Below, in pieces: positions 1 to 64,000 of a stretch of DNA of 64,000 nt. The stretch covers positions 108,579 through 172,578 of the forward strand of contig CACZJK010000003.1 in NCBI GenBank assembly GCA_902781465.1. The letters are read 5' to 3'. The translations under genes and the position numbers were made by a program. The stretch comes from an uncultured Pseudomonadota bacterium (GTDB taxonomy: Bacteria > Pseudomonadota > Alphaproteobacteria > Rs-D84). The notes under the pieces were generated by a model. The model had not been told where the DNA came from. It worked only from the letters and a program-made list of their open reading frames with translations, and searched no databases. Positions within the stretch are counted from its first letter, which is position 1, and every line of letters begins with the position of its first letter.

Positions 1-43
1 CGTTACGAACCTTCGGTTCGCTTCCGTCATATCCAAACATAAA

Positions 44-68
44 TAAAAAAATCACCCCGCGAGGGGGC
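44..68 (-). terminator. Intrinsic terminator of tRNA-Leu(CAA)
   Basis: A short GC-rich hairpin (CCCC/GGGG arms around a GCGA-like loop) lies 14 nt downstream of the tRNA on the minus strand and is followed by a T-rich tract. It fits a Rho-independent terminator for the tRNA. To its left, positions 1-43 hold only a small hairpin (cgaacc/ggttcg) and no gene I can support. Confidence 0.7.
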
Positions 69-81
69 AATTTTTTATTTC

Positions 82-167
82 TGGTGGCTCTGATCGGAAT
101 CGAACCGATACTCTTATTCAGAACTTGATTTTGAGTCAAGCGCGTCTACCAGTTCCGCCACAGAGCC
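82..167 (-). tRNA. tRNA-Leu (anticodon CAA)
   Basis: The minus strand gives a full class II tRNA with a 7-bp acceptor stem GGCTCTG/CAGAGCC, D-loop with GG, an anticodon stem CTTGA/TCAAG with loop CTCAAAA (anticodon CAA, leucine UUG codon), a long variable arm, a T-loop GGTTCGATTCC and an encoded CCA end. Confidence 0.97.
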
Positions 168-186
168 AGAACCATTTACAACCACA

Positions 187-561
187 TTATTTTGCGGCTG
201 CTTTTTTCGCTTCTACCTTTTTGACAAGGCGTGCACTGCGGGTTGGTTTATGAACCGGTTTTTTTGCAGGTGCAGTTGCTTTGCCGTTTTTCTTTTCAAT
301 GGCTTTTTTGATAGCAGCCATTTCAGGTGTCAAACGAGAAACAGGTTTTGCCATTACATAGGCATCCAATCCACCGTGTTTTGTCAATGTACGCAATCCA
401 GCAGTAGAAATACGAAGGCTGAAATCGCGTCCCAAAATATCACTGTGGAACGATAATTTTTGTAAGTTTGGCAAGAATGTACGTTTTGTATGACGCATAG
501 AATGCGATACGTTCATACCTACCATTGTCTTTTTTCCAGTTACTTTACATACACGTGGCAT
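187..561 (-). CDS. rpmB: 50S ribosomal protein L28
   Basis: The product (124 aa) begins MPRVCKVTGKK and carries the L28 core (MNVSHSMRHTKRTFLPNLQ), a structural protein of the large ribosomal subunit. It has an Ala/Lys-rich C-terminal tail (about residues 90-124), longer than in E. coli L28 and common in alphaproteobacteria. The start at 561 was chosen over an upstream in-frame codon at 609 because it matches the family N-terminus and has AAAGGA about 7 nt upstream. It is transcribed toward the tRNA-Leu gene and away from clpB. Confidence 0.97.
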   Translation of the reverse strand: MPRVCKVTGKKTMVGMNVSHSMRHTKRTFLPNLQKLSFHSDILGRDFSLRISTAGLRTLTKHGGLDAYVMAKPVSRLTPEMAAIKKAIEKKNGKATAPAKKPVHKPTRSARLVKKVEAKKAAAK

Positions 562-672
562 ATTAAATCCTTTAATTACTGGGCAATAATTTATAATATA
601 ATTTATCAAAAGTCAAGTAATGTTTTTATTTTTATGACATTTTTTATTTATATAGGTCTTTATGCCCAGCAT

Positions 673-701
673 CTTGAATTTTATTTTCATCGCGACTATA
701 T
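673..701 (+). promoter_or_regulatory. Putative sigma-32 (RpoH) heat-shock promoter of clpB
   Basis: CTTG at 673-676 is followed after 18 nt by ACTATAT at 695-701. This resembles the alphaproteobacterial RpoH consensus (CTTG, 17-18 nt, CYTATNT), as expected upstream of a chaperone gene 30 nt further on. The assignment is by pattern only. Confidence 0.45.
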
Positions 702-730
702 AGATTTAGAAATAAAAAAGAGGTAATTCG

Positions 731-2788
731 ATGAATCCAGATGAAGTTCAAGAAACACCGCAACAGGCGATTGAAAAATATACCACCGATTTTACTAAAT
801 TGGCGGCTGAGGGTAAATTAGACCCCGTTATTGGACGCGAAGAAGAAGTTCGCAGAACAATACAAGTTCTTTCGCGCAGAACCAAAAATAACCCTGTTTT
901 AATAGGTAATCCTGGGGTTGGTAAGACTGCTATTGTGGAAGGCTTGGCACAAAGAATTGTTTCTGGCGATATGCCTGAAAATTTATTGAATAAGAAATTA
1001 TTATCGCTTGATATGGGGGCGCTGATGGCGGGTGCTATGTTCCGCGGTCAATTCGAAGGCCGCCTTAAAGCGATTTTGAAAGCCGTAAAAGAAGCCAATG
1101 GCGAAATAATTTTGTTTATTGATGAATTACATACTATGGTCGGCGCCGGAAAAGGCGAAGGTTCAATGGATGCGGGTAATTTATTAAAGCCAATGTTGGC
1201 ACGTGGTGAATTACACTGTGTTGGTGCGACCACACTGGATGAATATCGTCAATATATTGAAAAAGATCCAGCCCTGGCGCGTCGTTTTCAACCTGTATAT
1301 GTAGATGAACCAACAGTTGATGATACTATTTCAATTTTGCGTGGATTAAAAGATAAATACGAAGGACACCATGGTGTGCGTATTTCAGATTCTGCCTTGG
1401 TCGCGGCGGTAAAATTATCTAATCGTTATATCACAGATAGATTTTTACCAGATAAAGCAATTGATTTAATCGATGAAGCGGCCGCACGAGTTCGTATTGA
1501 AATCGCGTCAAAACCTGAAAAACTGGACGAATTGGACAGGCACTTAATGCAATTGAAAATCGAACAACAGGCATTGAAAAAAGAAAAAGACGAAGAATCT
1601 AAAAAACGTTTGAAAGATTTGGAGGCCTTGATTGAAAAAATGCAGGCGGAATCTGATGCTATGACCAAACAATGGTTGGACGAACAAAAGAAAATGAAGG
1701 GTTTGTCTGATTCTATGGCGGCATTAGATGCAGCGCGTGCAGAGGTTGCAATTGCAATGCGTAATGGCGATTATGAAAAAGCGTCCGCACTGCAATATGG
1801 CAAGATTCCACAGTTAGAAGAAGAAATAAAAAAGCAAAATACTGAATCCAAAGAATATAAAACTGTATTGCCAGAACATATTGCAGCGGTTGTTTCAAAG
1901 TGGACAGGTGTTCCTGCGGACAGATTGTCAATGGAAGAACAATCAAAGTTATTAAATATCGAAGATGAATTACGTAAACGTGTTGTTGGTCAAGATCATG
2001 CGCTGTCTGTTGTTGCGCGTGCTATACGTCGTTCGCGTGCAGGTTTAAGCGACCCACGCAGACCATCTGGTTCATTTATGTTCTTGGGGCCGACAGGTGT
2101 TGGTAAAACAGAAGTTGCAAAAGCATTGGCAGAATATTTATTTAATGATGATACTGCGATGACACGTATTGATATGAGTGAATATATGGAACCTCATTCA
2201 GTTGCGCGTTTAATCGGTGCACCTCCGGGATATGTGGGCTATGAACAAGGTGGTGAATTGACCGAATCTGTGCGCCGTCGTCCTTATCAAGTTTTGTTGT
2301 TCGATGAAATTGAAAAGGCAAACCCTGATGTATTCAATGTATTTTTACAGATACTTGATGACGGTCGTCTTACAGACGGGCAGGGACGTATAGTTAACTT
2401 TACAAATACCATAATTATTATGACAAGTAATTTGCCAAGTATGGATGCGGTAAAGAAACAATTCAGACCTGAATTCATAAACCGTATTGATGAAATTGTA
2501 TTCTTTAATGCGCTGGGCAAAGATGTGATGGGCGATATTGTAAAGATTCAATTAAAGATTCTTGAAAAACGCCTTGGCGAACGCCAAATATCTTTGCGCG
2601 TGACAGACAAAGCAATACAATGGTTGGCAGATAATGGATATGATGCAGTGTTTGGTGCGCGTCCATTGAAACGACTTATCACCACAGCAGTCGAAGATAA
2701 AATCGCAGATTTGATTTTGTCCGGTTCCGTTGGCGAAGGTTCAACCGTTAATGTTGATGTTCATGGTAAAGAATTATTGATACAATAA
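731..2788 (+). CDS. clpB: ClpB disaggregase lacking the N-terminal domain
   Basis: This AAA+ chaperone (685 aa) resolves protein aggregates with DnaK. It has NBD1 (Walker A GNPGVGKT near residue 59, [13 protein letters not shown]), a middle coiled-coil domain (about 255-370, charged heptads) and NBD2 (GPTGVGKT near 453, [11 protein letters not shown] pore loop, [11 protein letters not shown]). Full-length ClpB is about 860 aa; here the whole N-terminal substrate-binding domain (about 145 aa) is absent and translation starts just before NBD1, with AGAGGT-like SD upstream. This equals the short isoform that E. coli makes from an internal start. The segment between TSNL and FRPEF is also about 18 residues shorter than in E. 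coli. A heat-shock-type promoter precedes it and a strong terminator follows. Confidence 0.95.
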
Positions 2789-2790
2789 AA

Positions 2791-2816
2791 AAACGCCCAA
2801 ACGGGCGTTTTTTATT
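2791..2816. terminator. Bidirectional terminator between clpB and the convergent ACP gene
   Basis: An 8-bp stem AAACGCCC/GGGCGTTT with loop AAAC is followed by a T tract on the plus strand and preceded by an A tract that serves the minus strand. It sits between two convergent genes and overlaps the 3' end of the ACP-domain gene by a few bases. Confidence 0.9.
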
Positions 2817-3501
2817 TTTGTCTTATCAATCTTTGTTTTATACGTTGTAAGAAATTTGTTTGTTGTGTTTTAATGGTTTCTTTAACCAATGGTGCATTGA
2901 TTTGTTCATAAATTGCCTGACAAAATTCACCAAGGTTTCCTGTTTTTCTTTTCATAATTTCACTATCATTGATTTGTATGTTTAATTGTTTTTCTATACC
3001 CATAATCAATTGTAATTTATCCAGGCTGTCCATACCTAAATCACGAGATAAAGAAGCAGTTGGAACAACGTCTTGTTTGTTTAAATACAATTCAGGGTCG
3101 CTTACCAAAAATTCTTGAGCGGCTTTTAATATTTTATTATAAGTCATTTTTGTTTGTGTCATTTTATCTTGCTCTTTTTTACTGTTTTTTTGTGAAAAAT
3201 TTTGACGCATTTTTGTAATTCCGCCTGTAAATACAATATAAGCATCGTTAATGCTGTCTATTTCAGTTATATCAACAAAAATAGGCAAATGGTATCTTCT
3301 TTCAAGGGCGCCAAATAAATGTGCAATATCTGTGAAGTTTATTTTGTTTTCCTTGAAAGATACAGAAGGTTCAATTGCGTCTTGTTTGATATACATCTGA
3401 CGCAAGCCATCTGGGGCAAAAAAGCTTCTGTAGTAATCAGGTTTCAAAACCTTGCTTGCATAGGCGCTAAAATACTTTTGAGAAAAATTATGTACGCACA
3501 T
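2812..3501 (-). CDS. Protein with C-terminal acyl-carrier-protein domain
   Basis: The 229-aa product has an N-terminal part (1-115) that I do not recognise and a C-terminal ACP-like domain (about 118-205). That domain contains the phosphopantetheine attachment motif DLGMDSLDKLQLIMGIE, whose Ser would carry the 4'-phosphopantetheine arm. The tail is basic. It is not the fatty-acid-synthesis AcpP (too long, no fab neighbours). It lies 15 nt downstream of the zeta-like kinase gene on the same strand and is probably co-transcribed. It could be a carrier for a specialised acyl or aminoacyl modification; the substrate cannot be told from sequence. Confidence 0.75.
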   Translation of the reverse strand: MCVHNFSQKYFSAYASKVLKPDYYRSFFAPDGLRQMYIKQDAIEPSVSFKENKINFTDIAHLFGALERRYHLPIFVDITEIDSINDAYIVFTGGITKMRQNFSQKNSKKEQDKMTQTKMTYNKILKAAQEFLVSDPELYLNKQDVVPTASLSRDLGMDSLDKLQLIMGIEKQLNIQINDSEIMKRKTGNLGEFCQAIYEQINAPLVKETIKTQQTNFLQRIKQRLIRQK

Positions 3502-3516
3502 TTTATACGTCCTTAA

Positions 3517-4248
3517 CTATCTTATTTGTCCTAATAAATTTGATATTACAATTTGACCAAAGTTTTCACGTTGCTCTTCTGTCATAGTGCTTATATCTAC
3601 TTCTTGTTGAAGGTGTAAAAGTTGTTTGTATGATTTTTCTGGATATTTTTCTTTTACAACAATATGTGTATCCTGCAGATATTCAGGACATTCAGAAATG
3701 TTTGTTAAATATCCATGTGACAACACAAAAATAGGCATAAATGCTTTCTTGTTAGAGTTATCAATTACAATAGCTACATCTTCTAATGTTAAAAGTTGGG
3801 GTAATCTGGCATGGTTTTGGGCATATCTTTCCATGATAACGTTTGTTGGTACATCGTGACCGCCATGTTCAACGCGGTGATGAACACGAGCAATACTTAA
3901 TTCAGGATTTTGTAAGTTGATATGTAATCCATAGACACTGAAATTATTCTGTTTGGCTTGTCTTGAAATTTGTTTTATACCTGCGCCTGTGGTTTCAAAA
4001 ATAATATTTCTTTTTTGTGTAAAAGCTGTGTTTATTTTATAGCGCATTTTCATCAAAGCATGTCTGCGAAGATTTTCTTCATCAGTATTTTCAGATGTAT
4101 TTTGTTTTAAACTTGCAAACTCTTTATCATAATTTATGAATTCAGAATCAGCCAAAAAAGGATTCTGTAACAGAATTCTGTTATGAAAAGTTGATTTACC
4201 GGCACCGTTAGGGCCAGATATTACAATAACCCAATTTTTATTTGCCAT
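3517..4248 (-). CDS. Zeta-toxin-type P-loop kinase
   Basis: The 243-aa protein starts with a P-loop (VIVISGPNGAGKSTF, residues 7-21) and has the layout of zeta toxins and related UDP-sugar or nucleoside kinases: an Asp in the strand after the P-loop region (FINYDKEFA), IIFETTGAG in the middle, then a basic segment (RVEHGGHDVP) typical of zeta lids. Zeta toxins phosphorylate UDP-N-acetylglucosamine and block wall synthesis. Its ATG overlaps the 3' end of the small gene at 4238-4441 by 11 nt, so the two are translationally coupled, as in toxin-antitoxin pairs. A housekeeping kinase role is also possible. Confidence 0.8.
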   Translation of the reverse strand: MANKNWVIVISGPNGAGKSTFHNRILLQNPFLADSEFINYDKEFASLKQNTSENTDEENLRRHALMKMRYKINTAFTQKRNIIFETTGAGIKQISRQAKQNNFSVYGLHINLQNPELSIARVHHRVEHGGHDVPTNVIMERYAQNHARLPQLLTLEDVAIVIDNSNKKAFMPIFVLSHGYLTNISECPEYLQDTHIVVKEKYPEKSYKQLLHLQQEVDISTMTEEQRENFGQIVISNLLGQIR

Positions 4249-4441
4249 TATATTCGCCTATGATTGTTTCTTGTTTGTTTTCGTCAAACTTTACAATATA
4301 TTTTTTGCCATCTTTGTTTTCACGAATAAGTTTGTCGTTAATCATATAATACAGCGGATATTCAGTTATTTCTGTGCCCGTTGCATTCAAAACGTTTTTT
4401 AATAGTTCTTTTTCTGCTTTTTGTGTCATTTCTTCCACCAT
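4238..4441 (-). CDS. Small protein upstream of zeta-like kinase, possible antitoxin
   Basis: This encodes about 67 aa, charged, with a helical N-terminus (MVEEMTQKAEKELLKN) and a C-terminus with several short beta-like segments (YYMINDKLIRE, KYIVKFDEN). I do not recognise the family. The start is uncertain: ATG at 4441, ATG at 4429 (preceded by GGTGGA) or TTG at 4450. Overlap with the kinase start suggests a coupled pair, which is the main reason for proposing an antitoxin role. Confidence 0.6.
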   Translation of the reverse strand: MVEEMTQKAEKELLKNVLNATGTEITEYPLYYMINDKLIRENKDGKKYIVKFDENKQETIIGEYNGK

Positions 4442-4531
4442 TTTTGTCAATTGTTATTTATTATAGACATATTTTTTGTTTTGTCAACTATTTTATTGAC
4501 TTTTTGTTTTATTATGGTACTTATACTAATT

Positions 4532-5398
4532 ATGACAGAAAAAATAGATTTTGGTAGTATTGGAATGGCTTTTTCTTGTACTTTGTTTTTGGAAGCGGCC
4601 TTGAAAAAGTATTCAAGGTATGCGACAGCCATTGATAAAGACAAGTTATCTTTGATTCATGAATGGAATCTGGTGCTGATTTCTTTATTGAAAGATCCAA
4701 GATACAAAACAATGCTTGGTGATGTTGGTAACAAATTGGTTAAATATACCAATAGACACCATGACTTTTCGCAAAAATGCGTAGATGATGCCCCTGATGT
4801 AAATGTGCAATCTTTGCATTATGCGTTGCGTTTTCAGGAAAATATCAGATTTATCGATAAAAAATATGAACAAGATATAAATATTGTCCCTTGTGATATG
4901 GGGTGTGGTTTGTCGCCTTTGACAATTATTTTACAAAACCAATATAATTTAAAAGATGTATATTGTGTAGATATTGTGCCAGAAATCGCAGATTTATATA
5001 CAAATGCTTCATATCAATTAACTGGCAATATACCAACATTTATTGATTGGAATTCGGCAAAGGGTATGTCTGAAAAAATAAATACGATTAGTTCAGTGGG
5101 CTGTTTTCCGCATATGTCATTAGAAGTCCAAAAAGAATATTTGAAGACTATAAACAAAAAATTTGAAAATTTCTTTCTGGAAATAAAATATAAAAAACAA
5201 GATGGCATAGCAAATTCTGAAAATGCTTTCTCTTTGATGGATTTGCAAAAATTGCGTATAGATGTAGATAATGTTACAGATATAGAAACAGCGATGATAA
5301 AAAATAGTTTAATTTATTTATCTAAATTTGTTCATGCAAAACCAGAAAGAAAAGATTTTCTGATAAATCAAAGCAGAAGTTTGTTTTTAAGTAGATAG
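4532..5398 (+). CDS. Putative SAM-dependent methyltransferase
   Basis: The 288-aa product has a Rossmann-type motif I (IVPCDMGCGLSPLTI, about 114-128) and an acidic strand-2 end (VYCVDIVPE) expected to bind the SAM ribose. Downstream strands (ISSVGCFPHM, FFLEIKYKKQ) fit a class I fold. The substrate is unknown. The start at MTEKIDFG (4532) was preferred because the upstream in-frame extension is a hydrophobic AT-rich translation overlapping the divergent promoter region. TTGACT at 4496-4501 could be its -35 box, and there is no clear SD. Confidence 0.65.
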   Translation: MTEKIDFGSIGMAFSCTLFLEAALKKYSRYATAIDKDKLSLIHEWNLVLISLLKDPRYKTMLGDVGNKLVKYTNRHHDFSQKCVDDAPDVNVQSLHYALRFQENIRFIDKKYEQDINIVPCDMGCGLSPLTIILQNQYNLKDVYCVDIVPEIADLYTNASYQLTGNIPTFIDWNSAKGMSEKINTISSVGCFPHMSLEVQKEYLKTINKKFENFFLEIKYKKQDGIANSENAFSLMDLQKLRIDVDNVTDIETAMIKNSLIYLSKFVHAKPERKDFLINQSRSLFLSR

Positions 5399-5412
5399 TT
5401 TGATTTTTCCAT

Positions 5413-5441
5413 TTGACATTTGATAAATAAATGTATAAAAT
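5413..5441 (+). promoter_or_regulatory. Sigma-70 promoter of the tRNA-Ala/rpsU region
   Basis: TTGACA (5413-5418), 17-nt spacer, TAAAAT (5436-5441). This is a near-consensus housekeeping promoter placed just upstream of the broken and intact tRNA-Ala copies. Confidence 0.75.
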
Positions 5442-5474
5442 GTGTGGGCTTTCAAAAGAAAGTCGCAAAGTTCT

Positions 5475-5530
5475 GGGGTTGTAGCTCAGTTGGTAGAGGT
5501 AAGTTGCTTTACATCGCAGCGGGGCGTCAA
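5475..5530 (+). pseudogene. Truncated tRNA copy (5' half of tRNA-Ala)
   Basis: The first 24 nt of the neighbouring tRNA-Ala (acceptor strand and D arm) are repeated exactly, inside a 34-bp direct repeat (5465-5498 and 5551-5584). After that the sequence diverges. A rough anticodon arm (TTGC/GCAG around TTTACAT) can be drawn, but the T arm, 3' acceptor strand and CCA are missing. It is transcribed from the same promoter and lies 86 nt before the intact gene. Confidence 0.8.
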
Positions 5531-5560
5531 AAACAGAATTTGTGAAAAATGCAAAGTTCT

Positions 5561-5636
5561 GGGGTTGTAGCTCAGTTGGTAGAGCACCTGCTTTGCAAGC
5601 AGGGGGTCGTCAGTTCGAGCCTGATCAGCTCCACCA
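5561..5636 (+). tRNA. tRNA-Ala (anticodon TGC)
   Basis: A 76-nt canonical tRNA: acceptor GGGGTTG/CAGCTCC, D arm, anticodon arm CCTGC-TTTGCAA-GCAGG (anticodon TGC), T loop GTTCGAGCC, encoded CCA. Confidence 0.98.
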
Positions 5637-5643
5637 GAATAAC

Positions 5644-5668
5644 AAAGGGGGATGAAAATCCCCTTTTT
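5644..5668 (+). terminator. Terminator after tRNA-Ala
   Basis: GGGGAT-GAAA-ATCCCC hairpin followed by TTTTT, 8 nt after the tRNA 3' end and before rpsU. Read-through could still feed rpsU, because no separate promoter is evident. Confidence 0.75.
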
Positions 5669-5711
5669 CAAAAGAAACAGATACAAATTCGCCAAAGGGG
5701 GTGAATACATA

Positions 5712-5918
5712 ATGGTTAAAGTTTTGGTCCGTGATAACAACGTTGAACAAGCATTGCGTGTTGCAAAACGTAAATCACAAAAAGAAGGCCTTTATCGTGA
5801 AATGAAGGAACGTCAACGTTACGAAAAACCAACTACTAAACGTAAACGCTTGAAAGAAGAAGCGGTTCGTAACGAAAAGAAACGTCAATCAAAACAACGT
5901 ATGGTTTTCGGATTCTAA
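5712..5918 (+). CDS. rpsU: 30S ribosomal protein S21
   Basis: The 68-aa basic protein ([20 protein letters not shown], then Lys/Arg-rich with [17 protein letters not shown]) matches bS21, a small-subunit protein involved in initiation. The start at 5712 has GGGGGTG about 8 nt upstream and gives the family N-terminus. A terminator follows at 5936. Confidence 0.95.
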
Positions 5919-5935
5919 TCACAAAGAATTTGATA

Positions 5936-5963
5936 AAAACCGTCCGAAAGGGCGGTTTTTTTC
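5936..5963 (+). terminator. rpsU terminator
   Basis: AAACCGTCC-GAAA-GGGCGGTTT stem-loop followed by a T run. Confidence 0.9.
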
Positions 5964-6018
5964 TTGTTTTATTTTTTGAAATGTTTTATTCTTTGGCTGA
6001 TAAAAACGGAAAGAAAAT

Positions 6019-8256
6019 ATGAGAAAAGTCGAAAATACAACTGAAAATATATCTGGACAACAATTATCAGATGCACTGTCTGAGCGCTATTTGTCTTATG
6101 CGGTATCTACGATTGTGGCGCGCGCTTTGCCTGATGTAAGGGATGGATTAAAGCCTGTGCATCGTCGCATTTTATATTCTATGTTGCGTCAGAAATTGTC
6201 GCCGTCGGCTGCGTTTCGTAAATGCGCAACGGTTGTTGGTGATGTGTTGGGTCATTATCATCCACATGGTGATTCTTCGGTTTATGATGCGATGGTAAGG
6301 TTGGCCCAGGACTTTTCTGTGCGTTATCCATTAATTGATGGTCAGGGAAACTTTGGTAATATTGACGGTGACCCCCAAGCGGCATATCGTTATACAGAAT
6401 CAAAAATGACACCTGCGGCAATGCTGATTATGGAAGGTATTGATGAAGACAGTGTTGATATGATGCCAAACTTTGATGGGACAACGGTTGAACCAACTGT
6501 TATGCCGGGTGCATTTCCGAATTTATTGGCAAATGGCGGTATGGGAATTGCTGTGGGTATGGCGACTAATATTCCAACACATAATGTATCTGAAATTATG
6601 GATGCGCTGAATTTGGTTGTTGATAAACCAGATGCGACCACTGAACAAATTATGAAAAAATTGGTTGGGCCAGATTTTCCAACAGGTGGTGTTTTAATTG
6701 ATGATTTTGCGACGATTTGTAAAAACTATGATACAGGTCGCGGTGCATTTCGTGTTCGTGCAAAATGGGGTGTGGAAAAACTGGAACGTGGGGCAGAACA
6801 GGTCGTTATTACTGAAATCCCATACGGCATAATTAAATCTAAATTGGTTGAACAGATTGCTGATTTAATTGATAACAAAAAATTGCCTTTGGTCGAAGAT
6901 ATTGTTGATGAATCTACGACAGACGTGCGCATTGTTATTACTCCGAAAAGCCGTAATATTCCAATTGATAAAATGATGGCGCATTTGTTTGCGACAACTG
7001 ATTTGGAATATAAATTCAATATGAATTTCAATGTCGTTGATTCTAATGGTGCACCACGCGTTATGCCTATTGGTGATGTATTGCGCGAATTTATTGCGCA
7101 CCAGAAAAATGTCTTGTTGCGTCGCACACATTGGCGTTTGGGCAATATAGAACGCAGATTGGAAATATTGGGCGGGTTGTTAATTGTTTATTTGAATTTG
7201 GACAGGGTAATCGAAATCATCAGAAATGAAGATGATCCAAAGGCTGTCTTGATGTCCGAATTCAAACTGACGGAAGTCCAGGTTGAATCTATATTAAATA
7301 CACGCTTGCGCAGTTTGCGCAAATTGGAAGAAATGGAAATCAAACGCGAAGACAAAGAATTGCGCGCTGAACGCGATAAATTACAGGCCTTGTTAGACAG
7401 CGAAGAAATTCAAAATGCACAATTGCACGCTTGGTTTGATGATATTAAAAAACAATATGCAAAAACAAGCGCATTGGGCCGTCGTCGCACGCAATGGGCG
7501 CCAGTTGGTGAAGAAATCGTTGTAAACGCTGACGATTTCATTGAAAAAGAACCTATTACCGTCGTGTTGTCAACTATGGGTTGGATACGCGCGGCCAAAG
7601 GACATCTGGATTTGAATAATATAGATATGAAATTCAAAGAAGGTGACGAATTGCAATTTGCTTTCCATGCACAAACAACAGATAAAATAAACCTGTTTGC
7701 CAGTGGTGGGAAAATGTTCACATTATCTGGAAACGATTTGCCGTCTGCACGCGGTTTTGGTGAATCTGTGCGTATGATGGCGGATATCAGTGCCGAAGAA
7801 ACAATCGTAAAAGCATTTGTTTTGGATACAAATGCGAAATATTTGGTTGTCGGTCGTCATGGAACAGGCTTTATCGTCGCGGGTGAAAATTGCGTTGCAC
7901 AAACCAAGAACGGAAAACAAATTATGAATACAGACGAACATAATCCGGCGGTATTATGTGTTCCTGTTGATGGTGATATGGTTGCATTGTCTGGTTCTAA
8001 TGATAAATTGTTGATATTTGAAGCAAACCAAATCCCAGAAATGTCCAGGGGCAAGGGCGTAATCTTGCAGAAATATAATGCCGAACGCACATATACAATT
8101 GATGCAATGTTCTTTAATATGGCGGACGGTTTTGGTTGGACAACTGGTCGTGGAACGACTAAGTTAGATGATATAAAACCATGGTTGGCCAAACGTGCGT
8201 CCCAGGGTCACACAATCCCAGTTGGTTTCCCACGCAGTGGTAAATTTGGAAAATAA
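6019..8256 (+). CDS. parC: DNA topoisomerase IV subunit A
   Basis: ParC (745 aa) is the DNA-cleaving subunit that decatenates daughter chromosomes with ParE. It shows the GyrA/ParC N-terminus ([26 protein letters not shown]), the quinolone-resistance region [12 protein letters not shown] (Ser and Asp at the positions equal to E. coli S80 and E84) and the catalytic Tyr in AAYRYTE (about residue 122). The C-terminal beta-pinwheel is shorter than in GyrA and lacks a GyrA box, which favours ParC over GyrA. An SD-like GGAAAG lies 7 nt before the ATG. Confidence 0.93.
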
Positions 8257-8258
8257 AA

Positions 8259-8284
8259 ACACCGCCCATTTGGGCGGTTTTTTG
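8259..8284 (+). terminator. parC terminator
   Basis: ACCGCCCA-TT-TGGGCGGT followed by TTTTTT immediately after the parC stop. Confidence 0.92.
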
Positions 8285-8292
8285 TGATAAAT

Positions 8293-8318
8293 AAACCCCG
8301 CGATTGCGGGGTTTATCA
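8293..8318 (-). terminator. rpmG terminator
   Basis: AAACCCCGC-GATT-GCGGGGTTT stem-loop lies just downstream of rpmG on the minus strand, with a T-rich stretch on that strand. Confidence 0.75.
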
Positions 8319-8340
8319 AAACTTAGTATAACAAAAATCC

Positions 8341-8520
8341 TTAGTGGGACATTTTTGCTTCTGTAAATACAACGTGTTTGCGTAATTTTGGATCGTATTT
8401 ACGGAATTTCATTTTACCCTGAGTGTTTTCAGATTTTGTATTTTTAGTTGTTGTGTAATAAAAACCGGTTTCTTTGTTTTCCAGTTTTACAACTTCTTTG
8501 CTGCCTTTTTTAGATGCCAT
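8341..8520 (-). CDS. rpmG: 50S ribosomal protein L33
   Basis: A 59-aa ORF reads MASKKGSKEVVKLENKETGF and ends KHVVFTEAKMSH, the L33 pattern (ENKETGFYYTT, KMKFRKYDPKLRKHV). It lacks the zinc-binding CXXC pairs found in some L33 variants, so it is the zinc-independent type. AAAGGT lies upstream of the ATG. Confidence 0.97.
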   Translation of the reverse strand: MASKKGSKEVVKLENKETGFYYTTTKNTKSENTQGKMKFRKYDPKLRKHVVFTEAKMSH

Positions 8521-8593
8521 TTTTTATTACCTTTTTTAATTACTTCGGGCATTGTATGTTATATTTTGTATAAAATCAAGTTTTTTTTATTGT

Positions 8594-8622
8594 TTGCTAT
8601 ATTAATATTTTTATTGTATAAT
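8594..8622 (+). promoter_or_regulatory. Promoter of leader element A
   Basis: TTGCTA (8594-8599), 17-nt spacer, TATAAT (8617-8622). Predicted transcript start is near 8629, where the structured leader begins. Confidence 0.65.
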
Positions 8623-8628
8623 TTTCGG

Positions 8629-8827
8629 TGAATCCAAGGGATTGGGTTCGGGGCTTTAGCAGGCCTATCTTGTACGGTGCGAAAGCATCGTAATTCTGGT
8701 GTTGTCGGTGTTTTTTGCACCGTTGTCATCCCTGACTATATATGGTCGGGGAGCCGTCGTACCGTAAGGCGATGGAATCAATTACAAGATGATTTGCTAA
8801 CTCCCCGACCGCCATTTTCTTGGCGGT
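8629..8827 (+). ncRNA. Structured 5' leader RNA, copy A
   Basis: This leader runs from the predicted start to just before the SD of the secreted-protein gene at 8856. Helices seen: 5' hairpin GAATCC/GGGTTC; closing helix Pa ATCTTGTA (8667-8674) with TACAAGAT (8783-8790); hairpins CGGTGC-GAAA-GCATCG and CGGTG/CACCG; switching hairpin CCCTGAC (8730-8736) with GTCGGGG (8745-8751); the alternative 10-bp pairing GGTCGGGGAG (8744-8753) with CTCCCCGACC (8801-8810); hairpin CCGTCG/CGATGG; 3' hairpin ACCGCCA/TGGCGGT (8808-8827) followed by a T-rich stretch. CTCCC (8801-8805) can also pair with the SD GGGAG (8846-8850). Copies B, C and D share this order with different sequences. Confidence 0.7.
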
Positions 8828-8855
8828 GTTTTGTTGAAAGAAAACGGGAGGAAGT

Positions 8856-9548
8856 ATGAAAAAGATTTTAATAACATTATTGATGCTGTTTTGTGGCACA
8901 GTATTTGCACAAACAGAAACATTAAATTGGTATATGGACGGCAACATTTATACAACCACACAATGCGAAAGTGGTACTGATATATTATTACCAACCACCC
9001 CAACCAAACGCGGATATACCTTTAAGGGCTGGGCAAGTTATACCCCGATTGAATACCTGAAATCGACAGGAACACAGTGGATAGATACGGGGATTAGATT
9101 ATCTAGCAACATAAAGTTTTACACCACCGTAGCACCCAGTGTATCTAATATATGCAGTTTTAAGAGTGGTGATCATTGCCTTGTTATATGGCAAGATAGT
9201 CGCATTATTACTTTCAGACCCGGAATTCCAGAGGTATCATCTGGTGTGCCTTATTCGGTTGGTACTTTTTATAACATTGGGTTTAATATTGATAAAAGAT
9301 TATTTATTGTCAATAACAGAGAGATTCTTTTTTCACAAACTATCCCTAATTTAAATTCAGTAATAATTACAGGTACTACAGATAAAATAAAACTATTACA
9401 AATCTGGGATAACGACGTCCTTGTTCGTGATTTTATCCCTGTTCTTGATCCGTACGGTGTTCCATGTATGTATGACAAAGTAGAAAAGAAATTCTATTAC
9501 AACGCCGGTACAGGTCAATTTATCGCCGGACCAGTGTTAAATGAGTGA
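8856..9548 (+). CDS. Secreted protein with InlB-type repeat and LamG-like domain
   Basis: The 230-aa product has a signal peptide (MKKILITLLMLFCGTVFA) and one Flg_new/InlB-B-type beta repeat (LPTTPTKRGYTFKGW, about 44-58). The rest resembles concanavalin/LamG-like domains in gut-bacterial surface proteins (IEYLKSTGTQWIDTGI; ending DKVEKKFYYNAGTGQFIAGPV). It is paralogous to the protein at 39300-40073 and is likely periplasmic or surface exposed; ligand unknown. Start chosen for the signal peptide and the SD GGGAGG 4 nt upstream. Expression is expected to be controlled by leader A. Confidence 0.8.
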   Translation: MKKILITLLMLFCGTVFAQTETLNWYMDGNIYTTTQCESGTDILLPTTPTKRGYTFKGWASYTPIEYLKSTGTQWIDTGIRLSSNIKFYTTVAPSVSNICSFKSGDHCLVIWQDSRIITFRPGIPEVSSGVPYSVGTFYNIGFNIDKRLFIVNNREILFSQTIPNLNSVIITGTTDKIKLLQIWDNDVLVRDFIPVLDPYGVPCMYDKVEKKFYYNAGTGQFIAGPVLNE

Positions 9549-9551
9549 GTG

Positions 9552-9683
9552 GTGGATTCCCCTCCGCCGGAGGGGAGGGCCGGAACGGCGGGGAGGGGTC
9601 AAATAAAAATATTTAATATTAAATTTAATCGGACCCCTCCCTGTCTTGCTGACGCAATCCACCCCTCCAATGGAGGGGAATCA
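9552..9683. repeat. Composite GC-rich inverted repeat
   Basis: Outer arms GATTCCCCTCC and GGAGGGGAATC and inner arms GGGGAGGGGTC and GACCCCTCCC surround an AT-rich core. Part of it (GGAGGGGAGGGCCGGAACGG) recurs near 31991 and 32880. It is a dispersed palindromic element lying between two secreted-protein genes. Confidence 0.75.
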
Positions 9684-9710
9684 AACCCTCTGGAATAAGG
9701 AGATATAGAT

Positions 9711-10181
9711 ATGAAAAAAATTTTATTATTATCTTTACTGTTCGTTCAACCGGTATTCGCATATTATACCGAAACAATACCCAACCAATGTGGGGTTATA
9801 GGTAATAATTTATTTGCGGTGTTTGAAATAAATACTTATACATGCGAAAGTGGTTATTTTTTACCTGCGGATACATTGGGATGTGTACAATGTCCAAATG
9901 GTTGGACATGTAATGGTGGAACGTTCAGTTATAATGCAACAGAATCGCAGGGAATAAAATATAAAACACAATTTAATGAAAATATATCAAATGCATGTTC
10001 GTCTAACTTTGGACATGAATTGATTGCGGTATTTGAACCAAACACAATAACTATAAATTGGGACGATGGAACGAATACGGTACAAAATACCTGCACATAC
10101 GGTCAGTCAATAACATTACCCCCGACACCAGTTCGACCAGGTTATGTGTTCGGAGGGTGGCGGGTAAAAAACCAAAATTAG
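9711..10181 (+). CDS. Small secreted cysteine-rich protein with InlB-type repeat
   Basis: The 156-aa product has a signal peptide (MKKILLLSLLFVQPVFA), a Cys-rich middle (CVQCPNGWTCNGG) and one C-terminal InlB-B/Flg_new repeat unit (ITINWDDGTNTVQNTC to PTPVRPGYVFGGW). It is a close paralog of the protein at 38698-39168; even the upstream AAGGAGATA and the first codons agree. The gene follows 8856-9548 and ends 13 nt before the convergent tRNA-Leu. The function is unknown, probably at the cell surface. Confidence 0.8.
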   Translation: MKKILLLSLLFVQPVFAYYTETIPNQCGVIGNNLFAVFEINTYTCESGYFLPADTLGCVQCPNGWTCNGGTFSYNATESQGIKYKTQFNENISNACSSNFGHELIAVFEPNTITINWDDGTNTVQNTCTYGQSITLPPTPVRPGYVFGGWRVKNQN

Positions 10182-10194
10182 TTCTCCTCCAATA

Positions 10195-10279
10195 TGGTGG
10201 GGGTAAAGAGAATCGAACTCTTACGGGTTGCCCCACTGGAACCTAAATCCAGCGCGTCTACCAGTTCCGCCATACCCCC
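10195..10279 (-). tRNA. tRNA-Leu (anticodon TAG)
   Basis: Class II tRNA on the minus strand: acceptor GGGGGTA/TACCCCC, anticodon arm CTGGA-TTTAGGT-TCCAG (anticodon TAG), long variable arm, T loop GTTCGATTC, encoded CCA. Confidence 0.97.
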
Positions 10280-10284
10280 GAATT

Positions 10285-10407
10285 TTAATATACCGGATAA
10301 TTACGTGGATAGCCTTCGTCGTGTGCCAATTCAGATCTTACGCCACATCCGCCCAGGACTATCGCACAAAGTAAAATCATACAAATCAATATAAATATCT
10401 TTTTCAT
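10285..10407 (-). CDS. lptM: LptM-like small lipoprotein
   Basis: The 40-aa product is a lipoprotein: hydrophobic signal followed by the lipobox LGGC and then GVRSELAHDEGYPRNYPVY. The short Cys-Gly-x-x-x-x-L start and the Y-P-R-x-Y-P end resemble the small lipoprotein next to lysA/argH in alphaproteobacteria, related to LptM (YifL), which helps mature the LptD/LptE translocon. The ATG at 10407 sits 6 nt after a TATAAT box with no SD, so the mRNA is predicted leaderless. Confidence 0.6.
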   Translation of the reverse strand: MKKIFILICMILLCAIVLGGCGVRSELAHDEGYPRNYPVY

Positions 10408-10413
10408 ATTTTT

Positions 10414-10443
10414 ATTATAAACCAAGTTTATTGTAATTGTCAA
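10414..10443 (-). promoter_or_regulatory. Promoter giving a leaderless lptM-like mRNA
   Basis: On the minus strand TTGACA (10443-10438), 18-nt spacer, TATAAT (10419-10414), then exactly 6 nt to the ATG at 10407. Both hexamers are consensus. Confidence 0.75.
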
Positions 10444-10449
10444 TTTGCG

Positions 10450-10478
10450 AAATAAAAAACCGACATTGTGTCGGCTTT
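10450..10478 (-). terminator. Terminator of the gene at 10482-10892
   Basis: On the minus strand AGCCGACA-CAA-TGTCGGTTTTTT forms a stem-loop with a T run directly after the stop codon. Confidence 0.85.
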
Positions 10479-10481
10479 CTT

Positions 10482-10892
10482 TTATCGTGTATAGATTTTC
10501 CATTGTTCTGCTATCGCACGATTTATTTCTGGGGTCACGTTAAACGCCATTGGCAAGTCGTGCAAGTTTAAATACAGGATAGGATCTTTCTGGGTTTGTA
10601 AATCTGGTATCATGTACATCTTTTGCCCGTTGTTTAATGTAATGATGGAAATAGTACGCATTTTTGGGGCGTCCGTAATTTCTGACGGCGCATTGTATAA
10701 ATCAACCAAATATTTTGCAAACACAGATGCTGGCAATAATATTGTTGAATGAAAAGCCTCTTTTCTGGAACGTTCTTCATAGGCAACCGGAATACGATTG
10801 CGATTAAAAAACAATTCGTAATTTATCATCAATTTTTTCGGGTCAACCAATGTGTACTGTTTAACAAAATTTGGTTTGTGTTGTTCTTGCAT
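10482..10892 (-). CDS. Protein of unknown function (136 aa)
   Basis: I do not recognise the family. The protein is soluble, without signal peptide or membrane segment, with alternating beta-like stretches (TISIITLNNGQKMYMIPDL) and a helical C-terminus (EINRAIAEQWKIYTR). The start has GAGGA 8 nt upstream. It stands alone between the lptM-like gene and tRNA-Asp, with its own terminator. Confidence 0.75.
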   Translation of the reverse strand: MQEQHKPNFVKQYTLVDPKKLMINYELFFNRNRIPVAYEERSRKEAFHSTILLPASVFAKYLVDLYNAPSEITDAPKMRTISIITLNNGQKMYMIPDLQTQKDPILYLNLHDLPMAFNVTPEINRAIAEQWKIYTR

Positions 10893-10988
10893 ATTTTTAT
10901 CCTCTGTTTTTATGTTTTACAGAAAACATAACACAAAAAAATAAATTGTCAATATTTTAATAAAAAAATATGTTTGTGAAAAAAATAC

Positions 10989-11015
10989 TTGATTTTTGTG
11001 TATATGTATTATAAT
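10989..11015 (+). promoter_or_regulatory. Promoter of tRNA-Asp/tRNA-Glu
   Basis: A consensus TATAAT (11010-11015) lies 15 nt before the mature tRNA-Asp. The -35 region is less sure (TTGATT at 10989-10994, spacer 15). Confidence 0.55.
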
Positions 11016-11029
11016 ATATGCCTTGCTCT

Positions 11030-11107
11030 GGGGTGTTAGCTCAGCTGGTTTAGAGCGTCTGCCTGTCACGCAGAAGGTCGAGGGTTCGAGCCCCTTACAT
11101 CCCGCCA
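11030..11107 (+). tRNA. tRNA-Asp (anticodon GTC)
   Basis: 78-nt tRNA: acceptor GGGGTGT/ACATCCC, anticodon arm TCTGC-CTGTCAC-GCAGA, T loop GTTCGAGCC, discriminator G and encoded CCA. Confidence 0.98.
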
Positions 11108-11111
11108 GAGA

Positions 11112-11139
11112 TTTTACCGCCGACAAAACGGCGGTTTTA
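11112..11139 (+). terminator. Weak terminator-like hairpin between tRNA-Asp and tRNA-Glu
   Basis: ACCGCCG-ACAAAA-CGGCGGT followed by only TTTT. It may be a processing or partial termination signal, since tRNA-Glu lies 10 nt further. Confidence 0.5.
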
Positions 11140-11148
11140 AGAGTCTTT

Positions 11149-11223
11149 GGCCCCATCGTCTAATGGTTAGGACACCGCCCTTTCAAGGCGAGAATCCCGG
11201 TTCAAATCCGAGTGGGGCTGCCA
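11149..11223 (+). tRNA. tRNA-Glu (anticodon TTC)
   Basis: 75-nt tRNA: acceptor GGCCCCA/TGGGGCT, D arm TCGTCTAATGG, anticodon arm CGCC-CTTTCAA-GGCG, T loop GTTCAAATCC, G discriminator and CCA. Confidence 0.97.
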
Positions 11224-11228
11224 GAAAT

Positions 11229-11257
11229 CAAAAATGCCACCTTGTGTGGCATTTTTA
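11229..11257 (+). terminator. Terminator after tRNA-Glu
   Basis: AAATGCCAC-CTTGT-GTGGCATTT stem-loop ending in TTTTT. Confidence 0.88.
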
Positions 11258-11269
11258 ATTTCTCTAAAA

Positions 11270-11540
11270 GCCCCACGAAGGATAGGCCAGAGCGAAGCGC
11301 ATGGCCAAATCGCAGATGAACAATTAGCAATCGTGCAAAAACGGATGTTTTTAATAGAGTTTTTGCGTTTACGATTGGTTATTGTTTATCAAGCACGAGT
11401 GGGGCTGCCCCTGTGATTAGCAGAGCGCAGCGCATGGCGAATACGAGAATACACAATTAGAAAAATCATAAAAACGGAGTTTTTAAATACGAGTTTTTAT
11501 AGATTTTTATTATTGCGTATCGAGAAGGCGAGTGGGGCGG
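11270..11540. repeat. Two tandem long palindromic elements bounded by tRNA-Glu 3' fragments
   Basis: Two related units of about 135 bp (11270-11404 and 11404-11540) each fold on themselves. Unit 1 has arms around AACAATTAGCAATCG and its complement near 11370. Unit 2 has AATACGAG...ACAATTAG and its complement near 11500. Both contain CAGAGCG-AGCGCATGGC and AAAACGGA...TTTTTAA, and each ends in CGAGTGGGGC, a copy of the 3' end of the tRNA-Glu just upstream. They look like mobile palindromic elements or integration scars at a tRNA gene. No gene is supported here. Confidence 0.7.
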
Positions 11541-11558
11541 TTTTCCAATACTTTTACG

Positions 11559-11614
11559 AGTTCGTAAATTGGGTGGTAAAAACATAGCCCATTTTACCAA
11601 TTTACGAACTTTTT
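11559..11614. repeat. Palindromic element P, copy 1
   Basis: A long imperfect hairpin: AGTTCGTAAATTGG...GGTAAAA with TTTTACCAATTTACGAACT, followed by TTTTT. A second version is at 12487-12550, and the two flank the gene at 11672. It may also work as a terminator. Confidence 0.75.
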
Positions 11615-11671
11615 ATGGCATTTCATATATGATTTTGATATAATAATCTTCAGATATAAAAAGGTATTGGT

Positions 11672-12340
11672 ATGTACAATTATATTGGAAAAAAAGATCT
11701 TGAAAACGGTGGGTTTTCCTTTGATGCTTATTGGGTATTACATGGAACTCCACGTGGAGAAATAATAAATGCCGAACCCAATGATCATTTTAGGGGATAT
11801 GCATCTTGGCATACTGGTGATCTCAAATATATAAATCCATGGCCTTCTGTGCCTGGTGAAAAATTTATAAAGGAAGAAGTACCTGGTAATCCGGGTTGTT
11901 TTGCTTATTCTTTCCTTCGTACAGGAATAAAAGAATCGACTTCTGATAGACCTGGCAGTAACTATGGCGCGATAACAATTATTATGGACAATATTGATGA
12001 AGAACGCACAAAGAAATTTGAACAAGAATTAAAAAACTGGTTTGAAAAAAATATATTAAGTAAATTTACTGTACAGGGTGTAACTGACGGGTGGAATAAA
12101 TGGCAGGATGATGCAGTAGATTTATTTGAAGGCAGGTACGATAAAGAATTAAAAGATTCAATACAGGTTCTTTTGGCACCGTATTTGTCGATTCAAAAAT
12201 CGGCAGAAGCATCAAATAAAACAGAACGTATTAATTCAGGGACACAAAAATTACGTGAAGAAATTGCAAAACTGGAGCAACAAAAACAAGAAATAGAAAG
12301 ACAGTTAGCAGAAAAACGTGCACAATTACAGGGGTTATAA
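11672..12340 (+). CDS. Protein of unknown function with C-terminal coiled coil (222 aa)
   Basis: I do not recognise the family. Residues 1-115 are globular and aromatic-rich (YWVLHGTPRGE, YASWHTGDLKYINPWPS), followed by helical segments and a clear coiled coil at 185-222 (REEIAKLEQQKQEIERQLAEKR). No signal peptide. AAGGTATTGG serves as SD. The gene sits alone between two copies of palindromic element P, which suggests it belongs to a mobile or accessory block. Confidence 0.7.
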   Translation: MYNYIGKKDLENGGFSFDAYWVLHGTPRGEIINAEPNDHFRGYASWHTGDLKYINPWPSVPGEKFIKEEVPGNPGCFAYSFLRTGIKESTSDRPGSNYGAITIIMDNIDEERTKKFEQELKNWFEKNILSKFTVQGVTDGWNKWQDDAVDLFEGRYDKELKDSIQVLLAPYLSIQKSAEASNKTERINSGTQKLREEIAKLEQQKQEIERQLAEKRAQLQGL

Positions 12341-12362
12341 GTTATTATATTCATTGGTGAAT

Positions 12363-12424
12363 GCTTTAATATCTTTCCCAAACACCAACAATTCGCGCAT
12401 AAACTCAGTTCGTGAATTGCACAG
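12363..12424 (-). pseudogene. Decayed gene tail R1
   Basis: On the minus strand this reads as a short C-terminal peptide (NSRTEFMRELLVFGKDIKAF) with no gene body upstream. Near-identical DNA recurs at 13283-13343 and a degraded form at 13955-14000. It is either the leftover 3' end of a regulator-like gene (reminiscent of WYL-type C-termini) or a spacer repeat between accessory genes. Confidence 0.55.
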
Positions 12425-12443
12425 ATGGCCCTGCCAAAAATTC

Positions 12444-12472
12444 AAACACCGCGCGAAGCGGTGTTTTTTATT
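12444..12472 (+). terminator. Terminator-like hairpin
   Basis: AAACACCGC...GCGGTGTTTTTT. It is placed between the plus-strand gene 11672-12340 and the minus-strand gene 12549-13187 and may serve the former. Confidence 0.7.
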
Positions 12473-12486
12473 AGATTTTCAATGCT

Positions 12487-12550
12487 TTCACAAGTTCGTA
12501 AGTTGGATGTTGAAAACAGACATCGTTTTACCGATTTGTGAACTATTTTT
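12487..12550. repeat. Palindromic element P, copy 2
   Basis: AAGTTCGTAAGTTGG...GAAAAC with GTTTTACCGATTTGTGAACT and a trailing T run. It is a diverged copy of 11559-11614 with compensating differences in both arms, and it overlaps the 3' end of the gene at 12549. Confidence 0.7.
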
Positions 12551-13187
12551 ATCTTTTATTTGTTGTTTTTGCGTTTTGTGCAATTTTTCTTATCATTATT
12601 TTATATCCGTTTAATTCAACCGTCTTTCCAACAAGTTCAGATAAATCTATGTTTTGCAGTCTTTGTTTTAAATCTGTAATTGATGTATCGTTTTCGGATA
12701 AATTTGTTTTTTGTGGTTGGTCTATCTTTTTGCTATCTGTGTTTGCAGCATTTAAAAGAGCAGATACAAATTCTGGTTTATTAAAATCTTTTAAAGCAAA
12801 ATGTCCACCATAAAGTACAGCATCCCATACATCAATCGAATCACGGTATAATACCCAAGGGTTATTTGTCGCATCTTTACCATTCAGCTTTATACGACAC
12901 CATACAGTTTTTCCAAGTTTTCCAGAAGGCTGCCCTATTTGGTAGCGTTCTCCTTTGGTATCAAATGCACCATAATGTATTTCTTCAAGCGTTGGAATTT
13001 TTTTTCTAGCATATTCAAACCAAGAATCGAAGTCGTCGCCAAAAGCATCCATAGCCCTAATTTCGTGTCCATGAAACTTTGTTGGTTTAAGTTTTTCTAC
13101 ATTGTTGTAGCCTATAACCTTTTTCCCACCAATAAAAAAACCATTTTTATTTATCGTGATGTATTCTGTATCTGGAATATATTCCAT
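12549..13187 (-). CDS. Protein of unknown function (212 aa)
   Basis: I do not recognise the family. The N-terminal half contains YITINKNGFFIGGKKV and an aspartate/tryptophan-rich stretch (AMDAFGDDFDSWFEYARKK, WCRIKLNGKD). A linker with helical tendency follows (ITDLKQRLQNIDLSELV), then a short basic tail. It is cytoplasmic by appearance. AAAAGGC upstream serves as SD. It lies between gene tails R1 and R2, in the same orientation as the deaminase gene. Confidence 0.7.
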   Translation of the reverse strand: MEYIPDTEYITINKNGFFIGGKKVIGYNNVEKLKPTKFHGHEIRAMDAFGDDFDSWFEYARKKIPTLEEIHYGAFDTKGERYQIGQPSGKLGKTVWCRIKLNGKDATNNPWVLYRDSIDVWDAVLYGGHFALKDFNKPEFVSALLNAANTDSKKIDQPQKTNLSENDTSITDLKQRLQNIDLSELVGKTVELNGYKIMIRKIAQNAKTTNKR

Positions 13188-13282
13188 GATTTAGCCTTTT
13201 GTTTGTGTATGTATAAAGTCTATAGTTTTGTTCACAAACTAGCATTATTTTGCATAATGTCAATATAAATTGTCCAAAAACA

Positions 13283-13343
13283 CCTTAATATCTTTCCCGA
13301 ATCTCAACAAATCACGCATAAAATCAGCTCGTGAATTGTACAG
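13283..13343 (-). pseudogene. Decayed gene tail R2
   Basis: The minus strand reads LYNSRADFMRDLLRFGKDI followed by KVFLDNLY and a TGA. It is the best preserved of the three repeated tails (R1, R2, R3) and lies directly downstream of the deaminase gene on that strand. No start or gene body is visible. Confidence 0.55.
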
Positions 13344-13352
13344 TAAAAAACA

Positions 13353-13898
13353 TTATCTTTTTGGTTTATAAACTGTGTGTCCTTGGGATACATAATCTTT
13401 TAAAACTTTTTCACCTGCATCTGTTTCAATTTGACCATAAACGGTTATACCGCGTTTTTTAAATTCTTTAAACCAATCTGGTTTAAAACCTTCGTCAAAG
13501 CCGGTTATCTTTGTGACACGACTGGACGGAACACCGTAATAAACCGCCTTTATCCCGGACCACATAATTCCACCCAAACACATCATACATGGTTCAGATG
13601 TCACATATATACTCAAATTATATGGTGATAAATCATAAGTGCCCAGTTTCTTTTCTGCCATTTTTATCGCGTTCATTTCGGCATGATTATGACTGCAAGT
13701 TTTGTTCACAACGCTGTTTGCGGCTTTGGCAATTAAATTTCCATCGTCATCATAAATAGCCGCTAAAAACGGGCCATGACCTTTGTTGATGTATTTTTTT
13801 AATTCTTGCTGTAAATCCAGTATGATTTTACTGGCCTTAATCATTTTTGAATTATCAATTTTTTTGTTGGCAATCACAGATGTTTTGCTGGTTTGCAT
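13353..13898 (-). CDS. Nucleoside/guanine deaminase-type zinc enzyme
   Basis: The 181-aa protein has the cytidine-deaminase fold zinc motifs HAEMNA (about residue 100) and PCMMCLGGIMWSG (about 130-142): His and two Cys bind zinc and Glu is the proton shuttle. The text after it (KAVYYGVPSSRVTKITGFDEG) resembles guanine deaminases more than TadA, which also fits the absence of tRNA-binding residues I could check. It converts a purine or pyrimidine amine to a carbonyl; the exact substrate is uncertain. SD AAGGGGA. It lies in the accessory block between tails R2 and R3. Confidence 0.85.
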   Translation of the reverse strand: MQTSKTSVIANKKIDNSKMIKASKIILDLQQELKKYINKGHGPFLAAIYDDDGNLIAKAANSVVNKTCSHNHAEMNAIKMAEKKLGTYDLSPYNLSIYVTSEPCMMCLGGIMWSGIKAVYYGVPSSRVTKITGFDEGFKPDWFKEFKKRGITVYGQIETDAGEKVLKDYVSQGHTVYKPKR

Positions 13899-13954
13899 TT
13901 AATTCCCCTTTTTTTTAGTATTATATAATTTATATAAAATTGCAAACCATACCT

Positions 13955-14000
13955 AAAAACACCTTAACTTCTTTTACGAAACATAATAAATAACGTATAT
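13955..14000 (-). pseudogene. Decayed gene tail R3
   Basis: AAAAACACCTTAACTTCTTT at its left end aligns with R2 but the reading frame is broken by stops. It is the most degraded copy and lies upstream of the deaminase gene on the minus strand. Confidence 0.4.
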
Positions 14001-14012
14001 GCTGGTGTGTTT

Positions 14013-15254
14013 CTATTTACAAACTGCCGTATATGGTGAATCTGATTTTTCGGTATCTATGATACTTTCGCCACAATCCATACAATTAAACATTCTGTTT
14101 TGGCTGTGTTCGCGATCCAGTGAAACAGTTTTGTTTTGAAGTTTTTGTATGCCATCAATACGCGATTTTGTTGAAAAACCGAAATATATTCCACGATGCG
14201 GTCCAACGCATTCATTGATATCGCCGTCATAGCAACGCGGGTCTGTCAATTTATTGACATCAGGGATACAATAGGTTTCACAAGTTTCTTCGTCTATTAC
14301 TGCCATTTCACAATCTGTACATGATACAGAACGTACGCGCAGGGTTGCGCCGATTGCACCGTGGACTTTTGGTAACAGTGCGATATTGTCGCATTTTTTC
14401 ACATTTTTGGACGCGTTTGGATCTTCGACACATTCCCATGTTAATGTTGAATAATTAAGGCGCGCAATCATATTAGTCGGACAATTTTGATCAGAAAAAG
14501 GATCCACGCATTCCCAAATATCGTCAACCATAACCGCAGTTTGGTTATTAGAACACAATGGTTTTCGATTTTCATCTGCCACACATTCCATCAAATCTGA
14601 ATCCCAGATTGTGTCGCCGGTACAAGATACTTTATAATTATATTCTATGCATTGCCAACGACCAAAACGGAAGGTTTTCATCGTTCCTGATGGACATATA
14701 ATATTTGAACCGTCAACCAATGGATAATCTATCGTTTTTTCAGGGATTTTATATTGCATAAGATACATCAATTGACCAGTTTGCAAGTTGGCCGCTTCGA
14801 TTATTTTATTTGGAATAGTGCGATTTGATACAGAACCTGCGGACATTAAATCTGGATTAACGAATACGCCCAGTGTTCCCGCGTCTGGATAATATTTTTC
14901 CAATATTTCCAACATATTGTTGTATTCAGAATCAGGTAATTCAAAAGATGTTGTTATAATAAAATTAAATGTCGGTGCCTTGGAATTTTCCGAATCGCAA
15001 GAAACAATATTGTATTTATCGTTCATACAGATATACTGGCTGACTATATCATATTTTTCAATGCATATATCGTTGAATTCTTCCCCGTACATAGCGGCAT
15101 TTTGAGCGGATACGAGACATTCTGCGATTGAACGCAAATCAGACTGTTTAATGGCATATTCTGTTTCGTGTTCGATTATTCGTTGGGAAGGGGACGATAT
15201 AACATAATACCCCGCCATAATTATTACGGACAAAAGAATTAAAAAAATATTCAA
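14013..15254 (-). CDS. Cysteine-rich membrane-anchored pilin-like protein
   Basis: The start is taken as TTG at 15254 because AAGGGGG lies 4 nt upstream. This gives LNIFLILLSVIIMAGYYVISS at the N-terminus, a type IV pilin/pseudopilin-like helix, then IAECLVSAQNAAM. The long C-terminal part (about 200-413) has some 25 cysteines in repeated units (WECVDPFSDQNC, WECVEDPNAS), suggesting a disulfide-rich extracytoplasmic domain. About 413 aa, function unknown; surface display or filament-associated use is an inference. An ATG at 15347 is less likely, as it would overlap the divergent lptE gene. Confidence 0.6.
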   Translation of the reverse strand: MNIFLILLSVIIMAGYYVISSPSQRIIEHETEYAIKQSDLRSIAECLVSAQNAAMYGEEFNDICIEKYDIVSQYICMNDKYNIVSCDSENSKAPTFNFIITTSFELPDSEYNNMLEILEKYYPDAGTLGVFVNPDLMSAGSVSNRTIPNKIIEAANLQTGQLMYLMQYKIPEKTIDYPLVDGSNIICPSGTMKTFRFGRWQCIEYNYKVSCTGDTIWDSDLMECVADENRKPLCSNNQTAVMVDDIWECVDPFSDQNCPTNMIARLNYSTLTWECVEDPNASKNVKKCDNIALLPKVHGAIGATLRVRSVSCTDCEMAVIDEETCETYCIPDVNKLTDPRCYDGDINECVGPHRGIYFGFSTKSRIDGIQKLQNKTVSLDREHSQNRMFNCMDCGESIIDTEKSDSPYTAVCK

Positions 15255-15319
15255 GATTCCCCCTTGCGATTTGTTAAAAGTGTAGCTAATATTAGTATAA
15301 ACTTCAACAGGAAAAAGAC

Positions 15320-15778
15320 ATGAAGAAATTAATTTTACTTTTAACATTAGCCGCGTGCAGTTTCAGACCTGTTTTTTCAGGTGATAAAACAGACGTTTAT
15401 GTTGCACCAATAAGTGGCATCAACGGTATTGAATTGCGGAATTCTTTGAATGCTAAATTTGGTGGTATTCATGAACAGAATTCTAGATATAATTTGACGG
15501 TGAAATTAAGCGAACCTGAAACACAGTACAAGGCGTTTGAACGTGCGGGCGATGCAGTATGGCAGGAAGTAAAATTGACCGCATCTTATGTGTTAAAGCA
15601 GGGCGATAAAGAAATTGCTGCTTCGACTGAATCTGCGGCAGAAAGTTATACTTTTGTGCGTTATTTGGTTGCATCTAATGCTTCATATAATAATGCGGTT
15701 ACGAATACTATTTATCAATTGTCTGAAAAAATTAGTATGCGTGTAATTGCAGAAATTCAAAAACAAGAAAGTAAATAA
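15320..15778 (+). CDS. lptE: LPS-assembly lipoprotein LptE
   Basis: The 152-aa lipoprotein (lipobox LAAC at residues 10-13, then SFRPVF) has the LptE pattern of a short beta domain with YNLTVKLSEPETQYKAF and a C-terminal helix. LptE plugs LptD in the outer membrane and helps insert lipopolysaccharide. Its stop overlaps the ATG of holA, and lptE-holA is a conserved pair. AGGAAAAAG precedes the ATG. Confidence 0.85.
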   Translation: MKKLILLLTLAACSFRPVFSGDKTDVYVAPISGINGIELRNSLNAKFGGIHEQNSRYNLTVKLSEPETQYKAFERAGDAVWQEVKLTASYVLKQGDKEIAASTESAAESYTFVRYLVASNASYNNAVTNTIYQLSEKISMRVIAEIQKQESK

Positions 15779-16764
15779 TGAAGTGGAAGGAATCAGATTT
15801 TAATTCTGGGATTACTGATATCAACGCTGTGTTGATATATGGCCCTGATGCCGGTCTGGTTGATGAATTGTGTGACAAAGCAGTTGAAAAACTGGAAATC
15901 GAAAAAGATAATTTGTTGGTTTTGGATGCTAATGAATTGCGCGATAAACAAGATGCAGTATTCGCGGAAAGTTGCAGTCCTTCTATGTTCGGTGGTCGCA
16001 AGGCGGTTATAATATCTGGTGCCGGCGACAGCGACAGCAAAATAATATCTGACCTGGTGACTTCTTCATCTTTGTGTGCAACTGTTATTGTGACGGCGGG
16101 TGATTTGCGGCCGGCTTCGTTGCGTAAGTTATTTGAAGATGGTTCTAATATCGCGGCGGTTGCGTGTTATTCCGATGATACTAAAACTTTGGAAGCATTA
16201 ATTCATAAGGAATTATCGGCGGCTTCTGGCATACGTCAAGTGACCCCAGATGCAATGTCTTATATGTTGTCGCATATGGGGGGCGATCGTGGTATTACAC
16301 GCAGTTTCTTACAAAAAATAGCAATTTATGTTTCTGATAAACACGTTGTCGATTTGGAAGATGTCGAAAAATGTTTGCCTGATACTTCGGCCAGCAGTGC
16401 TGACGATTACATGTATTCTTTGACCGCAGGACATATAAATCAAACTATGGTTGCGCTGGACAGATTGCTTTATGGTGGTGCAGATGCGAATATGTTGGTT
16501 CGTATGTTATACAATCATTTTACGCGCTTATTGACTGCGGTTGTTGATGGGCAATTACCAAAACTGTTTTGGAAGGTTGCTGATAAATTTAATATGGCCA
16601 TGAAAATTTGGCCAGAAAGTGAAATAGTAAATGTTTTATCTAAATTGAACGATTTGGAAAAAATGTGCAGAACCAGTGGTATGCAACCAGAAATTTTAAT
16701 ACGTGATTTTTCGTTAAAGTTGTCTGTGCGCGCTGCTAAGTTGGCTTTAAAAAGAAGGAAGTAA
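15778..16764 (+). CDS. holA: DNA polymerase III delta subunit
   Basis: HolA (328 aa) opens the beta clamp in the clamp-loader complex. The sequence shows the delta N-terminus (VLIYGPDAGLVDELC, a degenerate P-loop), MFGGRKAVIISGAGDSD, and a C-terminal collar region (DDYMYSLTAGHINQTMVALDRLL, then HFTRLL). It is coupled to lptE and precedes map by 2 nt. Confidence 0.9.
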   Translation: MKWKESDFNSGITDINAVLIYGPDAGLVDELCDKAVEKLEIEKDNLLVLDANELRDKQDAVFAESCSPSMFGGRKAVIISGAGDSDSKIISDLVTSSSLCATVIVTAGDLRPASLRKLFEDGSNIAAVACYSDDTKTLEALIHKELSAASGIRQVTPDAMSYMLSHMGGDRGITRSFLQKIAIYVSDKHVVDLEDVEKCLPDTSASSADDYMYSLTAGHINQTMVALDRLLYGGADANMLVRMLYNHFTRLLTAVVDGQLPKLFWKVADKFNMAMKIWPESEIVNVLSKLNDLEKMCRTSGMQPEILIRDFSLKLSVRAAKLALKRRK

Positions 16765-16766
16765 AA

Positions 16767-17537
16767 ATGTTATCGTCTGTATATGCGCCAAAAGATTTTA
16801 AAAGATTGCGTGCTTCGGGTGATTTGGTCGCGCGCTGTTTTGATTTTATAACACCGCATATTGTTGCGGGGGTATCAACCGGTGAAATTGACAGACTGGT
16901 TGCAGATTTTTTAAAGGAAAATGGTGCGCGTTCTTCTGATTTAGGATATATGGGATATCCAAAAAGTATTTGTACTTCGATAAACGATGTTGTTTGTCAT
17001 GGTATCCCAAATGATAATGTTATATTAAAAGATGGTGATATTATAAATGTTGATTTGACTGCTGAATATCATGGTTTTCATGGTGATGCTTCGCGTATGT
17101 TTATGATTGGTAATGTGTCAAATAAAGCGCGCGAATTGGTTCAGACTTGTCAAGATGCTCTTAATGCGGCAATTTCTATTTGTGCGCCGGGTGTACCGCT
17201 TTCCGAAATTGGTAAAGTGATAGAAAGTGTTGCAAAACCTCATGGTTTTTCAATTGTGCGCGATTATTGTGGACATGGTATTGGTAAAGTTATGCACGAT
17301 AATCCAAATATTTTACATTTCTATGACAAAGCATATGATAAATTGATAATGCAGCCTGGTTTCGTATTCACTATTGAACCAATGATAAATACTGGCACTT
17401 ACAGATGCACGACAGATGAAAAAGACGGTTGGACCGTACGGACAGAAGATGGCGGTTTGTCTGCGCAGTGGGAACACACATTGGGTATAACCGAAGATGG
17501 TGTAATAATTTTCACAGAAAAAATGACACATGATTAA
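16767..17537 (+). CDS. map: Methionine aminopeptidase type I
   Basis: Map (256 aa) removes initiator methionine. Metal ligands are visible: Asp in VDLTAEYHGFHGDASRMF (two), His in CGHGIGKVMHD, Glu in FTIEPMIN and Glu in QWEHTLGITEDG. SD AAGGAAG. It overlaps radC by 8 nt. Confidence 0.95.
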   Translation: MLSSVYAPKDFKRLRASGDLVARCFDFITPHIVAGVSTGEIDRLVADFLKENGARSSDLGYMGYPKSICTSINDVVCHGIPNDNVILKDGDIINVDLTAEYHGFHGDASRMFMIGNVSNKARELVQTCQDALNAAISICAPGVPLSEIGKVIESVAKPHGFSIVRDYCGHGIGKVMHDNPNILHFYDKAYDKLIMQPGFVFTIEPMINTGTYRCTTDEKDGWTVRTEDGGLSAQWEHTLGITEDGVIIFTEKMTHD

Positions 17538-18231
17538 AAAAGAAGATTTGCAATCTTTACAGTCTGGACACAGAGCGCGCCTGCGTCAAAAGTTTCTGGA
17601 TGGTCAATTAAAAGATTATGAATTGCTGGAATTATTATTGACATATGCAATACCGCGACGTGATGTTCGTGCTTTATCAAGGCAATTATATAAAAAATAT
17701 GGCAGTATACATCATATCTTGATTGCACCATTTGAATCTTTGATGGAAAATGATGGTGTCAAAGAGAATACTGCCGCATTTTTCAAACTGATTCATAAAA
17801 TAATGGAATTGGAATATAAACAAGTATTGGATGAATCGCCTATTTTTCACAATTATGAAAAATTGGAAAATTATTGCAAAATATTATTGGGTGGCAAACC
17901 AATAGAAGAATTTCATGTCTTTTATCTGGATAATAAATACAGGTTAATCAAAGATGAATTACATAGTACTGGTACGATAGATTGGACCGCGGTGTATGTG
18001 CGTGAAATTGTTAAGAAAGCATTGGACTTAAATGCGTACAGTGTTGTTTTATTACATAATCATCCTGGATCTACAGAAGTTTTTTCAACACAAGATATAG
18101 AAATTACATCAGAATTAGAAACTGCGTTGAATAATCTTGGTATACAATTATATGATCATTTCTTGTTGGCAAATGATATATTATATTCTGCACGTAATAT
18201 GCATTTATTGAATAAAAGTTCAATAAAATAA
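17530..18231 (+). CDS. radC: RadC-family JAB/MPN domain protein
   Basis: The 233-aa protein has an N-terminal helix-hairpin-helix-like part (LLELLLTYAIPRRDVRALSRQL) and a C-terminal JAMM zinc site (LLHNHPGSTEVFSTQDIEIT). The family is called RadC, but its role in repair is doubtful. The start overlaps map and the 3' end overlaps the convergent gene 18220 by 12 nt. Confidence 0.9.
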   Translation: MIKKEDLQSLQSGHRARLRQKFLDGQLKDYELLELLLTYAIPRRDVRALSRQLYKKYGSIHHILIAPFESLMENDGVKENTAAFFKLIHKIMELEYKQVLDESPIFHNYEKLENYCKILLGGKPIEEFHVFYLDNKYRLIKDELHSTGTIDWTAVYVREIVKKALDLNAYSVVLLHNHPGSTEVFSTQDIEITSELETALNNLGIQLYDHFLLANDILYSARNMHLLNKSSIK

Positions 18232-18813
18232 TTCTTTGACATCACAAACTTTGCGTAATTTTTTTGTGTCGACAATATTAAATTTATCATCAGATAATTT
18301 GAAAACTTCTTTCTTTGCCAATGTTGGTGTGTTCCAAGTTTCGCCAAGTTCACGAGAAATTAAAACAACTTTGAATTGTGGTTTGAATACGAATTGTATT
18401 TGCTGTAAATCGCAGTTTTCACCATTAGTAGTTTTGAAATTGTTTGGTGTTATATCGACAAATTTTCCATTTTTATTTAATTCGACTTTATATTCGTAAT
18501 AAGAATGAGCATTCCCTGTTTCAATCAGAGTTTTTGTAATTCTGTCCCGGTTTTTATCGTTATTGATATCGATGTAATAAACAGTTTTTTTGGCGACCCC
18601 CATACCATATTCGTCCAAAGGATATGTTGTGACAGAATCAGGATTGTTTAAGCCATCAGAAAAATCTTGATTTGTTTCAACGAATTCATCGCTGAATATT
18701 GGGGTTGTATCTTGCATTGGTGTTTGCGTGTTTGTTTTATTGTAAAGGATGAAAGCCAACGCGCATAATATTGCGATTGATAAAATCCAAACTAAGTTTT
18801 TTATTTTATTCAT
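18220..18813 (-). CDS. Membrane-anchored protein of unknown function (197 aa)
   Basis: One N-terminal transmembrane helix (LVWILSIAILCALAFILY) is followed by an extracytoplasmic domain with a calcium-binding-like DINNDKNRDRI and beta-rich segments. I do not recognise the family. It lies 9 nt downstream of the lytic-transglycosylase-like gene on the same strand, so it may belong to the same envelope or secretion function. Confidence 0.7.
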   Translation of the reverse strand: MNKIKNLVWILSIAILCALAFILYNKTNTQTPMQDTTPIFSDEFVETNQDFSDGLNNPDSVTTYPLDEYGMGVAKKTVYYIDINNDKNRDRITKTLIETGNAHSYYEYKVELNKNGKFVDITPNNFKTTNGENCDLQQIQFVFKPQFKVVLISRELGETWNTPTLAKKEVFKLSDDKFNIVDTKKLRKVCDVKELFY

Positions 18814-18822
18814 ATTAAACCT

Positions 18823-19809
18823 TTACATTTTTTGTTCTGTTCCGACACCCCATCCTTCGACAGTTTGAATAGCACGTGCAATTTTCATTAAATCGTTATC
18901 ACTTAGAGTATTCAATCGTGCATCAGCAGACAATCCAGTCATATTTGATACACGACGGGAATAGTTTTCAGGGTTATTCCCGTCACTGAAAGGTGCCCAT
19001 CTGTGAATTGCTTCTTTGACAGATAAATTGTTATAGTTTTTTGTGCGTAATAATTTTGTTATTGCACGCAGACCTGTTTCTTCGTCAGGAAATACAGCCC
19101 ATTTATCTGTTTCACCAACCGCACCATTTGCATATGCGAATTTAGATTTACGGATATTTCCTGGGTTATTATTACGCCATGCAACTGTTCCACCAATGCG
19201 TTTAATTTTTGTACCATTTTTTGCAATATAAATAGTTGTTCTGTTTTCGTATTGAACAGCGACGATATCAGAAACTTTGAACCCAGAAGATGTTGATTGT
19301 TGATTTATTGTTTCGATTTCCGATTCTTGTAAAACATCGTTGCTTTCATAAGAATCATCAGAATATATTGGCCCCGAATCAACGATATTAAAAGTTTCAT
19401 ATAACAAATATTCATCAGATTTACCGAATTTTTTATTACGCAGTTCCAATAATTCTTTGACAGATGCCATCGATACCTGTTTAATTTCGCATTGTTGTCC
19501 GAATAAATTATCGCCGTATATAATATTGACAATCGGCTTTACCACCGCCAGAGTTCCAAGAACCAAAATCAAAGTTTTTACATTATTGAAAACTGTATTT
19601 ATTTTTATCCCGTTTTTGATATACAGTACGCCCCAACCAAACATTATTATTGCCAGCATTACTATAATCGCCAGCCAAGCGTATTCCAGCACAGTATCAA
19701 ACGCAGGAAAAATACAAGATGGATCCTGGAAATAAACAAAATCAGAATCAATAAAGACTTTTTCAAATCCTGAATTGGTTAGTAAATTGATAATTGTTAT
19801 TTCGTTCAT
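18823..19809 (-). CDS. Membrane protein fused to a lytic-transglycosylase-like domain
   Basis: The 328-aa product has two or three transmembrane helices (about 45-70 AWLAIIVMLAIIMFGWGVLY and 83-100), a linker, and a C-terminal domain (about 210-328) with WRNNNPGNIRKS, VFPDEETGLRAITKLL and YSRRVSNMTGL. That domain is typical of phage/VirB1-like muramidases (structural protein P5 type). The membrane part is short but reminiscent of VirB6/TrbL-type inner-membrane proteins. A role in opening peptidoglycan for a type IV secretion system is an inference from the other vir genes in the window. Confidence 0.65.
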   Translation of the reverse strand: MNEITIINLLTNSGFEKVFIDSDFVYFQDPSCIFPAFDTVLEYAWLAIIVMLAIIMFGWGVLYIKNGIKINTVFNNVKTLILVLGTLAVVKPIVNIIYGDNLFGQQCEIKQVSMASVKELLELRNKKFGKSDEYLLYETFNIVDSGPIYSDDSYESNDVLQESEIETINQQSTSSGFKVSDIVAVQYENRTTIYIAKNGTKIKRIGGTVAWRNNNPGNIRKSKFAYANGAVGETDKWAVFPDEETGLRAITKLLRTKNYNNLSVKEAIHRWAPFSDGNNPENYSRRVSNMTGLSADARLNTLSDNDLMKIARAIQTVEGWGVGTEQKM

Positions 19810-19811
19810 TT

Positions 19812-20738
19812 TTATTTTTTAGATGCCGCATTTGTGAAAAATCCAGGGACAGAAAAATCTTCGTCATTTGCAGCAATTCCGGCCCATCCGAATAAATCGC
19901 CCAGGCCTTGGTCTTTGTGTTTTGATTGTTTAAAAGGCAATATGTTGCGCAATTTGCCAATTTTACTGCGCGAAGAAGATTTGTTTTCTGTCGCGATTTT
20001 ATCTTGTGTTTCTGCGAATTCAGTTGCCAATTGTTCCAATGTAGCATCGACGGAAATATCGTCGTCTTCTTCAACGATTGGTTCGGCAACTGGTTCATTA
20101 TGTTTTTCCAAAATATCTTCCTGTAAAGGTGTCATCGCAGATAATAATTTTTCCAGGTCTGCTTCGTCTTCGATTTCTTCTGGTTCTTCGGCGACATCTT
20201 CGACCGGTTCATCAACAGGTTCGTCAATAATAGTTTCTTCTATAACTTTTTCATCGTGTATTTCTGGAATTATATCGATTTCTTGTGTGGAAGGTTCGTC
20301 GTTGGTTGAAAGGACAGATAATATCGGAACAATTTTTTCATCCGCAGAATCAATAATTTCTGATTCGGTTTCTTCGACAACTGGTTCAGATTCTTCGACT
20401 ACAACTTCTTCTTTGCGTGGACGACCACGTCGTTTTGGTTGTTCAATAACAACAGGTTCTTCAACGATTGTTTCTGTGATTGGTTCAGAGATTTCTTCTG
20501 ATTCGTCTGTATCTTTGATAACTTCTTCGATAACAGGTTTTTGAATTTCTGGGGTGATTTCTGTATTTTCAGGTTTTTGTTTTGACATTAATCCTGCATC
20601 ATCTTCATCCACAGGAACGCCAAACAATACAGTATTTTTATCCAAGTTTAATGCAACGCGAACTTCTTCAAAAGCGGCACGAATATCGTTCATATCAAAA
20701 ACTTCGTTGCCAGAAATATAGATAATTTTGGTTTTCAT
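19812..20738 (-). CDS. Acidic low-complexity protein with AT-hook-like motif
   Basis: The product (308 aa from the ATG at 20738, SD GGGGGA) has a short ordered start (MKTKIIYISGNEVFDMNDIRAAF), then about 180 residues rich in Glu, Pro, Val and Ile (EEPVVIEQ repeats). It has one AT-hook-like KRRGRPRKEE and a C-terminal segment (FKQSKHKDQGLGDLFGWAGIA). Most of it should be disordered. It ends 2 nt before the membrane-muramidase gene, so the two are in one operon. Function unknown. Confidence 0.65.
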   Translation of the reverse strand: MKTKIIYISGNEVFDMNDIRAAFEEVRVALNLDKNTVLFGVPVDEDDAGLMSKQKPENTEITPEIQKPVIEEVIKDTDESEEISEPITETIVEEPVVIEQPKRRGRPRKEEVVVEESEPVVEETESEIIDSADEKIVPILSVLSTNDEPSTQEIDIIPEIHDEKVIEETIIDEPVDEPVEDVAEEPEEIEDEADLEKLLSAMTPLQEDILEKHNEPVAEPIVEEDDDISVDATLEQLATEFAETQDKIATENKSSSRSKIGKLRNILPFKQSKHKDQGLGDLFGWAGIAANDEDFSVPGFFTNAASKK

Positions 20739-20785
20739 GAAACAATTCCCCCATTTAATATGCCTTATTATATCACATTTTAAGG

Positions 20786-20814
20786 TTGAACGCATATAAA
20801 AAATGTCTTAATAT
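20786..20814 (+). promoter_or_regulatory. Promoter giving a leaderless zapB-like/zapA mRNA
   Basis: TTGAAC (20786-20791), 17-nt spacer, TAATAT (20809-20814), then 6 nt to the ATG at 20821; no SD. Confidence 0.65.
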
Positions 20815-20820
20815 GTAAAT

Positions 20821-21033
20821 ATGGCAAATATCAAAGAACAAATTTTTCAAGAATTGGATTCGTTGGAATCAATGACGTTGCACTTGCGCGCAGATGCTAA
20901 TGATGCCAGCAAGCAAACAGACCTGGAAGTTGCAATATTAACTAAACAGGTTAAAACTTTGCGTGAAAAGAACGAAACGGCAAAACAATTGATTGAAAAA
21001 TCTGTATCTATATTGGAAAAATTGAAAAAATGA
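20821..21033 (+). CDS. Small coiled-coil protein before ZapA
   Basis: The 70-aa protein is almost entirely helical with heptads (LDSLESMTLHLRADAND, LTKQVKTLREKNETAKQLI). Such genes (DUF4164-like, ZapB-like) commonly precede zapA in alphaproteobacteria. The stop overlaps the zapA ATG by 4 nt, indicating coupled translation. A function in Z-ring assembly is inferred from context. Confidence 0.75.
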   Translation: MANIKEQIFQELDSLESMTLHLRADANDASKQTDLEVAILTKQVKTLREKNETAKQLIEKSVSILEKLKK

Positions 21034-21308
21034 GCGTAGTATCGATACCTATTGTTAATCGCAATTACCCGATGGGCTGTGAAGATGGCCAGGAAGGGCG
21101 CCTGATTGAATTGGGGCGTATTGTTGATGCGCGCGCGCGTCAAATATTGGATAAAATAGGGCCATTACAGGAAAATGCTTTGCTGGCAACGTTGTGTATA
21201 GTTTTGGTTGATGAAATACAAAATAAAAACCAGGCACCGGCGGTAAGTGATGAAGATTTGCGTGAAATCTTGGCACGAATCAAAGAAATCAAACACAAAA
21301 TTTCATAG
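21030..21308 (+). CDS. zapA: Cell division protein ZapA
   Basis: The 92-aa protein has the ZapA pattern IVNRNYPMGCEDGQEGRLIE followed by LGRIVDARARQIL and a C-terminal coiled coil (LREILARIKEIKHK). ZapA bundles FtsZ filaments at the division site. It is coupled to the upstream coiled-coil gene. Confidence 0.88.
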   Translation: MSVVSIPIVNRNYPMGCEDGQEGRLIELGRIVDARARQILDKIGPLQENALLATLCIVLVDEIQNKNQAPAVSDEDLREILARIKEIKHKIS

Positions 21309-21319
21309 TTTATTTATAA

Positions 21320-21910
21320 TTAATTATTACGCATATAATTATATAGAGTACTTTTATTCACGCGCATAATACGTGCAATTTCGTTTTTGCTGATACCCTT
21401 GTTGACCAGGCGATTTATCCGCTTTTTATTTTTGCTTAATTTCAAAGACTTTGATTTTGCGCCAATTGGTCGCCCAAGTTTTTTACCGTTTGCTTTTAAT
21501 CGTGCCAAACTTTCGCGGACGCGTTCTTGTAATAAAGATTTAGACAATTCCGCAGATAACCCAAATGCAAAAGCCAATACTTTTGATTGTATATCAGACC
21601 CAAGGCGGAAATTTTCTTTTAATGTCCATATTTGGCAATTTTTTTCAAGGCAATTTTGTAAAATTCCCATAACTTCCAATAAACTGCGCCCCAGTCTGGA
21701 AATTTCAGTTGTTATTAAAATATCGCCAGATTGAAGGTTGTTTAATAATTTCCCCAGTTTTCGGTCTTGTAATTTTTTACTGCTGGAAATTTTTTCTTCG
21801 ACCCAGACATCAATTTGTAAATTGTTTTGTTTTGCGAAATTTTCAATAACAAAGTGTTGATTTTCTTCGTGTTGATGTGCAGTAGAAACACGACAATATC
21901 CATAAACCAT
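21320..21910 (-). CDS. Serine site-specific recombinase (resolvase/invertase type)
   Basis: The 196-aa protein has the catalytic N-terminal domain (YGYCRVSTAHQ with Ser near residue 9, then TTEISRLGRSL with the active-site arginine region, and LQERVRESLARLKANGKKLG) and a C-terminal helix-turn-helix (VNKGISKNEIARIMRVNKST). This small size matches Tn3-type resolvases and DNA invertases. It is separated from the adhesin gene at 22213 by an interval with inverted repeats (22014-22139). Its 5' UTR holds a terminator-like hairpin (21940-21962). Confidence 0.92.
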   Translation of the reverse strand: MVYGYCRVSTAHQHEENQHFVIENFAKQNNLQIDVWVEEKISSSKKLQDRKLGKLLNNLQSGDILITTEISRLGRSLLEVMGILQNCLEKNCQIWTLKENFRLGSDIQSKVLAFAFGLSAELSKSLLQERVRESLARLKANGKKLGRPIGAKSKSLKLSKNKKRINRLVNKGISKNEIARIMRVNKSTLYNYMRNN

Positions 21911-21939
21911 AAAATCTCCTTTTTTTTCTTTTTTACAAT

Positions 21940-21962
21940 AAAAAAACAGGCGCGATGCCTGT
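21940..21962 (-). terminator. Terminator-like hairpin in the recombinase 5' region
   Basis: On the minus strand ACAGGC-ATCGC-GCCTGT is followed by TTTTTTT, about 30 nt before the recombinase ATG. It could attenuate recombinase expression. Confidence 0.6.
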
Positions 21963-22013
21963 CGATTATGTTAATGATATAATTTATTTTTTCCATATTT
22001 CAAGTGGTCTAAA

Positions 22014-22139
22014 AAAAACCAAGGTTAAAAGTCAACCATTTTTTTCAAAATATAAAAAAACATTTTTTTCGCAAAAAACCGGGAAAAACGCTTTCTCCAA
22101 ATAGGTCGTGACACAGGCGGTTAAAAAACCTTGGTTTTT
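22014..22139. repeat. 13-bp inverted repeats between recombinase and adhesin
   Basis: AAAAACCAAGGTT (22014-22026) and AACCTTGGTTTTT (22127-22139) are perfect inverted repeats 100 bp apart. They may be crossover sites for the adjacent recombinase or simply form a leader hairpin. Apart from these and the hairpin at 22155 I see no gene in the 300-bp interval. Confidence 0.55.
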
Positions 22140-22154
22140 GTACCATCTGACTAC

Positions 22155-22178
22155 GTAATCCCAAAGATTACAGTTTTT
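22155..22178 (+). terminator. Terminator-like hairpin in the adhesin leader
   Basis: GTAATC-CCAAA-GATTAC followed by AGTTTTT, 35 nt before the adhesin ATG. It has few pairs and may be an attenuator. Confidence 0.4.
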
Positions 22179-22212
22179 AATATTAAAAATAACTAAAAAA
22201 AGGGAAAACAAA

Positions 22213-23844
22213 ATGAAAAAACATTTGATTTTGACTTCTTTGGCTGCAATTGTAGCAACTACTGGTGCTGCTAGTGCGGTTACAATTGAAGAAGTTGTGG
22301 CTAATGCAAAAATGGATGCTGCAGTAATGCCAGAAACATCTGCTGAACCACAATATAGTTCTTATAGCTATGATTCTAATGGTGATGGTACAGCTGACGC
22401 TTACTTGACAAATGGAAGCGGAACAGATGTAATCGATACAAATTCAGAAGCTTTTACTTATCAAAACCGTAAAGGCAACTGGGCAGATTTGACCTTGGAT
22501 ACAGCAACAGGAACAGCCCAGGCCGATCAAGCAATAGACGCTGCTGATTATTACTATTACAGTACTGTCGCTGATACAACATATCATGGTGACGATGAAC
22601 ACATTAATAAATCTTTGTATAAATACAATGTAACAGATAACAACGGTGATGTATCTGAAACAAATTTGGCTGATACAACAGCAATATCCCAGGGTTCTTA
22701 TACATATGGCGTTAGTGCAGAATTTACACAAAGAACAACACCACAAACTATTGAACATGAACCAGTATTTTCTGACTATGTAGGATTGGATGCTACATTG
22801 GCAGGTAAAACATTGGCTGATTATATGTTGGCAGATGGTTCTGGTATTGACAGCACAAAAATTGCTGGTTTAGATTCTGCTGCTCAAACAAGTATACAAA
22901 ATGCCTTTGCTGCATACACAACTGATCACAATGCATATGAAACAGCAAAAGGTTATTATGATGCTTCTGTTGCTGAATTTAATACAATTTCAGCTAAAGC
23001 AAACGCTGATGAAACTGTTGTTGCAGGTATGAACAGTGTATTTGTAGCAGATAGTGCAGATTATAGTGCAAAAAAGAAGGCTTTGGATGATGCACAACAA
23101 TCTTTATTAGATGCACAAGGTGATTATACAACAGATACAAACAATTATAACACTGCTGTTGCTAATGCTACTGATTATAATGCTTCTTTGAGTAAAGTTA
23201 TCAAAGATGCTGATCAAGTCACATTAGATTCTGCAAAACAATATACTAACAATGCTGTGGCCGGTAAAGCAGATGCAGAAGCTGTTGACAATGCTTTGTC
23301 TTTGAAAGCAGATGCAGCAACTGTTAATACTGAACTGTCTTTGAAAGCAAATACAGCAGATGTTAACGACGCATTGGATGGTAAAGCAGATAAAGCAACA
23401 ACTTTGGCTGGTTATGGTATCACAGATGCTTATACAACTGGCGAAGTTGATAACTTGGTCAATGGCGCAAAAGATTTTGCAAAAGGTTACACAGACGGTA
23501 TTGCAAATGGTTTGCGTAATGAATTCGCTGCGGCTGACGCTTTGACATTGCGCAGTGCAAATGCTTACACAGATTCTAAAGTTAAATCTTTGGAAAAGAA
23601 TATGTCCGGTGGTGTTGCAGCCGCTACTGCTTTGTCTGCAGTTTCTGTTGGCAATGTTAATCGTGGTGAAGTTTCCGTTGGTGGTGGCTATGGCTATTTC
23701 AATGGACAATCTGCGATGGCATTCGGTGCAGCAATGGGATTAAGCGACAGCTGGTCTATTAATGCCGGTGCCGGTATTGCAAGCGGAGATTCTACTCAAT
23801 TCTCTATCCGCGCAGGTACAAACTATAAATTCAAAATGTTTTAA
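22213..23844 (+). CDS. Trimeric autotransporter adhesin (YadA-like anchor)
   Basis: The 543-aa product has a signal peptide (MKKHLILTSLAAIVATTGAASA), a passenger rich in Ala, Asp and Thr with repeats (KADAEAVDNALSLKADAATV), and a C-terminal YadA anchor with GGVAAATALSAVSVGNVNRG and four beta strands ending in YKFKMF (Phe terminus). Such proteins trimerise in the outer membrane and bind host or cell surfaces. SD AAGGGAAA. The nearby recombinase and inverted repeats raise the possibility of phase variation. Confidence 0.88.
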   Translation: MKKHLILTSLAAIVATTGAASAVTIEEVVANAKMDAAVMPETSAEPQYSSYSYDSNGDGTADAYLTNGSGTDVIDTNSEAFTYQNRKGNWADLTLDTATGTAQADQAIDAADYYYYSTVADTTYHGDDEHINKSLYKYNVTDNNGDVSETNLADTTAISQGSYTYGVSAEFTQRTTPQTIEHEPVFSDYVGLDATLAGKTLADYMLADGSGIDSTKIAGLDSAAQTSIQNAFAAYTTDHNAYETAKGYYDASVAEFNTISAKANADETVVAGMNSVFVADSADYSAKKKALDDAQQSLLDAQGDYTTDTNNYNTAVANATDYNASLSKVIKDADQVTLDSAKQYTNNAVAGKADAEAVDNALSLKADAATVNTELSLKANTADVNDALDGKADKATTLAGYGITDAYTTGEVDNLVNGAKDFAKGYTDGIANGLRNEFAAADALTLRSANAYTDSKVKSLEKNMSGGVAAATALSAVSVGNVNRGEVSVGGGYGYFNGQSAMAFGAAMGLSDSWSINAGAGIASGDSTQFSIRAGTNYKFKMF

Positions 23845-23915
23845 TAATATTTGAATTTTATAGATTTTTTTGGGGGGATTTCTTTCCCCCCAAAGTAATT
23901 AAAAAGGATTGTTTC

Positions 23916-24362
23916 GTGAAAAAATTATTATTATTGGGCAGTGCTTTATTTATGTTTTCTTGTGCTAATCAAGCAGTGGTTTACAAATACACAGGTGCGA
24001 TAAAAACCATTACTGGCGATGGTGGCTTTTATGATAAAACCGTCTTTGCAAAAGATGTGGGTTTAAGTTCTTCGTATAAACATGAAAAAGTATCTTTTTA
24101 TCTGTCTGGTTTGCCATACGGTCAAGATTGTGCATTTGTAGGATTTATACAAGATACAGATACAAATAAAATTATAAAAAAGACATTGGAATTTGGTGGA
24201 AATGTTGTCACGCATTCTATGGTGTCATTCCCAACACAATTTCATAATAACAAGGGTTTCTTAGATGTATCAATGACTGGTGGAAATACTATTCTTAGTA
24301 AAAAAGAAATTTTGCACCAATACAATATGTTCGATTGTGTAGATCAATCAGAATTACATTAA
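23916..24362 (+). CDS. Lipoprotein of unknown function
   Basis: The 148-aa product starts with GTG (SD AAGGATT) and has a lipoprotein signal (MKKLLLLGSALFMFSC, Cys at 16). The mature part is beta-rich (HEKVSFYLSGLPYGQDCAF) with no recognised domain. It follows the adhesin gene after a GGGGGG/CCCCCC hairpin (about 23870-23893) and ends before a structured terminator region. Confidence 0.75.
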   Translation: MKKLLLLGSALFMFSCANQAVVYKYTGAIKTITGDGGFYDKTVFAKDVGLSSSYKHEKVSFYLSGLPYGQDCAFVGFIQDTDTNKIIKKTLEFGGNVVTHSMVSFPTQFHNNKGFLDVSMTGGNTILSKKEILHQYNMFDCVDQSELH

Positions 24363-24429
24363 GATACATCACAAAGGATTGGTTGGTTTATCCGTTCAAC
24401 CAATAACCACTTTGCAAAAAGCATTGTGG

Positions 24430-24468
24430 AAAAAATCCTCTATAAAGCTCTCGGATAGGGGATTTTTT
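24430..24468 (+). terminator. Terminator of the lipoprotein gene
   Basis: AAAAATCCTCTAT pairs with ATAGGGGATTTTTT around an 11-nt loop. A second hairpin (ATTGGTTG/CAACCAAT, about 24378-24404) lies upstream. Confidence 0.75.
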
Positions 24469-24494
24469 ATATCTTTATTTTTTGTGTTATGAAA

Positions 24495-24523
24495 ATACCC
24501 AGGGTTTTTCCTGGGCGTTTTTT
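24495..24523. terminator. Terminator between the lipoprotein gene and gap
   Basis: CCCAGG-GTTTTT-CCTGGG followed by GTTTTTT on the plus strand. On the minus strand it lies just after the gap stop. Confidence 0.7.
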
Positions 24524-24527
24524 ATCG

Positions 24528-25526
24528 TTATAAAGTTTTTCCAATCGCAACGGCTGTATCGCACATACGGTTTGAAAAGCCCCATTCGTTATCGTACCAT
24601 GCGGTGACATGTATTAAATGTTCGTCGATAACGCGTGTTTGTGTTGCATCAAAAATTGAACTGTGTTTGTCATTGGTAAAATCTATGGATACCAAAGGTT
24701 TGTCGTTATAGCCCAAGATTTCAGATTCATTTGCCAACATTACTTTGTTCACAGTTTCAATTGTTGCACGTTTGTTCACGTTTAATGTCAATTCTACAAC
24801 CGATACATCTGGGGTTGGAACGCGAATTGCGATTCCATCCATTTTGCCCGCCAGTTTTGGTAATACCAATCCAATTGCTTTGGCGGCGCCTGTGCTGGTT
24901 GGAATCATAGATAAATTCGCAGCACGCGCACGACGAAAATCTTTGTGATTTTTATCCAACAGCATTTGGTCGCCGGTATAAGCGTGAACGGTTGTCATCC
25001 ATCCGTTTATAATTCCAAACTTTTTATCCAATACATTTAATACTGGCGCCAAACAATTCGTAGTACATGAAGCATTTGAAACAATCAAATCTTTTTTGGT
25101 CAATTTGTTATCGTTGACACCAAAGACTATTGTTTTGTCAGCCCCCGCAGACGGTGCAGATACTAATACACGCTTTGCACCATTTTCAATGTGAACGCGT
25201 GCTTTATCTGCTGCGGTGAAAAGGCCTGTACATTCCATAACTACGTCAATTTTTAATTGCTTCCATGGTAATTTACTTGGGTCGCGTTCGGACAGGCATT
25301 TAATTTTTTGATTACCAACAATTATATATTCCCCGTCCATTTTTACATCCATTGGTAATTTGCCATGTACAGAATCATATTCCAGTAAATAAGCATTTTC
25401 TGCGGCAGGTGCCAAATCATTGACAGCCACAAATTCTATATCTTTGCGCCCTGATTCCAACGCAGCACGCAAAACCAATCGGCCAATTCGACCAAAACCA
25501 TTTATTGCAACGCGAATTTTTTTCAT
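24528..25526 (-). CDS. gap: Glyceraldehyde-3-phosphate dehydrogenase
   Basis: GAPDH (332 aa): N-terminal NAD-binding INGFGRIGR, catalytic Cys in SNASCTTNCLAP (about 150-156), the His in MTTVHAYTGDQ, substrate arginine in GIAIRVPTPDVS, and WYDNEWGFSNR near the C-terminus. It oxidises glyceraldehyde 3-phosphate to 1,3-bisphosphoglycerate in glycolysis. AGGAAA upstream as SD. Single-gene unit. Confidence 0.97.
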   Translation of the reverse strand: MKKIRVAINGFGRIGRLVLRAALESGRKDIEFVAVNDLAPAAENAYLLEYDSVHGKLPMDVKMDGEYIIVGNQKIKCLSERDPSKLPWKQLKIDVVMECTGLFTAADKARVHIENGAKRVLVSAPSAGADKTIVFGVNDNKLTKKDLIVSNASCTTNCLAPVLNVLDKKFGIINGWMTTVHAYTGDQMLLDKNHKDFRRARAANLSMIPTSTGAAKAIGLVLPKLAGKMDGIAIRVPTPDVSVVELTLNVNKRATIETVNKVMLANESEILGYNDKPLVSIDFTNDKHSSIFDATQTRVIDEHLIHVTAWYDNEWGFSNRMCDTAVAIGKTL

Positions 25527-25609
25527 AATTTTTTCCTTTCTTATATATATGCGAATATTTTATCACAAAATGTTGAAAAATACAGCCTGATTTTTTTCGT
25601 GGACTTTTC

Positions 25610-25637
25610 TTGCAAACGGGACAGCGTGCTTTATAAT
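25610..25637 (+). promoter_or_regulatory. Promoter giving a leaderless miaA mRNA
   Basis: TTGCAA (25610-25615), 16-nt spacer, TATAAT (25632-25637), then 6 nt to the ATG at 25644; no SD. Confidence 0.72.
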
Positions 25638-25643
25638 AGTAAT

Positions 25644-26543
25644 ATGAAATATAATTCAATCATTATCGCAGGACCAACAGCATCTGGTAAATCTGATTTT
25701 GCGCATAAACTGGCAAAACAGATAAATGGTGCAATCATAAACGCGGACAGTGTGCAAATCTATCGCGGTATTGAAAATATATCTGCATCGCCTTTTGCCG
25801 GGTTGAATAATGGCTTTGATGAAATAGACGGTGTTCCGTATAAATTGTTTTCTGTGTTTGATTTGAACGAACATATAAGCGTTGCAGATTATTTAACATT
25901 GGCAAAGAAAGCGTATGATGAAGTTGTCGCGATGGGTAAAACACCAATCTTTGTTGGTGGAACAGGGTATTATATAAATGTGTTGGTGAACGGTATTTCT
26001 AATATCCCAGAGGTTTGCGAAGAAAACAGAATTCGCGCACGCGAAATGGTTGAAAAAGATATAGTTGCAGCCAAACAAATGTTGCCGTTGGATTTTACCG
26101 CCACAGACCCACAAAGAATCGCGCGTGCTTTGGAAGTGTTCTTTGAAACAGGGACGCATTTAACAGATTGGCAAAAACAGCCCCGCATTGGCGCAATTGT
26201 TCCAGATGCGTTGCGTATTTTGATTATGCCAGAACGCGAAGTTTTATTGGAAAGAATTGCAGCGCGTATTCCAGATATGTTGCAGGGCGGCGCAATTGAT
26301 GAAGGCCGCAATATTATTGATAATAATTTGGATGCTTCGCGTGCAATCGGTGCAGTGCAAGTATGTGATATGTTGCGTTATAAACTTTCTGAATATGCGG
26401 CGATTCAAGGTTGGATTACAAAAACTAATCAGTATGCCAAACGTCAGCGCACTTGGTTCAAGCGTCAATATGATGCGAATATAGAAATAAAAAACGTCCC
26501 AAATGCAGAAGATTTGGAACGTGTGGTTGAAATGTTAAAATAA
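25644..26543 (+). CDS. miaA: tRNA dimethylallyltransferase
   Basis: MiaA (299 aa) prenylates A37 of tRNAs that read UNN codons. Seen: P-loop IIAGPTASGKSDFA, ADSVQIYRGIENIS, VGGTGYYINVLVNG, and the C-terminal QYAKRQRTWFKRQ that contacts tRNA. The start at 25644 gives the family N-terminus and lies 6 nt downstream of a TATAAT box, so the message is predicted leaderless; an earlier ATG at 25599 would overlap the promoter. Confidence 0.95.
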   Translation: MKYNSIIIAGPTASGKSDFAHKLAKQINGAIINADSVQIYRGIENISASPFAGLNNGFDEIDGVPYKLFSVFDLNEHISVADYLTLAKKAYDEVVAMGKTPIFVGGTGYYINVLVNGISNIPEVCEENRIRAREMVEKDIVAAKQMLPLDFTATDPQRIARALEVFFETGTHLTDWQKQPRIGAIVPDALRILIMPEREVLLERIAARIPDMLQGGAIDEGRNIIDNNLDASRAIGAVQVCDMLRYKLSEYAAIQGWITKTNQYAKRQRTWFKRQYDANIEIKNVPNAEDLERVVEMLK

Positions 26544-27182
26544 TTATTTCTCGTTTATTTTAATGGAAACACTAAGCATAAATAAATGTGAGTTTTTACT
26601 TTTTTTGTATGCTTCTCTTAATCTTGCATTAACAGATTTTGTTTCCAGATTTCTTTTTTCTTGTTTGGATATATGAACAGGTTCTGCTTTTATTTGGCCA
26701 ATTCGACGACGTTCTCTTGGCTGGGTTTCTTTTGGTTGTGTTTGTAAAACGCCTTGTTTCCCACAGAAAACATCTTGTTTATGCTTGATAAAGGAATTAT
26801 TATTATGTAATTCTTGGTATAATTGGTCGGCGATTGTGACACGGTCTGAATTTTCGTCTTTGCGTGCGATATATCTTGCAAGATAGTTGCTGATTTGGCG
26901 GGTCAATATACGCAAAAAGCGAGGATGTGTATAAAGTTCATTGTCAATAGGCAACATACGTAAAAAAGTTCGTGTTTTGAATTTCAAGAAATCTTCGCAT
27001 TTTGGGTTATATGCAACAATATCGCGCCAAGAATCTTGGAATTCTTGAATGGTTTTGTATGATACGCCAAATTCGGAAAAGAATAATTCTTTGGTAATAT
27101 ATTCTTTGTATTTTGGATATGTTTGGTTTGCCAGAATCAATGCTTGTGCATTTCTTTGTTTTGCTTGTTCGGTTTTCGCCAT
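26544..27182 (-). CDS. Protein of unknown function (212 aa)
   Basis: I do not recognise the family. It is basic and largely helical (FGVSYKTIQEFQDSWRDIVA, RILTRQISNYLARYIARK), without signal peptide or membrane helix. The N-terminal helices loosely resemble a nucleic-acid-binding module, but no motif confirms it. It is convergent with miaA, the stops being adjacent. Confidence 0.65.
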   Translation of the reverse strand: MAKTEQAKQRNAQALILANQTYPKYKEYITKELFFSEFGVSYKTIQEFQDSWRDIVAYNPKCEDFLKFKTRTFLRMLPIDNELYTHPRFLRILTRQISNYLARYIARKDENSDRVTIADQLYQELHNNNSFIKHKQDVFCGKQGVLQTQPKETQPRERRRIGQIKAEPVHISKQEKRNLETKSVNARLREAYKKSKNSHLFMLSVSIKINEK

Positions 27183-27235
27183 TTTGTTAACCTTTTGATT
27201 TTGTTGTATATAATATAATACAAAAAATTAAATTG

Positions 27236-27952
27236 TCAACAATTATGTTTTAGTTTTTCGTATTCTTTGCGTATAATTTGGTCAATGTCAGACTTTCGCA
27301 GTTTACTGGAAAATCGCGTGCAATTGATGAATTCTGTTTCCAGATAATCCCATCCTGCATATTCCCAATCGATTATGCCGATTATATTCATTGTTTTTGT
27401 GTCTACGATAATATTATTGCAAATATCATTATGGCCCCAACTGTCGCCTTTTGTTGTTATTAAATCGTCGATTTTGTCTGGAAAAGTATTGTGCATATCA
27501 TAGATAAACTTAGCAATTTGTTGTGCCCATTTTTCGCGGTGTTTCATAATTATATGTAAAGGAAAAGTATTAAGATTATGTCCAGGTATAAATTTGTATT
27601 TATAAAAAATATAACCATCAGATTCTATTATTTGTATATGTGGGATTTGCAAAGAAATATGATTACGAAACGCGTCAGTCATACGTTTTTCTTTGATAAT
27701 ATTTTGCGCATAATTTGAATCGAATCTTTTTTTGATTTTATAAACGAATTCATCGTTTATGATAAATCCTATGTTCCAGCCACCTTTTATCATTTTGATT
27801 TTTTTTATTTTTATATTGGAACACATATTGCGCAAAACATTTAATTTTTTTCGATAATCGTAAAGTTTATTGACACGAAAGTTTTGTCTTTTTTCTTTGT
27901 TGAATATAAAAAAGGACAAGGCATATCGCAAATCAAAAATAAGTTTCCACAT
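27236..27952 (-). CDS. Aminoglycoside/choline-kinase-type phosphotransferase
   Basis: The 238-aa protein has a kinase fold of the APH/choline-kinase type: a Lys-bearing N-lobe (FVYKIKKRF), the catalytic loop WGHNDICNNIIVD (Asp and Asn of the HxDxxxxN motif) and a metal-binding IDWEYAGWDYLETEF. It phosphorylates a small hydroxylated molecule, such as a sugar, choline or LPS precursor; which one is unknown. Its start directly follows leader element D, whose 3' hairpin is a strong terminator, so expression is probably attenuated. Confidence 0.75.
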   Translation of the reverse strand: MWKLIFDLRYALSFFIFNKEKRQNFRVNKLYDYRKKLNVLRNMCSNIKIKKIKMIKGGWNIGFIINDEFVYKIKKRFDSNYAQNIIKEKRMTDAFRNHISLQIPHIQIIESDGYIFYKYKFIPGHNLNTFPLHIIMKHREKWAQQIAKFIYDMHNTFPDKIDDLITTKGDSWGHNDICNNIIVDTKTMNIIGIIDWEYAGWDYLETEFINCTRFSSKLRKSDIDQIIRKEYEKLKHNC

Positions 27953-27978
27953 AATAAATCAACCTTTGGTTTTTTGTT

Positions 27979-28158
27979 AAAAAAACCTCCAATTTGATTT
28001 GGAGGCAGGAGGTTGATTGCTATTATCGTTAGTAAATAGTGTGTGGTATTGAATATTCCCACACCCTCCTGCCATGAAAAAAGACAGGAGATGTTTTACA
28101 TCTTCGCGGATGCTAACGATCAAGAGGCAATCACACCCCGGCACAGAAACCCTCTGTG
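27979..28158 (-). ncRNA. Structured 5' leader RNA, copy D (with terminator)
   Basis: Minus strand, 5' to 3': 5' hairpin CACAGA/TCTGTG (28158-28142); Pa ATCGTTAG (28120-28113) with CTAACGAT (28032-28025); switching hairpin CTCCTG (28090-28085) with CAGGAG (28071-28066); hairpin GTGTGG/CCACAC (28064-28041); the alternative pairing GGCAGGAGG (28073-28065) with CCTCCTGCC (28012-28004); then hairpin CCTCCAA/TTGGAGG (28005-27986) followed by seven T. The last is a Rho-independent terminator whose first two bases overlap the alternative helix, so the two cannot fully form together. Confidence 0.72.
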
Positions 28159-28167
28159 TTATGAATA

Positions 28168-28195
28168 ATTATAATCTAAAACATATAATCCGCAA
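28168..28195 (-). promoter_or_regulatory. Promoter of leader element D
   Basis: On the minus strand TTGCGG (28195-28190), 16-nt spacer, TATAAT (28173-28168). The predicted start near 28161 coincides with the 5' end of the structured leader. Confidence 0.62.
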
Positions 28196-28224
28196 TAAAA
28201 TAAAATACATTTTATAAATGTTTA

Positions 28225-28253
28225 TTGAAAAAGAATAAAAAAATGGCTAATTT
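28225..28253 (+). promoter_or_regulatory. Promoter giving a leaderless priA mRNA
   Basis: TTGAAA (28225-28230), 17-nt spacer, TAATTT (28248-28253), then 6 nt to the ATG at 28260; no SD. Confidence 0.6.
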
Positions 28254-28259
28254 AAGAAT

Positions 28260-30455
28260 ATGTTTAAGTCTGGCGATATTGTAAAAGTTTTAATTCCGAA
28301 TGTAATCAATCATGGATATGATTATCGGCTTTGTTGTGATGCGGAAATTGGGGCTTTTGTACGTGTGACAGTAATGAATCGCCAATATATTGGTGTGATA
28401 GTTGGCGCGGGTGACAGTAATCTGGATGAATCAAAGATTAAATCTGTTTTGGGTATTTGTGATATGGGAAAGATGTCGCGTTCAGACCTGGATTGGGTAT
28501 ACAAGATGTCTGAATGGACACTTATGGCGCCTGGTGCGGTTTTGCGATTGATTATAAATGTGCCAGATGCGTTTGATGCGCCAAAGACAGAACAACTTTA
28601 CGCATTTAATTTTAATTCAACCGCAAAAATGACAGACGCACGCCAGGCCGTCGCAGACGCATTTGAATCTAATGATAACGAAGCGATGTCTGTTAGTGAT
28701 ATAATGAACATCGCGCATGTAAGTAATGCGGTTGTGAAAACTATGATAAAGAACGGAATTTTGGTTGTGACAAATTCCCGTGAAATAATTGATACCCGTT
28801 TCCAGTATAAATATTTTGATACTGGTTCGGTTAAATTAAACACAGAACAACAAGTCGCGGCGGACACAATTGCAAAATCTTTGAATAACGGCGCTTTTTC
28901 AGTACATTTATTGGATGGAATAACCGGTTCGGGCAAGACCCAGGTTTATTTTGATTCTGTATTGCGGGCGTATGAAAATGGGAAATCTGTCCTTTTGATG
29001 ATGCCAGAAATCGCACTGACGGCGCAATTTATGGACAGGTTTGAAAAGCGTTTTGGTGCACCGCCTGTTGTATGGCACAGTAATTTAACGTCTGCACGTC
29101 GTCGTGATATTTGGCGTGGTGTTGCGCGTGGTGATATTCGCATAGTTGTTGGCACACGCAGTGCATTGTTTTTACCGTGGCAGAATTTAGGTTTGATAGT
29201 CATAGACGAAGAACACGATACATCATATAAACAGGAAGATATGGGAAATTACCACGCGCGCGATATGGCGATTTTGCGTGCGAAAATAGGGGAGTTTCCT
29301 GTGGTTTTGGCATCTGCGACACCGTCGGTTGAAACGTTGCATAATGTTGCACTGGGGAAATACAGTCGGTTGCGTTTGACATCGCGATTTGGTGGGGCGC
29401 AAATGCCGACGATTGAAACGATAGATATGCGCGCCACACGCCCAGAAAGTTATATAATAAATGATACAGAAAAGACAGGGAATTTGTCCCCGGCTTTGTG
29501 TACTGCGATATCAGAAACATTGGCGGATAAAAAACAGGTAATGTTGTTTATAAATCGTCGTGGATTTGCGCCGATTGTTCAATGCAAGAAATGTGGTTGG
29601 GTTGCCGGATGTCCAGATTGTTCGACGTCTTTGCATTATCACAAGCATATAAATAAATTGGTGTGCCATATGTGCGGTCGAACGGAAAGTGTTCCAAATG
29701 TTTGTCCACAATGCGGGAACAGTGTTTCGATGCGTGGGGCGGGTTTGGAAAAGATAGAAGAAGAAGTTATGATTAAATTCCCAAATGCGCGCACTGCATT
29801 GGTATCCAGTGATACGATTATGTCTCGCGAAGCATTACAGCGATTGGTTCATAAAATGGAAACTGGCGAAATAGACATAATCATCGGCACGCAAATTTTG
29901 GCCAAGGGTCATCATTTCCCGAACCTGACATTGGTTGGGGTTGTTGATGCAGATATGGGATTGTTTGGCACAGATTTTCGTGCGGGGGAACATACTTTCC
30001 AACAATTGTTCCAGGTTGCAGGTCGTGCGGGCCGTGGTGAATTTCCTGGGCGTGTCCTTTTACAGACTTACCAGCCGGAACATCCGGTCATACGTGCGAT
30101 TTGTGCGGGCGACAGGGATGAATTTATGGCGTCAGATATGGAATCGCGACGTGCGGCGCAAATGCCACCGTTTGGCCAATTGATAGCGGTGATAGTTGAA
30201 TCAGATAAAGAAAGCACATTAAAAAGATATTGTGATGAATTGGCGACTGTGGCACCGGCATTAAACGGGGGCAAGATAATGGGACCGATTGCGGCCCAGA
30301 TATACCAGATACGTAATTGGTATCGTATGCGTTTTTTGGTTGCAGGCAATGCGCGCGCGAATTTACAGCCGATTGTGCGGTCTTGGATTGATAAAGTGAA
30401 ACAGCCGGCGAACACACGAATAAAAATTGATGTGAATCCACAAAATTTTAGTTAA
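28260..30455 (+). CDS. priA: Primosomal protein N' (replication restart helicase)
   Basis: PriA (731 aa) recognises stalled forks and reloads DnaB. Seen: helicase motifs DGITGSGKTQVYF (Walker A, about 220), DEEHDTSYKQ (DEEH box), VVLASATPS, the zinc-binding cysteines in CKKCGWVAGCPDC and CHMCGRTESVPNVCPQCGN, IIGTQILAKGHHFPN, and QVAGRAGRGEFPG. The length is normal. Its mRNA is predicted leaderless. Confidence 0.97.
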   Translation: MFKSGDIVKVLIPNVINHGYDYRLCCDAEIGAFVRVTVMNRQYIGVIVGAGDSNLDESKIKSVLGICDMGKMSRSDLDWVYKMSEWTLMAPGAVLRLIINVPDAFDAPKTEQLYAFNFNSTAKMTDARQAVADAFESNDNEAMSVSDIMNIAHVSNAVVKTMIKNGILVVTNSREIIDTRFQYKYFDTGSVKLNTEQQVAADTIAKSLNNGAFSVHLLDGITGSGKTQVYFDSVLRAYENGKSVLLMMPEIALTAQFMDRFEKRFGAPPVVWHSNLTSARRRDIWRGVARGDIRIVVGTRSALFLPWQNLGLIVIDEEHDTSYKQEDMGNYHARDMAILRAKIGEFPVVLASATPSVETLHNVALGKYSRLRLTSRFGGAQMPTIETIDMRATRPESYIINDTEKTGNLSPALCTAISETLADKKQVMLFINRRGFAPIVQCKKCGWVAGCPDCSTSLHYHKHINKLVCHMCGRTESVPNVCPQCGNSVSMRGAGLEKIEEEVMIKFPNARTALVSSDTIMSREALQRLVHKMETGEIDIIIGTQILAKGHHFPNLTLVGVVDADMGLFGTDFRAGEHTFQQLFQVAGRAGRGEFPGRVLLQTYQPEHPVIRAICAGDRDEFMASDMESRRAAQMPPFGQLIAVIVESDKESTLKRYCDELATVAPALNGGKIMGPIAAQIYQIRNWYRMRFLVAGNARANLQPIVRSWIDKVKQPANTRIKIDVNPQNFS

Positions 30456-30470
30456 TTGAATATTTTTCCA

Positions 30471-30500
30471 TTGCATTGAATAAAACATATTTGCTATGAT
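30471..30500 (+). promoter_or_regulatory. Promoter of leader element B and the surface-protein/DGR operon
   Basis: TTGCAT (30471-30476), 18-nt spacer, TATGAT (30495-30500). Predicted start is near 30507, where a strong hairpin begins the leader. Confidence 0.6.
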
Positions 30501-30506
30501 ATTTTT

Positions 30507-30678
30507 GTCAGCAAGAGTTTGCTGATGGGGTGTCGAAACCCGAAATGAAGAGCGTCAATGGTGTATTGACGAAGAACTCCAACCGAACGGGGGTTGGAGG
30601 GTCGCTTGAATATATTGAATAAAGCGCACAATTTCTCTTCAAATTGTTTCGAACCTCCAACCGCCAAAATTGGTGGTT
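30507..30678 (+). ncRNA. Structured 5' leader RNA, copy B
   Basis: 5' hairpin TCAGCAA/TTTGCTGA (30508-30525); Pa TGAAGAG (30546-30552) with CTCTTCA (30635-30641); hairpin CGTCAAT/ATTGACG (30553-30571); switching hairpin CTCCAACC (30577-30584) with GGTTGGAG (30592-30599); hairpin CGCTT/AAGCG (30603-30626); the alternative pairing GGTTGGAGG (30592-30600) with CCTCCAACC (30654-30662); 3' hairpin AACCGCCA/TGGTGGTT (30659-30678) ending in TTTT. Helix order equals copies A, C and D. Confidence 0.7.
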
Positions 30679-30711
30679 TTGAAAGGAAAAGAGAAACGAA
30701 GGAAGCGTTCG

Positions 30712-31500
30712 ATGCAATCAAAATATTTTGCATCCATTTTGGGGGGATTTTTCATATTTTGTAATGCTGCATTTGGTGCGGCATCTTGCCCAGACGGTTT
30801 TTCAAAAATAGATTATGTTAATGCGGGAACATTTATGGCGCCAAATGACGGTGTATGTCAAATTGGTGGGTATTCATTGATTGTGATACCTGATGAATTC
30901 AGTCCTATTTATAACGGTTTTACATTGGGGTCGGAAACAAGTCTTTGTGATAACGGACAACCGTCGGGAAACAATTGTAATACATTTACCCAGGGTTCTT
31001 GTGCGGACGATAATTATAATACGTTGTCTAATTCTGCGACATTTATGGCACCGGTTGACGGTATATGTCAGGTTGGGGGCTATTCAATCAAAGAAATTCC
31101 AGAAGATTTAACACCGGTATATAACGGATTCACATTGGGGGCAGAGGTTGCACTTTGTGACAATGGTCATTGGTCTGGGAATACGTGTGTTTCGAATACG
31201 GCGGGTGATTGCATTGAAAATTATTATGATTTGGGAATAAATGCGAACACATTTGCAGAATTAACGAACGGAAATTGTTCGAATCCGTATGCTAAATTCA
31301 CAGGAACGACGCGTTGCGACCGAAATCCAGGCGACACATGCGTTGATTTGCCGACGCCACAATATACATTGACATGGGATGACAAGGTTAATGAACCGAC
31401 AACATCGACCTGTTATTACGAAGAACAGATTGTTTTACCACCAACACCGGTCCGACCAGGATATATATTTGGTGGATGGAAAGTTAAAACGAATAATTAA
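30712..31500 (+). CDS. Secreted cysteine-rich repeat protein with InlB-type repeat
   Basis: From the ATG at 30712 (AAGGAAG upstream) the 262-aa product has a signal peptide (FASILGGFFIFCNAAFGAA). Two internal repeats of about 75 residues follow (each with TFMAPxDGxCQxGGYS and YNGFTLGxExxLCDNG), then a third partial one and a C-terminal InlB-B/Flg_new unit (PTPVRPGYIFGGWKVK). It is the first gene after leader B and probably co-transcribed with 31517 and 32197. Function unknown, likely surface exposed. Confidence 0.75.
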   Translation: MQSKYFASILGGFFIFCNAAFGAASCPDGFSKIDYVNAGTFMAPNDGVCQIGGYSLIVIPDEFSPIYNGFTLGSETSLCDNGQPSGNNCNTFTQGSCADDNYNTLSNSATFMAPVDGICQVGGYSIKEIPEDLTPVYNGFTLGAEVALCDNGHWSGNTCVSNTAGDCIENYYDLGINANTFAELTNGNCSNPYAKFTGTTRCDRNPGDTCVDLPTPQYTLTWDDKVNEPTTSTCYYEEQIVLPPTPVRPGYIFGGWKVKTNN

Positions 31501-31516
31501 GTAAAAGGAAAGCGAA

Positions 31517-31972
31517 ATGAAAAAAATCTTTACATTATTTATATTTGGAACATTGATAGTTGGGCCGGTATTTGGCATAACGATTTGTGCGAAAAATAAT
31601 ACCTATGTTGGTGTGTTAAAGAAAAATGTGGCGGGCCAATCCAGTGAATATAACAACACTGGTAAAATATGGAAAATAGATTATGGGTATAAAGTGGTGA
31701 CTGGTATCGCGGCATGTAATGAAATAACTGGAACGCGTGGGGTTGCGAAAACGAATTTATTCACATCTGCGACCGATGCAGGTGAACAGTGTTGGTGCAA
31801 AATGGAACCTGTGACGGCGTATGGATATGAAGCAGGCATAACATCATATTGGGTATTTTTTAATACATACGCAGACGCATCGACATGCGCATCATCTTGT
31901 ACAGAAGCATGTATGAACGCGATGAAATCGGATACATCATTCCGCAGTGCTGTATTCGAAGCAGTGTGGTAA
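31517..31972 (+). CDS. Secreted protein, paralog of the DGR target
   Basis: The 151-aa product has a signal peptide (FTLFIFGTLIVGPVFG), then ICAKNNTYVGVLKKN and a C-terminal region with CWCKMEP, SYWVFFNTYADASTCASSCT and CMNAMKSDTSFRSAVFEAVW. The order CWC / WVF / S-x-C-A-x-x-C / C equals that of the target at 32197, but its DNA is not derived from the template repeat. It shows what the intact C-terminus of the target family looks like. SD AAAGGAAAG. Confidence 0.78.
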   Translation: MKKIFTLFIFGTLIVGPVFGITICAKNNTYVGVLKKNVAGQSSEYNNTGKIWKIDYGYKVVTGIAACNEITGTRGVAKTNLFTSATDAGEQCWCKMEPVTAYGYEAGITSYWVFFNTYADASTCASSCTEACMNAMKSDTSFRSAVFEAVW

Positions 31973-31990
31973 GAACTGGGAATGGCGGTA

Positions 31991-32152
31991 ATTCCCCTCC
32001 CGCGGAGGGGAGGGCCGGAACGGCGGGGAGGGTAATCTGGTTCATTCGTATAACGGATGAATGGAAAGAAAAACCATCCGTTCGGACGAACGGATACACC
32101 GGAATACCCCCCTCCTGCTACGCGAACTCCCCCATGGGGGGAGAACCCAGAC
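31991..32152. repeat. Mosaic GC-rich repeat, copy 1
   Basis: Contains AATTCCCCTCCC...GGAGGGGAGGGCCGGAACGG, a block with GTAATCTGGTTCATTCGTAT, an inverted ATCCGTTCG/CGAACGGAT, and ends in CTCCCCCCATGGGGGGAG-like palindromes. Copy 2 is at 32820-33027, and an inverted partial copy at 39193-39298. Confidence 0.75.
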
Positions 32153-32196
32153 CGCGATAGAGATAAATAAAGATAAACAAAACAAAGGAAAGAAAA

Positions 32197-32715
32197 ATGA
32201 AAAAGGTAATGGCAATATTGATGATGGTGATGACGGTCCCGGCATTTGCGACGACAATGTGCGCGGTGGACGATTCTGTCGCGGTTGTATTGGACCCAAC
32301 CATTGGTGGTTCTGGATATACCTATGATAACACCGCGGGAACGTGGAAAACGACGTTTTCATACGGCTATGTATCGGGTATCAGTGCGTGCCTGAACAGC
32401 AATAAAGGCAAAGGAATGGGCGGTTGGGTTGCTAATTTGACCGATGTTAACCCGGACGGCGAAGAAAAAACCGTTGTAGGTTCTGAAAAATATGGTCGTT
32501 ATTGTTGGTGCAAGGCTACACATCCCGTGGCTTCGCGTTGGGTGTTCAACTACGACAACGGGTCCGCGTCCTTTGCGCTTCGAATTGCACGGACTACTGT
32601 GGCTACTTCGTCCGGGACTCCGAAGCGATGCGCGTGGGGTTGTTTGGCTCGGTTTCGCAATGATGTGCCCGCAAAGTGTCGTGGGGCGGAAAGACGTGGC
32701 ACGAAAGTGGCGTGA
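32197..32715 (+). CDS. DGR target protein, frameshifted within the variable repeat
   Basis: The product has a signal peptide (MKKVMAILMMVMTVPAFA) and YCWCKATHPVASRWVFNYDN up to the variable repeat (VR 32523-32658). The template repeat reads on as ...GSASNCASNCTNNCGNN, but the VR lacks one base after GSAS, so translation shifts frame and runs out to 32715. Restoring the base gives CASNCTDYCGYFVRDSEAMR and a stop at 32661-32663 directly after the VR, matching the end of the paralog at 31517. It is either a mutant made by error-prone retrohoming, a phase-off state, or an assembly error. Confidence 0.8.
   Translation: MKKVMAILMMVMTVPAFATTMCAVDDSVAVVLDPTIGGSGYTYDNTAGTWKTTFSYGYVSGISACLNSNKGKGMGGWVANLTDVNPDGEEKTVVGSEKYGRYCWCKATHPVASRWVFNYDNGSASFALRIARTTVATSSGTPKRCAWGCLARFRNDVPAKCRGAERRGTKVA
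32523..32658 (+). repeat. DGR variable repeat (VR)
   Basis: 136 bp, colinear with the 137-bp template repeat at 33152-33288. All 11 substitutions and the single 1-nt deletion fall at template adenines, mostly in AAC or AAT codons (AAC to TAC, GAC, TTC, TCC; CAG to CGG). The 3' end is an invariant GC-rich stretch ending GGTTTCGC, the expected homing-initiation end. Confidence 0.93.
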
Positions 32716-32819
32716 AACGATTGGGCCAATTTTCACCGAAGCATAGCGAGGGATGAAAATTGAGCCCGCGCCGCCGACCAAAAATCGGTCTCTACACCCA
32801 AGGTCGTGGAACGACGCAG

Positions 32820-33027
32820 GTTCTCCCCCCAAGATGGGTGAGAACCCAGACCGCGGCGGGAAAGACGGTAATTCCCCTCCCATGGAGGGGAGGGCCGGAA
32901 CGGCGGGGAGGGTAATCTGGTTCATTCGTATAACGGATGACTGGAAAGAAAAGCCATTCGTTCGGGTGAACGGATACACCGGAATACCCCCTTCACCCTG
33001 CGGGTTCCCCTCCCCATGGGGGCGGAA
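32820..33027. repeat. Mosaic GC-rich repeat, copy 2
   Basis: Second copy of the element at 31991-32152, with additional palindromic blocks (GGTTCTCC...GGTGAGAACC; CCCCTCCCATGGAGGGGAGG). It lies between the DGR target and the template repeat. Together with 32716-32819, where I see no credible gene, it fills the intergenic part of the cassette. Confidence 0.72.
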
Positions 33028-33038
33028 TTAAAAAAAAG

Positions 33039-33076
33039 ATCTTTTGATTATGCGCCGAAACGCATAATCAAAAGAT
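33039..33076. repeat. 16-bp perfect hairpin upstream of the template repeat
   Basis: ATCTTTTGATTATGCG (33039-33054), loop CCGAAA, CGCATAATCAAAAGAT (33061-33076), 75 bp upstream of TR. A further ATCTTTTGG follows at 33092. It may be a terminator of the target transcript or a structural part of the DGR RNA. Confidence 0.7.
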
Positions 33077-33151
33077 TGCCGTAAAAAAGTAATCTTTTGG
33101 GGTCTATTGCCGTATCGGTTGTGCGATGGCTGTTGTGTGGCGTGGGATTTT

Positions 33152-33288
33152 TCCCGTGGCTTCGCGTTGGGTGTTCAACAACGACAACGGGTCCGCGTCC
33201 AATTGCGCTTCGAATTGCACGAACAACTGTGGCAACAACGTCCAGAACAACGAAGCGATGCGCGTGGGGTTGTTTGGCTCGGTTTCGC
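33152..33288 (+). repeat. DGR template repeat (TR)
   Basis: 137 bp, the donor for the VR. It contains many AAC/AAT codons in the target frame (NNDN, SNCASNCTNNCGNNVQNN), which is how DGRs place mutable adenines. It is 494 bp downstream of the VR and about 600 bp upstream of the reverse transcriptase. Downstream, to 33550, lie hairpins (AAAGTGTTTTAACACTTT; GGATATC...GATATCC) that may belong to the template RNA. Confidence 0.93.
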
Positions 33289-33550
33289 TCCTTTGGAAAG
33301 GTGATGAATTTTGAATCCAAGGAATCAAAGTTTGGCCAACCTGCAGGGACAAAGTGTTTTAACACTTTTCGGATGTCGATGAAAAGATATCTGGTTTTAA
33401 TACCTTTACACATCAAAGGTGGGGCAATATGACCTGTCGCATTACGACGAATACAATACGCAGGGGATATCTGGACCAGTAGTTAGTTGTGTATCGTGGC
33501 GAACGTCCTGGATATCCAATTAAAAAAATAACAAAAAAAGAGATGTACTT

Positions 33551-33877
33551 ATGACCATCGATGAAATAAACCAGATTGTCCAAGAATCTTGTCCTAAATT
33601 TTCAAGTTTTGCAAAAAATCAATTGCCAATGCCGGGAAATAAAAAACACTTGGACGAAATTATCAATCGTGAAATTACTGTGTTGGATCACCGGATTCGT
33701 CGTTCCACGCAACGCGATGGAACCGAATGTTTGCAATTGCAATTCTTGTTAAATGGCGAAGTGTGCGTTCTTTTCTCTGGCAGCAGTGTCTTGATAAACC
33801 AAATCAAAGATTGTGCTGATAAAATTCCATTTACGACCACAATCGTAAAAATCGACAGATATTATTCTTTTTCGTAA
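33551..33877 (+). CDS. Small DGR-cassette protein of unknown function
   Basis: The 108-aa protein has an N-terminal helix (MTIDEINQIVQESCPKFSSF), a basic segment (LDHRIRRSTQRDG) and beta strands (LQLQFLLNGEVCVLFSGSSV, then PFTTTIVKIDRYYSFS), an arrangement that could be an OB-like nucleic-acid-binding fold. It is not the four-helix Avd accessory protein by appearance. It lies 16 nt upstream of the RT on the same strand, in the place where DGRs carry accessory genes. Confidence 0.7.
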   Translation: MTIDEINQIVQESCPKFSSFAKNQLPMPGNKKHLDEIINREITVLDHRIRRSTQRDGTECLQLQFLLNGEVCVLFSGSSVLINQIKDCADKIPFTTTIVKIDRYYSFS

Positions 33878-33893
33878 TTTTTCGAATAATACG

Positions 33894-34922
33894 ATGAAAA
33901 CATATAAACATCTTTGGGAAAAGTTTATTTCACCTGAAAATTTCGATTTGGCTGCGCGCAAGGCTATTCGCAGTAAAAAATCAAAGCGGTCTGTGAAAAA
34001 ATTCTTGGCCCATCGTGAAGAGTATCTTGAAAAATTGCGCCACGATTTAATTATGGGGACTTACAAGACTTCGCCGTATAAAACTTTTACTATTTTCGAA
34101 CCAAAAAAACGTATTATTTACAAATTGCCTCTTTACCCAGACCATGTTTTACACCATGCCTTGATAAATATTTTGGGGCCTATTTGGCGAAATTCTTTTA
34201 TAAATGATTCTTATGCTTGTATCCCTGGGCGCGGTTTGTTGGGCGCATCACAACGAACTATGCGTTTTATGAAACGAAATAAATATGTCTTGCAATGTGA
34301 TATAAGGAAATTTTTCCCGTCTATCAATCACACGGTTATGATGGATGTTTTACAGCACAAGATTCACGACCGTCGTTTATTGCGTGTCTTGGACGAAATT
34401 GTTTGGTCTGTGGGCGGCGATACTAATTTGCCAATTGGTAATTTAACCAGTCAATGGATGGGTAATGTTTATCTGAATGAACTGGACCATTTTGTAAAGG
34501 AAAAGTTGCGCTGGCGCGATTATATTCGATATTGTGATGATTTCTGTTTGTATGGAAATGATAAATCAGAACTGCATCGCGCCGCCAAAGAAATCGAAAA
34601 TTTTATTCATGAAAAACTGAATATGGTTTTTTCAAAAGCAGTTGTGCGCAGAACACGCGATGGGGTTTCTTTTATCGGGTATCGACATTTCAAAGATTTT
34701 ATTCTTATTCGAAAAAAGACTTCTTTCCGTTTAAAGAAAAGAATCCTTAATATCGCAAAACATCACGATTTTAATTCTAAATCAATCGGACAATTGGCCG
34801 CCGCCTTTGGTTGGACAAAATGGTGCAACTGTTATCATTATAAACAAGATATCTATCGCCAGAGTATTAAATATGGTGCCGGCGCGTTTATGAAAAAGAA
34901 TTTCATAGATTTGGGAAACTAG
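33894..34922 (+). CDS. Diversity-generating retroelement reverse transcriptase
   Basis: The 342-aa RT has the motifs YVLQCDIRKFFPSI (catalytic Asp about 136), the DGR-type LPIGNLTSQWMGNVYLNELD (IGxxxSQ instead of the QGxxxSP of retroviral and intron RTs, 181-187) and IRYCDDFCLYG (YCDD active site, 213-216). No maturase or endonuclease domain follows. It copies the TR transcript with errors at adenines and replaces the VR. Its stop overlaps the end of the convergent virB11 gene by 4 nt. Confidence 0.94.
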   Translation: MKTYKHLWEKFISPENFDLAARKAIRSKKSKRSVKKFLAHREEYLEKLRHDLIMGTYKTSPYKTFTIFEPKKRIIYKLPLYPDHVLHHALINILGPIWRNSFINDSYACIPGRGLLGASQRTMRFMKRNKYVLQCDIRKFFPSINHTVMMDVLQHKIHDRRLLRVLDEIVWSVGGDTNLPIGNLTSQWMGNVYLNELDHFVKEKLRWRDYIRYCDDFCLYGNDKSELHRAAKEIENFIHEKLNMVFSKAVVRRTRDGVSFIGYRHFKDFILIRKKTSFRLKKRILNIAKHHDFNSKSIGQLAAAFGWTKWCNCYHYKQDIYRQSIKYGAGAFMKKNFIDLGN

Positions 34923-35878
34923 ACAACTTCTGTGACTGCACGCAAAGAACCATCGCGCGATAATTGAACAACGCGAATTTTCTTTTTCATTTCTGCGATT
35001 AAATCTGTTCTGTCGTATGCAGGTTGAGTGTGTAATATTCTGTCTGCAAATGCAGCGTATGCGGCCTCTGCACTTTCGGCGTGGATTGTTGTATAGAAAT
35101 GGTCGTGTCCAGTTCCCAACATTTCCCATAATACGCCGGCGTTGTCTGTGGATATTTCGCCGCCAATTATTACGTCTGGGGTCATACGGACGACCAAGTC
35201 AAGCAATCGCGCATAATTAAAATCGTTTGTTTGTTCTGTTCTTGATAACACAAAGTGAACGCGATTTTTTTGAGGAACGCGGATTTCACGCGCGTCTTCG
35301 ACAGTAATAACGCGGCTGTTTTGGTCTATCAATGTCAACATGTGATTCAGGAAAGTAGTCTTACCAGTCGACGTTGCACCGGAAATCAAAATAGGACTGC
35401 CATCATTTATCGCAGACATCAATCTTTCGTATGGGTCGTCTGGGCGTACGCTTTCGCGTGGTTTGACCTTTAATAATTTTTCCCCGCGTTTAAGGTGATA
35501 GTTTTCAAAACTAGTCTCACTGACCCCGCCACCACGAATATTTAATGCAACGCCACCGGTGACATCCCTTTCGTCATATTGGACGTTTGGACCTGCGATT
35601 GCTGAAAAACGATGATTCCCAGGCAAGGTAGCATACACAACCGGCATACCATGAATCGGATCAAACGGTCTTTCGTAAATATTCGCAACGGTATGAATCA
35701 AATCAATCAAGTATTGTTTCGATAAAACTTCTGCATTATACGAAACCCATGGAACCCGCCCGCCGTTCAGGCGCATCCATACTTCGCCGGCGTGATTTAT
35801 CGCAATCTCTTCAACAAACGAAGGACGATAAAATTCTTCCAATGGTTTTAATAAAGATTCAAGGACTACATTACTCAT
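34919..35878 (-). CDS. virB11: VirB11-type secretion ATPase
   Basis: The 319-aa protein has Walker A ISGATSTGKTTFLNHML (about 160-172), an Asp box (VITVEDAREIRVP), His box and Walker B (DVIIGGEISTDNAG) and GHDHFYTTIHAESAEAAY, the hexameric traffic ATPase pattern of VirB11. It would power a type IV secretion system. The other vir-like genes lie elsewhere (18823, 55206-57531), so the system is dispersed, as in Rickettsiales-like genomes. VirB11 is favoured over CpaF/PilB by length. Confidence 0.9.
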   Translation of the reverse strand: MSNVVLESLLKPLEEFYRPSFVEEIAINHAGEVWMRLNGGRVPWVSYNAEVLSKQYLIDLIHTVANIYERPFDPIHGMPVVYATLPGNHRFSAIAGPNVQYDERDVTGGVALNIRGGGVSETSFENYHLKRGEKLLKVKPRESVRPDDPYERLMSAINDGSPILISGATSTGKTTFLNHMLTLIDQNSRVITVEDAREIRVPQKNRVHFVLSRTEQTNDFNYARLLDLVVRMTPDVIIGGEISTDNAGVLWEMLGTGHDHFYTTIHAESAEAAYAAFADRILHTQPAYDRTDLIAEMKKKIRVVQLSRDGSLRAVTEVV

Positions 35879-35961
35879 TATTTTTTTATTTTATCATAAA
35901 TCGCGGCTTGAATCAAAACTGTTTATTTGCTAAAATGAAAAAAAGTAAAGAGAGAAAAAAT

Positions 35962-36501
35962 ATGAAAAAATCTGTTTTATTTGTGTTGGGCTTGGCGGCA
36001 AGTGTCGCCGCGTGTAATTTCGGTAATGATGGATATTACAGCAAAGACGGCGATGTTTATGATGAACAAACCACGGAAATCATAACTGAAAAAAATGAAT
36101 TCGCACAAATCGATTCGTATAAACCACGTTCTATGAAGGAACGCGAAGCATCGGCGAATCGTTGGAACACTGCGCGCAAGGAAACACGCTGGCAAGAATA
36201 CAAAGGGACTATGGTTCGTATTGAAATCTTGCTGGGCGACAGCAATGTTCGCGAAATGCGCTTGCGCTTGATGCAAAATGCAGATGGTGCAGATATTGAT
36301 GCCGATGCAAGAACTGTATTGTCGCGCGTCGCAGACTTTGAAATGAAAAAAGTTTGTGGCCGTAATGCAGAAAGTGTCGTGATTGTTTATGATAAACCTG
36401 CGTTCGAAGTAATGCGTCCAACTTCGTTCTTTGATTATCGTGTCGAAGCCGAAGGTGATACTATGCGCGAATACGGTTTCAGATGCGTTTATAACAAATA
36501 A
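35962..36501 (+). CDS. Lipoprotein of unknown function (179 aa)
   Basis: The start at 35962 (SD AGAGAG) gives a lipoprotein signal with Cys near 17 ([16 protein letters not shown]). The mature part has a helical segment ([18 protein letters not shown]) and beta strands ([19 protein letters not shown]) with FRCVYNK at the end. Family not recognised. It lies 11 nt before the FKBP lipoprotein gene, so both are likely co-expressed at the envelope. Confidence 0.72.
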
Positions 36502-36512
36502 AAGGAATTTCA

Positions 36513-36824
36513 ATGAAAAAAGTTGTGGGGGTATTGGCTATGTGTGCTGCGTTGATGGGTTGCGATAAAGTTGCAAAAAATGGTGATACTGTGGTTATTG
36601 ATTTCGCCGGCTTTTTAGGCGAAGAACAATTCCAAGGTGGAACCGCACAAAATTATCCTTTGAAATTGGGCAGTGGTACTTTCGTTCCTGGATTCGAAGA
36701 ACAATTGGTCGGGATGAAAGTTGGCGAAAGTCGCGATGTAAATATTACTTTCCCAACAAATTATTATCCTGAATTGGCCGGAAAAGATGTGGTCTTTAAA
36801 GTGACAATAAAAGATATTAAATAA
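36513..36824 (+). CDS. FKBP-type peptidyl-prolyl isomerase lipoprotein
   Basis: The 103-aa product has a lipobox (AALMGC, Cys at 17) and an FKBP core ([47 protein letters not shown]) most like the trigger-factor/SlyD-type domain. It would speed proline isomerisation of periplasmic or outer-membrane proteins. SD AAAGGAAT. A terminator follows. Confidence 0.88.
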
Positions 36825-36826
36825 TT

Positions 36827-36848
36827 AAACCGCCAAATGGCGGTTTTT
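36827..36848 (+). terminator. Terminator after the FKBP gene
   Basis: AAACCGCCA-AA-TGGCGGTTT followed by a T run. Confidence 0.88.
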
Positions 36849-36878
36849 TTAATCTCGCTGTAGTACTGCGAAAGCGGA

Positions 36879-37694
36879 TTATATCGCTTTGATAAATATT
36901 TTTGCCTTGTTGGCCGCGGCAATTACGGCCGGTTTGTCAATCACAAAGCAAGTTTTTGCGTTAACGATAATTCCATGTAATTTCGCCGCAGATACAGCAC
37001 GCACAGTATCAATTCCAATCGCAGGAATGTCTATTCTTAAATCTTGGCCAGGTTTGGTCATTTTCGCAAAGACGCCACCGCTTTTTCTTTTGTTTTTGCG
37101 CATTTCGACAACGCGATCCAGCATACGTGCAGTGCCTTCGGCGGCTTCTACTGCGACAACTTGTTTGTCCACAACCACAGAAGCACCAATATCTTCAACA
37201 CCAATGGTATGCGATACCTGAATCGCGCGTTCTATGTCGTGTTCGTCAGATTTAGATGGTTTTACCTTGGTCTGAATTCCAGGTTTTTCAAAAGTCAATT
37301 CTGGTGCCAAATCTTGCGCCGCCACAATTTCATAGCCGCGCTTTTCCAATGCTTTATTAAATGCAACCGCCATAGAATCATACCCCCGTTGATGTTTTAA
37401 TACGCTTAATAATACACCGACAGACCATAAATCTGGTCGAATATCAGATAAATTGATGTGTCCCAAAGCCCCCACAAATACCAGTTTGTGTATGCCACGC
37501 TTTTTACATTCGCGCGCTGCACGTCCGCCATTTCCAAGGCGTATCACCAAATCTGGTTCAAGGGCAGGGTCATAAAAATTCTTTAAGCCGACTACAAAAA
37601 CTTCCCATCCATTTTTGCGCAATGTATCGCGTGTCAAAAACGGTAATGATAATGCGCCGGCAAAAAGCGCTACTTTTTTGTTTTCTTTTTTCAT
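36879..37694 (-). CDS. lpxI: UDP-2,3-diacylglucosamine pyrophosphatase LpxI
   Basis: The 271-aa protein matches LpxI: N-terminal VALFAGALSLPFLTRDTLRK, IRLGNGGRAARECKKRGIHK, GYDSMAVAFNKALEKRGYE and the C-terminal SGGVFAKMTKPGQDLRIDIP with GIDTV. It makes lipid X in lipid A synthesis, an alternative to LpxH that is usual in alphaproteobacteria. This agrees with the lptE and bamA genes in showing an LPS-bearing outer membrane. Confidence 0.9.
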   Translation of the reverse strand: MKKENKKVALFAGALSLPFLTRDTLRKNGWEVFVVGLKNFYDPALEPDLVIRLGNGGRAARECKKRGIHKLVFVGALGHINLSDIRPDLWSVGVLLSVLKHQRGYDSMAVAFNKALEKRGYEIVAAQDLAPELTFEKPGIQTKVKPSKSDEHDIERAIQVSHTIGVEDIGASVVVDKQVVAVEAAEGTARMLDRVVEMRKNKRKSGGVFAKMTKPGQDLRIDIPAIGIDTVRAVSAAKLHGIIVNAKTCFVIDKPAVIAAANKAKIFIKAI

Positions 37695-37722
37695 AATGCT
37701 ATTATGATAGTTTCAAAACACA

Positions 37723-37752
37723 TTGGAATCAAGACAGAAATTATGTTATGAT
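37723..37752 (+). promoter_or_regulatory. Promoter giving a leaderless mRNA for the rRNA methyltransferase
   Basis: TTGGAA (37723-37728), 18-nt spacer, TATGAT (37747-37752), then 6 nt to the ATG at 37759; no SD. Confidence 0.62.
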
Positions 37753-37758
37753 GAAATT

Positions 37759-38694
37759 ATGGAAATAAAAAAGTGTCCTTTCTTTGGTATATGCGGCGGC
37801 TGTAAATTCGATTTTGCGGCATCTGAATACAAGGCGCAAAAGTTGGCGTGCCTGCCACAAATAAAATTTACAGGCGATGCAATATGGGGAACACCGGGGG
37901 CGCGTCGGCGTGGGGATTTTGCTTTTACAGACGGGCATTTCGGTTTTTTTAAGCCTGGGACCAAGGATATTGTTGATATAAATAACTGTCCAAATATGGT
38001 TGCGGAAATAAATGAAGTTTTGAAAAATATAGCGAAACTTCCATGGCGTGGGGCAGGTTCTGTCCTGATTACAAAATGTGAAAATGGGGTGGATGTTTGT
38101 GTGAACAGCGATGTCCCTTACTTTGGAACAGAATTCCGCGCGGCGGTGGAAAAATTGCCGCCCCAGGTAATTCGATTCGTATGGAACGATACTGTTGTTC
38201 GTAAATACTTTGAACCTGAAATTAAATTCAACGATAAAATTGTCCGATATCCATCAAATGCTTTTTTACAGCCAACCATTGAGACCGAACAAATATTGCG
38301 TGATATGGTTGTTGAATATGTTGGCGATTCAAAACATGTCGCAGACCTGTTTTGTGGTTTGGGTAATTTTACTTTCGCAACCAATGCGACAGGATTTGAT
38401 ATCGTTGGAAATGGAATAAAACGCGATTTGTTTAAAAAGCCTTTGACAGCGCAAAACCTGAATCAATATGAAGTTGTTATAATGGATCCACCGCGTGCCG
38501 GTGCAGAAAAACAGAGCAAAGAATTATCAAAATCAAATGTGAAACGAATAATTTATGTTTCGTGTAATCCAAATACTTTTGTGCGTGATGCGAAAATGTT
38601 GGAAAATGGCGGATATAAAATGACCGTTTCAATCCCAGTAGATCAATTCGTCGGTGCGAATCATTGGGAAATATTTTCTGTATTTGAAAAATAA
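37759..38694 (+). CDS. rlmD: TrmA/RlmD-family 23S rRNA m5U methyltransferase
   Basis: The 311-aa protein has N-terminal cysteines for an iron-sulfur cluster (CPFFGICGGCKF), a SAM motif (VADLFCGLGNFTFA), and the catalytic VSCNPNTFVRDA with the nucleophilic Cys, plus the general MDPPRAG. It lacks an N-terminal TRAM domain and is short. The family methylates uracil C5 in 23S rRNA; whether the target is U1939 or U747 is not certain. Leaderless start as described for its promoter. Confidence 0.85.
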   Translation: MEIKKCPFFGICGGCKFDFAASEYKAQKLACLPQIKFTGDAIWGTPGARRRGDFAFTDGHFGFFKPGTKDIVDINNCPNMVAEINEVLKNIAKLPWRGAGSVLITKCENGVDVCVNSDVPYFGTEFRAAVEKLPPQVIRFVWNDTVVRKYFEPEIKFNDKIVRYPSNAFLQPTIETEQILRDMVVEYVGDSKHVADLFCGLGNFTFATNATGFDIVGNGIKRDLFKKPLTAQNLNQYEVVIMDPPRAGAEKQSKELSKSNVKRIIYVSCNPNTFVRDAKMLENGGYKMTVSIPVDQFVGANHWEIFSVFEK

Positions 38695-38697
38695 GAT

Positions 38698-39168
38698 TTA
38701 ATTTTGGTTCTTTACCCGCCATCCCCCAAACACATAACCCGGTCGGACAGGTGTCGGTGGTAATGTTATTGATTGTCCGTATAAACAAGTATTTTGTGTT
38801 ATATTTGTCCCGTCGTCCCAGTTTATTGTTATCGTATGTGGACGAAATACCGCACGTAAAGCAATTGGTGCATTTGATGCACATATATTATTCATATTAT
38901 TTGTTATTGGGGTTGTGTATTCTGCGCCCTGGAACATATCGGGATTATAACTGTACGTTCCACCATTACATACATAACCATTTGGGCATAATTCACAAGA
39001 TAAAGCATTGGCGGGTAAATAATAACCGGATGAACAATTTATTTGTTTTGGAACCAATACCGCACGATATGCATACATATCATCACAGCCTGATACAATA
39101 TCATTGGTAATATATTCCGCATATACCGGTTGGGTAAATAATAAAGATAATAATAAAATTTTTTTCAT
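38698..39168 (-). CDS. Small secreted cysteine-rich protein with InlB-type repeat, copy 2
   Basis: The 156-aa paralog of 9711-10181 has the same length, signal peptide (MKKILLLSLLFTQPVYA), CELCPNGYVCNGG, and an almost identical C-terminal INWDDGTNITQNTCLYG...PTPVRPGYVFGGW. Upstream AAGGAGATA is shared. It follows the gene at 39300 on the same strand, giving the same gene order as at 8856-10181. Confidence 0.8.
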   Translation of the reverse strand: MKKILLLSLLFTQPVYAEYITNDIVSGCDDMYAYRAVLVPKQINCSSGYYLPANALSCELCPNGYVCNGGTYSYNPDMFQGAEYTTPITNNMNNICASNAPIALRAVFRPHTITINWDDGTNITQNTCLYGQSITLPPTPVRPGYVFGGWRVKNQN

Positions 39169-39192
39169 ATCTATCTCCTTATTCCAGAGTGA

Positions 39193-39298
39193 AGGTTCTC
39201 CCCCTGTGGGGGAGTTCGCGTAGCAGGAGGGGTGTGTGAATACACCTGATTACCCCCTCCACCCTGTGGGTTCCCATCCCCATGGGGGCGGAACCTGG
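39193..39298. repeat. Mosaic GC-rich repeat, copy 3 (inverted)
   Basis: GGTTCTCCCCCTGTGGGGGA, GTTCGCGTAGCAGGAGGGG and CCATCCCCATGGGGGCGGAA match, in reverse orientation, parts of 31991-32152 and 32820-33027. It lies between two secreted-protein genes, as the element at 9552 does. Confidence 0.7.
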
Positions 39299-39299
39299 G

Positions 39300-40073
39300 C
39301 TATTCCTCAATAACAGGCCCCGCGATGAAATCACCAGTCCCAGCATTGTAATAAAATTTACCTTCCACTTTGTCATACAAGCACGGTGTGCCGTTTTTAT
39401 CAAGGACCGGGATAAAATCACGGACAAGAGTGTCGTTGTTGTAGATTTTGCAGGAATAGATAGATTTTGTTTTGTAAAGACTAACACTTCCGCCATTATT
39501 TAAAGCACTCAAATACAAATTATAATTAGAAGAAAATGTTCTTTCTGCTGATGTATTAGTTGCCAACGTGTCACCTGTATCAAAATCTATGATTTCAGTT
39601 ACATTTTTATTTTTATCAACTGTTAATTTTTTATTATAAATACGATTTGTTATATTATTTCTTTGGTCATTATAATCAGTTTGAATAACTGCTGGAGCAT
39701 TATCATAAAAAACTCCAAAAGAAGACACACCTATGGAGTTTCTTGAACCAAATAACCACCCAATATCATCATTGCCAGATTGTTTCAAATACGTCATTAT
39801 TACGCGTGTATCTTGATTTGGTTTAAAACCTGTATCTATCCATTGAGTTCCTGTGGATTCTAAATATTCGATTCGGACATATGGTAATTGTTCCCAACCG
39901 ATAAAGTCATATCCATATTTAGTTGGGGGTGTTGGTAATATTATATCACTGCCGGTGGTGCAAGATGTTTGTATTGGTGTGTTATCTTCGATATACCAAT
40001 ATTGATTAAATGTTGCACCGTAACACACAACACACACAAATAATGTGATTATAAATAATGCGATTCGTTTCAT
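39300..40073 (-). CDS. Secreted protein with InlB-type repeat and LamG-like domain, copy 2
   Basis: The start at 40073 (SD GGAGG, 6-nt spacing) gives a 257-aa product with signal peptide (MKRIALFIITLFVCVVCYG), an InlB-B unit (LPTPPTKYGYDFIGW) and a LamG-like body (IEYLESTGTQWIDTGF...VEGKFYYNAGTGDFIAGPV). It is a longer paralog of 8856-9548. Leader element C ends at its SD. A start at 40178 would read through the leader and is rejected. Confidence 0.8.
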   Translation of the reverse strand: MKRIALFIITLFVCVVCYGATFNQYWYIEDNTPIQTSCTTGSDIILPTPPTKYGYDFIGWEQLPYVRIEYLESTGTQWIDTGFKPNQDTRVIMTYLKQSGNDDIGWLFGSRNSIGVSSFGVFYDNAPAVIQTDYNDQRNNITNRIYNKKLTVDKNKNVTEIIDFDTGDTLATNTSAERTFSSNYNLYLSALNNGGSVSLYKTKSIYSCKIYNNDTLVRDFIPVLDKNGTPCLYDKVEGKFYYNAGTGDFIAGPVIEE

Positions 40074-40079
40074 ATTTTT

Positions 40080-40231
40080 CCTCCAACTTTTCATAAACGA
40101 AATAACCGCCAGAAAATTGGGCGGTTGGAGGTTAACGACTATATTCTGAGAAATAGTGGGTTTATTTATGTATATCACCGCCCTCCAACCAAAGTTGGAG
40201 CTTTTTATGTCATCATGGACACTCAGAATCT
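40080..40231 (-). ncRNA. Structured 5' leader RNA, copy C (overlaps the SD)
   Basis: Minus strand, 5' to 3': Pa ATTCTGAG (40229-40222) with CTCAGAAT (40150-40143); switching hairpin CTCCAAC (40200-40194) with GTTGGAG (40189-40183); the alternative pairing GGTTGGAGG (40190-40182) with CCTCCAACC (40131-40123); 3' hairpin AACCGCC/GGCGGTT (40126-40104). The SD of the downstream gene is GTTGGAGG (40087-40080), exactly complementary to CCTCCAAC (40131-40124). The downstream repeat can therefore pair with either the hairpin arm or the SD. The 5' extension seen in A, B and D is missing. Confidence 0.72.
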
Positions 40232-40254
40232 CAGGTTATTTTATACAACATAAA

Positions 40255-40283
40255 AAAAACCACCCGCGGGGGTGGTTTTTTCC
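40255..40283. terminator. Bidirectional terminator
   Basis: AAACCACCC-GCGG-GGGTGGTTT with T runs on both strands. On the minus strand it would end the candidate small RNA at 40256-40426. Confidence 0.85.
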
Positions 40284-40426
40284 GGATGCCCTGAAAGGAA
40301 GGAAAGGAGAAAAAGAAATGGGCATCCTAAACTCTGTTTGGGCCCAAAGTCCAGAGGAGAGAGAATGTAGGAGGGAGTCTGAAAACTCTGGGCCCGCTAT
40401 GGTCAAATGATTTTCATCCTTTGACG
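40256..40426 (-). ncRNA. Candidate small RNA with pyrimidine-rich (anti-SD) loops
   Basis: On the minus strand a predicted transcript folds into hairpin GTCAAA/TTTGAC, then GGGCCCAGAG...CTCTGG...GGGCCC with a loop containing CCCTCCTAC and TCTCTCTCCTC, then GGATGCCC/GGGCATCC with a loop TTTTTCTCCTTTCCTTCC, then a Rho-independent terminator. CCTCC-type loops are typical of alphaproteobacterial regulatory RNAs that pair with Shine-Dalgarno sequences. The opposite strand has a 30-codon ORF (ATG 40318 after AAGGAG), which I consider a by-product of these purine-rich complements. Confidence 0.5.
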
Positions 40427-40432
40427 AATCGA

Positions 40433-40461
40433 AATGTAATACACAAAATGCTATTTGTCAA
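40433..40461 (-). promoter_or_regulatory. Promoter of the candidate small RNA
   Basis: On the minus strand TTGACA (40461-40456), 17-nt spacer, TACATT (40438-40433). Predicted start is near 40426. A second TTGACA lies just upstream. Between here and 40598 I see no further gene. Confidence 0.5.
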
Positions 40462-40598
40462 GTATTTTGTCAAAAAAATTTTTTAGTGTATGTTTTTTTA
40501 CCTTTTGAATAGGAATATTAACTGGATGAATTTATTCTGTATATCAATTACAATTAGATTGTTGAATTGGAAAACCAACGAAAGATAGGAGAATTATC

Positions 40599-40844
40599 AT
40601 GACACATGAAGACGTGTGGCGTGCCATCGAAAAGTTCGCAACAGAACATAATATGTCTTGTTCTGGGCTGGCAAAATGCAGCGGTTTAGACCCAACAACA
40701 TTTAATAAAAGCAAACGTTGGTCCAAAGAAGGTCAACCAAGATGGCCATCTACCAACAGTATTTCTAAGATTTTGGCTTCGACTGGTGCTTCGTTGGAAG
40801 ATTTTACTAAATTCATCCCGTCCAATGATCAACACACAATGTAA
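40599..40844 (+). CDS. XRE-type DNA-binding protein (repressor N-domain only)
   Basis: The 81-aa protein equals the N-terminal HTH part of alphaproteobacterial S24-peptidase repressors (THEDVWRAIEKFA, SGLAKCSGLDPTTFNKSKRW, PRWPSTNSISKILASTGASL) but ends where the peptidase domain would begin. It could be a stand-alone regulator or the remnant of a longer repressor; the following DNA shows no peptidase remnant. SD ATAGGAGAA. Confidence 0.82.
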   Translation: MTHEDVWRAIEKFATEHNMSCSGLAKCSGLDPTTFNKSKRWSKEGQPRWPSTNSISKILASTGASLEDFTKFIPSNDQHTM

Positions 40845-40854
40845 GAATAAAATG

Positions 40855-40883
40855 TTGCACAATCTTCCGTATTTCGGTATTGT
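40855..40883 (+). promoter_or_regulatory. Promoter (leaderless) with inverted repeat, before the wHTH-birA pair
   Basis: TTGCAC (40855-40860), 17-nt spacer, TATTGT (40878-40883), then 6 nt to the ATG at 40890. CACAAT and ATTGTG inside the two hexamers form an inverted repeat that could be an operator. Confidence 0.6.
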
Positions 40884-40889
40884 GTGATT

Positions 40890-41309
40890 ATGTTGAGTAA
40901 CATAAAGATTTATACGTCAGATAAATACTGGAATCGTATATTGACCGATTTGGGTGCTAATGTTGTCGATTCTGCGGATGTCGCAGATGTGATATTTGAC
41001 GATATCGAAATAAATGCCCCAATTTCGGTCGATGATTTACAAGGTCTTATTTTATCCCAATTTAACAATAACGATATTATTTCTGATGTTTTTGGGCGCG
41101 ATGTTGTTTTGCCTGAATTACAGCGAAAGATTGTTGTTGCTTTGTATAAAAATCCAAATATTCAAATGCGTGAATTAAAGTTGGCGGTTGGTTTGTCGCC
41201 TGATATAACTACGCACAGCGTGGAAAATGCGATTTATCAATTACGTAAAACTTTCGGACACGATTTCATTTTGAACGAAAATGGGGGATATAAAATTGGA
41301 CGCGTATAA
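40890..41309 (+). CDS. Winged-helix response-regulator-like DNA-binding protein
   Basis: The 139-aa protein has an N-terminal receiver-like or degenerate part (about 1-65, VADVIFDDIEIN) and a C-terminal OmpR/PhoB-type winged helix (LPELQRKIVVALYKNPNIQM, HSVENAIYQLRKTFGHDFIL, then NGGYKIG). No phosphorylatable Asp context is obvious. ATG 40890 is chosen over GTG 40884 because of the leaderless promoter spacing. It overlaps birA by 29 nt. Confidence 0.72.
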   Translation: MLSNIKIYTSDKYWNRILTDLGANVVDSADVADVIFDDIEINAPISVDDLQGLILSQFNNNDIISDVFGRDVVLPELQRKIVVALYKNPNIQMRELKLAVGLSPDITTHSVENAIYQLRKTFGHDFILNENGGYKIGRV

Positions 41310-41961
41310 ATTGATTTCTTTTGATAAAATTCCATCTACCCAAGATTATGCGCACGATTTAATTGCCAACGGAAAAGCATCTGATAAAACTGTTGTTGTG
41401 GCCCAGGCACAGAGTGCGGGTCGTGGACGCTATAAAAGAACCTGGGTTTCGCATCATGGGAATTTATATGCTTCTTTTATTTATAAAATATATGAACGTG
41501 ATCCAAAATTATCTTATGCGGTTGCGGTTGCTATCGCAGAAACTTTAATTTCTTTTGGTTTAACGCCTCAAATAAAATGGCCTAATGATGTTTTAATTGA
41601 TGGCAAAAAAATCAGTGGTGTTTTAATTGAATATGCGCGCAACTTTGTAATTGTTGGTATCGGTATAAATATAAAAACTTGTCCAACTGTCAAAGAATAC
41701 AAAACAACAAAAGTTGAAGATTATGCTGATGCAACTGTTGAACAAGTTTTGTCTGTGCTGATGAAAAAGTTAGATAAATGGCGTGGGACACATTTTTCAA
41801 TCGTTCGTGAAAGATGGATGGAATTAGCAATCTGTATAAATAAAATGATTAAATATCAGGGCAAAGATGCCGAATTAATCGGCCTGAACGAAGACGGTGC
41901 ATTGGTGTTGCGCTTTGATACACGCTATGTTTTAACATACGGTGATGAAATCAGTATTTAA
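41281..41961 (+). CDS. birA: Biotin--[acetyl-CoA-carboxylase] ligase
   Basis: BirA (226 aa) attaches biotin to the carboxylase carrier. Seen: STQDYAHDL, the biotinyl-AMP loop AGRGRYKRTWVS, IKWPNDVLIDGKKISGVLIE, and VGIGINI. It has no N-terminal HTH, so it is the monofunctional type. The real start may be TTG 41296, which has GGGGGA 7 nt upstream; ATG 41281 lacks an SD. Confidence 0.93.
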   Translation: MGDIKLDAYKLISFDKIPSTQDYAHDLIANGKASDKTVVVAQAQSAGRGRYKRTWVSHHGNLYASFIYKIYERDPKLSYAVAVAIAETLISFGLTPQIKWPNDVLIDGKKISGVLIEYARNFVIVGIGINIKTCPTVKEYKTTKVEDYADATVEQVLSVLMKKLDKWRGTHFSIVRERWMELAICINKMIKYQGKDAELIGLNEDGALVLRFDTRYVLTYGDEISI

Positions 41962-41967
41962 ATAGTC

Positions 41968-41996
41968 TTGACTTTTATGTCAATTTGTGATATTAT
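41968..41996 (+). promoter_or_regulatory. Promoter at the left end of the phage-type cluster
   Basis: TTGACT (41968-41973), 17-nt spacer, TATTAT (41991-41996). Predicted start is near 42003. It is the only good promoter before the head/tail genes. Confidence 0.7.
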
Positions 41997-42002
41997 GTAA
42001 AA

Positions 42003-42089
42003 CATCAAGAATAGAAATAATGCCCGCAAGATTTGCGGCTTTTTTTATTCTTGTTTTTTGCCTGCACTTGTTTGTGCGGGCTTTTTTTA
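42003..42089 (+). ncRNA. Leader with tandem terminators before the phage-type cluster
   Basis: Terminator 1 (42022-42047) is CCGCAA/TTGCGG with a 7-T run. Terminator 2 (42060-42088) is GCCTGCAC/GTGCGGGC with a 7-T run. GCCCGCA (42022-42028) can pair instead with TGCGGGC (42075-42081), linking the two. Transcripts from the promoter at 41968 should mostly stop within 90 nt unless antitermination occurs. Confidence 0.7.
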
Positions 42090-42111
42090 ACCCAAAAACA
42101 GGTCAACGAAA

Positions 42112-42522
42112 ATGCAATTAACTCTGATAACGAATGATGATGATACTTTAATCGTATCATATAAATTGGCACGCATAATATTTGCAGAAACAGATGCTAA
42201 ATCTTTACAAATTGTGGAAGCAATGGCGTCAATGATGAATAATATTCATATTAAATATGGACGCTCTTTTGAATCAATCGCACAGGATAAAGATTTGTTT
42301 CAATGTTTGAACGAAAAATCACCGCGCAACAAAAATTTAGATGTGCCGGCAAACGACAGAAAATTTCAGATGTGTTTACGGACAGTTAAAACTATGATGC
42401 GTGGTAATTTGCCTGATTCTGTTTTTGGGGCAACAAAATTTCATCATGCAAATGTTATTCCACAATGGGCGATGGCGCGTGGATATATATCTGAATGCGA
42501 AGATGTTTTGTTTTACTTATAA
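42112..42522 (+). CDS. Phage-type cell wall hydrolase (SleB-like)
   Basis: The 136-aa protein ends in a segment typical of phage SleB/hydrolase-2 lysins (GATKFHHANVIPQWAMARGY, then DVLFYL). The Cys-rich beginning of such domains is reduced and no signal peptide is present, so it is likely a lysis or tail-associated enzyme. SD AGGTC is weak. First gene of the cluster, after the tandem terminators. Confidence 0.65.
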   Translation: MQLTLITNDDDTLIVSYKLARIIFAETDAKSLQIVEAMASMMNNIHIKYGRSFESIAQDKDLFQCLNEKSPRNKNLDVPANDRKFQMCLRTVKTMMRGNLPDSVFGATKFHHANVIPQWAMARGYISECEDVLFYL

Positions 42523-42537
42523 ACCAAAGGATATTCT

Positions 42538-42744
42538 ATGAATAAATTTATAAAAGGCGGATATTTACAAGACAAGAAAACTTATGTTGTGTCTGGTGTT
42601 GGTATTATATCTGCCATTGGTGCGTATTTAATTGGCGACGAAGATATTTTTACCATGATGCAAACTATATTTACACTTGGTGGTATATATTTTCTTAAAC
42701 AAGAATCTTCAACAAAAGGAAAAACAAATGGAAAACGTTCCTGA
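42538..42744 (+). CDS. Small membrane protein, holin-like
   Basis: The 68-aa protein has two hydrophobic segments (TYVVSGVGIISAIGAYLIG and MMQTIFTLGGIYFL) and a basic tail (KGKTNGKRS), the layout of small holins. It lies 15 nt after the hydrolase gene and overlaps the next gene by 17 nt. SD AAAGGATA. Confidence 0.7.
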   Translation: MNKFIKGGYLQDKKTYVVSGVGIISAIGAYLIGDEDIFTMMQTIFTLGGIYFLKQESSTKGKTNGKRS

Positions 42745-43387
42745 AAAATTTCTTGATGAAAATGGTGAATTAAATACTTCTGCATTGGTGAAGTCTTATT
42801 GTGAATTGGAAAAAAAGATGAGTAGTATGATTTCAATTCCTAATGAAGAAAGTGATGAAGGTGCAAAACAAAAATTTAATCATGCAATTGGTGTCCCTGA
42901 TAAAGCAGATGAATATCCAACTAATGATTTGTTTGATGACGAATCGGTGCGTGAAAAATTTCATCAAATAGGTTTAACTTCTAAACAAGTTGAAGAAATT
43001 TATTCAATCGCAGAAGAATTTTTACAACCAACATTAAAAAATTTATTTGAATTACAAAATCAAACAAATGCAATAAATGAATTAAAAAATTTTTTTGGTG
43101 GAACTGAAAAAATGAATACTGCATTGCGTGAAATAAACGCATTTGGTGAAAAGTATTTACCACAATCTGCATTTGAAGAATTGTGCGCTACACCCCAGGG
43201 AATACAAGGCGTGTACAAGATGATGCAATCTTTTGAACCAGATGTTTTAACCGATAAAAATGCGACGGAAAATTTATCAGATGATATGTTGCGTGATATG
43301 ATGCGCGATCCAAAATATTGGCGTGATCAAGATCCAGAATATGTTCGAAAAATTGAAAATGGTTTTAAAAAATTATATTCAAAATAA
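42728..43387 (+). CDS. Capsid scaffolding protein (podovirus type)
   Basis: The 219-aa acidic, helical protein has IPNEESDEGAKQKFNHAIGV with PDKADEY, a long coiled region (EEIYSIAEEFLQPTLKNLFE) and a C-terminal basic patch (KIENGFKKLYSK), resembling T7-like scaffolding or assembly proteins upstream of the major capsid gene. Start 42728 (SD AAAGGAAAA) was chosen over an upstream in-frame GTG/ATG that reads hydrophobic sequence. Confidence 0.72.
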   Translation: MENVPEKFLDENGELNTSALVKSYCELEKKMSSMISIPNEESDEGAKQKFNHAIGVPDKADEYPTNDLFDDESVREKFHQIGLTSKQVEEIYSIAEEFLQPTLKNLFELQNQTNAINELKNFFGGTEKMNTALREINAFGEKYLPQSAFEELCATPQGIQGVYKMMQSFEPDVLTDKNATENLSDDMLRDMMRDPKYWRDQDPEYVRKIENGFKKLYSK

Positions 43388-43432
43388 TTTTTATTCTTTA
43401 CTATTTGTTTTGATTCATATAAAATATGATTA

Positions 43433-43454
43433 AGAACAAAATAAATTTTGTTCT
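43433..43454. promoter_or_regulatory. 22-bp perfect palindrome before the histone-like gene
   Basis: AGAACAAAAT-AA-ATTTTGTTCT, just downstream of a possible -10 (TATGAT 43425-43430) and 27 nt before the ATG at 43481. It may be an operator or an mRNA hairpin. Confidence 0.5.
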
Positions 43455-43480
43455 ATCCAAAACTTAATAAGGAGAGAATT

Positions 43481-43831
43481 ATGTTCTTTAGTTCAAAGAA
43501 AAAATGCGCATGTGCAAAACCTGCTGCCAAACCAGCTGCTAAAAAAGCACCTGCAAAAAAAGTTGCTGTTAAAAAACCTGCTGCTAAACCAGCTGCAAAA
43601 AAAGCATCTGTTAAAAAAGTTGCTGCAAAAAAACCAGTTGCAAAAAAAGTAGTTGCAAAAAAAGCACCTGCAAAAAAAGTTGCTGCTAAAAAACCAGTTG
43701 CTAAAAAAGCACCTGTTAAAAAAGTTGCTGCAAAAAAACCAGTTGCAAAAAAAGTAGTTGCAAAAAAAGCACCTGCAAAAAAAGTTGCTGCTAAAAAACC
43801 AGCTGCTAAAAAAGTAGTTAAGAAAAAATAA
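43481..43831 (+). CDS. Histone H1-like Lys/Ala/Pro-rich protein
   Basis: The 116-aa product starts [15 protein letters not shown] and then consists of about 15 tandem AKKxx or AKKPV units (Lys, Ala, Val, Pro). Such tails bind DNA and occur in bacterial H1-like proteins (AlgP, HctA/B type). It lies between scaffold and major capsid genes in the same orientation, which suggests a DNA-packaging or nucleoid role linked to particles. SD AAGGAGAG. The opposite strand reads through as an artefact. Confidence 0.82.
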
Positions 43832-43870
43832 GATTTTGCGCAAATATTTTGCGTGATTTTTTATATTTGT

Positions 43871-43902
43871 CCTCAAAACCTTAGTTTTGGGGACTTTTTT
43901 AA
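43871..43902 (+). terminator. Terminator after the histone-like gene
   Basis: CCTCAAAAC-CTTA-GTTTTGGGG followed by ACTTTTTT. Confidence 0.8.
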
Positions 43903-43912
43903 TGATAAATTT

Positions 43913-43947
43913 TTCAGTTAGATATTAAAAGTCTAACTGAATTTTTT
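43913..43947 (+). terminator. Second terminator before the capsid gene
   Basis: TTCAGTTAGA...TCTAACTGAA followed by TTTTTT. With the previous one it isolates the capsid-tail genes from upstream transcription. Between 43950 and 44079 nothing else is supported. Confidence 0.8.
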
Positions 43948-44079
43948 ATTGGATAATCCATTTTTTTGGACCCTTTTTTGTGTTTTGTATTTATGGCGCG
44001 AAATTTCGCATAACCATTTATCAAAATTTTTCAAATTGCGCGTAATGCGTTTTTTTAATTTAAACAAAAAGGATTTCTT

Positions 44080-44904
44080 ATGTCTATGTCTGTAGATCAA
44101 GTGTTTGTAAAACAATTTGAAGCAGATGTTCATTTGGCTTATCAGCAAATGGGCACAAAATTACGCTCTACAATTCGCAGTAAATCTGGCGTCGTTGGGG
44201 CTTCTACTACTTTTCAAAAAGTTGGCAAAGGTATTGCCAGCACAAAATCTCGTCATGGGATTGTTCCTGTGATGAATTTGAATCACACACCTGTTGAATG
44301 TGTTTTGCAAGATTACTATGCGGGTGATTGGGTTGATTCTTTGGATGAATTGAAAACTAATGTTGATGAACGTCGTGTGGTTGCATCTGCTGGTGCGTAT
44401 GCACTGGGTCGCAAAACAGATGAATTGATTATCAATGCGATGAATTCTGCAACACAATATGTTGGTGATTATTCAACAGGTTTAACAAAAGCCTTGATTA
44501 TGGCGGCTTTGGAAAAATTAAATGCTAATGACGTGCCAGATGATGGTCGCAGATTTGCAGTTGTTGGTGTTCATCAATGGAATGAATTATTGGCAATGGA
44601 TGAATTTGTTTCTGCTGATTATGTTGGTAATGCAACACCATTGATTGACGGTTGTGAATCACGTAAATGGTTGGGTGTGAATTGGATTTTGTGCAATTCG
44701 TTGCCATTGACCAGCGATGATCGTGATTGCTTTATCTATCATGCTTCCAGTATCGGTCATGCATGCGGTCAAGAAGTAAAAACAGATATCACATGGCATG
44801 GCGAACGTGCTGCCCACTTTATCAGCAACAGTATGTCCCAAGGTGCTGTTTTGATTGATGACGAAGGTATTGTTCGTATCAAATGTGATGATGATGCAGC
44901 TTAA
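44080..44904 (+). CDS. Major capsid protein
   Basis: The 274-aa protein matches phage capsid proteins of alphaproteobacterial podovirus-like elements (VDQVFVKQFEADVHLAYQQM, LRSTIRSKSGVVGASTTFQK, TPVECVLQDYYAGDWVDSLD, YALGRKTDELIINAM). The family builds T=7 icosahedral heads with the HK97 fold. SD AAAGGAT. Confidence 0.88.
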   Translation: MSMSVDQVFVKQFEADVHLAYQQMGTKLRSTIRSKSGVVGASTTFQKVGKGIASTKSRHGIVPVMNLNHTPVECVLQDYYAGDWVDSLDELKTNVDERRVVASAGAYALGRKTDELIINAMNSATQYVGDYSTGLTKALIMAALEKLNANDVPDDGRRFAVVGVHQWNELLAMDEFVSADYVGNATPLIDGCESRKWLGVNWILCNSLPLTSDDRDCFIYHASSIGHACGQEVKTDITWHGERAAHFISNSMSQGAVLIDDEGIVRIKCDDDAA

Positions 44905-44929
44905 TAATTTATAACTAAAAGGAAAAAAG

Positions 44930-45160
44930 ATGGCTTTTCAAAATAAAAATTTGTCTGTGATTGCGTATGCAAACGGTTTTACTTTGTGGCACTATAAAGA
45001 AAATGCAACATTGGCGACAATAACTGCATCTGGATATTTTTCCAGTTTGAAAAATCTTATGAATACAGGCGATATCATTTTAATCAATGGTTCAAATGGT
45101 TCATCAATAAAAGTTATAACAGTTGCAGAAGGTGTTGTAACCGTTGGTGCGTTATCTTAA
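44930..45160 (+). CDS. Small head protein (decoration/fibre-like)
   Basis: The 76-aa protein (AFQNKNLSVIAYANGFTLWH, SGYFSSLKNLMNTGDIILIN) resembles the small proteins that follow the major capsid gene in such phages and may decorate the head. SD AAAGGAAAAA. Confidence 0.7.
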   Translation: MAFQNKNLSVIAYANGFTLWHYKENATLATITASGYFSSLKNLMNTGDIILINGSNGSSIKVITVAEGVVTVGALS

Positions 45161-45219
45161 TATTTTTTATTGGGGGATAAAATGTCCCCCATTTTTTAAT
45201 CTAATAAATAGGTGCGAAT

Positions 45220-45738
45220 ATGTTTACTAAAATAGATTTATGTTCAATGGCATTGTTAAAACTGGGTGAAAAGCCAATACAATCATGGCGTGAAGACAGT
45301 GCAGCGGCACAATTATCGCGTACTTTGTTTGAACCAACAGTTGATACTTTGTTATCTTTATTTCCATGGCGATTTGCGACAAAAACTTTGGTGTTAAACA
45401 AAACTGCAAACGGTGATTTCTTAATTCCAAGTGAGGTTTTGCGTATTTTGAAATGTAATGGTCAAATCACTGGCAATAAAATAAATGCCGCAGAAAATAC
45501 TATAACAATATTGGCTGTTGTAAAAACAGAACCTGAAATGTTTCCGGGATATTTTGCGACATTGGTTGCAACTAAATTGGCAATGGAATTTTGTGTTCCT
45601 TTGATAGGGGACAGTAATGTTTTCAAAATGATGACTGCATTATATGAATCAGAATTTCAATCTGCGAAATTCATAGACAGCACAACTTCAAATCAGTCAA
45701 ATATTGGAAATTTTTCTTTGATAGATTCCAGATTTTAA
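45220..45738 (+). CDS. Tail tubular protein A (T7 gp11-like adaptor)
   Basis: The 172-aa protein has the adaptor pattern (IDLCSMALLKLGEKPIQSW, LSLFPWRFATKTLVL, YFATLVATKLAMEFC). Such adaptors join the portal to the tail nozzle. Confidence 0.82.
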   Translation: MFTKIDLCSMALLKLGEKPIQSWREDSAAAQLSRTLFEPTVDTLLSLFPWRFATKTLVLNKTANGDFLIPSEVLRILKCNGQITGNKINAAENTITILAVVKTEPEMFPGYFATLVATKLAMEFCVPLIGDSNVFKMMTALYESEFQSAKFIDSTTSNQSNIGNFSLIDSRF

Positions 45739-45757
45739 AAGTATAAGGAGTTTTTAT

Positions 45758-47470
45758 ATGGGAAATTTTCTTAAAACACAAAATACTTTTTCTTTTGGCG
45801 AAATAGCACCAGAATTTTACGCAATAAATAATATAAATGGTCTGTCATCACTTGAAAATATGGATGTTTTACAATCTGGTGGATTAAAGCGCAGGGCAGG
45901 TTTGAAAACAATATCACAAATACCAGATGATGCGATATTAATCCCTTTTATTATAAGTGAAACAGAAAAGTATCTGTTGGTTATGTATGGCAGAATAATA
46001 GATGTTTATGAAAATGATATTAAAATAGATTCTTTGTTTGCGCCATGGACAGATATCAATCTGAAAAAACTGCAATTTGCCCAAAGATTTAATAAAATCT
46101 TTTTTGTTCATCCTGATTTTTGTCCACAGATATTTACAAAGGATGCAAATGGTTTCAGTATAAAATATTTTTCTTTTCATCTTAATACAGATGCCAGTGC
46201 GAATATTCCTTTTATGCGATTTGATGATATGGAAGGCGTTGCAATCACTATTTCCAGCAGTGCTATTGATAATAATCATGCAACTTTTACATCAGATAAA
46301 GATATATGGTCAAATGATTGGGTTAATGAAAGAATTTTAATCAATAATAAACAATGGATTGTGGAATCTGTCCAAAGTGCAACTGTTGCGACGGTTTATA
46401 CAAATGGTGATTTTTCATTTCCAGGTCATCCTATCAATGATTGGTATGTGGCTGTGTTCAGTGATAAACGCGGTTGGCCGATGTCTGTATCTTTCCATCA
46501 AAATAGATTGGTTTTTGGTGGAACAAAGACTGTGCCAAATAATATATGGATGTCAAAAGTTGGTGATTATAATAATTTTGATGTTGGAACAGGTTTGGAC
46601 GATGACGCGATATTTACAACATTATTATCATCACAGCATCATCAAATATCTACGATAGTCAGCAGTGATAATTTACAAATATTGACTTCTGTTGGTGAAT
46701 GGGCAATTTCAAATTCTCCGCTGACACCATCAAATGTGAATATTAAACAGCATACATCTGTGGGCAGTCCGATAAGTGTTTATTTGCCACCACAGCAAAT
46801 AGAAGGTTCTACGGTATTTATATCGCAATCTGGGAAAGATGTGCGCGAATTAGATTTAGATGATTTAAGTCAACATTACAACGCAAATGATTTGTGTTCT
46901 TTTTCTAAACATTTGATGAATAACCCAGTAAGTGTCGCTTTTAATCAATCAACACATCAGTTATTTATTGTTATGGATGATGGTTATATGGCGGTTCTTA
47001 ATAAACATCCAAACACAGAAATCAATGCGTGGGGAAAATATATAACAGAAGGTGATTTCAAATATGTTTGCGTTGCTGATAATGATACGTATGTAGTTGT
47101 TAAACGTGAAAATAAATTTTATTTAGAAAAATTTGATAAAACATATTTAACAGATGCAGAAACTTACAATTTCTCGTATAAAATATCTGCTTTTCCTTTG
47201 ATTGTTAATAATCATAATCCAAAGAAAATTCGTGTGCGCAAGATATCTTTGCGTGTGATAGATACAAAGACAGTATTTATAAATAACTATCGCGTTGAAA
47301 TTCCAAATTCTGTATACGAAGCAAACAAACCTGGCTATTGTGGTGATTTATCAATCAATTTATTAGGCACTCAAACTAACACTATGGAACCGTTATGGAC
47401 AATTTCAAGTGATGAACAATTAAACGCAACAATATTATCCGTCACAGTTGACGGTTGGTATTTAATTTAA
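45758..47470 (+). CDS. Tail tubular protein B (T7 gp12-like nozzle)
   Basis: The 570-aa beta-rich protein has typical nozzle features: an N-terminal FLKTQNTFSFGEIAPEFYA with DVLQSGGLKRRAGLK, SFHQNRLVFGGTKTVPNNIW, and LTSVGEWAISNSPLTPSNVN. It forms the channel at the tail tip. SD AAGGAG. It is shorter than T7 gp12 (about 794 aa) but similar to small podovirus homologs. Confidence 0.85.
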   Translation: MGNFLKTQNTFSFGEIAPEFYAINNINGLSSLENMDVLQSGGLKRRAGLKTISQIPDDAILIPFIISETEKYLLVMYGRIIDVYENDIKIDSLFAPWTDINLKKLQFAQRFNKIFFVHPDFCPQIFTKDANGFSIKYFSFHLNTDASANIPFMRFDDMEGVAITISSSAIDNNHATFTSDKDIWSNDWVNERILINNKQWIVESVQSATVATVYTNGDFSFPGHPINDWYVAVFSDKRGWPMSVSFHQNRLVFGGTKTVPNNIWMSKVGDYNNFDVGTGLDDDAIFTTLLSSQHHQISTIVSSDNLQILTSVGEWAISNSPLTPSNVNIKQHTSVGSPISVYLPPQQIEGSTVFISQSGKDVRELDLDDLSQHYNANDLCSFSKHLMNNPVSVAFNQSTHQLFIVMDDGYMAVLNKHPNTEINAWGKYITEGDFKYVCVADNDTYVVVKRENKFYLEKFDKTYLTDAETYNFSYKISAFPLIVNNHNPKKIRVRKISLRVIDTKTVFINNYRVEIPNSVYEANKPGYCGDLSINLLGTQTNTMEPLWTISSDEQLNATILSVTVDGWYLI

Positions 47471-47485
47471 CCAAGGAGATAAAAT

Positions 47486-47833
47486 ATGGGACAATTAGTA
47501 TCAGATGTGACCAAAGTTTTAGATTATAAAGATTCAAAAAAAGAAGCCGAAACCCAACGCCAAAAAGTATTAGCGCAAATGGCAGAAGATGAAGCCATAA
47601 AAACAAATTTAATAAAGAAAGTATTGGCAAGTCAGCGTGCCAAGTACGGTGCATCAGGAAATGCTGGAAACGGTATGTCTGAAAACGCAGTGCTGAAACG
47701 TTTGCGCGCGGAAACTTCTGAACCTTATGATTCTAAATATAAAGATAATCTTGATAAAATAAGTAAATTAAAAGCAAAAAAACCAAACATTATTAAATCA
47801 TGGTTGGCTAATATTGATAAAATCGCAGGCTAA
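47486..47833 (+). CDS. Small virion-type protein
   Basis: The 115-aa protein is helical and basic (SKKEAETQRQKVLAQMAEDE, then SKLKAKKPNIIKSWLANI), in the position where podoviruses encode internal virion proteins, but far smaller than those. Role unknown. SD AAGGAGATAA. Confidence 0.65.
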   Translation: MGQLVSDVTKVLDYKDSKKEAETQRQKVLAQMAEDEAIKTNLIKKVLASQRAKYGASGNAGNGMSENAVLKRLRAETSEPYDSKYKDNLDKISKLKAKKPNIIKSWLANIDKIAG

Positions 47834-47848
47834 AAAAAGGAGATAAAT

Positions 47849-48397
47849 ATGTATAAAATCTCTTATATAGGGGATGGAGAAAAAACTGAATTTTCATTTT
47901 CTTTCCCGTTTTTCCAAGAAGCCGATATTAAAGTTAGTATTGATAACGAAATATTGAATAATACACAATATGATGTTAATCCTAATGATGATTTTAGTGG
48001 CGGCTTGGTCGTTTTTGCCACGGCACCATCAAATGGTAAAAACATAGATATCTTTCGTCAGGTAGATTTATCGCGCGTAATCGATTATCAAACAACCTCA
48101 AAAATAGATCCAGAAGATTTGAATTCTGATTTTAATTTCTTGGTTGCTGCGTTGCAAGATATACAAACAATAGATATTGATTTGGCAAATTGGTCGAATG
48201 TTCATAATACACTTTTGACCAAAATAGATTATGTGCTGTCTACCATAGAAGACAAGATGTCTGGGGGTGGTGTGTTAGGGCTGTATTATAATTTGGTGTC
48301 GGTATTAGATGGCGCTTTGCCAAAACTGATAAATGATTATGGTTCGGTGACTGAACCCGCGGGCAGTGAAAACAATGACGATTACGGAAGCATTTAA
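47849..48397 (+). CDS. Tail fibre protein with T7-type N-terminal domain
   Basis: The 182-aa protein shows the T7-tail-fibre N-domain (ISYIGDGEKTEFSFSFPFFQ, then LVVFATAPSNGKNIDIFRQV), which attaches the fibre to the tail. It has a short helical stalk (PEDLNSDFNFLVAALQDIQT) and a short C-terminus, so there is little room for a receptor-binding tip. SD AAGGAGATAA. It overlaps the terminase start. Confidence 0.82.
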   Translation: MYKISYIGDGEKTEFSFSFPFFQEADIKVSIDNEILNNTQYDVNPNDDFSGGLVVFATAPSNGKNIDIFRQVDLSRVIDYQTTSKIDPEDLNSDFNFLVAALQDIQTIDIDLANWSNVHNTLLTKIDYVLSTIEDKMSGGGVLGLYYNLVSVLDGALPKLINDYGSVTEPAGSENNDDYGSI

Positions 48398-48974
48398 TTT
48401 CTTGGATGCGTGGAACAAAGTTTTGGGTCTGCAAACCCCAAATCATCATAAACAGATAATTGGTTTCCTGGTCGATGTTTTTAATAATAATCCGCATCGT
48501 GGTTTATTAAACGCATTCAGGCATTCTGGTAAATCAACAGTAGTTGGTGTTTTTGCGGCGTGTGTGTTGTATTATAAACCACAAACCAGAATACTGATAT
48601 TATCTGCGGAATCAGGATTGGCTTCGCGTATGGTTTCTCATATAAAAAATATTTTGGAAAATCATCCATGGTGTGAAGGTCTGGTTCCTGATGTAAAAAA
48701 AGAGTGGGGCGCACATAAAATAACAATAAATCGTCCAATTGGTATTCGTGAACCATCTGTTATTTGTCAGGGAATTACCGGTAACATAACAGGTATGCGT
48801 TCAGATTTAATCATTTGTGATGACGTAGAAGTTCCGAATACTTGCAATACAGGGCAAAAAAGAATTAATTTACGCGAAAGGTTACGCGAACTGGATTTTA
48901 TTTTGTCACCAAATGGGTCGATGATATTTATTGGCACACCACATACACAAGATACGATTTATAAAACAGAATAG
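48375..48974 (+). CDS. Terminase large subunit, ATPase half (split gene)
   Basis: About 199 aa: Walker A-type LLNAFRHSGKSTVVGVF (about 45-60), Walker B LIICDDVEV, motif III IFIGTPHTQDTIYKTE and then TAG. This is the T7 gp19-like packaging ATPase without its nuclease domain, which is encoded at 52272-53120. Start ATG 48375 or GTG 48366. Joining GAA (48971) directly to ATT (52278) would restore one frame. The gene is therefore cut by the 3.3-kb minus-strand block 48972-52277. Confidence 0.88.
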   Translation: MTITEAFNFLDAWNKVLGLQTPNHHKQIIGFLVDVFNNNPHRGLLNAFRHSGKSTVVGVFAACVLYYKPQTRILILSAESGLASRMVSHIKNILENHPWCEGLVPDVKKEWGAHKITINRPIGIREPSVICQGITGNITGMRSDLIICDDVEVPNTCNTGQKRINLRERLRELDFILSPNGSMIFIGTPHTQDTIYKTE

Positions 48975-48975
48975 C

Positions 48976-49617
48976 TTATGAAAGCGATGACATAAATGTA
49001 CGCAATTTCGCCAACATTTCTTTGCCGGCATCGCCAAACATAGGTAAATATGTTTCGTATTCTGGCATATCGGCCTGGATACGGGCACGATGGCGTTCTG
49101 TTAATGTTTCAGATAACAGTTCTTTGGCACTGTCCCAAATGCGATATGCTGTGTCCGTTTGGATAACAGTTTTCCATTTTGCGGACATATCGCGGTTGAA
49201 AGCAAGTGCAGCCTTGATATCTTCAATCCAATCATTACCGAATTTTTGAATAAAAGGTAATTCTTTTATATCGTTCAAACTTTCAAGTGTTGGTTGGAAA
49301 TTATCAAGTGCGACTTTTAATTGATTGATTTCATCTTCTGACAATGAAACATTAATAGTTGTCCCAGACATCAATCCGCCATATGGCAATAAATCTTTAT
49401 CTATGGAATCCATTGGGGTTTTGCCACTGCGCAAATTATTTATATGTGCAACCAGTTTTTTGCCAGTCGGCATATTTTCCAGTTCGGTAATAACCTGGGC
49501 ATCATTAGATTCGGCGATAAAAACTTTGTTAACAGCAGCCCATCCGCCATCAATAACGTGCGCTTGGCGATAAAGGTTTAACAATCGTTGTGCGATAGTA
49601 TGTGCTTGTTGTTGCAT
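48976..49617 (-). CDS. Protein of unknown function (213 aa) in the terminase-splitting block
   Basis: It is mostly helical (AHTIAQRLLNLYRQAHVI, IWDSAKELLSETLTERHRAR), without signal peptide. Family not recognised. It is the last gene of the minus-strand block that starts with dnaB and ends right against the terminase stop. SD AAGGGAGGG. Confidence 0.7.
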   Translation of the reverse strand: MQQQAHTIAQRLLNLYRQAHVIDGGWAAVNKVFIAESNDAQVITELENMPTGKKLVAHINNLRSGKTPMDSIDKDLLPYGGLMSGTTINVSLSEDEINQLKVALDNFQPTLESLNDIKELPFIQKFGNDWIEDIKAALAFNRDMSAKWKTVIQTDTAYRIWDSAKELLSETLTERHRARIQADMPEYETYLPMFGDAGKEMLAKLRTFMSSLS

Positions 49618-49650
49618 TTTATCCCTCCCTTCCTTGTGATATGATGCGCG

Positions 49651-50658
49651 CTATTGCATTACAATCATAACAACCTTGTGAAATGTTTTGCCAGAAATTT
49701 TTTCATCAGGGTTTGATACATGGCCAAAGATTTTGCCATGGCTGTCTTTGCGAACAACAACGATTTGTGCTTCGACCGTTTCTTCTGATGATAATTTTGC
49801 AAAATCTGCGTTTATACAAACCGCCAAATCACCAACCTTGGCATCTGTATTAGAATCTACGAATACATACGAAGATTCTGGTATAAAACCACCCAATCTT
49901 TTTGAATTAGGGACAACAGCATAAATTCCGGTGTGTCCTTCCAATGCGGTTGGGGCGACAATCATCGTTTCGTCAGATTTCTTTAATTGGATAGATTTGC
50001 CCGCAGGTTTCCCAAAAACAGGAACTAATTTTTTACGTGCATTATCGTATAATTGGGCGCCATATAAACCACCGTGAACGTCCAACCCAGACATAGGATT
50101 TACAGGTTCCAAAACAGATTTAACACGTTCTTTTACTTTGTTGATTTGTTTTGTTAATTCGCCAGCCTTGTAAAGTTTTGCGATTTCATCAAATAATTCA
50201 GATGCGCTGTATCCGAAAGCCTTGGCTAAGATATCAATTTCATTTTCATAAACTTCGCGTTGTCCGACTTCGATTTTATGATAAACAGATAATGTCATCT
50301 TGGCATCTTTTGCAGCCTGGGCAATAGTTTTTTCACTGCGTTGACGAATTTTACGTAAACCAGAACCAAAGATTTTTAATCCGCTGTCTTCGTTATCGTT
50401 TAAGCGGCGTTTGATTTCATTTTGCCAATTTTGTGCAACAGAATCAGATTCATGAATAAATATGTCTGATAATTTGCAACCCAATATTGTGCATACGTTT
50501 AACAACTGTTTTTGGTTAAGGCGACGAACACCTTTTTCAATCTTTGAAACTGCGGATAATGACAAATTTGCACGACGTGCCAATTCTGTCATTTTCATAC
50601 CCTTAGATGCACGAATATTGCGGATATTATTAGGAAAAATGATTTCTTCTTGTGCCAT
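49651..50658 (-). CDS. Double-HTH repressor with S24-like C-terminal domain
   Basis: From ATG 50658 (SD AAGGAG, 7-nt spacing) the 335-aa protein has two XRE-type HTH domains (NIRNIRASKGMKMTELARRA and SGLRKIRQRSEKTIAQAAKD) and a C-terminal LexA/CI-like domain (IYAVVPNSKRLGGFIPESSY, VGDLAVCINADFA). I do not find the catalytic Ser/Lys pair of an autoprotease with confidence. It could regulate the surrounding phage-type genes or host genes. An upstream in-frame ATG at 50700 lacks an SD. Confidence 0.8.
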   Translation of the reverse strand: MAQEEIIFPNNIRNIRASKGMKMTELARRANLSLSAVSKIEKGVRRLNQKQLLNVCTILGCKLSDIFIHESDSVAQNWQNEIKRRLNDNEDSGLKIFGSGLRKIRQRSEKTIAQAAKDAKMTLSVYHKIEVGQREVYENEIDILAKAFGYSASELFDEIAKLYKAGELTKQINKVKERVKSVLEPVNPMSGLDVHGGLYGAQLYDNARKKLVPVFGKPAGKSIQLKKSDETMIVAPTALEGHTGIYAVVPNSKRLGGFIPESSYVFVDSNTDAKVGDLAVCINADFAKLSSEETVEAQIVVVRKDSHGKIFGHVSNPDEKISGKTFHKVVMIVMQ

Positions 50659-50725
50659 GGTCGGACTCCTTGGTGTATTTGTTGACAAAATATTAGTCAA
50701 TTTTTAGAAGTTTGGCAAGCAAAAA

Positions 50726-52279
50726 TTAAATCAAATCGTCAGGAATATCGTTGATATCAGAAACAGTTTGCACTTTTGTGTCTGACGCAGTTGCATAATT
50801 GTTTTCAAAACCGTTATCTGGCACAGGTTGTGGGCCATACTGATTCAGATTGTCGAACAGATAGTATTCGCCGGTGAAACTTAAATGAACAGTTTCTGGT
50901 TTACCATGACGGTTCTTTGCGATGATAACATCGGCCTTGTTGCGAACACTGTCCAAACGTTTTTGCCAATTCTGCATTGATGTTTCAGATGCTGTTCCGG
51001 AAAGTTTTTTATCTGGGGAACGTCCTTCAAGATAATATTCTTCGCGGTATGTGAACATAACAATATCCGCGTCTTGTTCAATAGAACCAGATTCACGCAG
51101 GTCAGACAATACAGGGCGTTTATCATCACGTTGTTCAACGCTTCGTGATAATTGGGACAAAGCGATAACAGGAACATCCATTTCTTTGGCCAATATTTTA
51201 AGACCACGGGTGATTTCAGACAATTCTTGGACGCGGTTATCACTGTGTTTGCCACCAGGTGAAGTCATCAACTGTAAATAGTCGATAACAATCAATGCCA
51301 ATCCGCCAAATTGACGTGCAATACGACGTGCGCGTGTTTTTATGGCTGCAACAGACATATTGGCAGTATCGTCAATAACAACCGGGACTTTGGCCAAGGC
51401 ATCGCTGTATTGGGACATTTTCATAAAGTCTTCATCGCTTAAATTACCTTCGCGCATATGTGATGCCGGTATTTTTGATTGGGAAGACAACACGCGTGCC
51501 GCCAATTGTGAAAAAGACATTTCAAGACTGAAAAATGCAACCGCGCCTTTGTATTGAGTGTTTGCACGTCCGTTTAATATAGCATTGGCCGCATTAAACG
51601 CAATATTCATCGCCAATGTTGTTTTACCCATACCAGGACGTCCCGCAATAATAATCAAATCAGAATGATGCAGACCACTGATAGATTTATCTAAATCATC
51701 CAGGCCTGTTGTCAGACCAGACAATTTACCATCTGCTTTGTAAGCGATTTCGGCCTCTTGTAATGCGCTTTTTAATGCGTCGGCCAAAGACACTACATTG
51801 TGTTCACTTTGACCCGTTGATGCCAAATTAAACAGTTTTTGTTCCGCAGATTCAATCTGGGTATTAACAGATTTATCTAAATCTTCGGTATAAGCATCAT
51901 CGATAATGCTTTGTCCCAACTGAATTAAATCACGACGACGTGCATTATCAAAAACTATACGGCCATAATGTTCAACATTAACAACAGTCGAACCCGCAGA
52001 TGCCAATTTAGATAAATATTCAACACCACCAACACTTTCCAGTGTTCCTTGTTGTTCAAGGTATGTTTTCGCGGTGATTATATCAAATGGAACGCCGACA
52101 GCAAATTGACGCATTGCTAATCTGTAAATTTCTTGATGCGCAGGATGTGAAAAATGTTCTGGCAATAAAAAGTCAGACACAGATTCCAATGCACGGTTAT
52201 TCATCAACACCGCGGCCAAGACTGCCTGTTCGGCTTCCAAATTAGTAGGTAAAGTTTTCGGAGTAAAGTCCATGTCCAT
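50726..52279 (-). CDS. dnaB: Replicative DNA helicase DnaB
   Basis: DnaB (517 aa) is the fork helicase. Seen: N-domain PTNLEAEQAVLAAVLMNNRA, Walker A IIIAGRPGMGKTTLAMNIAF, FFSLEMSFSQLAARVLS, LIVIDYLQLM, and ALSQLSRSVEQRDDKRP with LRESGSIEQDADIVMF. It looks like the chromosomal, not a phage, version. Starts possible at ATG 52279 or 52273; both overlap the ATG of the divergent terminase nuclease half (52272). Confidence 0.93.
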   Translation of the reverse strand: MDMDFTPKTLPTNLEAEQAVLAAVLMNNRALESVSDFLLPEHFSHPAHQEIYRLAMRQFAVGVPFDIITAKTYLEQQGTLESVGGVEYLSKLASAGSTVVNVEHYGRIVFDNARRRDLIQLGQSIIDDAYTEDLDKSVNTQIESAEQKLFNLASTGQSEHNVVSLADALKSALQEAEIAYKADGKLSGLTTGLDDLDKSISGLHHSDLIIIAGRPGMGKTTLAMNIAFNAANAILNGRANTQYKGAVAFFSLEMSFSQLAARVLSSQSKIPASHMREGNLSDEDFMKMSQYSDALAKVPVVIDDTANMSVAAIKTRARRIARQFGGLALIVIDYLQLMTSPGGKHSDNRVQELSEITRGLKILAKEMDVPVIALSQLSRSVEQRDDKRPVLSDLRESGSIEQDADIVMFTYREEYYLEGRSPDKKLSGTASETSMQNWQKRLDSVRNKADVIIAKNRHGKPETVHLSFTGEYYLFDNLNQYGPQPVPDNGFENNYATASDTKVQTVSDINDIPDDLI

Positions 52280-53120
52280 TAGATTAAACGAAAATTTTCA
52301 GAATTCAATACCTTTTTTAAGGGGGTATAAACAATTAAAGATACCTATCATAGATAGTGCCGGAAATCCGGCCTGGCCAGAGATGTTCCCTGTTGAAAAA
52401 ATATATGAATTGAAAGACATTGTGGGGCCACGACATTTTTCTGCGCAAATGATGTTGGAATATGTGTCCGAAGAACGTGCGCAACTGGATCCGGGGGCTG
52501 TGCATTTTTATTCTGATGAATTTGATGCCCAAACCGCACGAATCGGGGATAACAATATCACAGGCGTCGCGTTTTATTGGGATCCATCAAGTGGGCGTCA
52601 AAACAGGGACGGCAGTGTTTGTGCGCTGATTTATCGTGATGATAAAAACAGAAATGTTTTTGTCCACGATGTTTTATATATGCTTGTTGACGATGATGAT
52701 ATTCACCCGTTAAGCAACCAATGTGATGCAGTCCTTGATTTTATGGCAAAGCATCACTTAACCAGAATAGGTATTGAAACAAATGGAATAGGTAATGCAT
52801 TACCTGAAATTATGCGAGATAAAGCAATAAAACATCAAATAAATTTAAATATTGCGCAAATTTCAAACCACATAAAAAAAGAAACAAGAATTTTGAATAC
52901 TTTAGAGCCTTTGCTGTCGACAGGGCATTTGTTTATTCATGAAAAGATTAAACAAACAATGTTGTTGTCAGAAATGTTGGCTTTTACGCCAATAGGTTCC
53001 AAAGAACACGATGACGGATTGGATGCGGTTGCGGGGGCGATATCTTTGATGCCAACACCCGTAAGGGCATTTGGTAAAACAACCAGACCAATTCGTGCCA
53101 ATACAGAATTTCAAATATAA
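52272..53120 (+). CDS. Terminase large subunit, nuclease half (split gene)
   Basis: 282 aa, continuing the terminase after the ATPase part: PIIDSAGNPAWPEMFPVEKI, GPRHFSAQMMLEYV, RNase H-like nuclease residues in YWDPSSGRQNRDG, GIETNGIGNALPEIM and EHDDGLDAVAGAI. The ATG has CGGAG with 8-nt spacing, so it could be translated as a separate protein. It is colinear with, and missing from, the ATPase half at 48375-48974. Confidence 0.87.
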   Translation: MSIRLNENFQNSIPFLRGYKQLKIPIIDSAGNPAWPEMFPVEKIYELKDIVGPRHFSAQMMLEYVSEERAQLDPGAVHFYSDEFDAQTARIGDNNITGVAFYWDPSSGRQNRDGSVCALIYRDDKNRNVFVHDVLYMLVDDDDIHPLSNQCDAVLDFMAKHHLTRIGIETNGIGNALPEIMRDKAIKHQINLNIAQISNHIKKETRILNTLEPLLSTGHLFIHEKIKQTMLLSEMLAFTPIGSKEHDDGLDAVAGAISLMPTPVRAFGKTTRPIRANTEFQI

Positions 53121-53140
53121 CCAAACAAAAGGAATAACAA

Positions 53141-54364
53141 ATGACAAAAAACCTTATGCAATTATATAAACGTGCGCTGGATGAAAGGGAGGTATGGTTG
53201 CCGCGTTGGAAAAACGCAATGCGTTATACCATCCCAAGCGACGACACAGAAGCGGCAACTTTGTTTGATGCAACCGCCGCAGATGCAGTCGATAATTTGG
53301 CGGCATCAATGTATTCTTTGTTGACGCCACCTGAATCTTTGTGGATAAATTTAGTTCGTGAAAGTGATTTGTCGCCGGATGCAGAAACTGCAACTTTGAT
53401 GTTGCGTGCGCATTTGAACGATTCTAATTTTTACACAACTGTTCATCAATGCTATATTGACTTGGTTGTTTTAGGAACAGCGTGTTTATTTATGGCTGAA
53501 AATCCAATTGGTTCAGATTCTGCATTTTCCTTCACTGCGATTCCAATGAAAGATATTGCAATATTGCCAGGTATGGTATTTCATACTACATCTATACCAG
53601 CATGTGATTTGATGGAAAAATATCCACAATTTACATTTCCTGCAAATATGCGCGACACAATAAAAAATAATCCGCAAACCCCGATAAGATTGGTGCAAGC
53701 ATTGGTAGGTAAAGACTTTACGGCCTGGGTTGATGTAGGTGGCGATTTCGAAAATAATATTGTTGCACGTGGAACTTTTGAAACAAATCCTTATATCATA
53801 TTCCGTTGGTCTTTGGTCAGTGGTGAATTATACGGACGTGGCCCTGTATTGCGTGCATTGCCTGATATTAAAACTGCAAATAAAGTTGTTGAACTGGTAT
53901 TAAAAAATGCGACTATCGCGGTCAGTGGTATATGGCAGGCCGATGATGATGGTGTTATCAATTTATCAAATATCAATCTGACACCGGGGGCAATTATTCC
54001 AAAGGCTGTTGGCAGTTCTGGTTTAACACCTTTGCGCAGTGGTTCTGATTTTGATGTATCTCAAATTGTATTGCGTGATTTGCGTGATCGTATTCGTCAT
54101 ACAATGTTGGCAGACAGATTAGGCTTGTTGTCGGACAAAGAAATGACGGCAACTGAAATATTAGCACGTAATTCTGATATGGTTCGAATTTTGGGTGCAA
54201 CATATGGTCGTTTATTGCATGAATTTATTAAACCTTTGTGTGAACGTGGATTGCAAATATTATCGCGTCGTGGATTGATAGATAAAATATCGCTGCACAG
54301 CGATGCAGAATTAAAATATATTGCACCAATCGCACAAATGGCACGCGAAGAAATGTCTATATAA
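53141..54364 (+). CDS. Portal (head-tail connector) protein
   Basis: The 407-aa protein matches T7-like portals: RALDEREVWLPRWKNAMRYT, ATLFDATAADAVDNLAASMY with LLTPPESLW, FRWSLVSGELYGRGPVLRAL and KEMTATEILARNSDMVRILG. It forms the dodecameric DNA gate at one capsid vertex. SD AAAGGAAT. It is shorter than T7 gp8 (about 536 aa). Confidence 0.87.
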   Translation: MTKNLMQLYKRALDEREVWLPRWKNAMRYTIPSDDTEAATLFDATAADAVDNLAASMYSLLTPPESLWINLVRESDLSPDAETATLMLRAHLNDSNFYTTVHQCYIDLVVLGTACLFMAENPIGSDSAFSFTAIPMKDIAILPGMVFHTTSIPACDLMEKYPQFTFPANMRDTIKNNPQTPIRLVQALVGKDFTAWVDVGGDFENNIVARGTFETNPYIIFRWSLVSGELYGRGPVLRALPDIKTANKVVELVLKNATIAVSGIWQADDDGVINLSNINLTPGAIIPKAVGSSGLTPLRSGSDFDVSQIVLRDLRDRIRHTMLADRLGLLSDKEMTATEILARNSDMVRILGATYGRLLHEFIKPLCERGLQILSRRGLIDKISLHSDAELKYIAPIAQMAREEMSI

Positions 54365-54375
54365 AGGATAAACTG

Positions 54376-54576
54376 ATGAACGAAATTGAAAAACATTATG
54401 CGCGTATTTTTAATACGCCATCTGGGAAACAAGTCCTTAATCATTTACGCAGTATTACCAAAGAAAGAGTTATGGGACAAAATGCGTCTGATGATGAATT
54501 GCGTTGGTGGGCTGCACAGATTGCTTTTGTTCATCAAATAGAAAATCTTATTAAAAGGGGGAATAATCCAACATAA
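54376..54576 (+). CDS. Small protein of the phage-type cluster
   Basis: 66 aa, helical (EKHYARIFNTPSGKQVLNHL, ELRWWAAQIAFVHQIENLIK). Similar small genes follow portal genes in alphaproteobacterial podovirus-like elements (Bbp19-type fold possible). SD AAAGGATAA. Function unknown. Confidence 0.7.
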   Translation: MNEIEKHYARIFNTPSGKQVLNHLRSITKERVMGQNASDDELRWWAAQIAFVHQIENLIKRGNNPT

Positions 54577-54605
54577 TAAATATTGTGGTAAATTATTGAA
54601 ATATT

Positions 54606-54866
54606 ATGACAAAACAACAAAACATATTTAATTTATTAGATACTCTGCGCGACAGTTGGTTTTTAATTGTCTTTATCGCGGGTATGATATATTGGGTTGC
54701 CCGTCAAGATTCTTCTTTGTCAGAAATAGAACGTATGGAACAAAGAATAACATCGCTGGAAAATCGAACGACAATATTGGAATCAGGAATAGGGCAATTA
54801 CAATTAAAAATAGATGGAATCAAGGAAGATGTCACTTTGATTAAAAGCGCGGTTATTAAAAACTAG
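54606..54866 (+). CDS. Small membrane coiled-coil protein, holin/spanin-like
   Basis: The 86-aa protein has one transmembrane helix (SWFLIVFIAGMIYWVA) followed by a coiled coil (LSEIERMEQRITSLENRTTI, then LQLKIDGIKEDVTLIK). This is the layout of phage lysis accessory proteins. Last gene of the cluster; its end overlaps the convergent yraN gene by 4 nt. Confidence 0.72.
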   Translation: MTKQQNIFNLLDTLRDSWFLIVFIAGMIYWVARQDSSLSEIERMEQRITSLENRTTILESGIGQLQLKIDGIKEDVTLIKSAVIKN

Positions 54867-55216
54867 ATAGCATTTTTTGCCCAATATATTTTATGTCCGC
54901 AAACAACAATTACATCAAAACGTGCATCGCCTTTCCATCGCTTGTTTATTAAATAAGTTTCTGCGGCACGACGCAGGCGCGCCGATTGTATCGGGGTTAT
55001 GGCCTCCCATGCCGCAGAAATACTTTTTCTGCATTTTACTTCTATGAAAACGATAGTTTTTTTATGTTGTGCGATAACATCTATTTCTGCCCGATTAGTG
55101 TTTTTTCCAGTGATATATCTGCTTTTCAAAATACGATACCCGTGCAGTCGTAAATACATACGTGCTAAAAATTCAGAATATAAACCGGTTGTATAAGATG
55201 TTTTATTAAAAAGCAT
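54863..55216 (-). CDS. yraN: YraN/UPF0102 family nuclease-fold protein
   Basis: 117 aa with the UPF0102 pattern: GLYSEFLARMYLRLHGYRIL, RAEIDVIAQHKKTIVFIEVK (PD-(D/E)XK-like core) and RWKGDARFDVIVV. The function of the family is unproven. Start 55216 overlaps the preceding gene by 11 nt; an upstream start at 55276 adds an atypical basic extension. Confidence 0.88.
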   Translation of the reverse strand: MLFNKTSYTTGLYSEFLARMYLRLHGYRILKSRYITGKNTNRAEIDVIAQHKKTIVFIEVKCRKSISAAWEAITPIQSARLRRAAETYLINKRWKGDARFDVIVVCGHKIYWAKNAI

Positions 55217-55994
55217 ACGGTTTTGCCTGGAAATTTTCACGTGCTTTCTGGATGTTTTCCGAAGAATCTGTCGCATTTAACCCATTATCAATCAAAACCA
55301 GTTGACCATAAAAAGCCTGCATCATTGGATCATAAGCGTTTTCAGATGATATCCATTTGTCTTCGCCAGAATTAGGTGTCCCATATTTATCAACAATCCC
55401 TTGCCAGAAAGCGAGTATTTTCTTTTCACGTTGATTTTCAAATTTTTCACTTTCTCCATCTAATTTATTCACATCATTATTATAAACAATTTTCCATACC
55501 ACATTATCTGTTGCGTTGCTGGTAAAATAAATATCAACTGTTTCGCCAGTAAAAGCGCGTTCCAAATGGATTTCTGATACATATAACAGCCCACGATTTT
55601 TTGCCAAAGAATTTATACACTTTTCCAATTGATCTGGAACGAATATATTATTTTGGCGGCATTCATAATCAAGGTTATATTTCCACTCTTTATTTATGGT
55701 GTAAATAACGCTGTCCTTTTGGCGTGGGGCATAAAGTCCTGAACCGTTAAAGAATAAATTATTTACTTCGTCATAATTCATTCCCAACATAACACCCGCG
55801 ATATCAAATTGTTTTACATTGACAGCACCCGTACCAGGATTTAATGAAACATCTTCCATTGTCATATCGCTGTCTGTATCATCAACAATTGCAAAAGCAT
55901 CAAAAGATAAATCGTCAAAATCATCCGCCAAGGATACGTTTGATGTAAACAGCAATCCGAATAAAGATAATAAAAAGAATATTTTCTTTGTCAT
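55206..55994 (-). CDS. Secreted protein in the type IV secretion gene group
   Basis: The 262-aa protein has a signal peptide (FFLLSLFGLLFTSNVSLA), an acidic stretch (DDFDDLSFDAFAIVDDTDSD) and then IAGVMLGMNYDEVNNLFFNG and ALLYVSEIHLERA-like strands. Family not recognised. Its ATG touches the stop of the VirB8-like gene, so it is co-translated with the secretion genes and is probably periplasmic. Confidence 0.72.
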   Translation of the reverse strand: MTKKIFFLLSLFGLLFTSNVSLADDFDDLSFDAFAIVDDTDSDMTMEDVSLNPGTGAVNVKQFDIAGVMLGMNYDEVNNLFFNGSGLYAPRQKDSVIYTINKEWKYNLDYECRQNNIFVPDQLEKCINSLAKNRGLLYVSEIHLERAFTGETVDIYFTSNATDNVVWKIVYNNDVNKLDGESEKFENQREKKILAFWQGIVDKYGTPNSGEDKWISSENAYDPMMQAFYGQLVLIDNGLNATDSSENIQKARENFQAKPYAF

Positions 55995-56659
55995 TATATT
56001 TCCTTGTTACCGATATTAGTCACTTCAAATCTAAACAATTCTACCGGATTTTTTCCTTGTTGTAAATGTTTTTGAATATCTATATTTTCCCTTATGCCAG
56101 TTTGGAAAATTGCTTCGATATAAAGGGTTCCCTGTTCCAATGTTGGTTCCGTTCCCATTTTGTTTGGTTCTTTCCACGTTTCTGTATAATAACGTACAGA
56201 GTAATATACTTTCTTGTAAACAGTATCATTATAACTGTAATCTGATGGTCTGTTCAGTGTTGCAATTCCATTGTCGTGAACACGAACCATACGGAACATA
56301 TTTTGTGCAGACATTTGTGCGATATTTTTTGCTTCGCCATTTTGCCATTGTTTGTATGCAGTTGAACTGGACATTTGACGCAAAACAGGTCTGTTTTCAA
56401 TGCTTGTTTCGCCAGGTATAACCTTGAAATATTCAGATACATATTTTTTTATCAGTTTATTGCGCAAATCTTCGGCAGATATATCATTTATATCTTGTAA
56501 TTCGCCGACACGTTGGCTGGCAAAATTATTGGTTTGAAAAATGTAAGATTTTATTGATGATCTTTCATTGGCGCGATAAAGCAACGCAACCAAAACAATG
56601 ATAATAAATGTTATTACCAATAAAACGAAACCCATTAAAAAAGACTTTATCTTATTCAT
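55994..56659 (-). CDS. VirB8-like type IV secretion protein (second copy)
   Basis: 221 aa: a short cytoplasmic start, one transmembrane helix (FLMGFVLLVITFIIIVLVAL) and a periplasmic domain of the NTF2-like VirB8 size (KKYVSEYFKVIPG, VYYSVRYYTETW, LYIEAIFQTG). It overlaps the upstream VirB8-like gene by 8 nt. VirB8 bridges inner-membrane and core-complex parts. Assignment rests on topology, size and neighbours. Confidence 0.65.
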   Translation of the reverse strand: MNKIKSFLMGFVLLVITFIIIVLVALLYRANERSSIKSYIFQTNNFASQRVGELQDINDISAEDLRNKLIKKYVSEYFKVIPGETSIENRPVLRQMSSSTAYKQWQNGEAKNIAQMSAQNMFRMVRVHDNGIATLNRPSDYSYNDTVYKKVYYSVRYYTETWKEPNKMGTEPTLEQGTLYIEAIFQTGIRENIDIQKHLQQGKNPVELFRFEVTNIGNKEI

Positions 56660-57347
56660 TTGTTATTCTGTATGAATTAAAACTTTTTATGTAATATCCT
56701 AATGTTGCAGGGTATGTATCCTGGTCTTGTTCAATTGTAATGAATGTCAGTACATTAAATGCAGTGTTCATATTGGTGTATATGGTTGCCACAACCTGCC
56801 ATGTGCCAGATGTTTGATTAACCATTGTTGGGGTAATCAACATACGTCCAACCGTCCATTTGCCGTTCGCATTTGCATAAGCAGTATATTCAGGTAATAC
56901 ATTTTCACTGAATTCTTCAAACACCGCAGAATCAGAACGACAAAATAATGCGCATTTTATATTATCTGGATTAAATTGGTCGCTTTCTGCGCATTGTTCG
57001 ATATCGCACTTTTCCCAGCGTGCATTATTCCTTTGCGCATCGTTTGAGATAGTAAACCAATCTGTGACAAAATCACGAACCAATTTTTCCTGGACGATTT
57101 GGTATTGATGTACAGATTCTTTTTGATTCTTGCCTGGGTATGTAATAACACTCCATTCTTCTGTGAAAGGGTCAATAGATATCAAAAATGGATAATTGGT
57201 TTTAAAGTGCAAACCTAACAACATAAATCCACACATCGCCACAATCAAAAAGAAAACAATAGAAATCCAAACAGAAACACTGCGGGAAAATGCGATAGTT
57301 TTGCCCGCAGGAAATGATTTTATATCAAAATCATTTGGATAATCCAA
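56652..57347 (-). CDS. virB8: VirB8-like type IV secretion protein
   Basis: 231 aa: N-terminal cytoplasmic tail, transmembrane helix (VWISIVFFLIVAMCGFMLL), then a periplasmic domain with EKLVRDFVTDWFTISNDAQR, WTVGRMLITPT and WQVVATIYTN, the VirB8 layout. SD GGGGGGAG. Starts the operon together with the small lipoprotein gene 57376-57531. Confidence 0.72.
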   Translation of the reverse strand: MDYPNDFDIKSFPAGKTIAFSRSVSVWISIVFFLIVAMCGFMLLGLHFKTNYPFLISIDPFTEEWSVITYPGKNQKESVHQYQIVQEKLVRDFVTDWFTISNDAQRNNARWEKCDIEQCAESDQFNPDNIKCALFCRSDSAVFEEFSENVLPEYTAYANANGKWTVGRMLITPTMVNQTSGTWQVVATIYTNMNTAFNVLTFITIEQDQDTYPATLGYYIKSFNSYRITNE

Positions 57348-57375
57348 TTATCTCCCCCCCTTGGAATAAAATTTT

Positions 57376-57531
57376 TTAAGCGCGATATACCAATATGCAA
57401 GCGCATGGACTTAATTTCAATTCGTTGTTGTCATATCCAATGCTGACCGGTTCTGCGTCATAAATTTGACCACATCCAGCCATAGAAAATCCAACAACTA
57501 CTAATACTAATATTGCCAGAAATTTTTTCAT
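57376..57531 (-). CDS. VirB7-like small lipoprotein
   Basis: A 51-aa ORF reads MKKFLAILVLVVVGFSMAGC (lipobox MAGC, Cys at 20) then GQIYDAEPVSIGYDNNELKL and SPCACILVYRA. Size, lipobox and position just upstream of two VirB8-like genes fit VirB7, the lipoprotein that anchors the core complex in the outer membrane. SD AAAGGAG. Confidence 0.7.
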   Translation of the reverse strand: MKKFLAILVLVVVGFSMAGCGQIYDAEPVSIGYDNNELKLSPCACILVYRA

Positions 57532-57595
57532 GCTTTCTCCTTTCTTTTCTAAAAGTATAAGAAAAATCTATCCCCCACGTCAAGTCAAAACGATA

Positions 57596-59878
57596 TCAGA
57601 ATTGCGTTGCAAACGATAACAAAAAGCGACGTTCATCATCATATTCGTTAAGATGTAATGGCCAACCCCAAGAGAAATTCATTGGTCCCATTGGTGTATT
57701 CCAATAAATACCGAACCCAACAGATGTGCGCCAATCTTGATCTATCAAATTATCTTTTGTTATACCAAACACATTAGTATATACGTATTCTTGCTTTGGT
57801 GGACGGCCCAAAACACCATAATCTGCAAATACAAATCCTTTGATTTGATATTCGTCTGGGATAAAGATAGGGAAATTCACCTGGGTTGAACCATTAAGTT
57901 TCCAAAGTCCACCCAAAGAATATGTACGATAGAACCAATTTCGTGAACCTACACCAGCAACATCAAAACCACGCAAAGATTCGCCGCCCAAGAAATAACG
58001 ATAAACACGTGGAATATAATCATCACTTTCCAAAGATTGTAAATATCCAAATTCCCATCCTGTGCGGAATTGCCATCTGTCATCAAAGAATTTAAGCAAT
58101 GCGGTAATATCAGCATTATATCGCATAAATGTATTTGTGCTGCCAAATCCTGTATATGCGGCACCAACATTACCAACAATACCAGTATGTGTATTTTGTT
58201 GGAAGTTTGTATTCAAATTATAATAACGCAAATTTGTCCCAAGCGTATAAAGGTTTGCTTTCTGCCATCCGCCCATATTCAAATCATAGTTTTGGTCAAA
58301 CGTAGCAGACAAACGCATTGTTTGTGTCCAGTGGTCTGTTAAACGCCACCCCAATCTGCCAGAAACCATGAAAGAATCACGATCATATCCATATCCACCC
58401 AATTTGGAATATTGATATTGAGTATAAGAAACATCAAAACCACCAGATAATTCACGATTAAAAAGGAATGGTTCTGTGAAACTGAACATGGCCTGACGTT
58501 GATATTCTGCAATAGAACCCTTTAATTGAACAATTTGCCCGCGTCCCATAAAGTTATTTTCGGTAATACCGGCATCAATCATCCAGCCATTGATTGTTGA
58601 AAACCCGACGCCACCAGATAATTCGCCGGTTGGTTGTTCTTCGACCTTGACGTCTAAATTCATCATATTAGCATCGGCCAACCTTGTCGGAATCATTTGT
58701 ACATCTTTGAAATAACGAGTATGCATCAAATTCTGACGGCCGGTTTCAATGGTTTGTAATGAAAAAGGATCGCCTTCGCGCATAGGCAGATGGTGTTCGA
58801 TAACACTGTCAAAAGTACGAACATTGCCAAGTAAATTTATATTGTTTATATATATACGATTTGTTTTTTGTATTTTGAAATTTATGTCGACAGTGCGAGT
58901 ATCATCATGTTTTGTTGGAACAGGTTCCACACTTATGAAAGCGTATCCATGGTCTGCAACCTTGCCGCGCAGTGCATTTATGGTTGCATCAATTTCATCA
59001 ATGTTATAAACATCATTTTTTGATATTGTTAATTCTTTATACAATTCTTTTGTTGGGACATCTGGGAAAGGGTTATCTATTGTGACATCGGCGATTTTAT
59101 ATTGATTACCTTCGTCAACAGTATATTTCACAGAATAATATTCGCGGTCTTCGGTAAATTCGCCCTTTACATCAGTAATACGGAAATCAAGGAATCCGTT
59201 GCGCATATAAAATTGATGCAATAATTGTTGGTCGTATTGAATACGGTCTTCGTCATACACATCAAATTGAGTCATAAAACGCCACCAGGCATGTTCGCGT
59301 GAAAGCATCTCTTTACGTAATACACCAGAACGGAATTTTTTATTGTTTTCAAAATCTATGCGACGAATATAAGTTGGATGGCCTTCTTTGATTTCAAAAA
59401 CAACATTTACGCGATTGTTATCTAAATCAATTTTCTTTGGATTGATTTTTGTTCCAAAAAAACCTTTGCGTTGATAAAGAGTCAAAAGTCTTTGCACATC
59501 GCCACCAATCAAAGATTTATCATAAGAAGAACGTTCTTTGGTTTTAATTTCTTTTTTCAAATCATCTGTGTCGATTTCATCATTTCCTTCGACAGTCACC
59601 ATATTTACAACAGGCGATTCTACTACGGTAATTTTTAAAACATCGCCGTTTAATTTTACATCAACTTTTTCAAAATAACCACTGGATTGCAGACCTTTGG
59701 CAATATTGTTCACACGTTCAGAACCTATATTATCGCCTGTTTTTACATTAGCCAAAATACGAACAGATTCTGCGTCCATACGTTGATTACCACTGACATC
59801 TATGCGTGAAATAACTGCCGCATCCGCAGTTCCAACAAACGCAATTATTGATAAAAAGTTTAATGTTTTAATTTTCAT
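57596..59878 (-). CDS. bamA: Outer membrane assembly factor BamA
   Basis: BamA (760 aa) inserts beta-barrel proteins. It has a signal peptide (about 1-20), five POTRA domains (about 22-420, e.g. ISRIDVSGNQRMDAESVR), and a C-terminal barrel with GGVGFSTINGWMIDAG, FLGGESLRGFDVAGVGSR, the VRGF-type loop region and a terminal Phe (LLSFATQF). It follows the small tandem genes and rseP, the usual frr-uppS-cdsA-rseP-bamA order. Confidence 0.96.
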   Translation of the reverse strand: MKIKTLNFLSIIAFVGTADAAVISRIDVSGNQRMDAESVRILANVKTGDNIGSERVNNIAKGLQSSGYFEKVDVKLNGDVLKITVVESPVVNMVTVEGNDEIDTDDLKKEIKTKERSSYDKSLIGGDVQRLLTLYQRKGFFGTKINPKKIDLDNNRVNVVFEIKEGHPTYIRRIDFENNKKFRSGVLRKEMLSREHAWWRFMTQFDVYDEDRIQYDQQLLHQFYMRNGFLDFRITDVKGEFTEDREYYSVKYTVDEGNQYKIADVTIDNPFPDVPTKELYKELTISKNDVYNIDEIDATINALRGKVADHGYAFISVEPVPTKHDDTRTVDINFKIQKTNRIYINNINLLGNVRTFDSVIEHHLPMREGDPFSLQTIETGRQNLMHTRYFKDVQMIPTRLADANMMNLDVKVEEQPTGELSGGVGFSTINGWMIDAGITENNFMGRGQIVQLKGSIAEYQRQAMFSFTEPFLFNRELSGGFDVSYTQYQYSKLGGYGYDRDSFMVSGRLGWRLTDHWTQTMRLSATFDQNYDLNMGGWQKANLYTLGTNLRYYNLNTNFQQNTHTGIVGNVGAAYTGFGSTNTFMRYNADITALLKFFDDRWQFRTGWEFGYLQSLESDDYIPRVYRYFLGGESLRGFDVAGVGSRNWFYRTYSLGGLWKLNGSTQVNFPIFIPDEYQIKGFVFADYGVLGRPPKQEYVYTNVFGITKDNLIDQDWRTSVGFGIYWNTPMGPMNFSWGWPLHLNEYDDERRFLLSFATQF

Positions 59879-60090
59879 CTTTGTATTTTTCTCATTTGTT
59901 CTGAATGTAATTTGTCTAATTTTTGGTGATATTCTGCAAGCGCTTGTTAAATATCGGTGTTTCTGTTTACTTCTATCTTTATGTCATTTATATCTGCAAG
60001 CACAGGTTGATTTGATGTTGTGGCAAGGTTGCGCGCCCTTATCAAAGCCTGTTCTACTGTCAAACCTGCAACAAAATTCATAGTTTGCAT
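59875..60090 (-). pseudogene. Third small tandem paralog, interrupted by TAA
   Basis: From ATG 60090 the frame reads QTMNFVAGLTVEQALIRARN and on to NTDI, then a TAA (59949-59947), then continues QALAEYHQKLDKLHSEQMRK and ends in TGA overlapping the bamA ATG (ATGA). The part after the stop aligns with the ends of the two upstream paralogs, with TAA standing where they have a Leu or Lys codon (NTDVLQ, NADTKLQ). A single TTA-to-TAA change would explain it. The short product (47 aa) may still be made. Confidence 0.75.
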
Positions 60091-60093
60091 TTG

Positions 60094-60327
60094 TTATCTC
60101 TTTTTTTGTTTTAATTGTTGTTGGGTTTCAAACATTTTTCTTTTTACTTCCAAATATGAATCAATCGCATCTTGAAGTTTTGTATCAGCATTGACGCAAA
60201 AGCGTGCTTCATTCATTTCAATGAATATATCTTTACCTGTCGCACGTGCCATTTTGATAGCATTTTCAACCGCGATTCTGATATTTGTTCCAGGTGTTGG
60301 TTTATAAATATAGTTAGAAGTACTCAT
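60094..60327 (-). CDS. Small tandem paralog 2 of unknown function
   Basis: 77 aa: IRIAVENAIKMARATGKDIF, EMNEARFCVNADTKLQDAID, then a coiled-coil end (EVKRKMFETQQQLKQKKR). It is homologous to 60324-60557 and 59875-60090, has no signal peptide, and its ATG overlaps the stop of the preceding paralog. Family not recognised. Confidence 0.72.
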   Translation of the reverse strand: MSTSNYIYKPTPGTNIRIAVENAIKMARATGKDIFIEMNEARFCVNADTKLQDAIDSYLEVKRKMFETQQQLKQKKR

Positions 60328-60557
60328 TTATGCCTCGCTTGTTTTATTGCTGTAATTTCTGTTAAAAACTTTACTTTGTCGTCATATTCTTGTTTCGCGT
60401 GTTGTAATACATCTGTGTTTTTATCGATAATCATACATATACAACCAATACCCGCCACAACAGTTGTATCTGTATCCTTGGCAAATTGACGTGCATTTAT
60501 CATTTCTATTGACGGCACAATTGCATGAAAGTTTAATTGATGAACTTTATTTGTCAT
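60324..60557 (-). CDS. Small tandem paralog 1 of unknown function
   Basis: 77 aa from ATG 60557: HAIVPSIEMINARQFAKDTD, GIGCICMIIDKNTDVLQHAK, then YDDKVKFLTEITAIKQ. Shares the pattern A-R-x-x-A-x-x-T ... N-T-D-x-L-Q-x-A with the next two. It follows rseP and precedes bamA, positions where envelope chaperones often lie, but it has no signal peptide. Confidence 0.7.
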   Translation of the reverse strand: MTNKVHQLNFHAIVPSIEMINARQFAKDTDTTVVAGIGCICMIIDKNTDVLQHAKQEYDDKVKFLTEITAIKQARHK

Positions 60558-60568
60558 TTGTTTCTCTT

Positions 60569-61627
60569 TTAATTCAATCCAAACACGCGTGCTATATCGT
60601 TCCACATTGTAAATGCAAACAACAACAGGATTAAAATCCATCCGCATACAATAGTGTATTCCATTGCTTTCCCACCCAGTTTTCTGCGGGTGATGGCTTC
60701 TATTATCAAAATCAGTAAATAGCCACCGTCCAATACAGGTAATGGTAATAAATTAACGACGGCCAAATTTACAGAAATCAAGGCGATTATGGAAAGGAAT
60801 ACAAAAAATCCTGTTTCCAATGCGTGGGCTGAAACCTGGGCGATAGTAATAAATGACCCAAGTTGTTTAGATGAACGTTCCCCAGTCACGATTTGTTTCA
60901 ATACTACCAACAAAGTTTTTGATTGATGATATGTTTCGCGCAAACCCGAATAAAGCGAACCAAAGAATCCTTTCTTGCGAAACATAGTCTTGCTGCCGTC
61001 CGCGATAAGCCCCCAACGTTCCGCCGGTGCCAGGGTTGCTTTTACCAACTTATCTTTGCGGGCAATTAAAACATTAGCATTGTGTTTATCAGCCAATTCT
61101 TTTGCGATAATCAATTCACCCCAATTTTCAATATTGGCACCATCAATTTTCATAATAATATCACCTGGTTTAATGCCGGCCTTGAAAGCAACGCTGTCGC
61201 GGACAACCTGACCCACGACAGGTAATTGTATATTTCTTGGGCGGAACATAAAGTCTGCGGAATAAATAAACCAAGCTAACATAAAATTCATAAATACGCC
61301 CGCGGCAATAATTATGAACTGTTTCCACGCAGGCACAGACAGATAATGTCCAACTTTTTTAGCCTTTGGCAATTCGTTATATTTTTTGCGGTCGAACATA
61401 TCTTCTTGGCCGTAAATAGAAACATAACCACCCAAAGGCAAACAGCACAATTTCCAAACTGTGTTATGTTTGTCTTTCCATTTTATCAGGGCAGGGCCAA
61501 AACCAATTGAAAACGCATCAACGCGAACACCAGCCCAACGTGCAGCCATAAAATGGCCGGCTTCGTGAACAAATACTACAACGCCTAATACAATCAATAA
61601 TGCAACAATCGTTAAAATGGTATGCAT
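60569..61627 (-). CDS. rseP: Site-2 protease RseP
   Basis: RseP (352 aa) is an intramembrane zinc protease: VVFVHEAGHFMAARWAGVRV (HExxH), one PDZ domain (VRDSVAFKAGIKPGDIIMKI) and the C-terminal NLLPLPVLDGGYLL. It cleaves anti-sigma factors and signal-peptide remnants. There is one PDZ instead of the two in E. coli, as usual for shorter homologs. Confidence 0.95.
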   Translation of the reverse strand: MHTILTIVALLIVLGVVVFVHEAGHFMAARWAGVRVDAFSIGFGPALIKWKDKHNTVWKLCCLPLGGYVSIYGQEDMFDRKKYNELPKAKKVGHYLSVPAWKQFIIIAAGVFMNFMLAWFIYSADFMFRPRNIQLPVVGQVVRDSVAFKAGIKPGDIIMKIDGANIENWGELIIAKELADKHNANVLIARKDKLVKATLAPAERWGLIADGSKTMFRKKGFFGSLYSGLRETYHQSKTLLVVLKQIVTGERSSKQLGSFITIAQVSAHALETGFFVFLSIIALISVNLAVVNLLPLPVLDGGYLLILIIEAITRRKLGGKAMEYTIVCGWILILLLFAFTMWNDIARVFGLN

Positions 61628-61640
61628 ACCAGCGCCCCCT

Positions 61641-62312
61641 TTATGCTATGAATAACCAAATCAAAGGCAAGATGTAAATCCATCCGTCAAATCTGTCCAA
61701 TATTCCACCATGTCCAGGTATTAAATTTCCAAAATCTTTGATACCCAAACATCTTTTGATATAACTGGCGGTTAAATCGCCATATTGAGATAACAAAGAC
61801 ATACTGATACCCATCAATATTGCGAAAACGATATCATTACCAAACGGTTTGATATACATAAAGAATAATATCGACATAACGGTCCCGCATAAAATACCGC
61901 CGATTTGGCCAGCCCAAGTTTTGTGTCCTGATATTCTTTCCCACATTTTATCGCCACCAAAAATTTTGCCGAACAACCATCCGCCAACATCAGCGCCGAC
62001 AATAATCATCAGCAACCACAGCATAATCCAAGGGCGTGCGCCGACAAAATATACAGAAACCAACATCAAAATCAACCAAGCAAAAAAAGCGATGAAATAA
62101 AAAGAGTGTTTGTTGAAAGTGTCGCTGTCTGCGCTTTTGAAGTTTTTCAAAGTTTCATACATTGCACCAATTACAACTAAAACACCCAACCAACGCACAG
62201 CGTGAATTTGTGGAAAATAATATTCCAAAGCAATAATCACACCCAACACTGCCAACATTGCAGATGCTGATATAACGCGCAAGGTTGTATTAGATAATTC
62301 AGATAATTTCAT
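61641..62312 (-). CDS. cdsA: Phosphatidate cytidylyltransferase
   Basis: CdsA (223 aa, start 62312) has multiple transmembrane helices, GADVGGWLFGKIFGGDK and the signature SQYGDLTASYIKRCLGIKDF with LIPGHGGILDRFDG. It makes CDP-diacylglycerol for phospholipid synthesis. Start chosen for GGGGAAAAAA upstream and placement 1 nt after the uppS stop; the 26-residue upstream extension overlaps uppS. Confidence 0.94.
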   Translation of the reverse strand: MKLSELSNTTLRVISASAMLAVLGVIIALEYYFPQIHAVRWLGVLVVIGAMYETLKNFKSADSDTFNKHSFYFIAFFAWLILMLVSVYFVGARPWIMLWLLMIIVGADVGGWLFGKIFGGDKMWERISGHKTWAGQIGGILCGTVMSILFFMYIKPFGNDIVFAILMGISMSLLSQYGDLTASYIKRCLGIKDFGNLIPGHGGILDRFDGWIYILPLIWLFIA

Positions 62313-62313
62313 T

Positions 62314-63069
62314 TTATTTTTTCCCCGAATAATTTTTCTTTTTACCACCGCCAAAACGACGATCGCGTTTAGAGTATTCTTCCAAAACATGTTGCCATAA
62401 TTTTTCAGATTTAACTAAATCAGGCCAATGTTCTGGGATGAAAAGCAATTCTGCATAGGCCAATTTCCAAAGCAAGAAATTAGAAATGCGATTTTCATTA
62501 CTGGTTCGAACCATCAAATCTACTGGTAATAAATCGCCAGTATCCATAAATGTTTCAAAAGAGTCTTTATCAACCGTTTCGCCATTTTCAATTGCGGCAT
62601 TTACTGCGCGAATAATTTCGTCTTGTCCGCCGTAATTCAGTGCAAATACAACAGTTCCGCCGGTGTTTTCAGCAGAAACTTCTTCCAATTTATCGCACAA
62701 TTTAGCCAATTTCTTAGGCAATTTTTCACGCGAACCAACAACACGATAGCGCAGATTTTTTTCAATCGCGTGTTTCATATTTTTGTTCAGTTCTGTGTAA
62801 AAAAGATTCATTAAAAAATCGACTTCTTCTTTACTGCGATTCCAGTTTTCTGTTGAAAAGATATAGAAAGTAATCGTTGAAACACCGCGTGCCATAAACC
62901 AATCAACCAAGTTTTCAAAGTTGGAAATACCTGCTTGGTGTCCCATCAAAGGTGGTAATCCCCGCATTTCAGCCCAACGACGATTACCATCGCAAATAAA
63001 TGCGATGTGTTGTGGAATTTTAACAGGCGCGTCAGATTTAACGGCTTTTTTCTTGAAAATATTAAACAT
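62314..63069 (-). CDS. uppS: Undecaprenyl pyrophosphate synthase
   Basis: UppS (251 aa) makes the lipid carrier of wall and LPS synthesis. Seen: FICDGNRRWAEMRGLP with the catalytic Asp, GHQAGISNFENLVDW, FYIFSTENWNRSKEEV, and VRTSNENRISNFLLWKLAYA. The usual RTGGE in the last motif is RTSNE here, while the Arg and Ser contacts are kept. SD AAGGAAAC. Confidence 0.95.
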   Translation of the reverse strand: MFNIFKKKAVKSDAPVKIPQHIAFICDGNRRWAEMRGLPPLMGHQAGISNFENLVDWFMARGVSTITFYIFSTENWNRSKEEVDFLMNLFYTELNKNMKHAIEKNLRYRVVGSREKLPKKLAKLCDKLEEVSAENTGGTVVFALNYGGQDEIIRAVNAAIENGETVDKDSFETFMDTGDLLPVDLMVRTSNENRISNFLLWKLAYAELLFIPEHWPDLVKSEKLWQHVLEEYSKRDRRFGGGKKKNYSGKK

Positions 63070-63084
63070 TATGTTTCCTTTTAC

Positions 63085-63645
63085 TTAGACAGACATAATA
63101 TCAGTTTCTTTTTGTTTAGCCATTGCGTCGACTTCATTTCCGCGTGCATCAAAAACTTTTTGAATATCTTCTTCGTATTTGCGTTGATCGTCTTCGGAAA
63201 TTTCTTTATCTGTGACCGCGCGTTTGATTTTAGACATCGCATCTTGGCGAATGTTGCGCATAGAAATTTTTGCTTCTTCAGCGTATTTGCCGGCAACCTT
63301 GGTCAATTCACGACGGCGTTCTTCGGTAAGTGGTGGCAAATTCAAACGGATAACGCCACCCGCAGTCATAGGATTCAATCCCAAACCAGAATCACGAATC
63401 GCTTTTTCCACGGCCGGTGCATTTGACACATCCCAAACCGTCACAGATAAAGTCTGTGTATCTGGTGTTGATACTGTTGCGACCTGATTCAATGGCATTT
63501 CAGAGCCATATACAGGAACCTTGACACCGTCCAATAAGTGGATAGAAGCGCGGCCTGTGCGCAATCCTGCGTATTCGTTTTGTAATACTTCCAGTGTTTG
63601 GGCTGTTTTTTGTTCTACTTCGGTTTTAAGTGCTGAATAATCCAT
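63085..63645 (-). CDS. frr: Ribosome recycling factor
   Basis: RRF (186 aa): LRTGRASIHLLDGVKVPVYG, SVTVWDVSNAPAVEKAIRDS, GLGLNPMTAGGVIRLNLPPL and a helical end. It splits post-termination ribosomes with EF-G. SD AAGGAG upstream of the ATG at 63645. Confidence 0.97.
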   Translation of the reverse strand: MDYSALKTEVEQKTAQTLEVLQNEYAGLRTGRASIHLLDGVKVPVYGSEMPLNQVATVSTPDTQTLSVTVWDVSNAPAVEKAIRDSGLGLNPMTAGGVIRLNLPPLTEERRRELTKVAGKYAEEAKISMRNIRQDAMSKIKRAVTDKEISEDDQRKYEEDIQKVFDARGNEVDAMAKQKETDIMSV

Positions 63646-63693
63646 AATATTTACTCCTTAAATTATTCTTTTATAAAAGGTTAGCAAAATGAT

Positions 63694-63722
63694 TTGACTT
63701 TTGGCAAGAAGAAATATAGAAT
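63694..63722 (+). promoter_or_regulatory. Promoter of tRNA-Ala(GGC)
   Basis: TTGACT (63694-63699), 17-nt spacer, TAGAAT (63717-63722), 12 nt before the tRNA. Confidence 0.7.
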
Positions 63723-63734
63723 AAGTTTCCGCAT

Positions 63735-63810
63735 GGGGTTGTAGCTCAGTTGGTAGAGCACTTGCATGGCATGCAAGGGGTCGTCAGTTCGAGTCTGATC
63801 AGCTCCACCA
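63735..63810 (+). tRNA. tRNA-Ala (anticodon GGC)
   Basis: 76 nt: acceptor GGGGTTG/CAGCTCC, anticodon arm TTGCA-TGGCA-TGCAA region with anticodon GGC, T loop GTTCGAGTC, encoded CCA. Its first 28 nt equal those of tRNA-Ala(TGC). Confidence 0.97.
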
Positions 63811-63819
63811 CCGATTTTC

Positions 63820-63862
63820 GTTATTGCGCGCGGAACGCACAATTAAGAAAATCGAGTGTCCA
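63820..63862. repeat. Palindromic element after tRNA-Ala
   Basis: GATTTTCGTTATTGCG...CGCACAATTAAGAAAATC folds as one hairpin. Its ACAATTA and TTATTG blocks match the palindromic units at 11270-11540, also next to a tRNA. A second small hairpin (GCCTT-GGCG-AAGGC) follows at about 63868. Confidence 0.6.
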
Positions 63863-63902
63863 CCGAAGCCTTGGCGAAGGCGGACTTAAATTAAAAAGTT
63901 AT

Positions 63903-63980
63903 GGCGGGTGTAGCTCAGTTGGTTAGAGCGTCGGTTTGTGGTACCGAATGTCGCCAGTTCGAATCTGGTCACCCGCCCCA
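63903..63980 (+). tRNA. tRNA-His (anticodon GTG)
   Basis: Includes the extra 5' G (63903) pairing with C73, acceptor GCGGGTG/CACCCGC, anticodon arm TCGGT-TTGTGGT-ACCGA, T loop GTTCGAATC, encoded CCA. Confidence 0.97.
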
Positions 63981-64000
63981 TTAAATTAAAAAATGGACCG

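Follow-up and report, generated by a model that had tools for sequence, protein, structure and literature searches.

Antisense RNAs of the C4 type are known from phages P1 and P7, in which C4 is processed by RNase P and binds its target around the ribosome site (PMC5320573; PMC12197685; PMC2864571), and GG has been described as the RNase P motif of these RNAs (PMC5320573). IsrK (RF01394) of the Salmonella prophage Gifsy-1 overlaps the a1/b1 region of C4 and assumes mutually exclusive structures, as demonstrated by mutation (PMC4825925). The Group 1 C4-like sRNAs of Acinetobacter baumannii have many chromosomal copies with a variable a' loop, and are reported as processed sRNAs (PMC5320573). 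sRNA-Xcc1 (RF02221) is known as an 88-nt RNA (PMC2996969) and in Xanthomonas cassettes lies upstream of symE (PMC12444791). No paper joining sRNA-Xcc1 and C4 was found in the literature, and in Rfam RF02221 has no clan, C4 and c4-a1b1 being placed together in CL00128.

The window, the whole stretch of 64,000 nucleotides analysed here, comes from an alphaproteobacterial genome of 898,703 bp in 11 contigs, within the order Rs-D84 to which Candidatus Enterousia, a reduced-genome gut lineage that is probably partner-dependent, also belongs (PMC12306168). Four copies of a structured leader RNA lie in it, with a part order the same as that of C4, and we consider it probable that a C4-type antisense RNA has here been built into the leader as a cis-acting transcription attenuator, which in most cases precedes a gene for a secreted protein.

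Nested helices and an alternative pairing

The sequence-only reading of the window had described four copies, A to D, of a leader with a switching hairpin, and their helices and sequences are found where it placed them, by inspection of the window sequence and by folding (Table 1). The covariance model R1, trained on 16 copies elsewhere in the same genome with the window copies excluded, scores B at 122.4 bits, D at 82.2, C at 81.9 and A, the weakest, at 26.3, and the next-best match in the window has an E-value of 0.03. Folding z-scores against shuffled sequences are -7.6 for A, -6.2 for B, -2.4 for C and -5.9 for D. In copy C the H1 helix is unrecognisable, and neither P0 nor the bipartite address was found.

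Table 1. Positions in the window of the four leader RNA copies, their parts and the genes behind them
Feature	Position	Strand	Remarks
Copy A, whole RNA	8627..8833	+	R1 match 8644-8813, E 1.3e-5
Copy A, 5' half	H1 8630-8649; H2 5' arm 8650-8653; b1 8656-8661; a1 8667-8674	+	b1 is the 5' strand of P0, a1 that of Pa/P1
Copy A, middle	P2 domain to ~8725; P3' 8744-8753; P4 8754-8775	+	P3' is the 5' strand of the closing stem
Copy A, 3' part	a' 8783-8790; b' 8794-8800	+	a' (P1 3' strand) in H5 loop; b' is the P0 3' strand
Copy A, end	R 8801-8810; terminator 8808-8833	+	R is the 3' repeat
Gene after copy A	8856..9548	+	Secreted protein, Pfam PF09479 Flg_new (List_Bact_rpt)
-10-like box of copy B	30495..30500	+	TATGAT, immediately 5' of copy B; from sequence
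Copy B, whole RNA	30507..30681	+	R1 match 30507-30665, E 6.9e-32
Copy B, 5' half	H1 30507-30526; H2 30527-30541; b1 30533-30539; a1 30546-30552; P2 30553-30571	+	
Copy B, middle	P3 5' arm 30577-30584; P3' 30592-30600; P4 30601-30629	+	
Copy B, 3' part	a' 30635-30641; b' 30646-30652; R 30654-30662; terminator 30660-30681	+	
Gene after copy B	30712..31500	+	Secreted protein, weak Flg_new domain; ORF 30670-31500, later ATG taken
Copy C	40101..40231	-	R1 match, E 7.9e-21
Copy C, parts	a1 40229-40222; P3 5' arm 40200-40194; P3' 40190-40182; a' 40150-40143; R 40131-40123; terminator to ~40101	-	
Gene after copy C	39300..40073	-	Secreted protein, weak Flg_new
Copy D	27979..28160	-	R1 match 28001-28160, E 6.7e-21
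Copy D, parts	a1 28120-28113; P3' 28073-28065; a' 28032-28025; R 28012-28004; terminator to 27979	-	
Gene after copy D	27236..27952	-	Phosphotransferase, Pfam APH PF01636 (8.1e-9), weak choline kinase

From the 5' end the elements run in the order -10-like box, H1, H2 (with b1 as its loop), a1, P2, P3, P4, H5, b', R and terminator. Those added to the earlier description are H1, H2, the pairing of the H2 loop with b', the strand preceding the 3' repeat (helix P0), H5 and the terminator. P1, the Pa of the earlier description, joins a1 to a'; the P2 hairpin is optional and absent in some lineages, P3 is the switching hairpin, and P4 contains a conserved GAAUA/GAAUAA internal loop. The H2 stem occurs as AGG/CCU, GGG/CCC or UGG/CCA and that of H5 as CAAUU/AAUUG or CUAUU/AAUAG, the H5 loop being a', the 3' strand of Pa, and the 5' end of the intrinsic terminator lies inside the 3' repeat R.

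Alignments of 16, 26 and 98 copies were used. In the largest, 97.8% of cells in the nested structure are paired and 35 of 42 pairs have double compensatory changes, counts that relatedness inflates, yet the exchanges recur across many lineages. The covariation score is 0.698 as against 0.183 when shuffled and at most 0.083 with partners slid. H2, H5 and P3':R were absent from the structure fitted to the alignment, and the pair counts of the other helices depend on that fit. H5 covaries at one pair (A-U 62, U-A 29) and H2 at two, with U-A and C-G exchanges in few copies. An outer extension of P0, GAGG with CCUC, was dismissed, as its variation is almost solely one-sided, whereas H2 exchanges pairs. 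Pairing of b1 with b' and of a1 with a' is shown by the covariation in these alignments, and across the 98 copies the claim holds that these leaders form a family of structured cis elements whose helices covary.

The alternative pairing that had been proposed, of the 3' arm of the switching hairpin (P3') with the downstream repeat R, is likewise conserved, its nine pairs being paired in 96% of cells with a score of 0.225 as against 0.094. The outermost pair of P3':R lies outside the P3 hairpin and covaries in its own right (G-C 70, U-A 15, U-G 6, A-U 4 among 98 copies). Three strands, the 5' arm of P3, P3' and R, vary together in the sets CTCCAAC/GGTTGGAG/CCTCCAACC, CTCCTGA/TCAGGAG/CCTCCTGAC and CTCCTGC/GGCAGGAG/CTCCTGCC, and more distant lineages add the versions GGCAGGAAG/CTTCCTGCC and GGCGAGAGG/CCTCTCGCC. 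Because the pattern scan of genomes presets the letters of P3' and R, its loci were left out as evidence for this helix, which was drawn from alignment A7 instead. Covariation among the aligned copies shows two alternative partners for P3', its own 5' arm and R. Two mutually exclusive helices maintained by compensatory change are the hallmark of a switch, and we infer from them that switching occurs.

In 92 of 98 copies (8.5 expected) and in 99 of 113 (8.0 expected) a hairpin with a T-run begins in the final bases of R, so that of the mutually exclusive conserved helices P3 and P3':R one touches the expression platform, as in riboswitches. In other families some copies, such as L100, L107 and L114, have no clear terminator and have R beside a complementary ribosome site, and so the output is not uniform across copies. 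With pseudoknots left out, the terminator state lies 3-14 kcal/mol below the closing-stem state; when the core is folded alone, the closing stem forms and the base of the terminator is lost.

Spread of the leader and the genes behind it

R1 finds 43 copies in the source genome, and adding copy A and the loci L381 and L382, which came from the Rfam search, brings the number to about 46; the motif CCTCCAACCGCC occurs there exactly 33 times, as against none for the reversed control. Further homologs ahead of similar genes had been predicted, and they were found in same-genus genomes and other Alphaproteobacteria. Of 34 same-genus genomes, 33 contain matches to R1 (34 of 35 counting the source), at up to 44 copies each, and matches also occur in six genomes from two other families of the same order. 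A broader model adds 13 genomes of 0.9-2.1 Mb from other families of the class, with 1-6 copies; all these genomes are metagenome assemblies in fragmented contigs, and the model E-values are rough. Among 299 genomes sampled across the phylum model R2 had matches in only two, both of the same genus. The full-length form is thus undetected outside the Alphaproteobacteria with R2 and its filter, though RF02221 cores are common. Public records with the motif are labelled Candidatus Enterousia, uncultured gut Alphaproteobacteria or 'Rickettsiales', and one RNA sequence is common to a same-genus genome and Ca. Enterousia excrementavium. Tandem copies exist, some with their own terminators (three at L217, two each at L185 and L303).

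Six leader copies (L013, L020, L029, L037, L038 and L039), several of them at contig ends of the source genome, run into a shared repeat beginning ccgttctggctgttcttggaacgacgcaaggttctccccttgttggggg, the probable cause of the breaks in the assembly. The P3'/R motif is also contained in three viral contigs (L328, L329 and L330), and phages may therefore carry such an RNA.

The downstream genes in the window are, as had been read from the sequence, three secreted-protein loci and one kinase-like gene, with Pfam Flg_new and APH domains, and the gene behind copy C has a ribosome site, GTTGGAGG, complementary to R. The open reading frame mostly starts 37-62 nt past the end of the RNA (187 cases). Among 158 distinct ORFs having a ribosome site within 70 nt, 103 encode signal-peptide-like proteins, as called with a simple hydrophobicity rule. 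Nearly all downstream genes in the source genome encode secreted proteins, often of the List_Bact_rpt type, the APH-type kinase of copy D being among the exceptions, and in other genomes small HTH proteins and glycosyltransferases are found as well. The phage or prophage antirepressor context of C4 was not seen among these secreted-protein, HTH, glycosyltransferase and APH genes.

Elsewhere in the window a likely diversity-generating retroelement comprises a reverse transcriptase (33894-34922; RVT_1, 3.1e-12), a template repeat (33152-33288) and, within a secreted protein gene, its variable copy (32523-32658), the two differing at many template adenines. Related repeats are present in other secreted-protein loci of the genome, and at one locus (L031) such a repeat apparently lies at the end of the gene downstream of a leader RNA. 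Capsid, portal, terminase and tail-like ORFs between about 42100 and 54400 suggest a prophage or a remnant of one.

Kinship with sRNA-Xcc1 and C4

Rfam at its gathering cut-offs returned only tRNAs over the window, and a permissive scan of one typical copy gave no sensible family. These empty scans at first suggested an unknown family, and the link to RF02221 was seen only through a distant relative, a locus of another alphaproteobacterium (L324) that matches RF02221 from P3' through R at 56.2 bits, above cut-off. In the source genome the best RF02221 match reaches 43.8 bits (E 6e-7), below the curated cut-off of 53 bits, and the search finds ten places, among them seven known copies and two copies confirmed with R2; RF01695 has no match there up to E 10. 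The order of RF02221 elements (closing stem, internal-loop hairpin, second hairpin, unpaired strand, closing stem) is matched, and the Rfam model covers what in the leader are P3', P4, H5, b' and R. The comparison with Rfam, proposed earlier as a test of novelty, has thus come out in part as a match to a named family, and the claim of a 'new family' is not supported in the form given: the 3' half is the integron and prophage RNA sRNA-Xcc1 (RF02221), and the a1/b1-plus-core architecture is that of C4.

The RF02221 cores, present in 55 of 398 Pseudomonadota genomes, turn out to have upstream a1/b1 strands as well, outside the 87-nt Rfam model: a bipartite sequence complementary to b'/a' precedes 28 of 30 cores (9% in permuted controls). 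In 18 of 30 loci the gene that follows carries a second copy of this sequence at its ribosome site (controls 7%), and in 23 of 30 a terminator lies between a1/b1 and core, both of which set sRNA-Xcc1 apart from the leader, as do the absence of a terminator overlapping R (0 of 30) and of a clear P3 arm, a P3-like 5' arm being found in 11 of 30, little above chance. The placing of sRNA-Xcc1 ahead of symE fits the predicted layout of address, core and target. By eye, genes after four sRNA-Xcc1 cores (L332, L337, L338 and L340) resemble phage antirepressor or BRO-type proteins at their start, which would be in keeping with a relation to C4; just 5' of another RF02221 locus (L345) is a CRISPR array with CRISPR-DR4 repeats.

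With C4 (phages P1/P7 and prophages; RF01695, c4-a1b1 RF03163) the leader has in common the order a1/b1, closing stem, hairpin, hairpin with a' loop, unpaired b' and closing stem. The closing stem of leader copies starts with GG, the RNase P motif of C4 RNAs (PMC5320573). The upstream bipartite address is present in 94 of 98 copies of this genus (control 7) and in 20 of 20 from other Alphaproteobacteria; controls across the sets match at about 7-9%. These addresses are private, as 38 of 40 copies in the source genome match their own core and cross matches number 15 of 1,560. What differs is the target: upstream and downstream address copies are both found in 19 of 20 C4 loci, whereas the leader has lost the a2/b2 copy that nearly all C4 loci carry downstream, at the ribosome site (13 of 98 in this genus, control 6, and 0 of 20 in the class outside the order). 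A few leader copies do match their own ribosome site above chance, B and C3:74768 best. A terminator between address and core, found in 15 of 20 C4 loci, is near background in the leader (22 of 98, 15 expected), in contrast also to IsrK, a short terminated RNA that turns translation on in trans. The terminator overlapping the closing stem, in 92 of 98 leader copies, is found in 0 of 20 C4 loci, and a P3 5' arm competing for the closing stem over at least 7 bp is seen in 88 of 94 leader copies but in 3 of 20 C4 loci, near chance. The context too is that of secreted proteins and not of phage antirepressors, and the Acinetobacter Group 1 RNAs, alike in their many copies and loop variation, are not reported as leaders with a terminator overlapping the closing stem (PMC5320573).

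A probable self-addressed attenuator and its rivals

By comparison of these parts the leader is a rebuilt relative of C4 and sRNA-Xcc1, a variant of a known RNA type and not wholly new, in which a transcription stop signal now takes the place of the target site, so that each copy appears to switch its own gene. With a1b1 on a'b' and P3 closed, R would be free, the terminator would form and the gene would be off; with the core closed, P3' on R, the base of the terminator would be lost and RNA polymerase could read into the gene. Since the core alone closes and loses the terminator base, pairing of a1b1 with a'b' should favour P3, the terminator and the off state, and its release read-through and the on state. 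Because folding without pseudoknots puts the terminator state 3-14 kcal/mol lower, the switch would depend on an active trigger. The balance might be tipped by the rate of folding, by RNase P cleavage at P3', by a protein or a cognate RNA, or by a small molecule. Such two-state behaviour would be analogous to that of IsrK.

The cis-acting switch proposed from the sequence stands as a cis leader with a conserved alternative helix, which does not require a ligand-binding riboswitch. Such a riboswitch, whose double-pseudoknot core and conserved P4 internal loop (GAAUA...GAAUAA) would bind a small molecule and control the terminator, could draw on the terminator platform, the several tandem copies, some with terminators of their own, and the conservation of unpaired P4 bases, but we think it quite unlikely, given that relatives with the same core are antisense RNAs, that a1/b1 is hypervariable, which is typical of addresses rather than of binding pockets, and that the downstream genes are of a surface or accessory kind without a metabolic theme. 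Action in trans seems doubtful, though a less distant prospect: RNase P would free the core, a'/b' would repress other mRNAs as in phage C4, and the terminator would mainly end the sRNA. The GG at the start of the closing stem, the RNase P motif of C4 RNAs (PMC5320573), and the existence of RF02221 as an 88-nt RNA (PMC2996969) speak for it; yet cross matches between copies are rare, a gene nearly always follows at a fixed distance, and bipartite matches at the ribosome sites of other genes in the window are in no clear excess once base composition is considered, for while they exceed those of reversed cores, much of this may reflect the higher A+T content of those stretches.

That the folds are very stable would also suit a passive role, in which a stable 5' cap together with a leaky terminator fixes a constant expression level without switching; we regard this as improbable because P3 and P3':R are both kept by coordinated changes and a passive structure needs neither. 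A spreading repeat element with incidental RNA features would account for the many copies and for those near contig ends beside long repeats, but it is hardly credible, being contradicted by the covariation: P0, P1, P2 and H1 differ between copies yet stay paired, where repeats would share primary sequence, and start codons follow at a fixed distance.

On the reading of the leader as an internalised C4-type attenuator, dozens of leaders in a reduced genome go back to a phage immunity RNA, put to new use after an exchange of target site and terminator. sRNA-Xcc1 has been investigated as an sRNA that stands alone, acts in trans and is linked to virulence and integrons; the comparison indicates that it is the 3' half of a larger C4-type switch, the first target of which is often the next gene. 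It is a tentative thought, with the balance of likelihood against it, that the genome holds some 46 self-antisense switches that descend from a phage immunity RNA, each with a private address, each turning one secreted or surface protein gene on or off, and possibly triggered by cognate RNAs or by RNase P; were this true, a gut symbiont would have an RNA-based system for selecting which surface proteins are displayed. The leader family in any case provides a way into the question of how gut Alphaproteobacteria that depend on a host, and whose regulation is little described, may control large families of secreted proteins.
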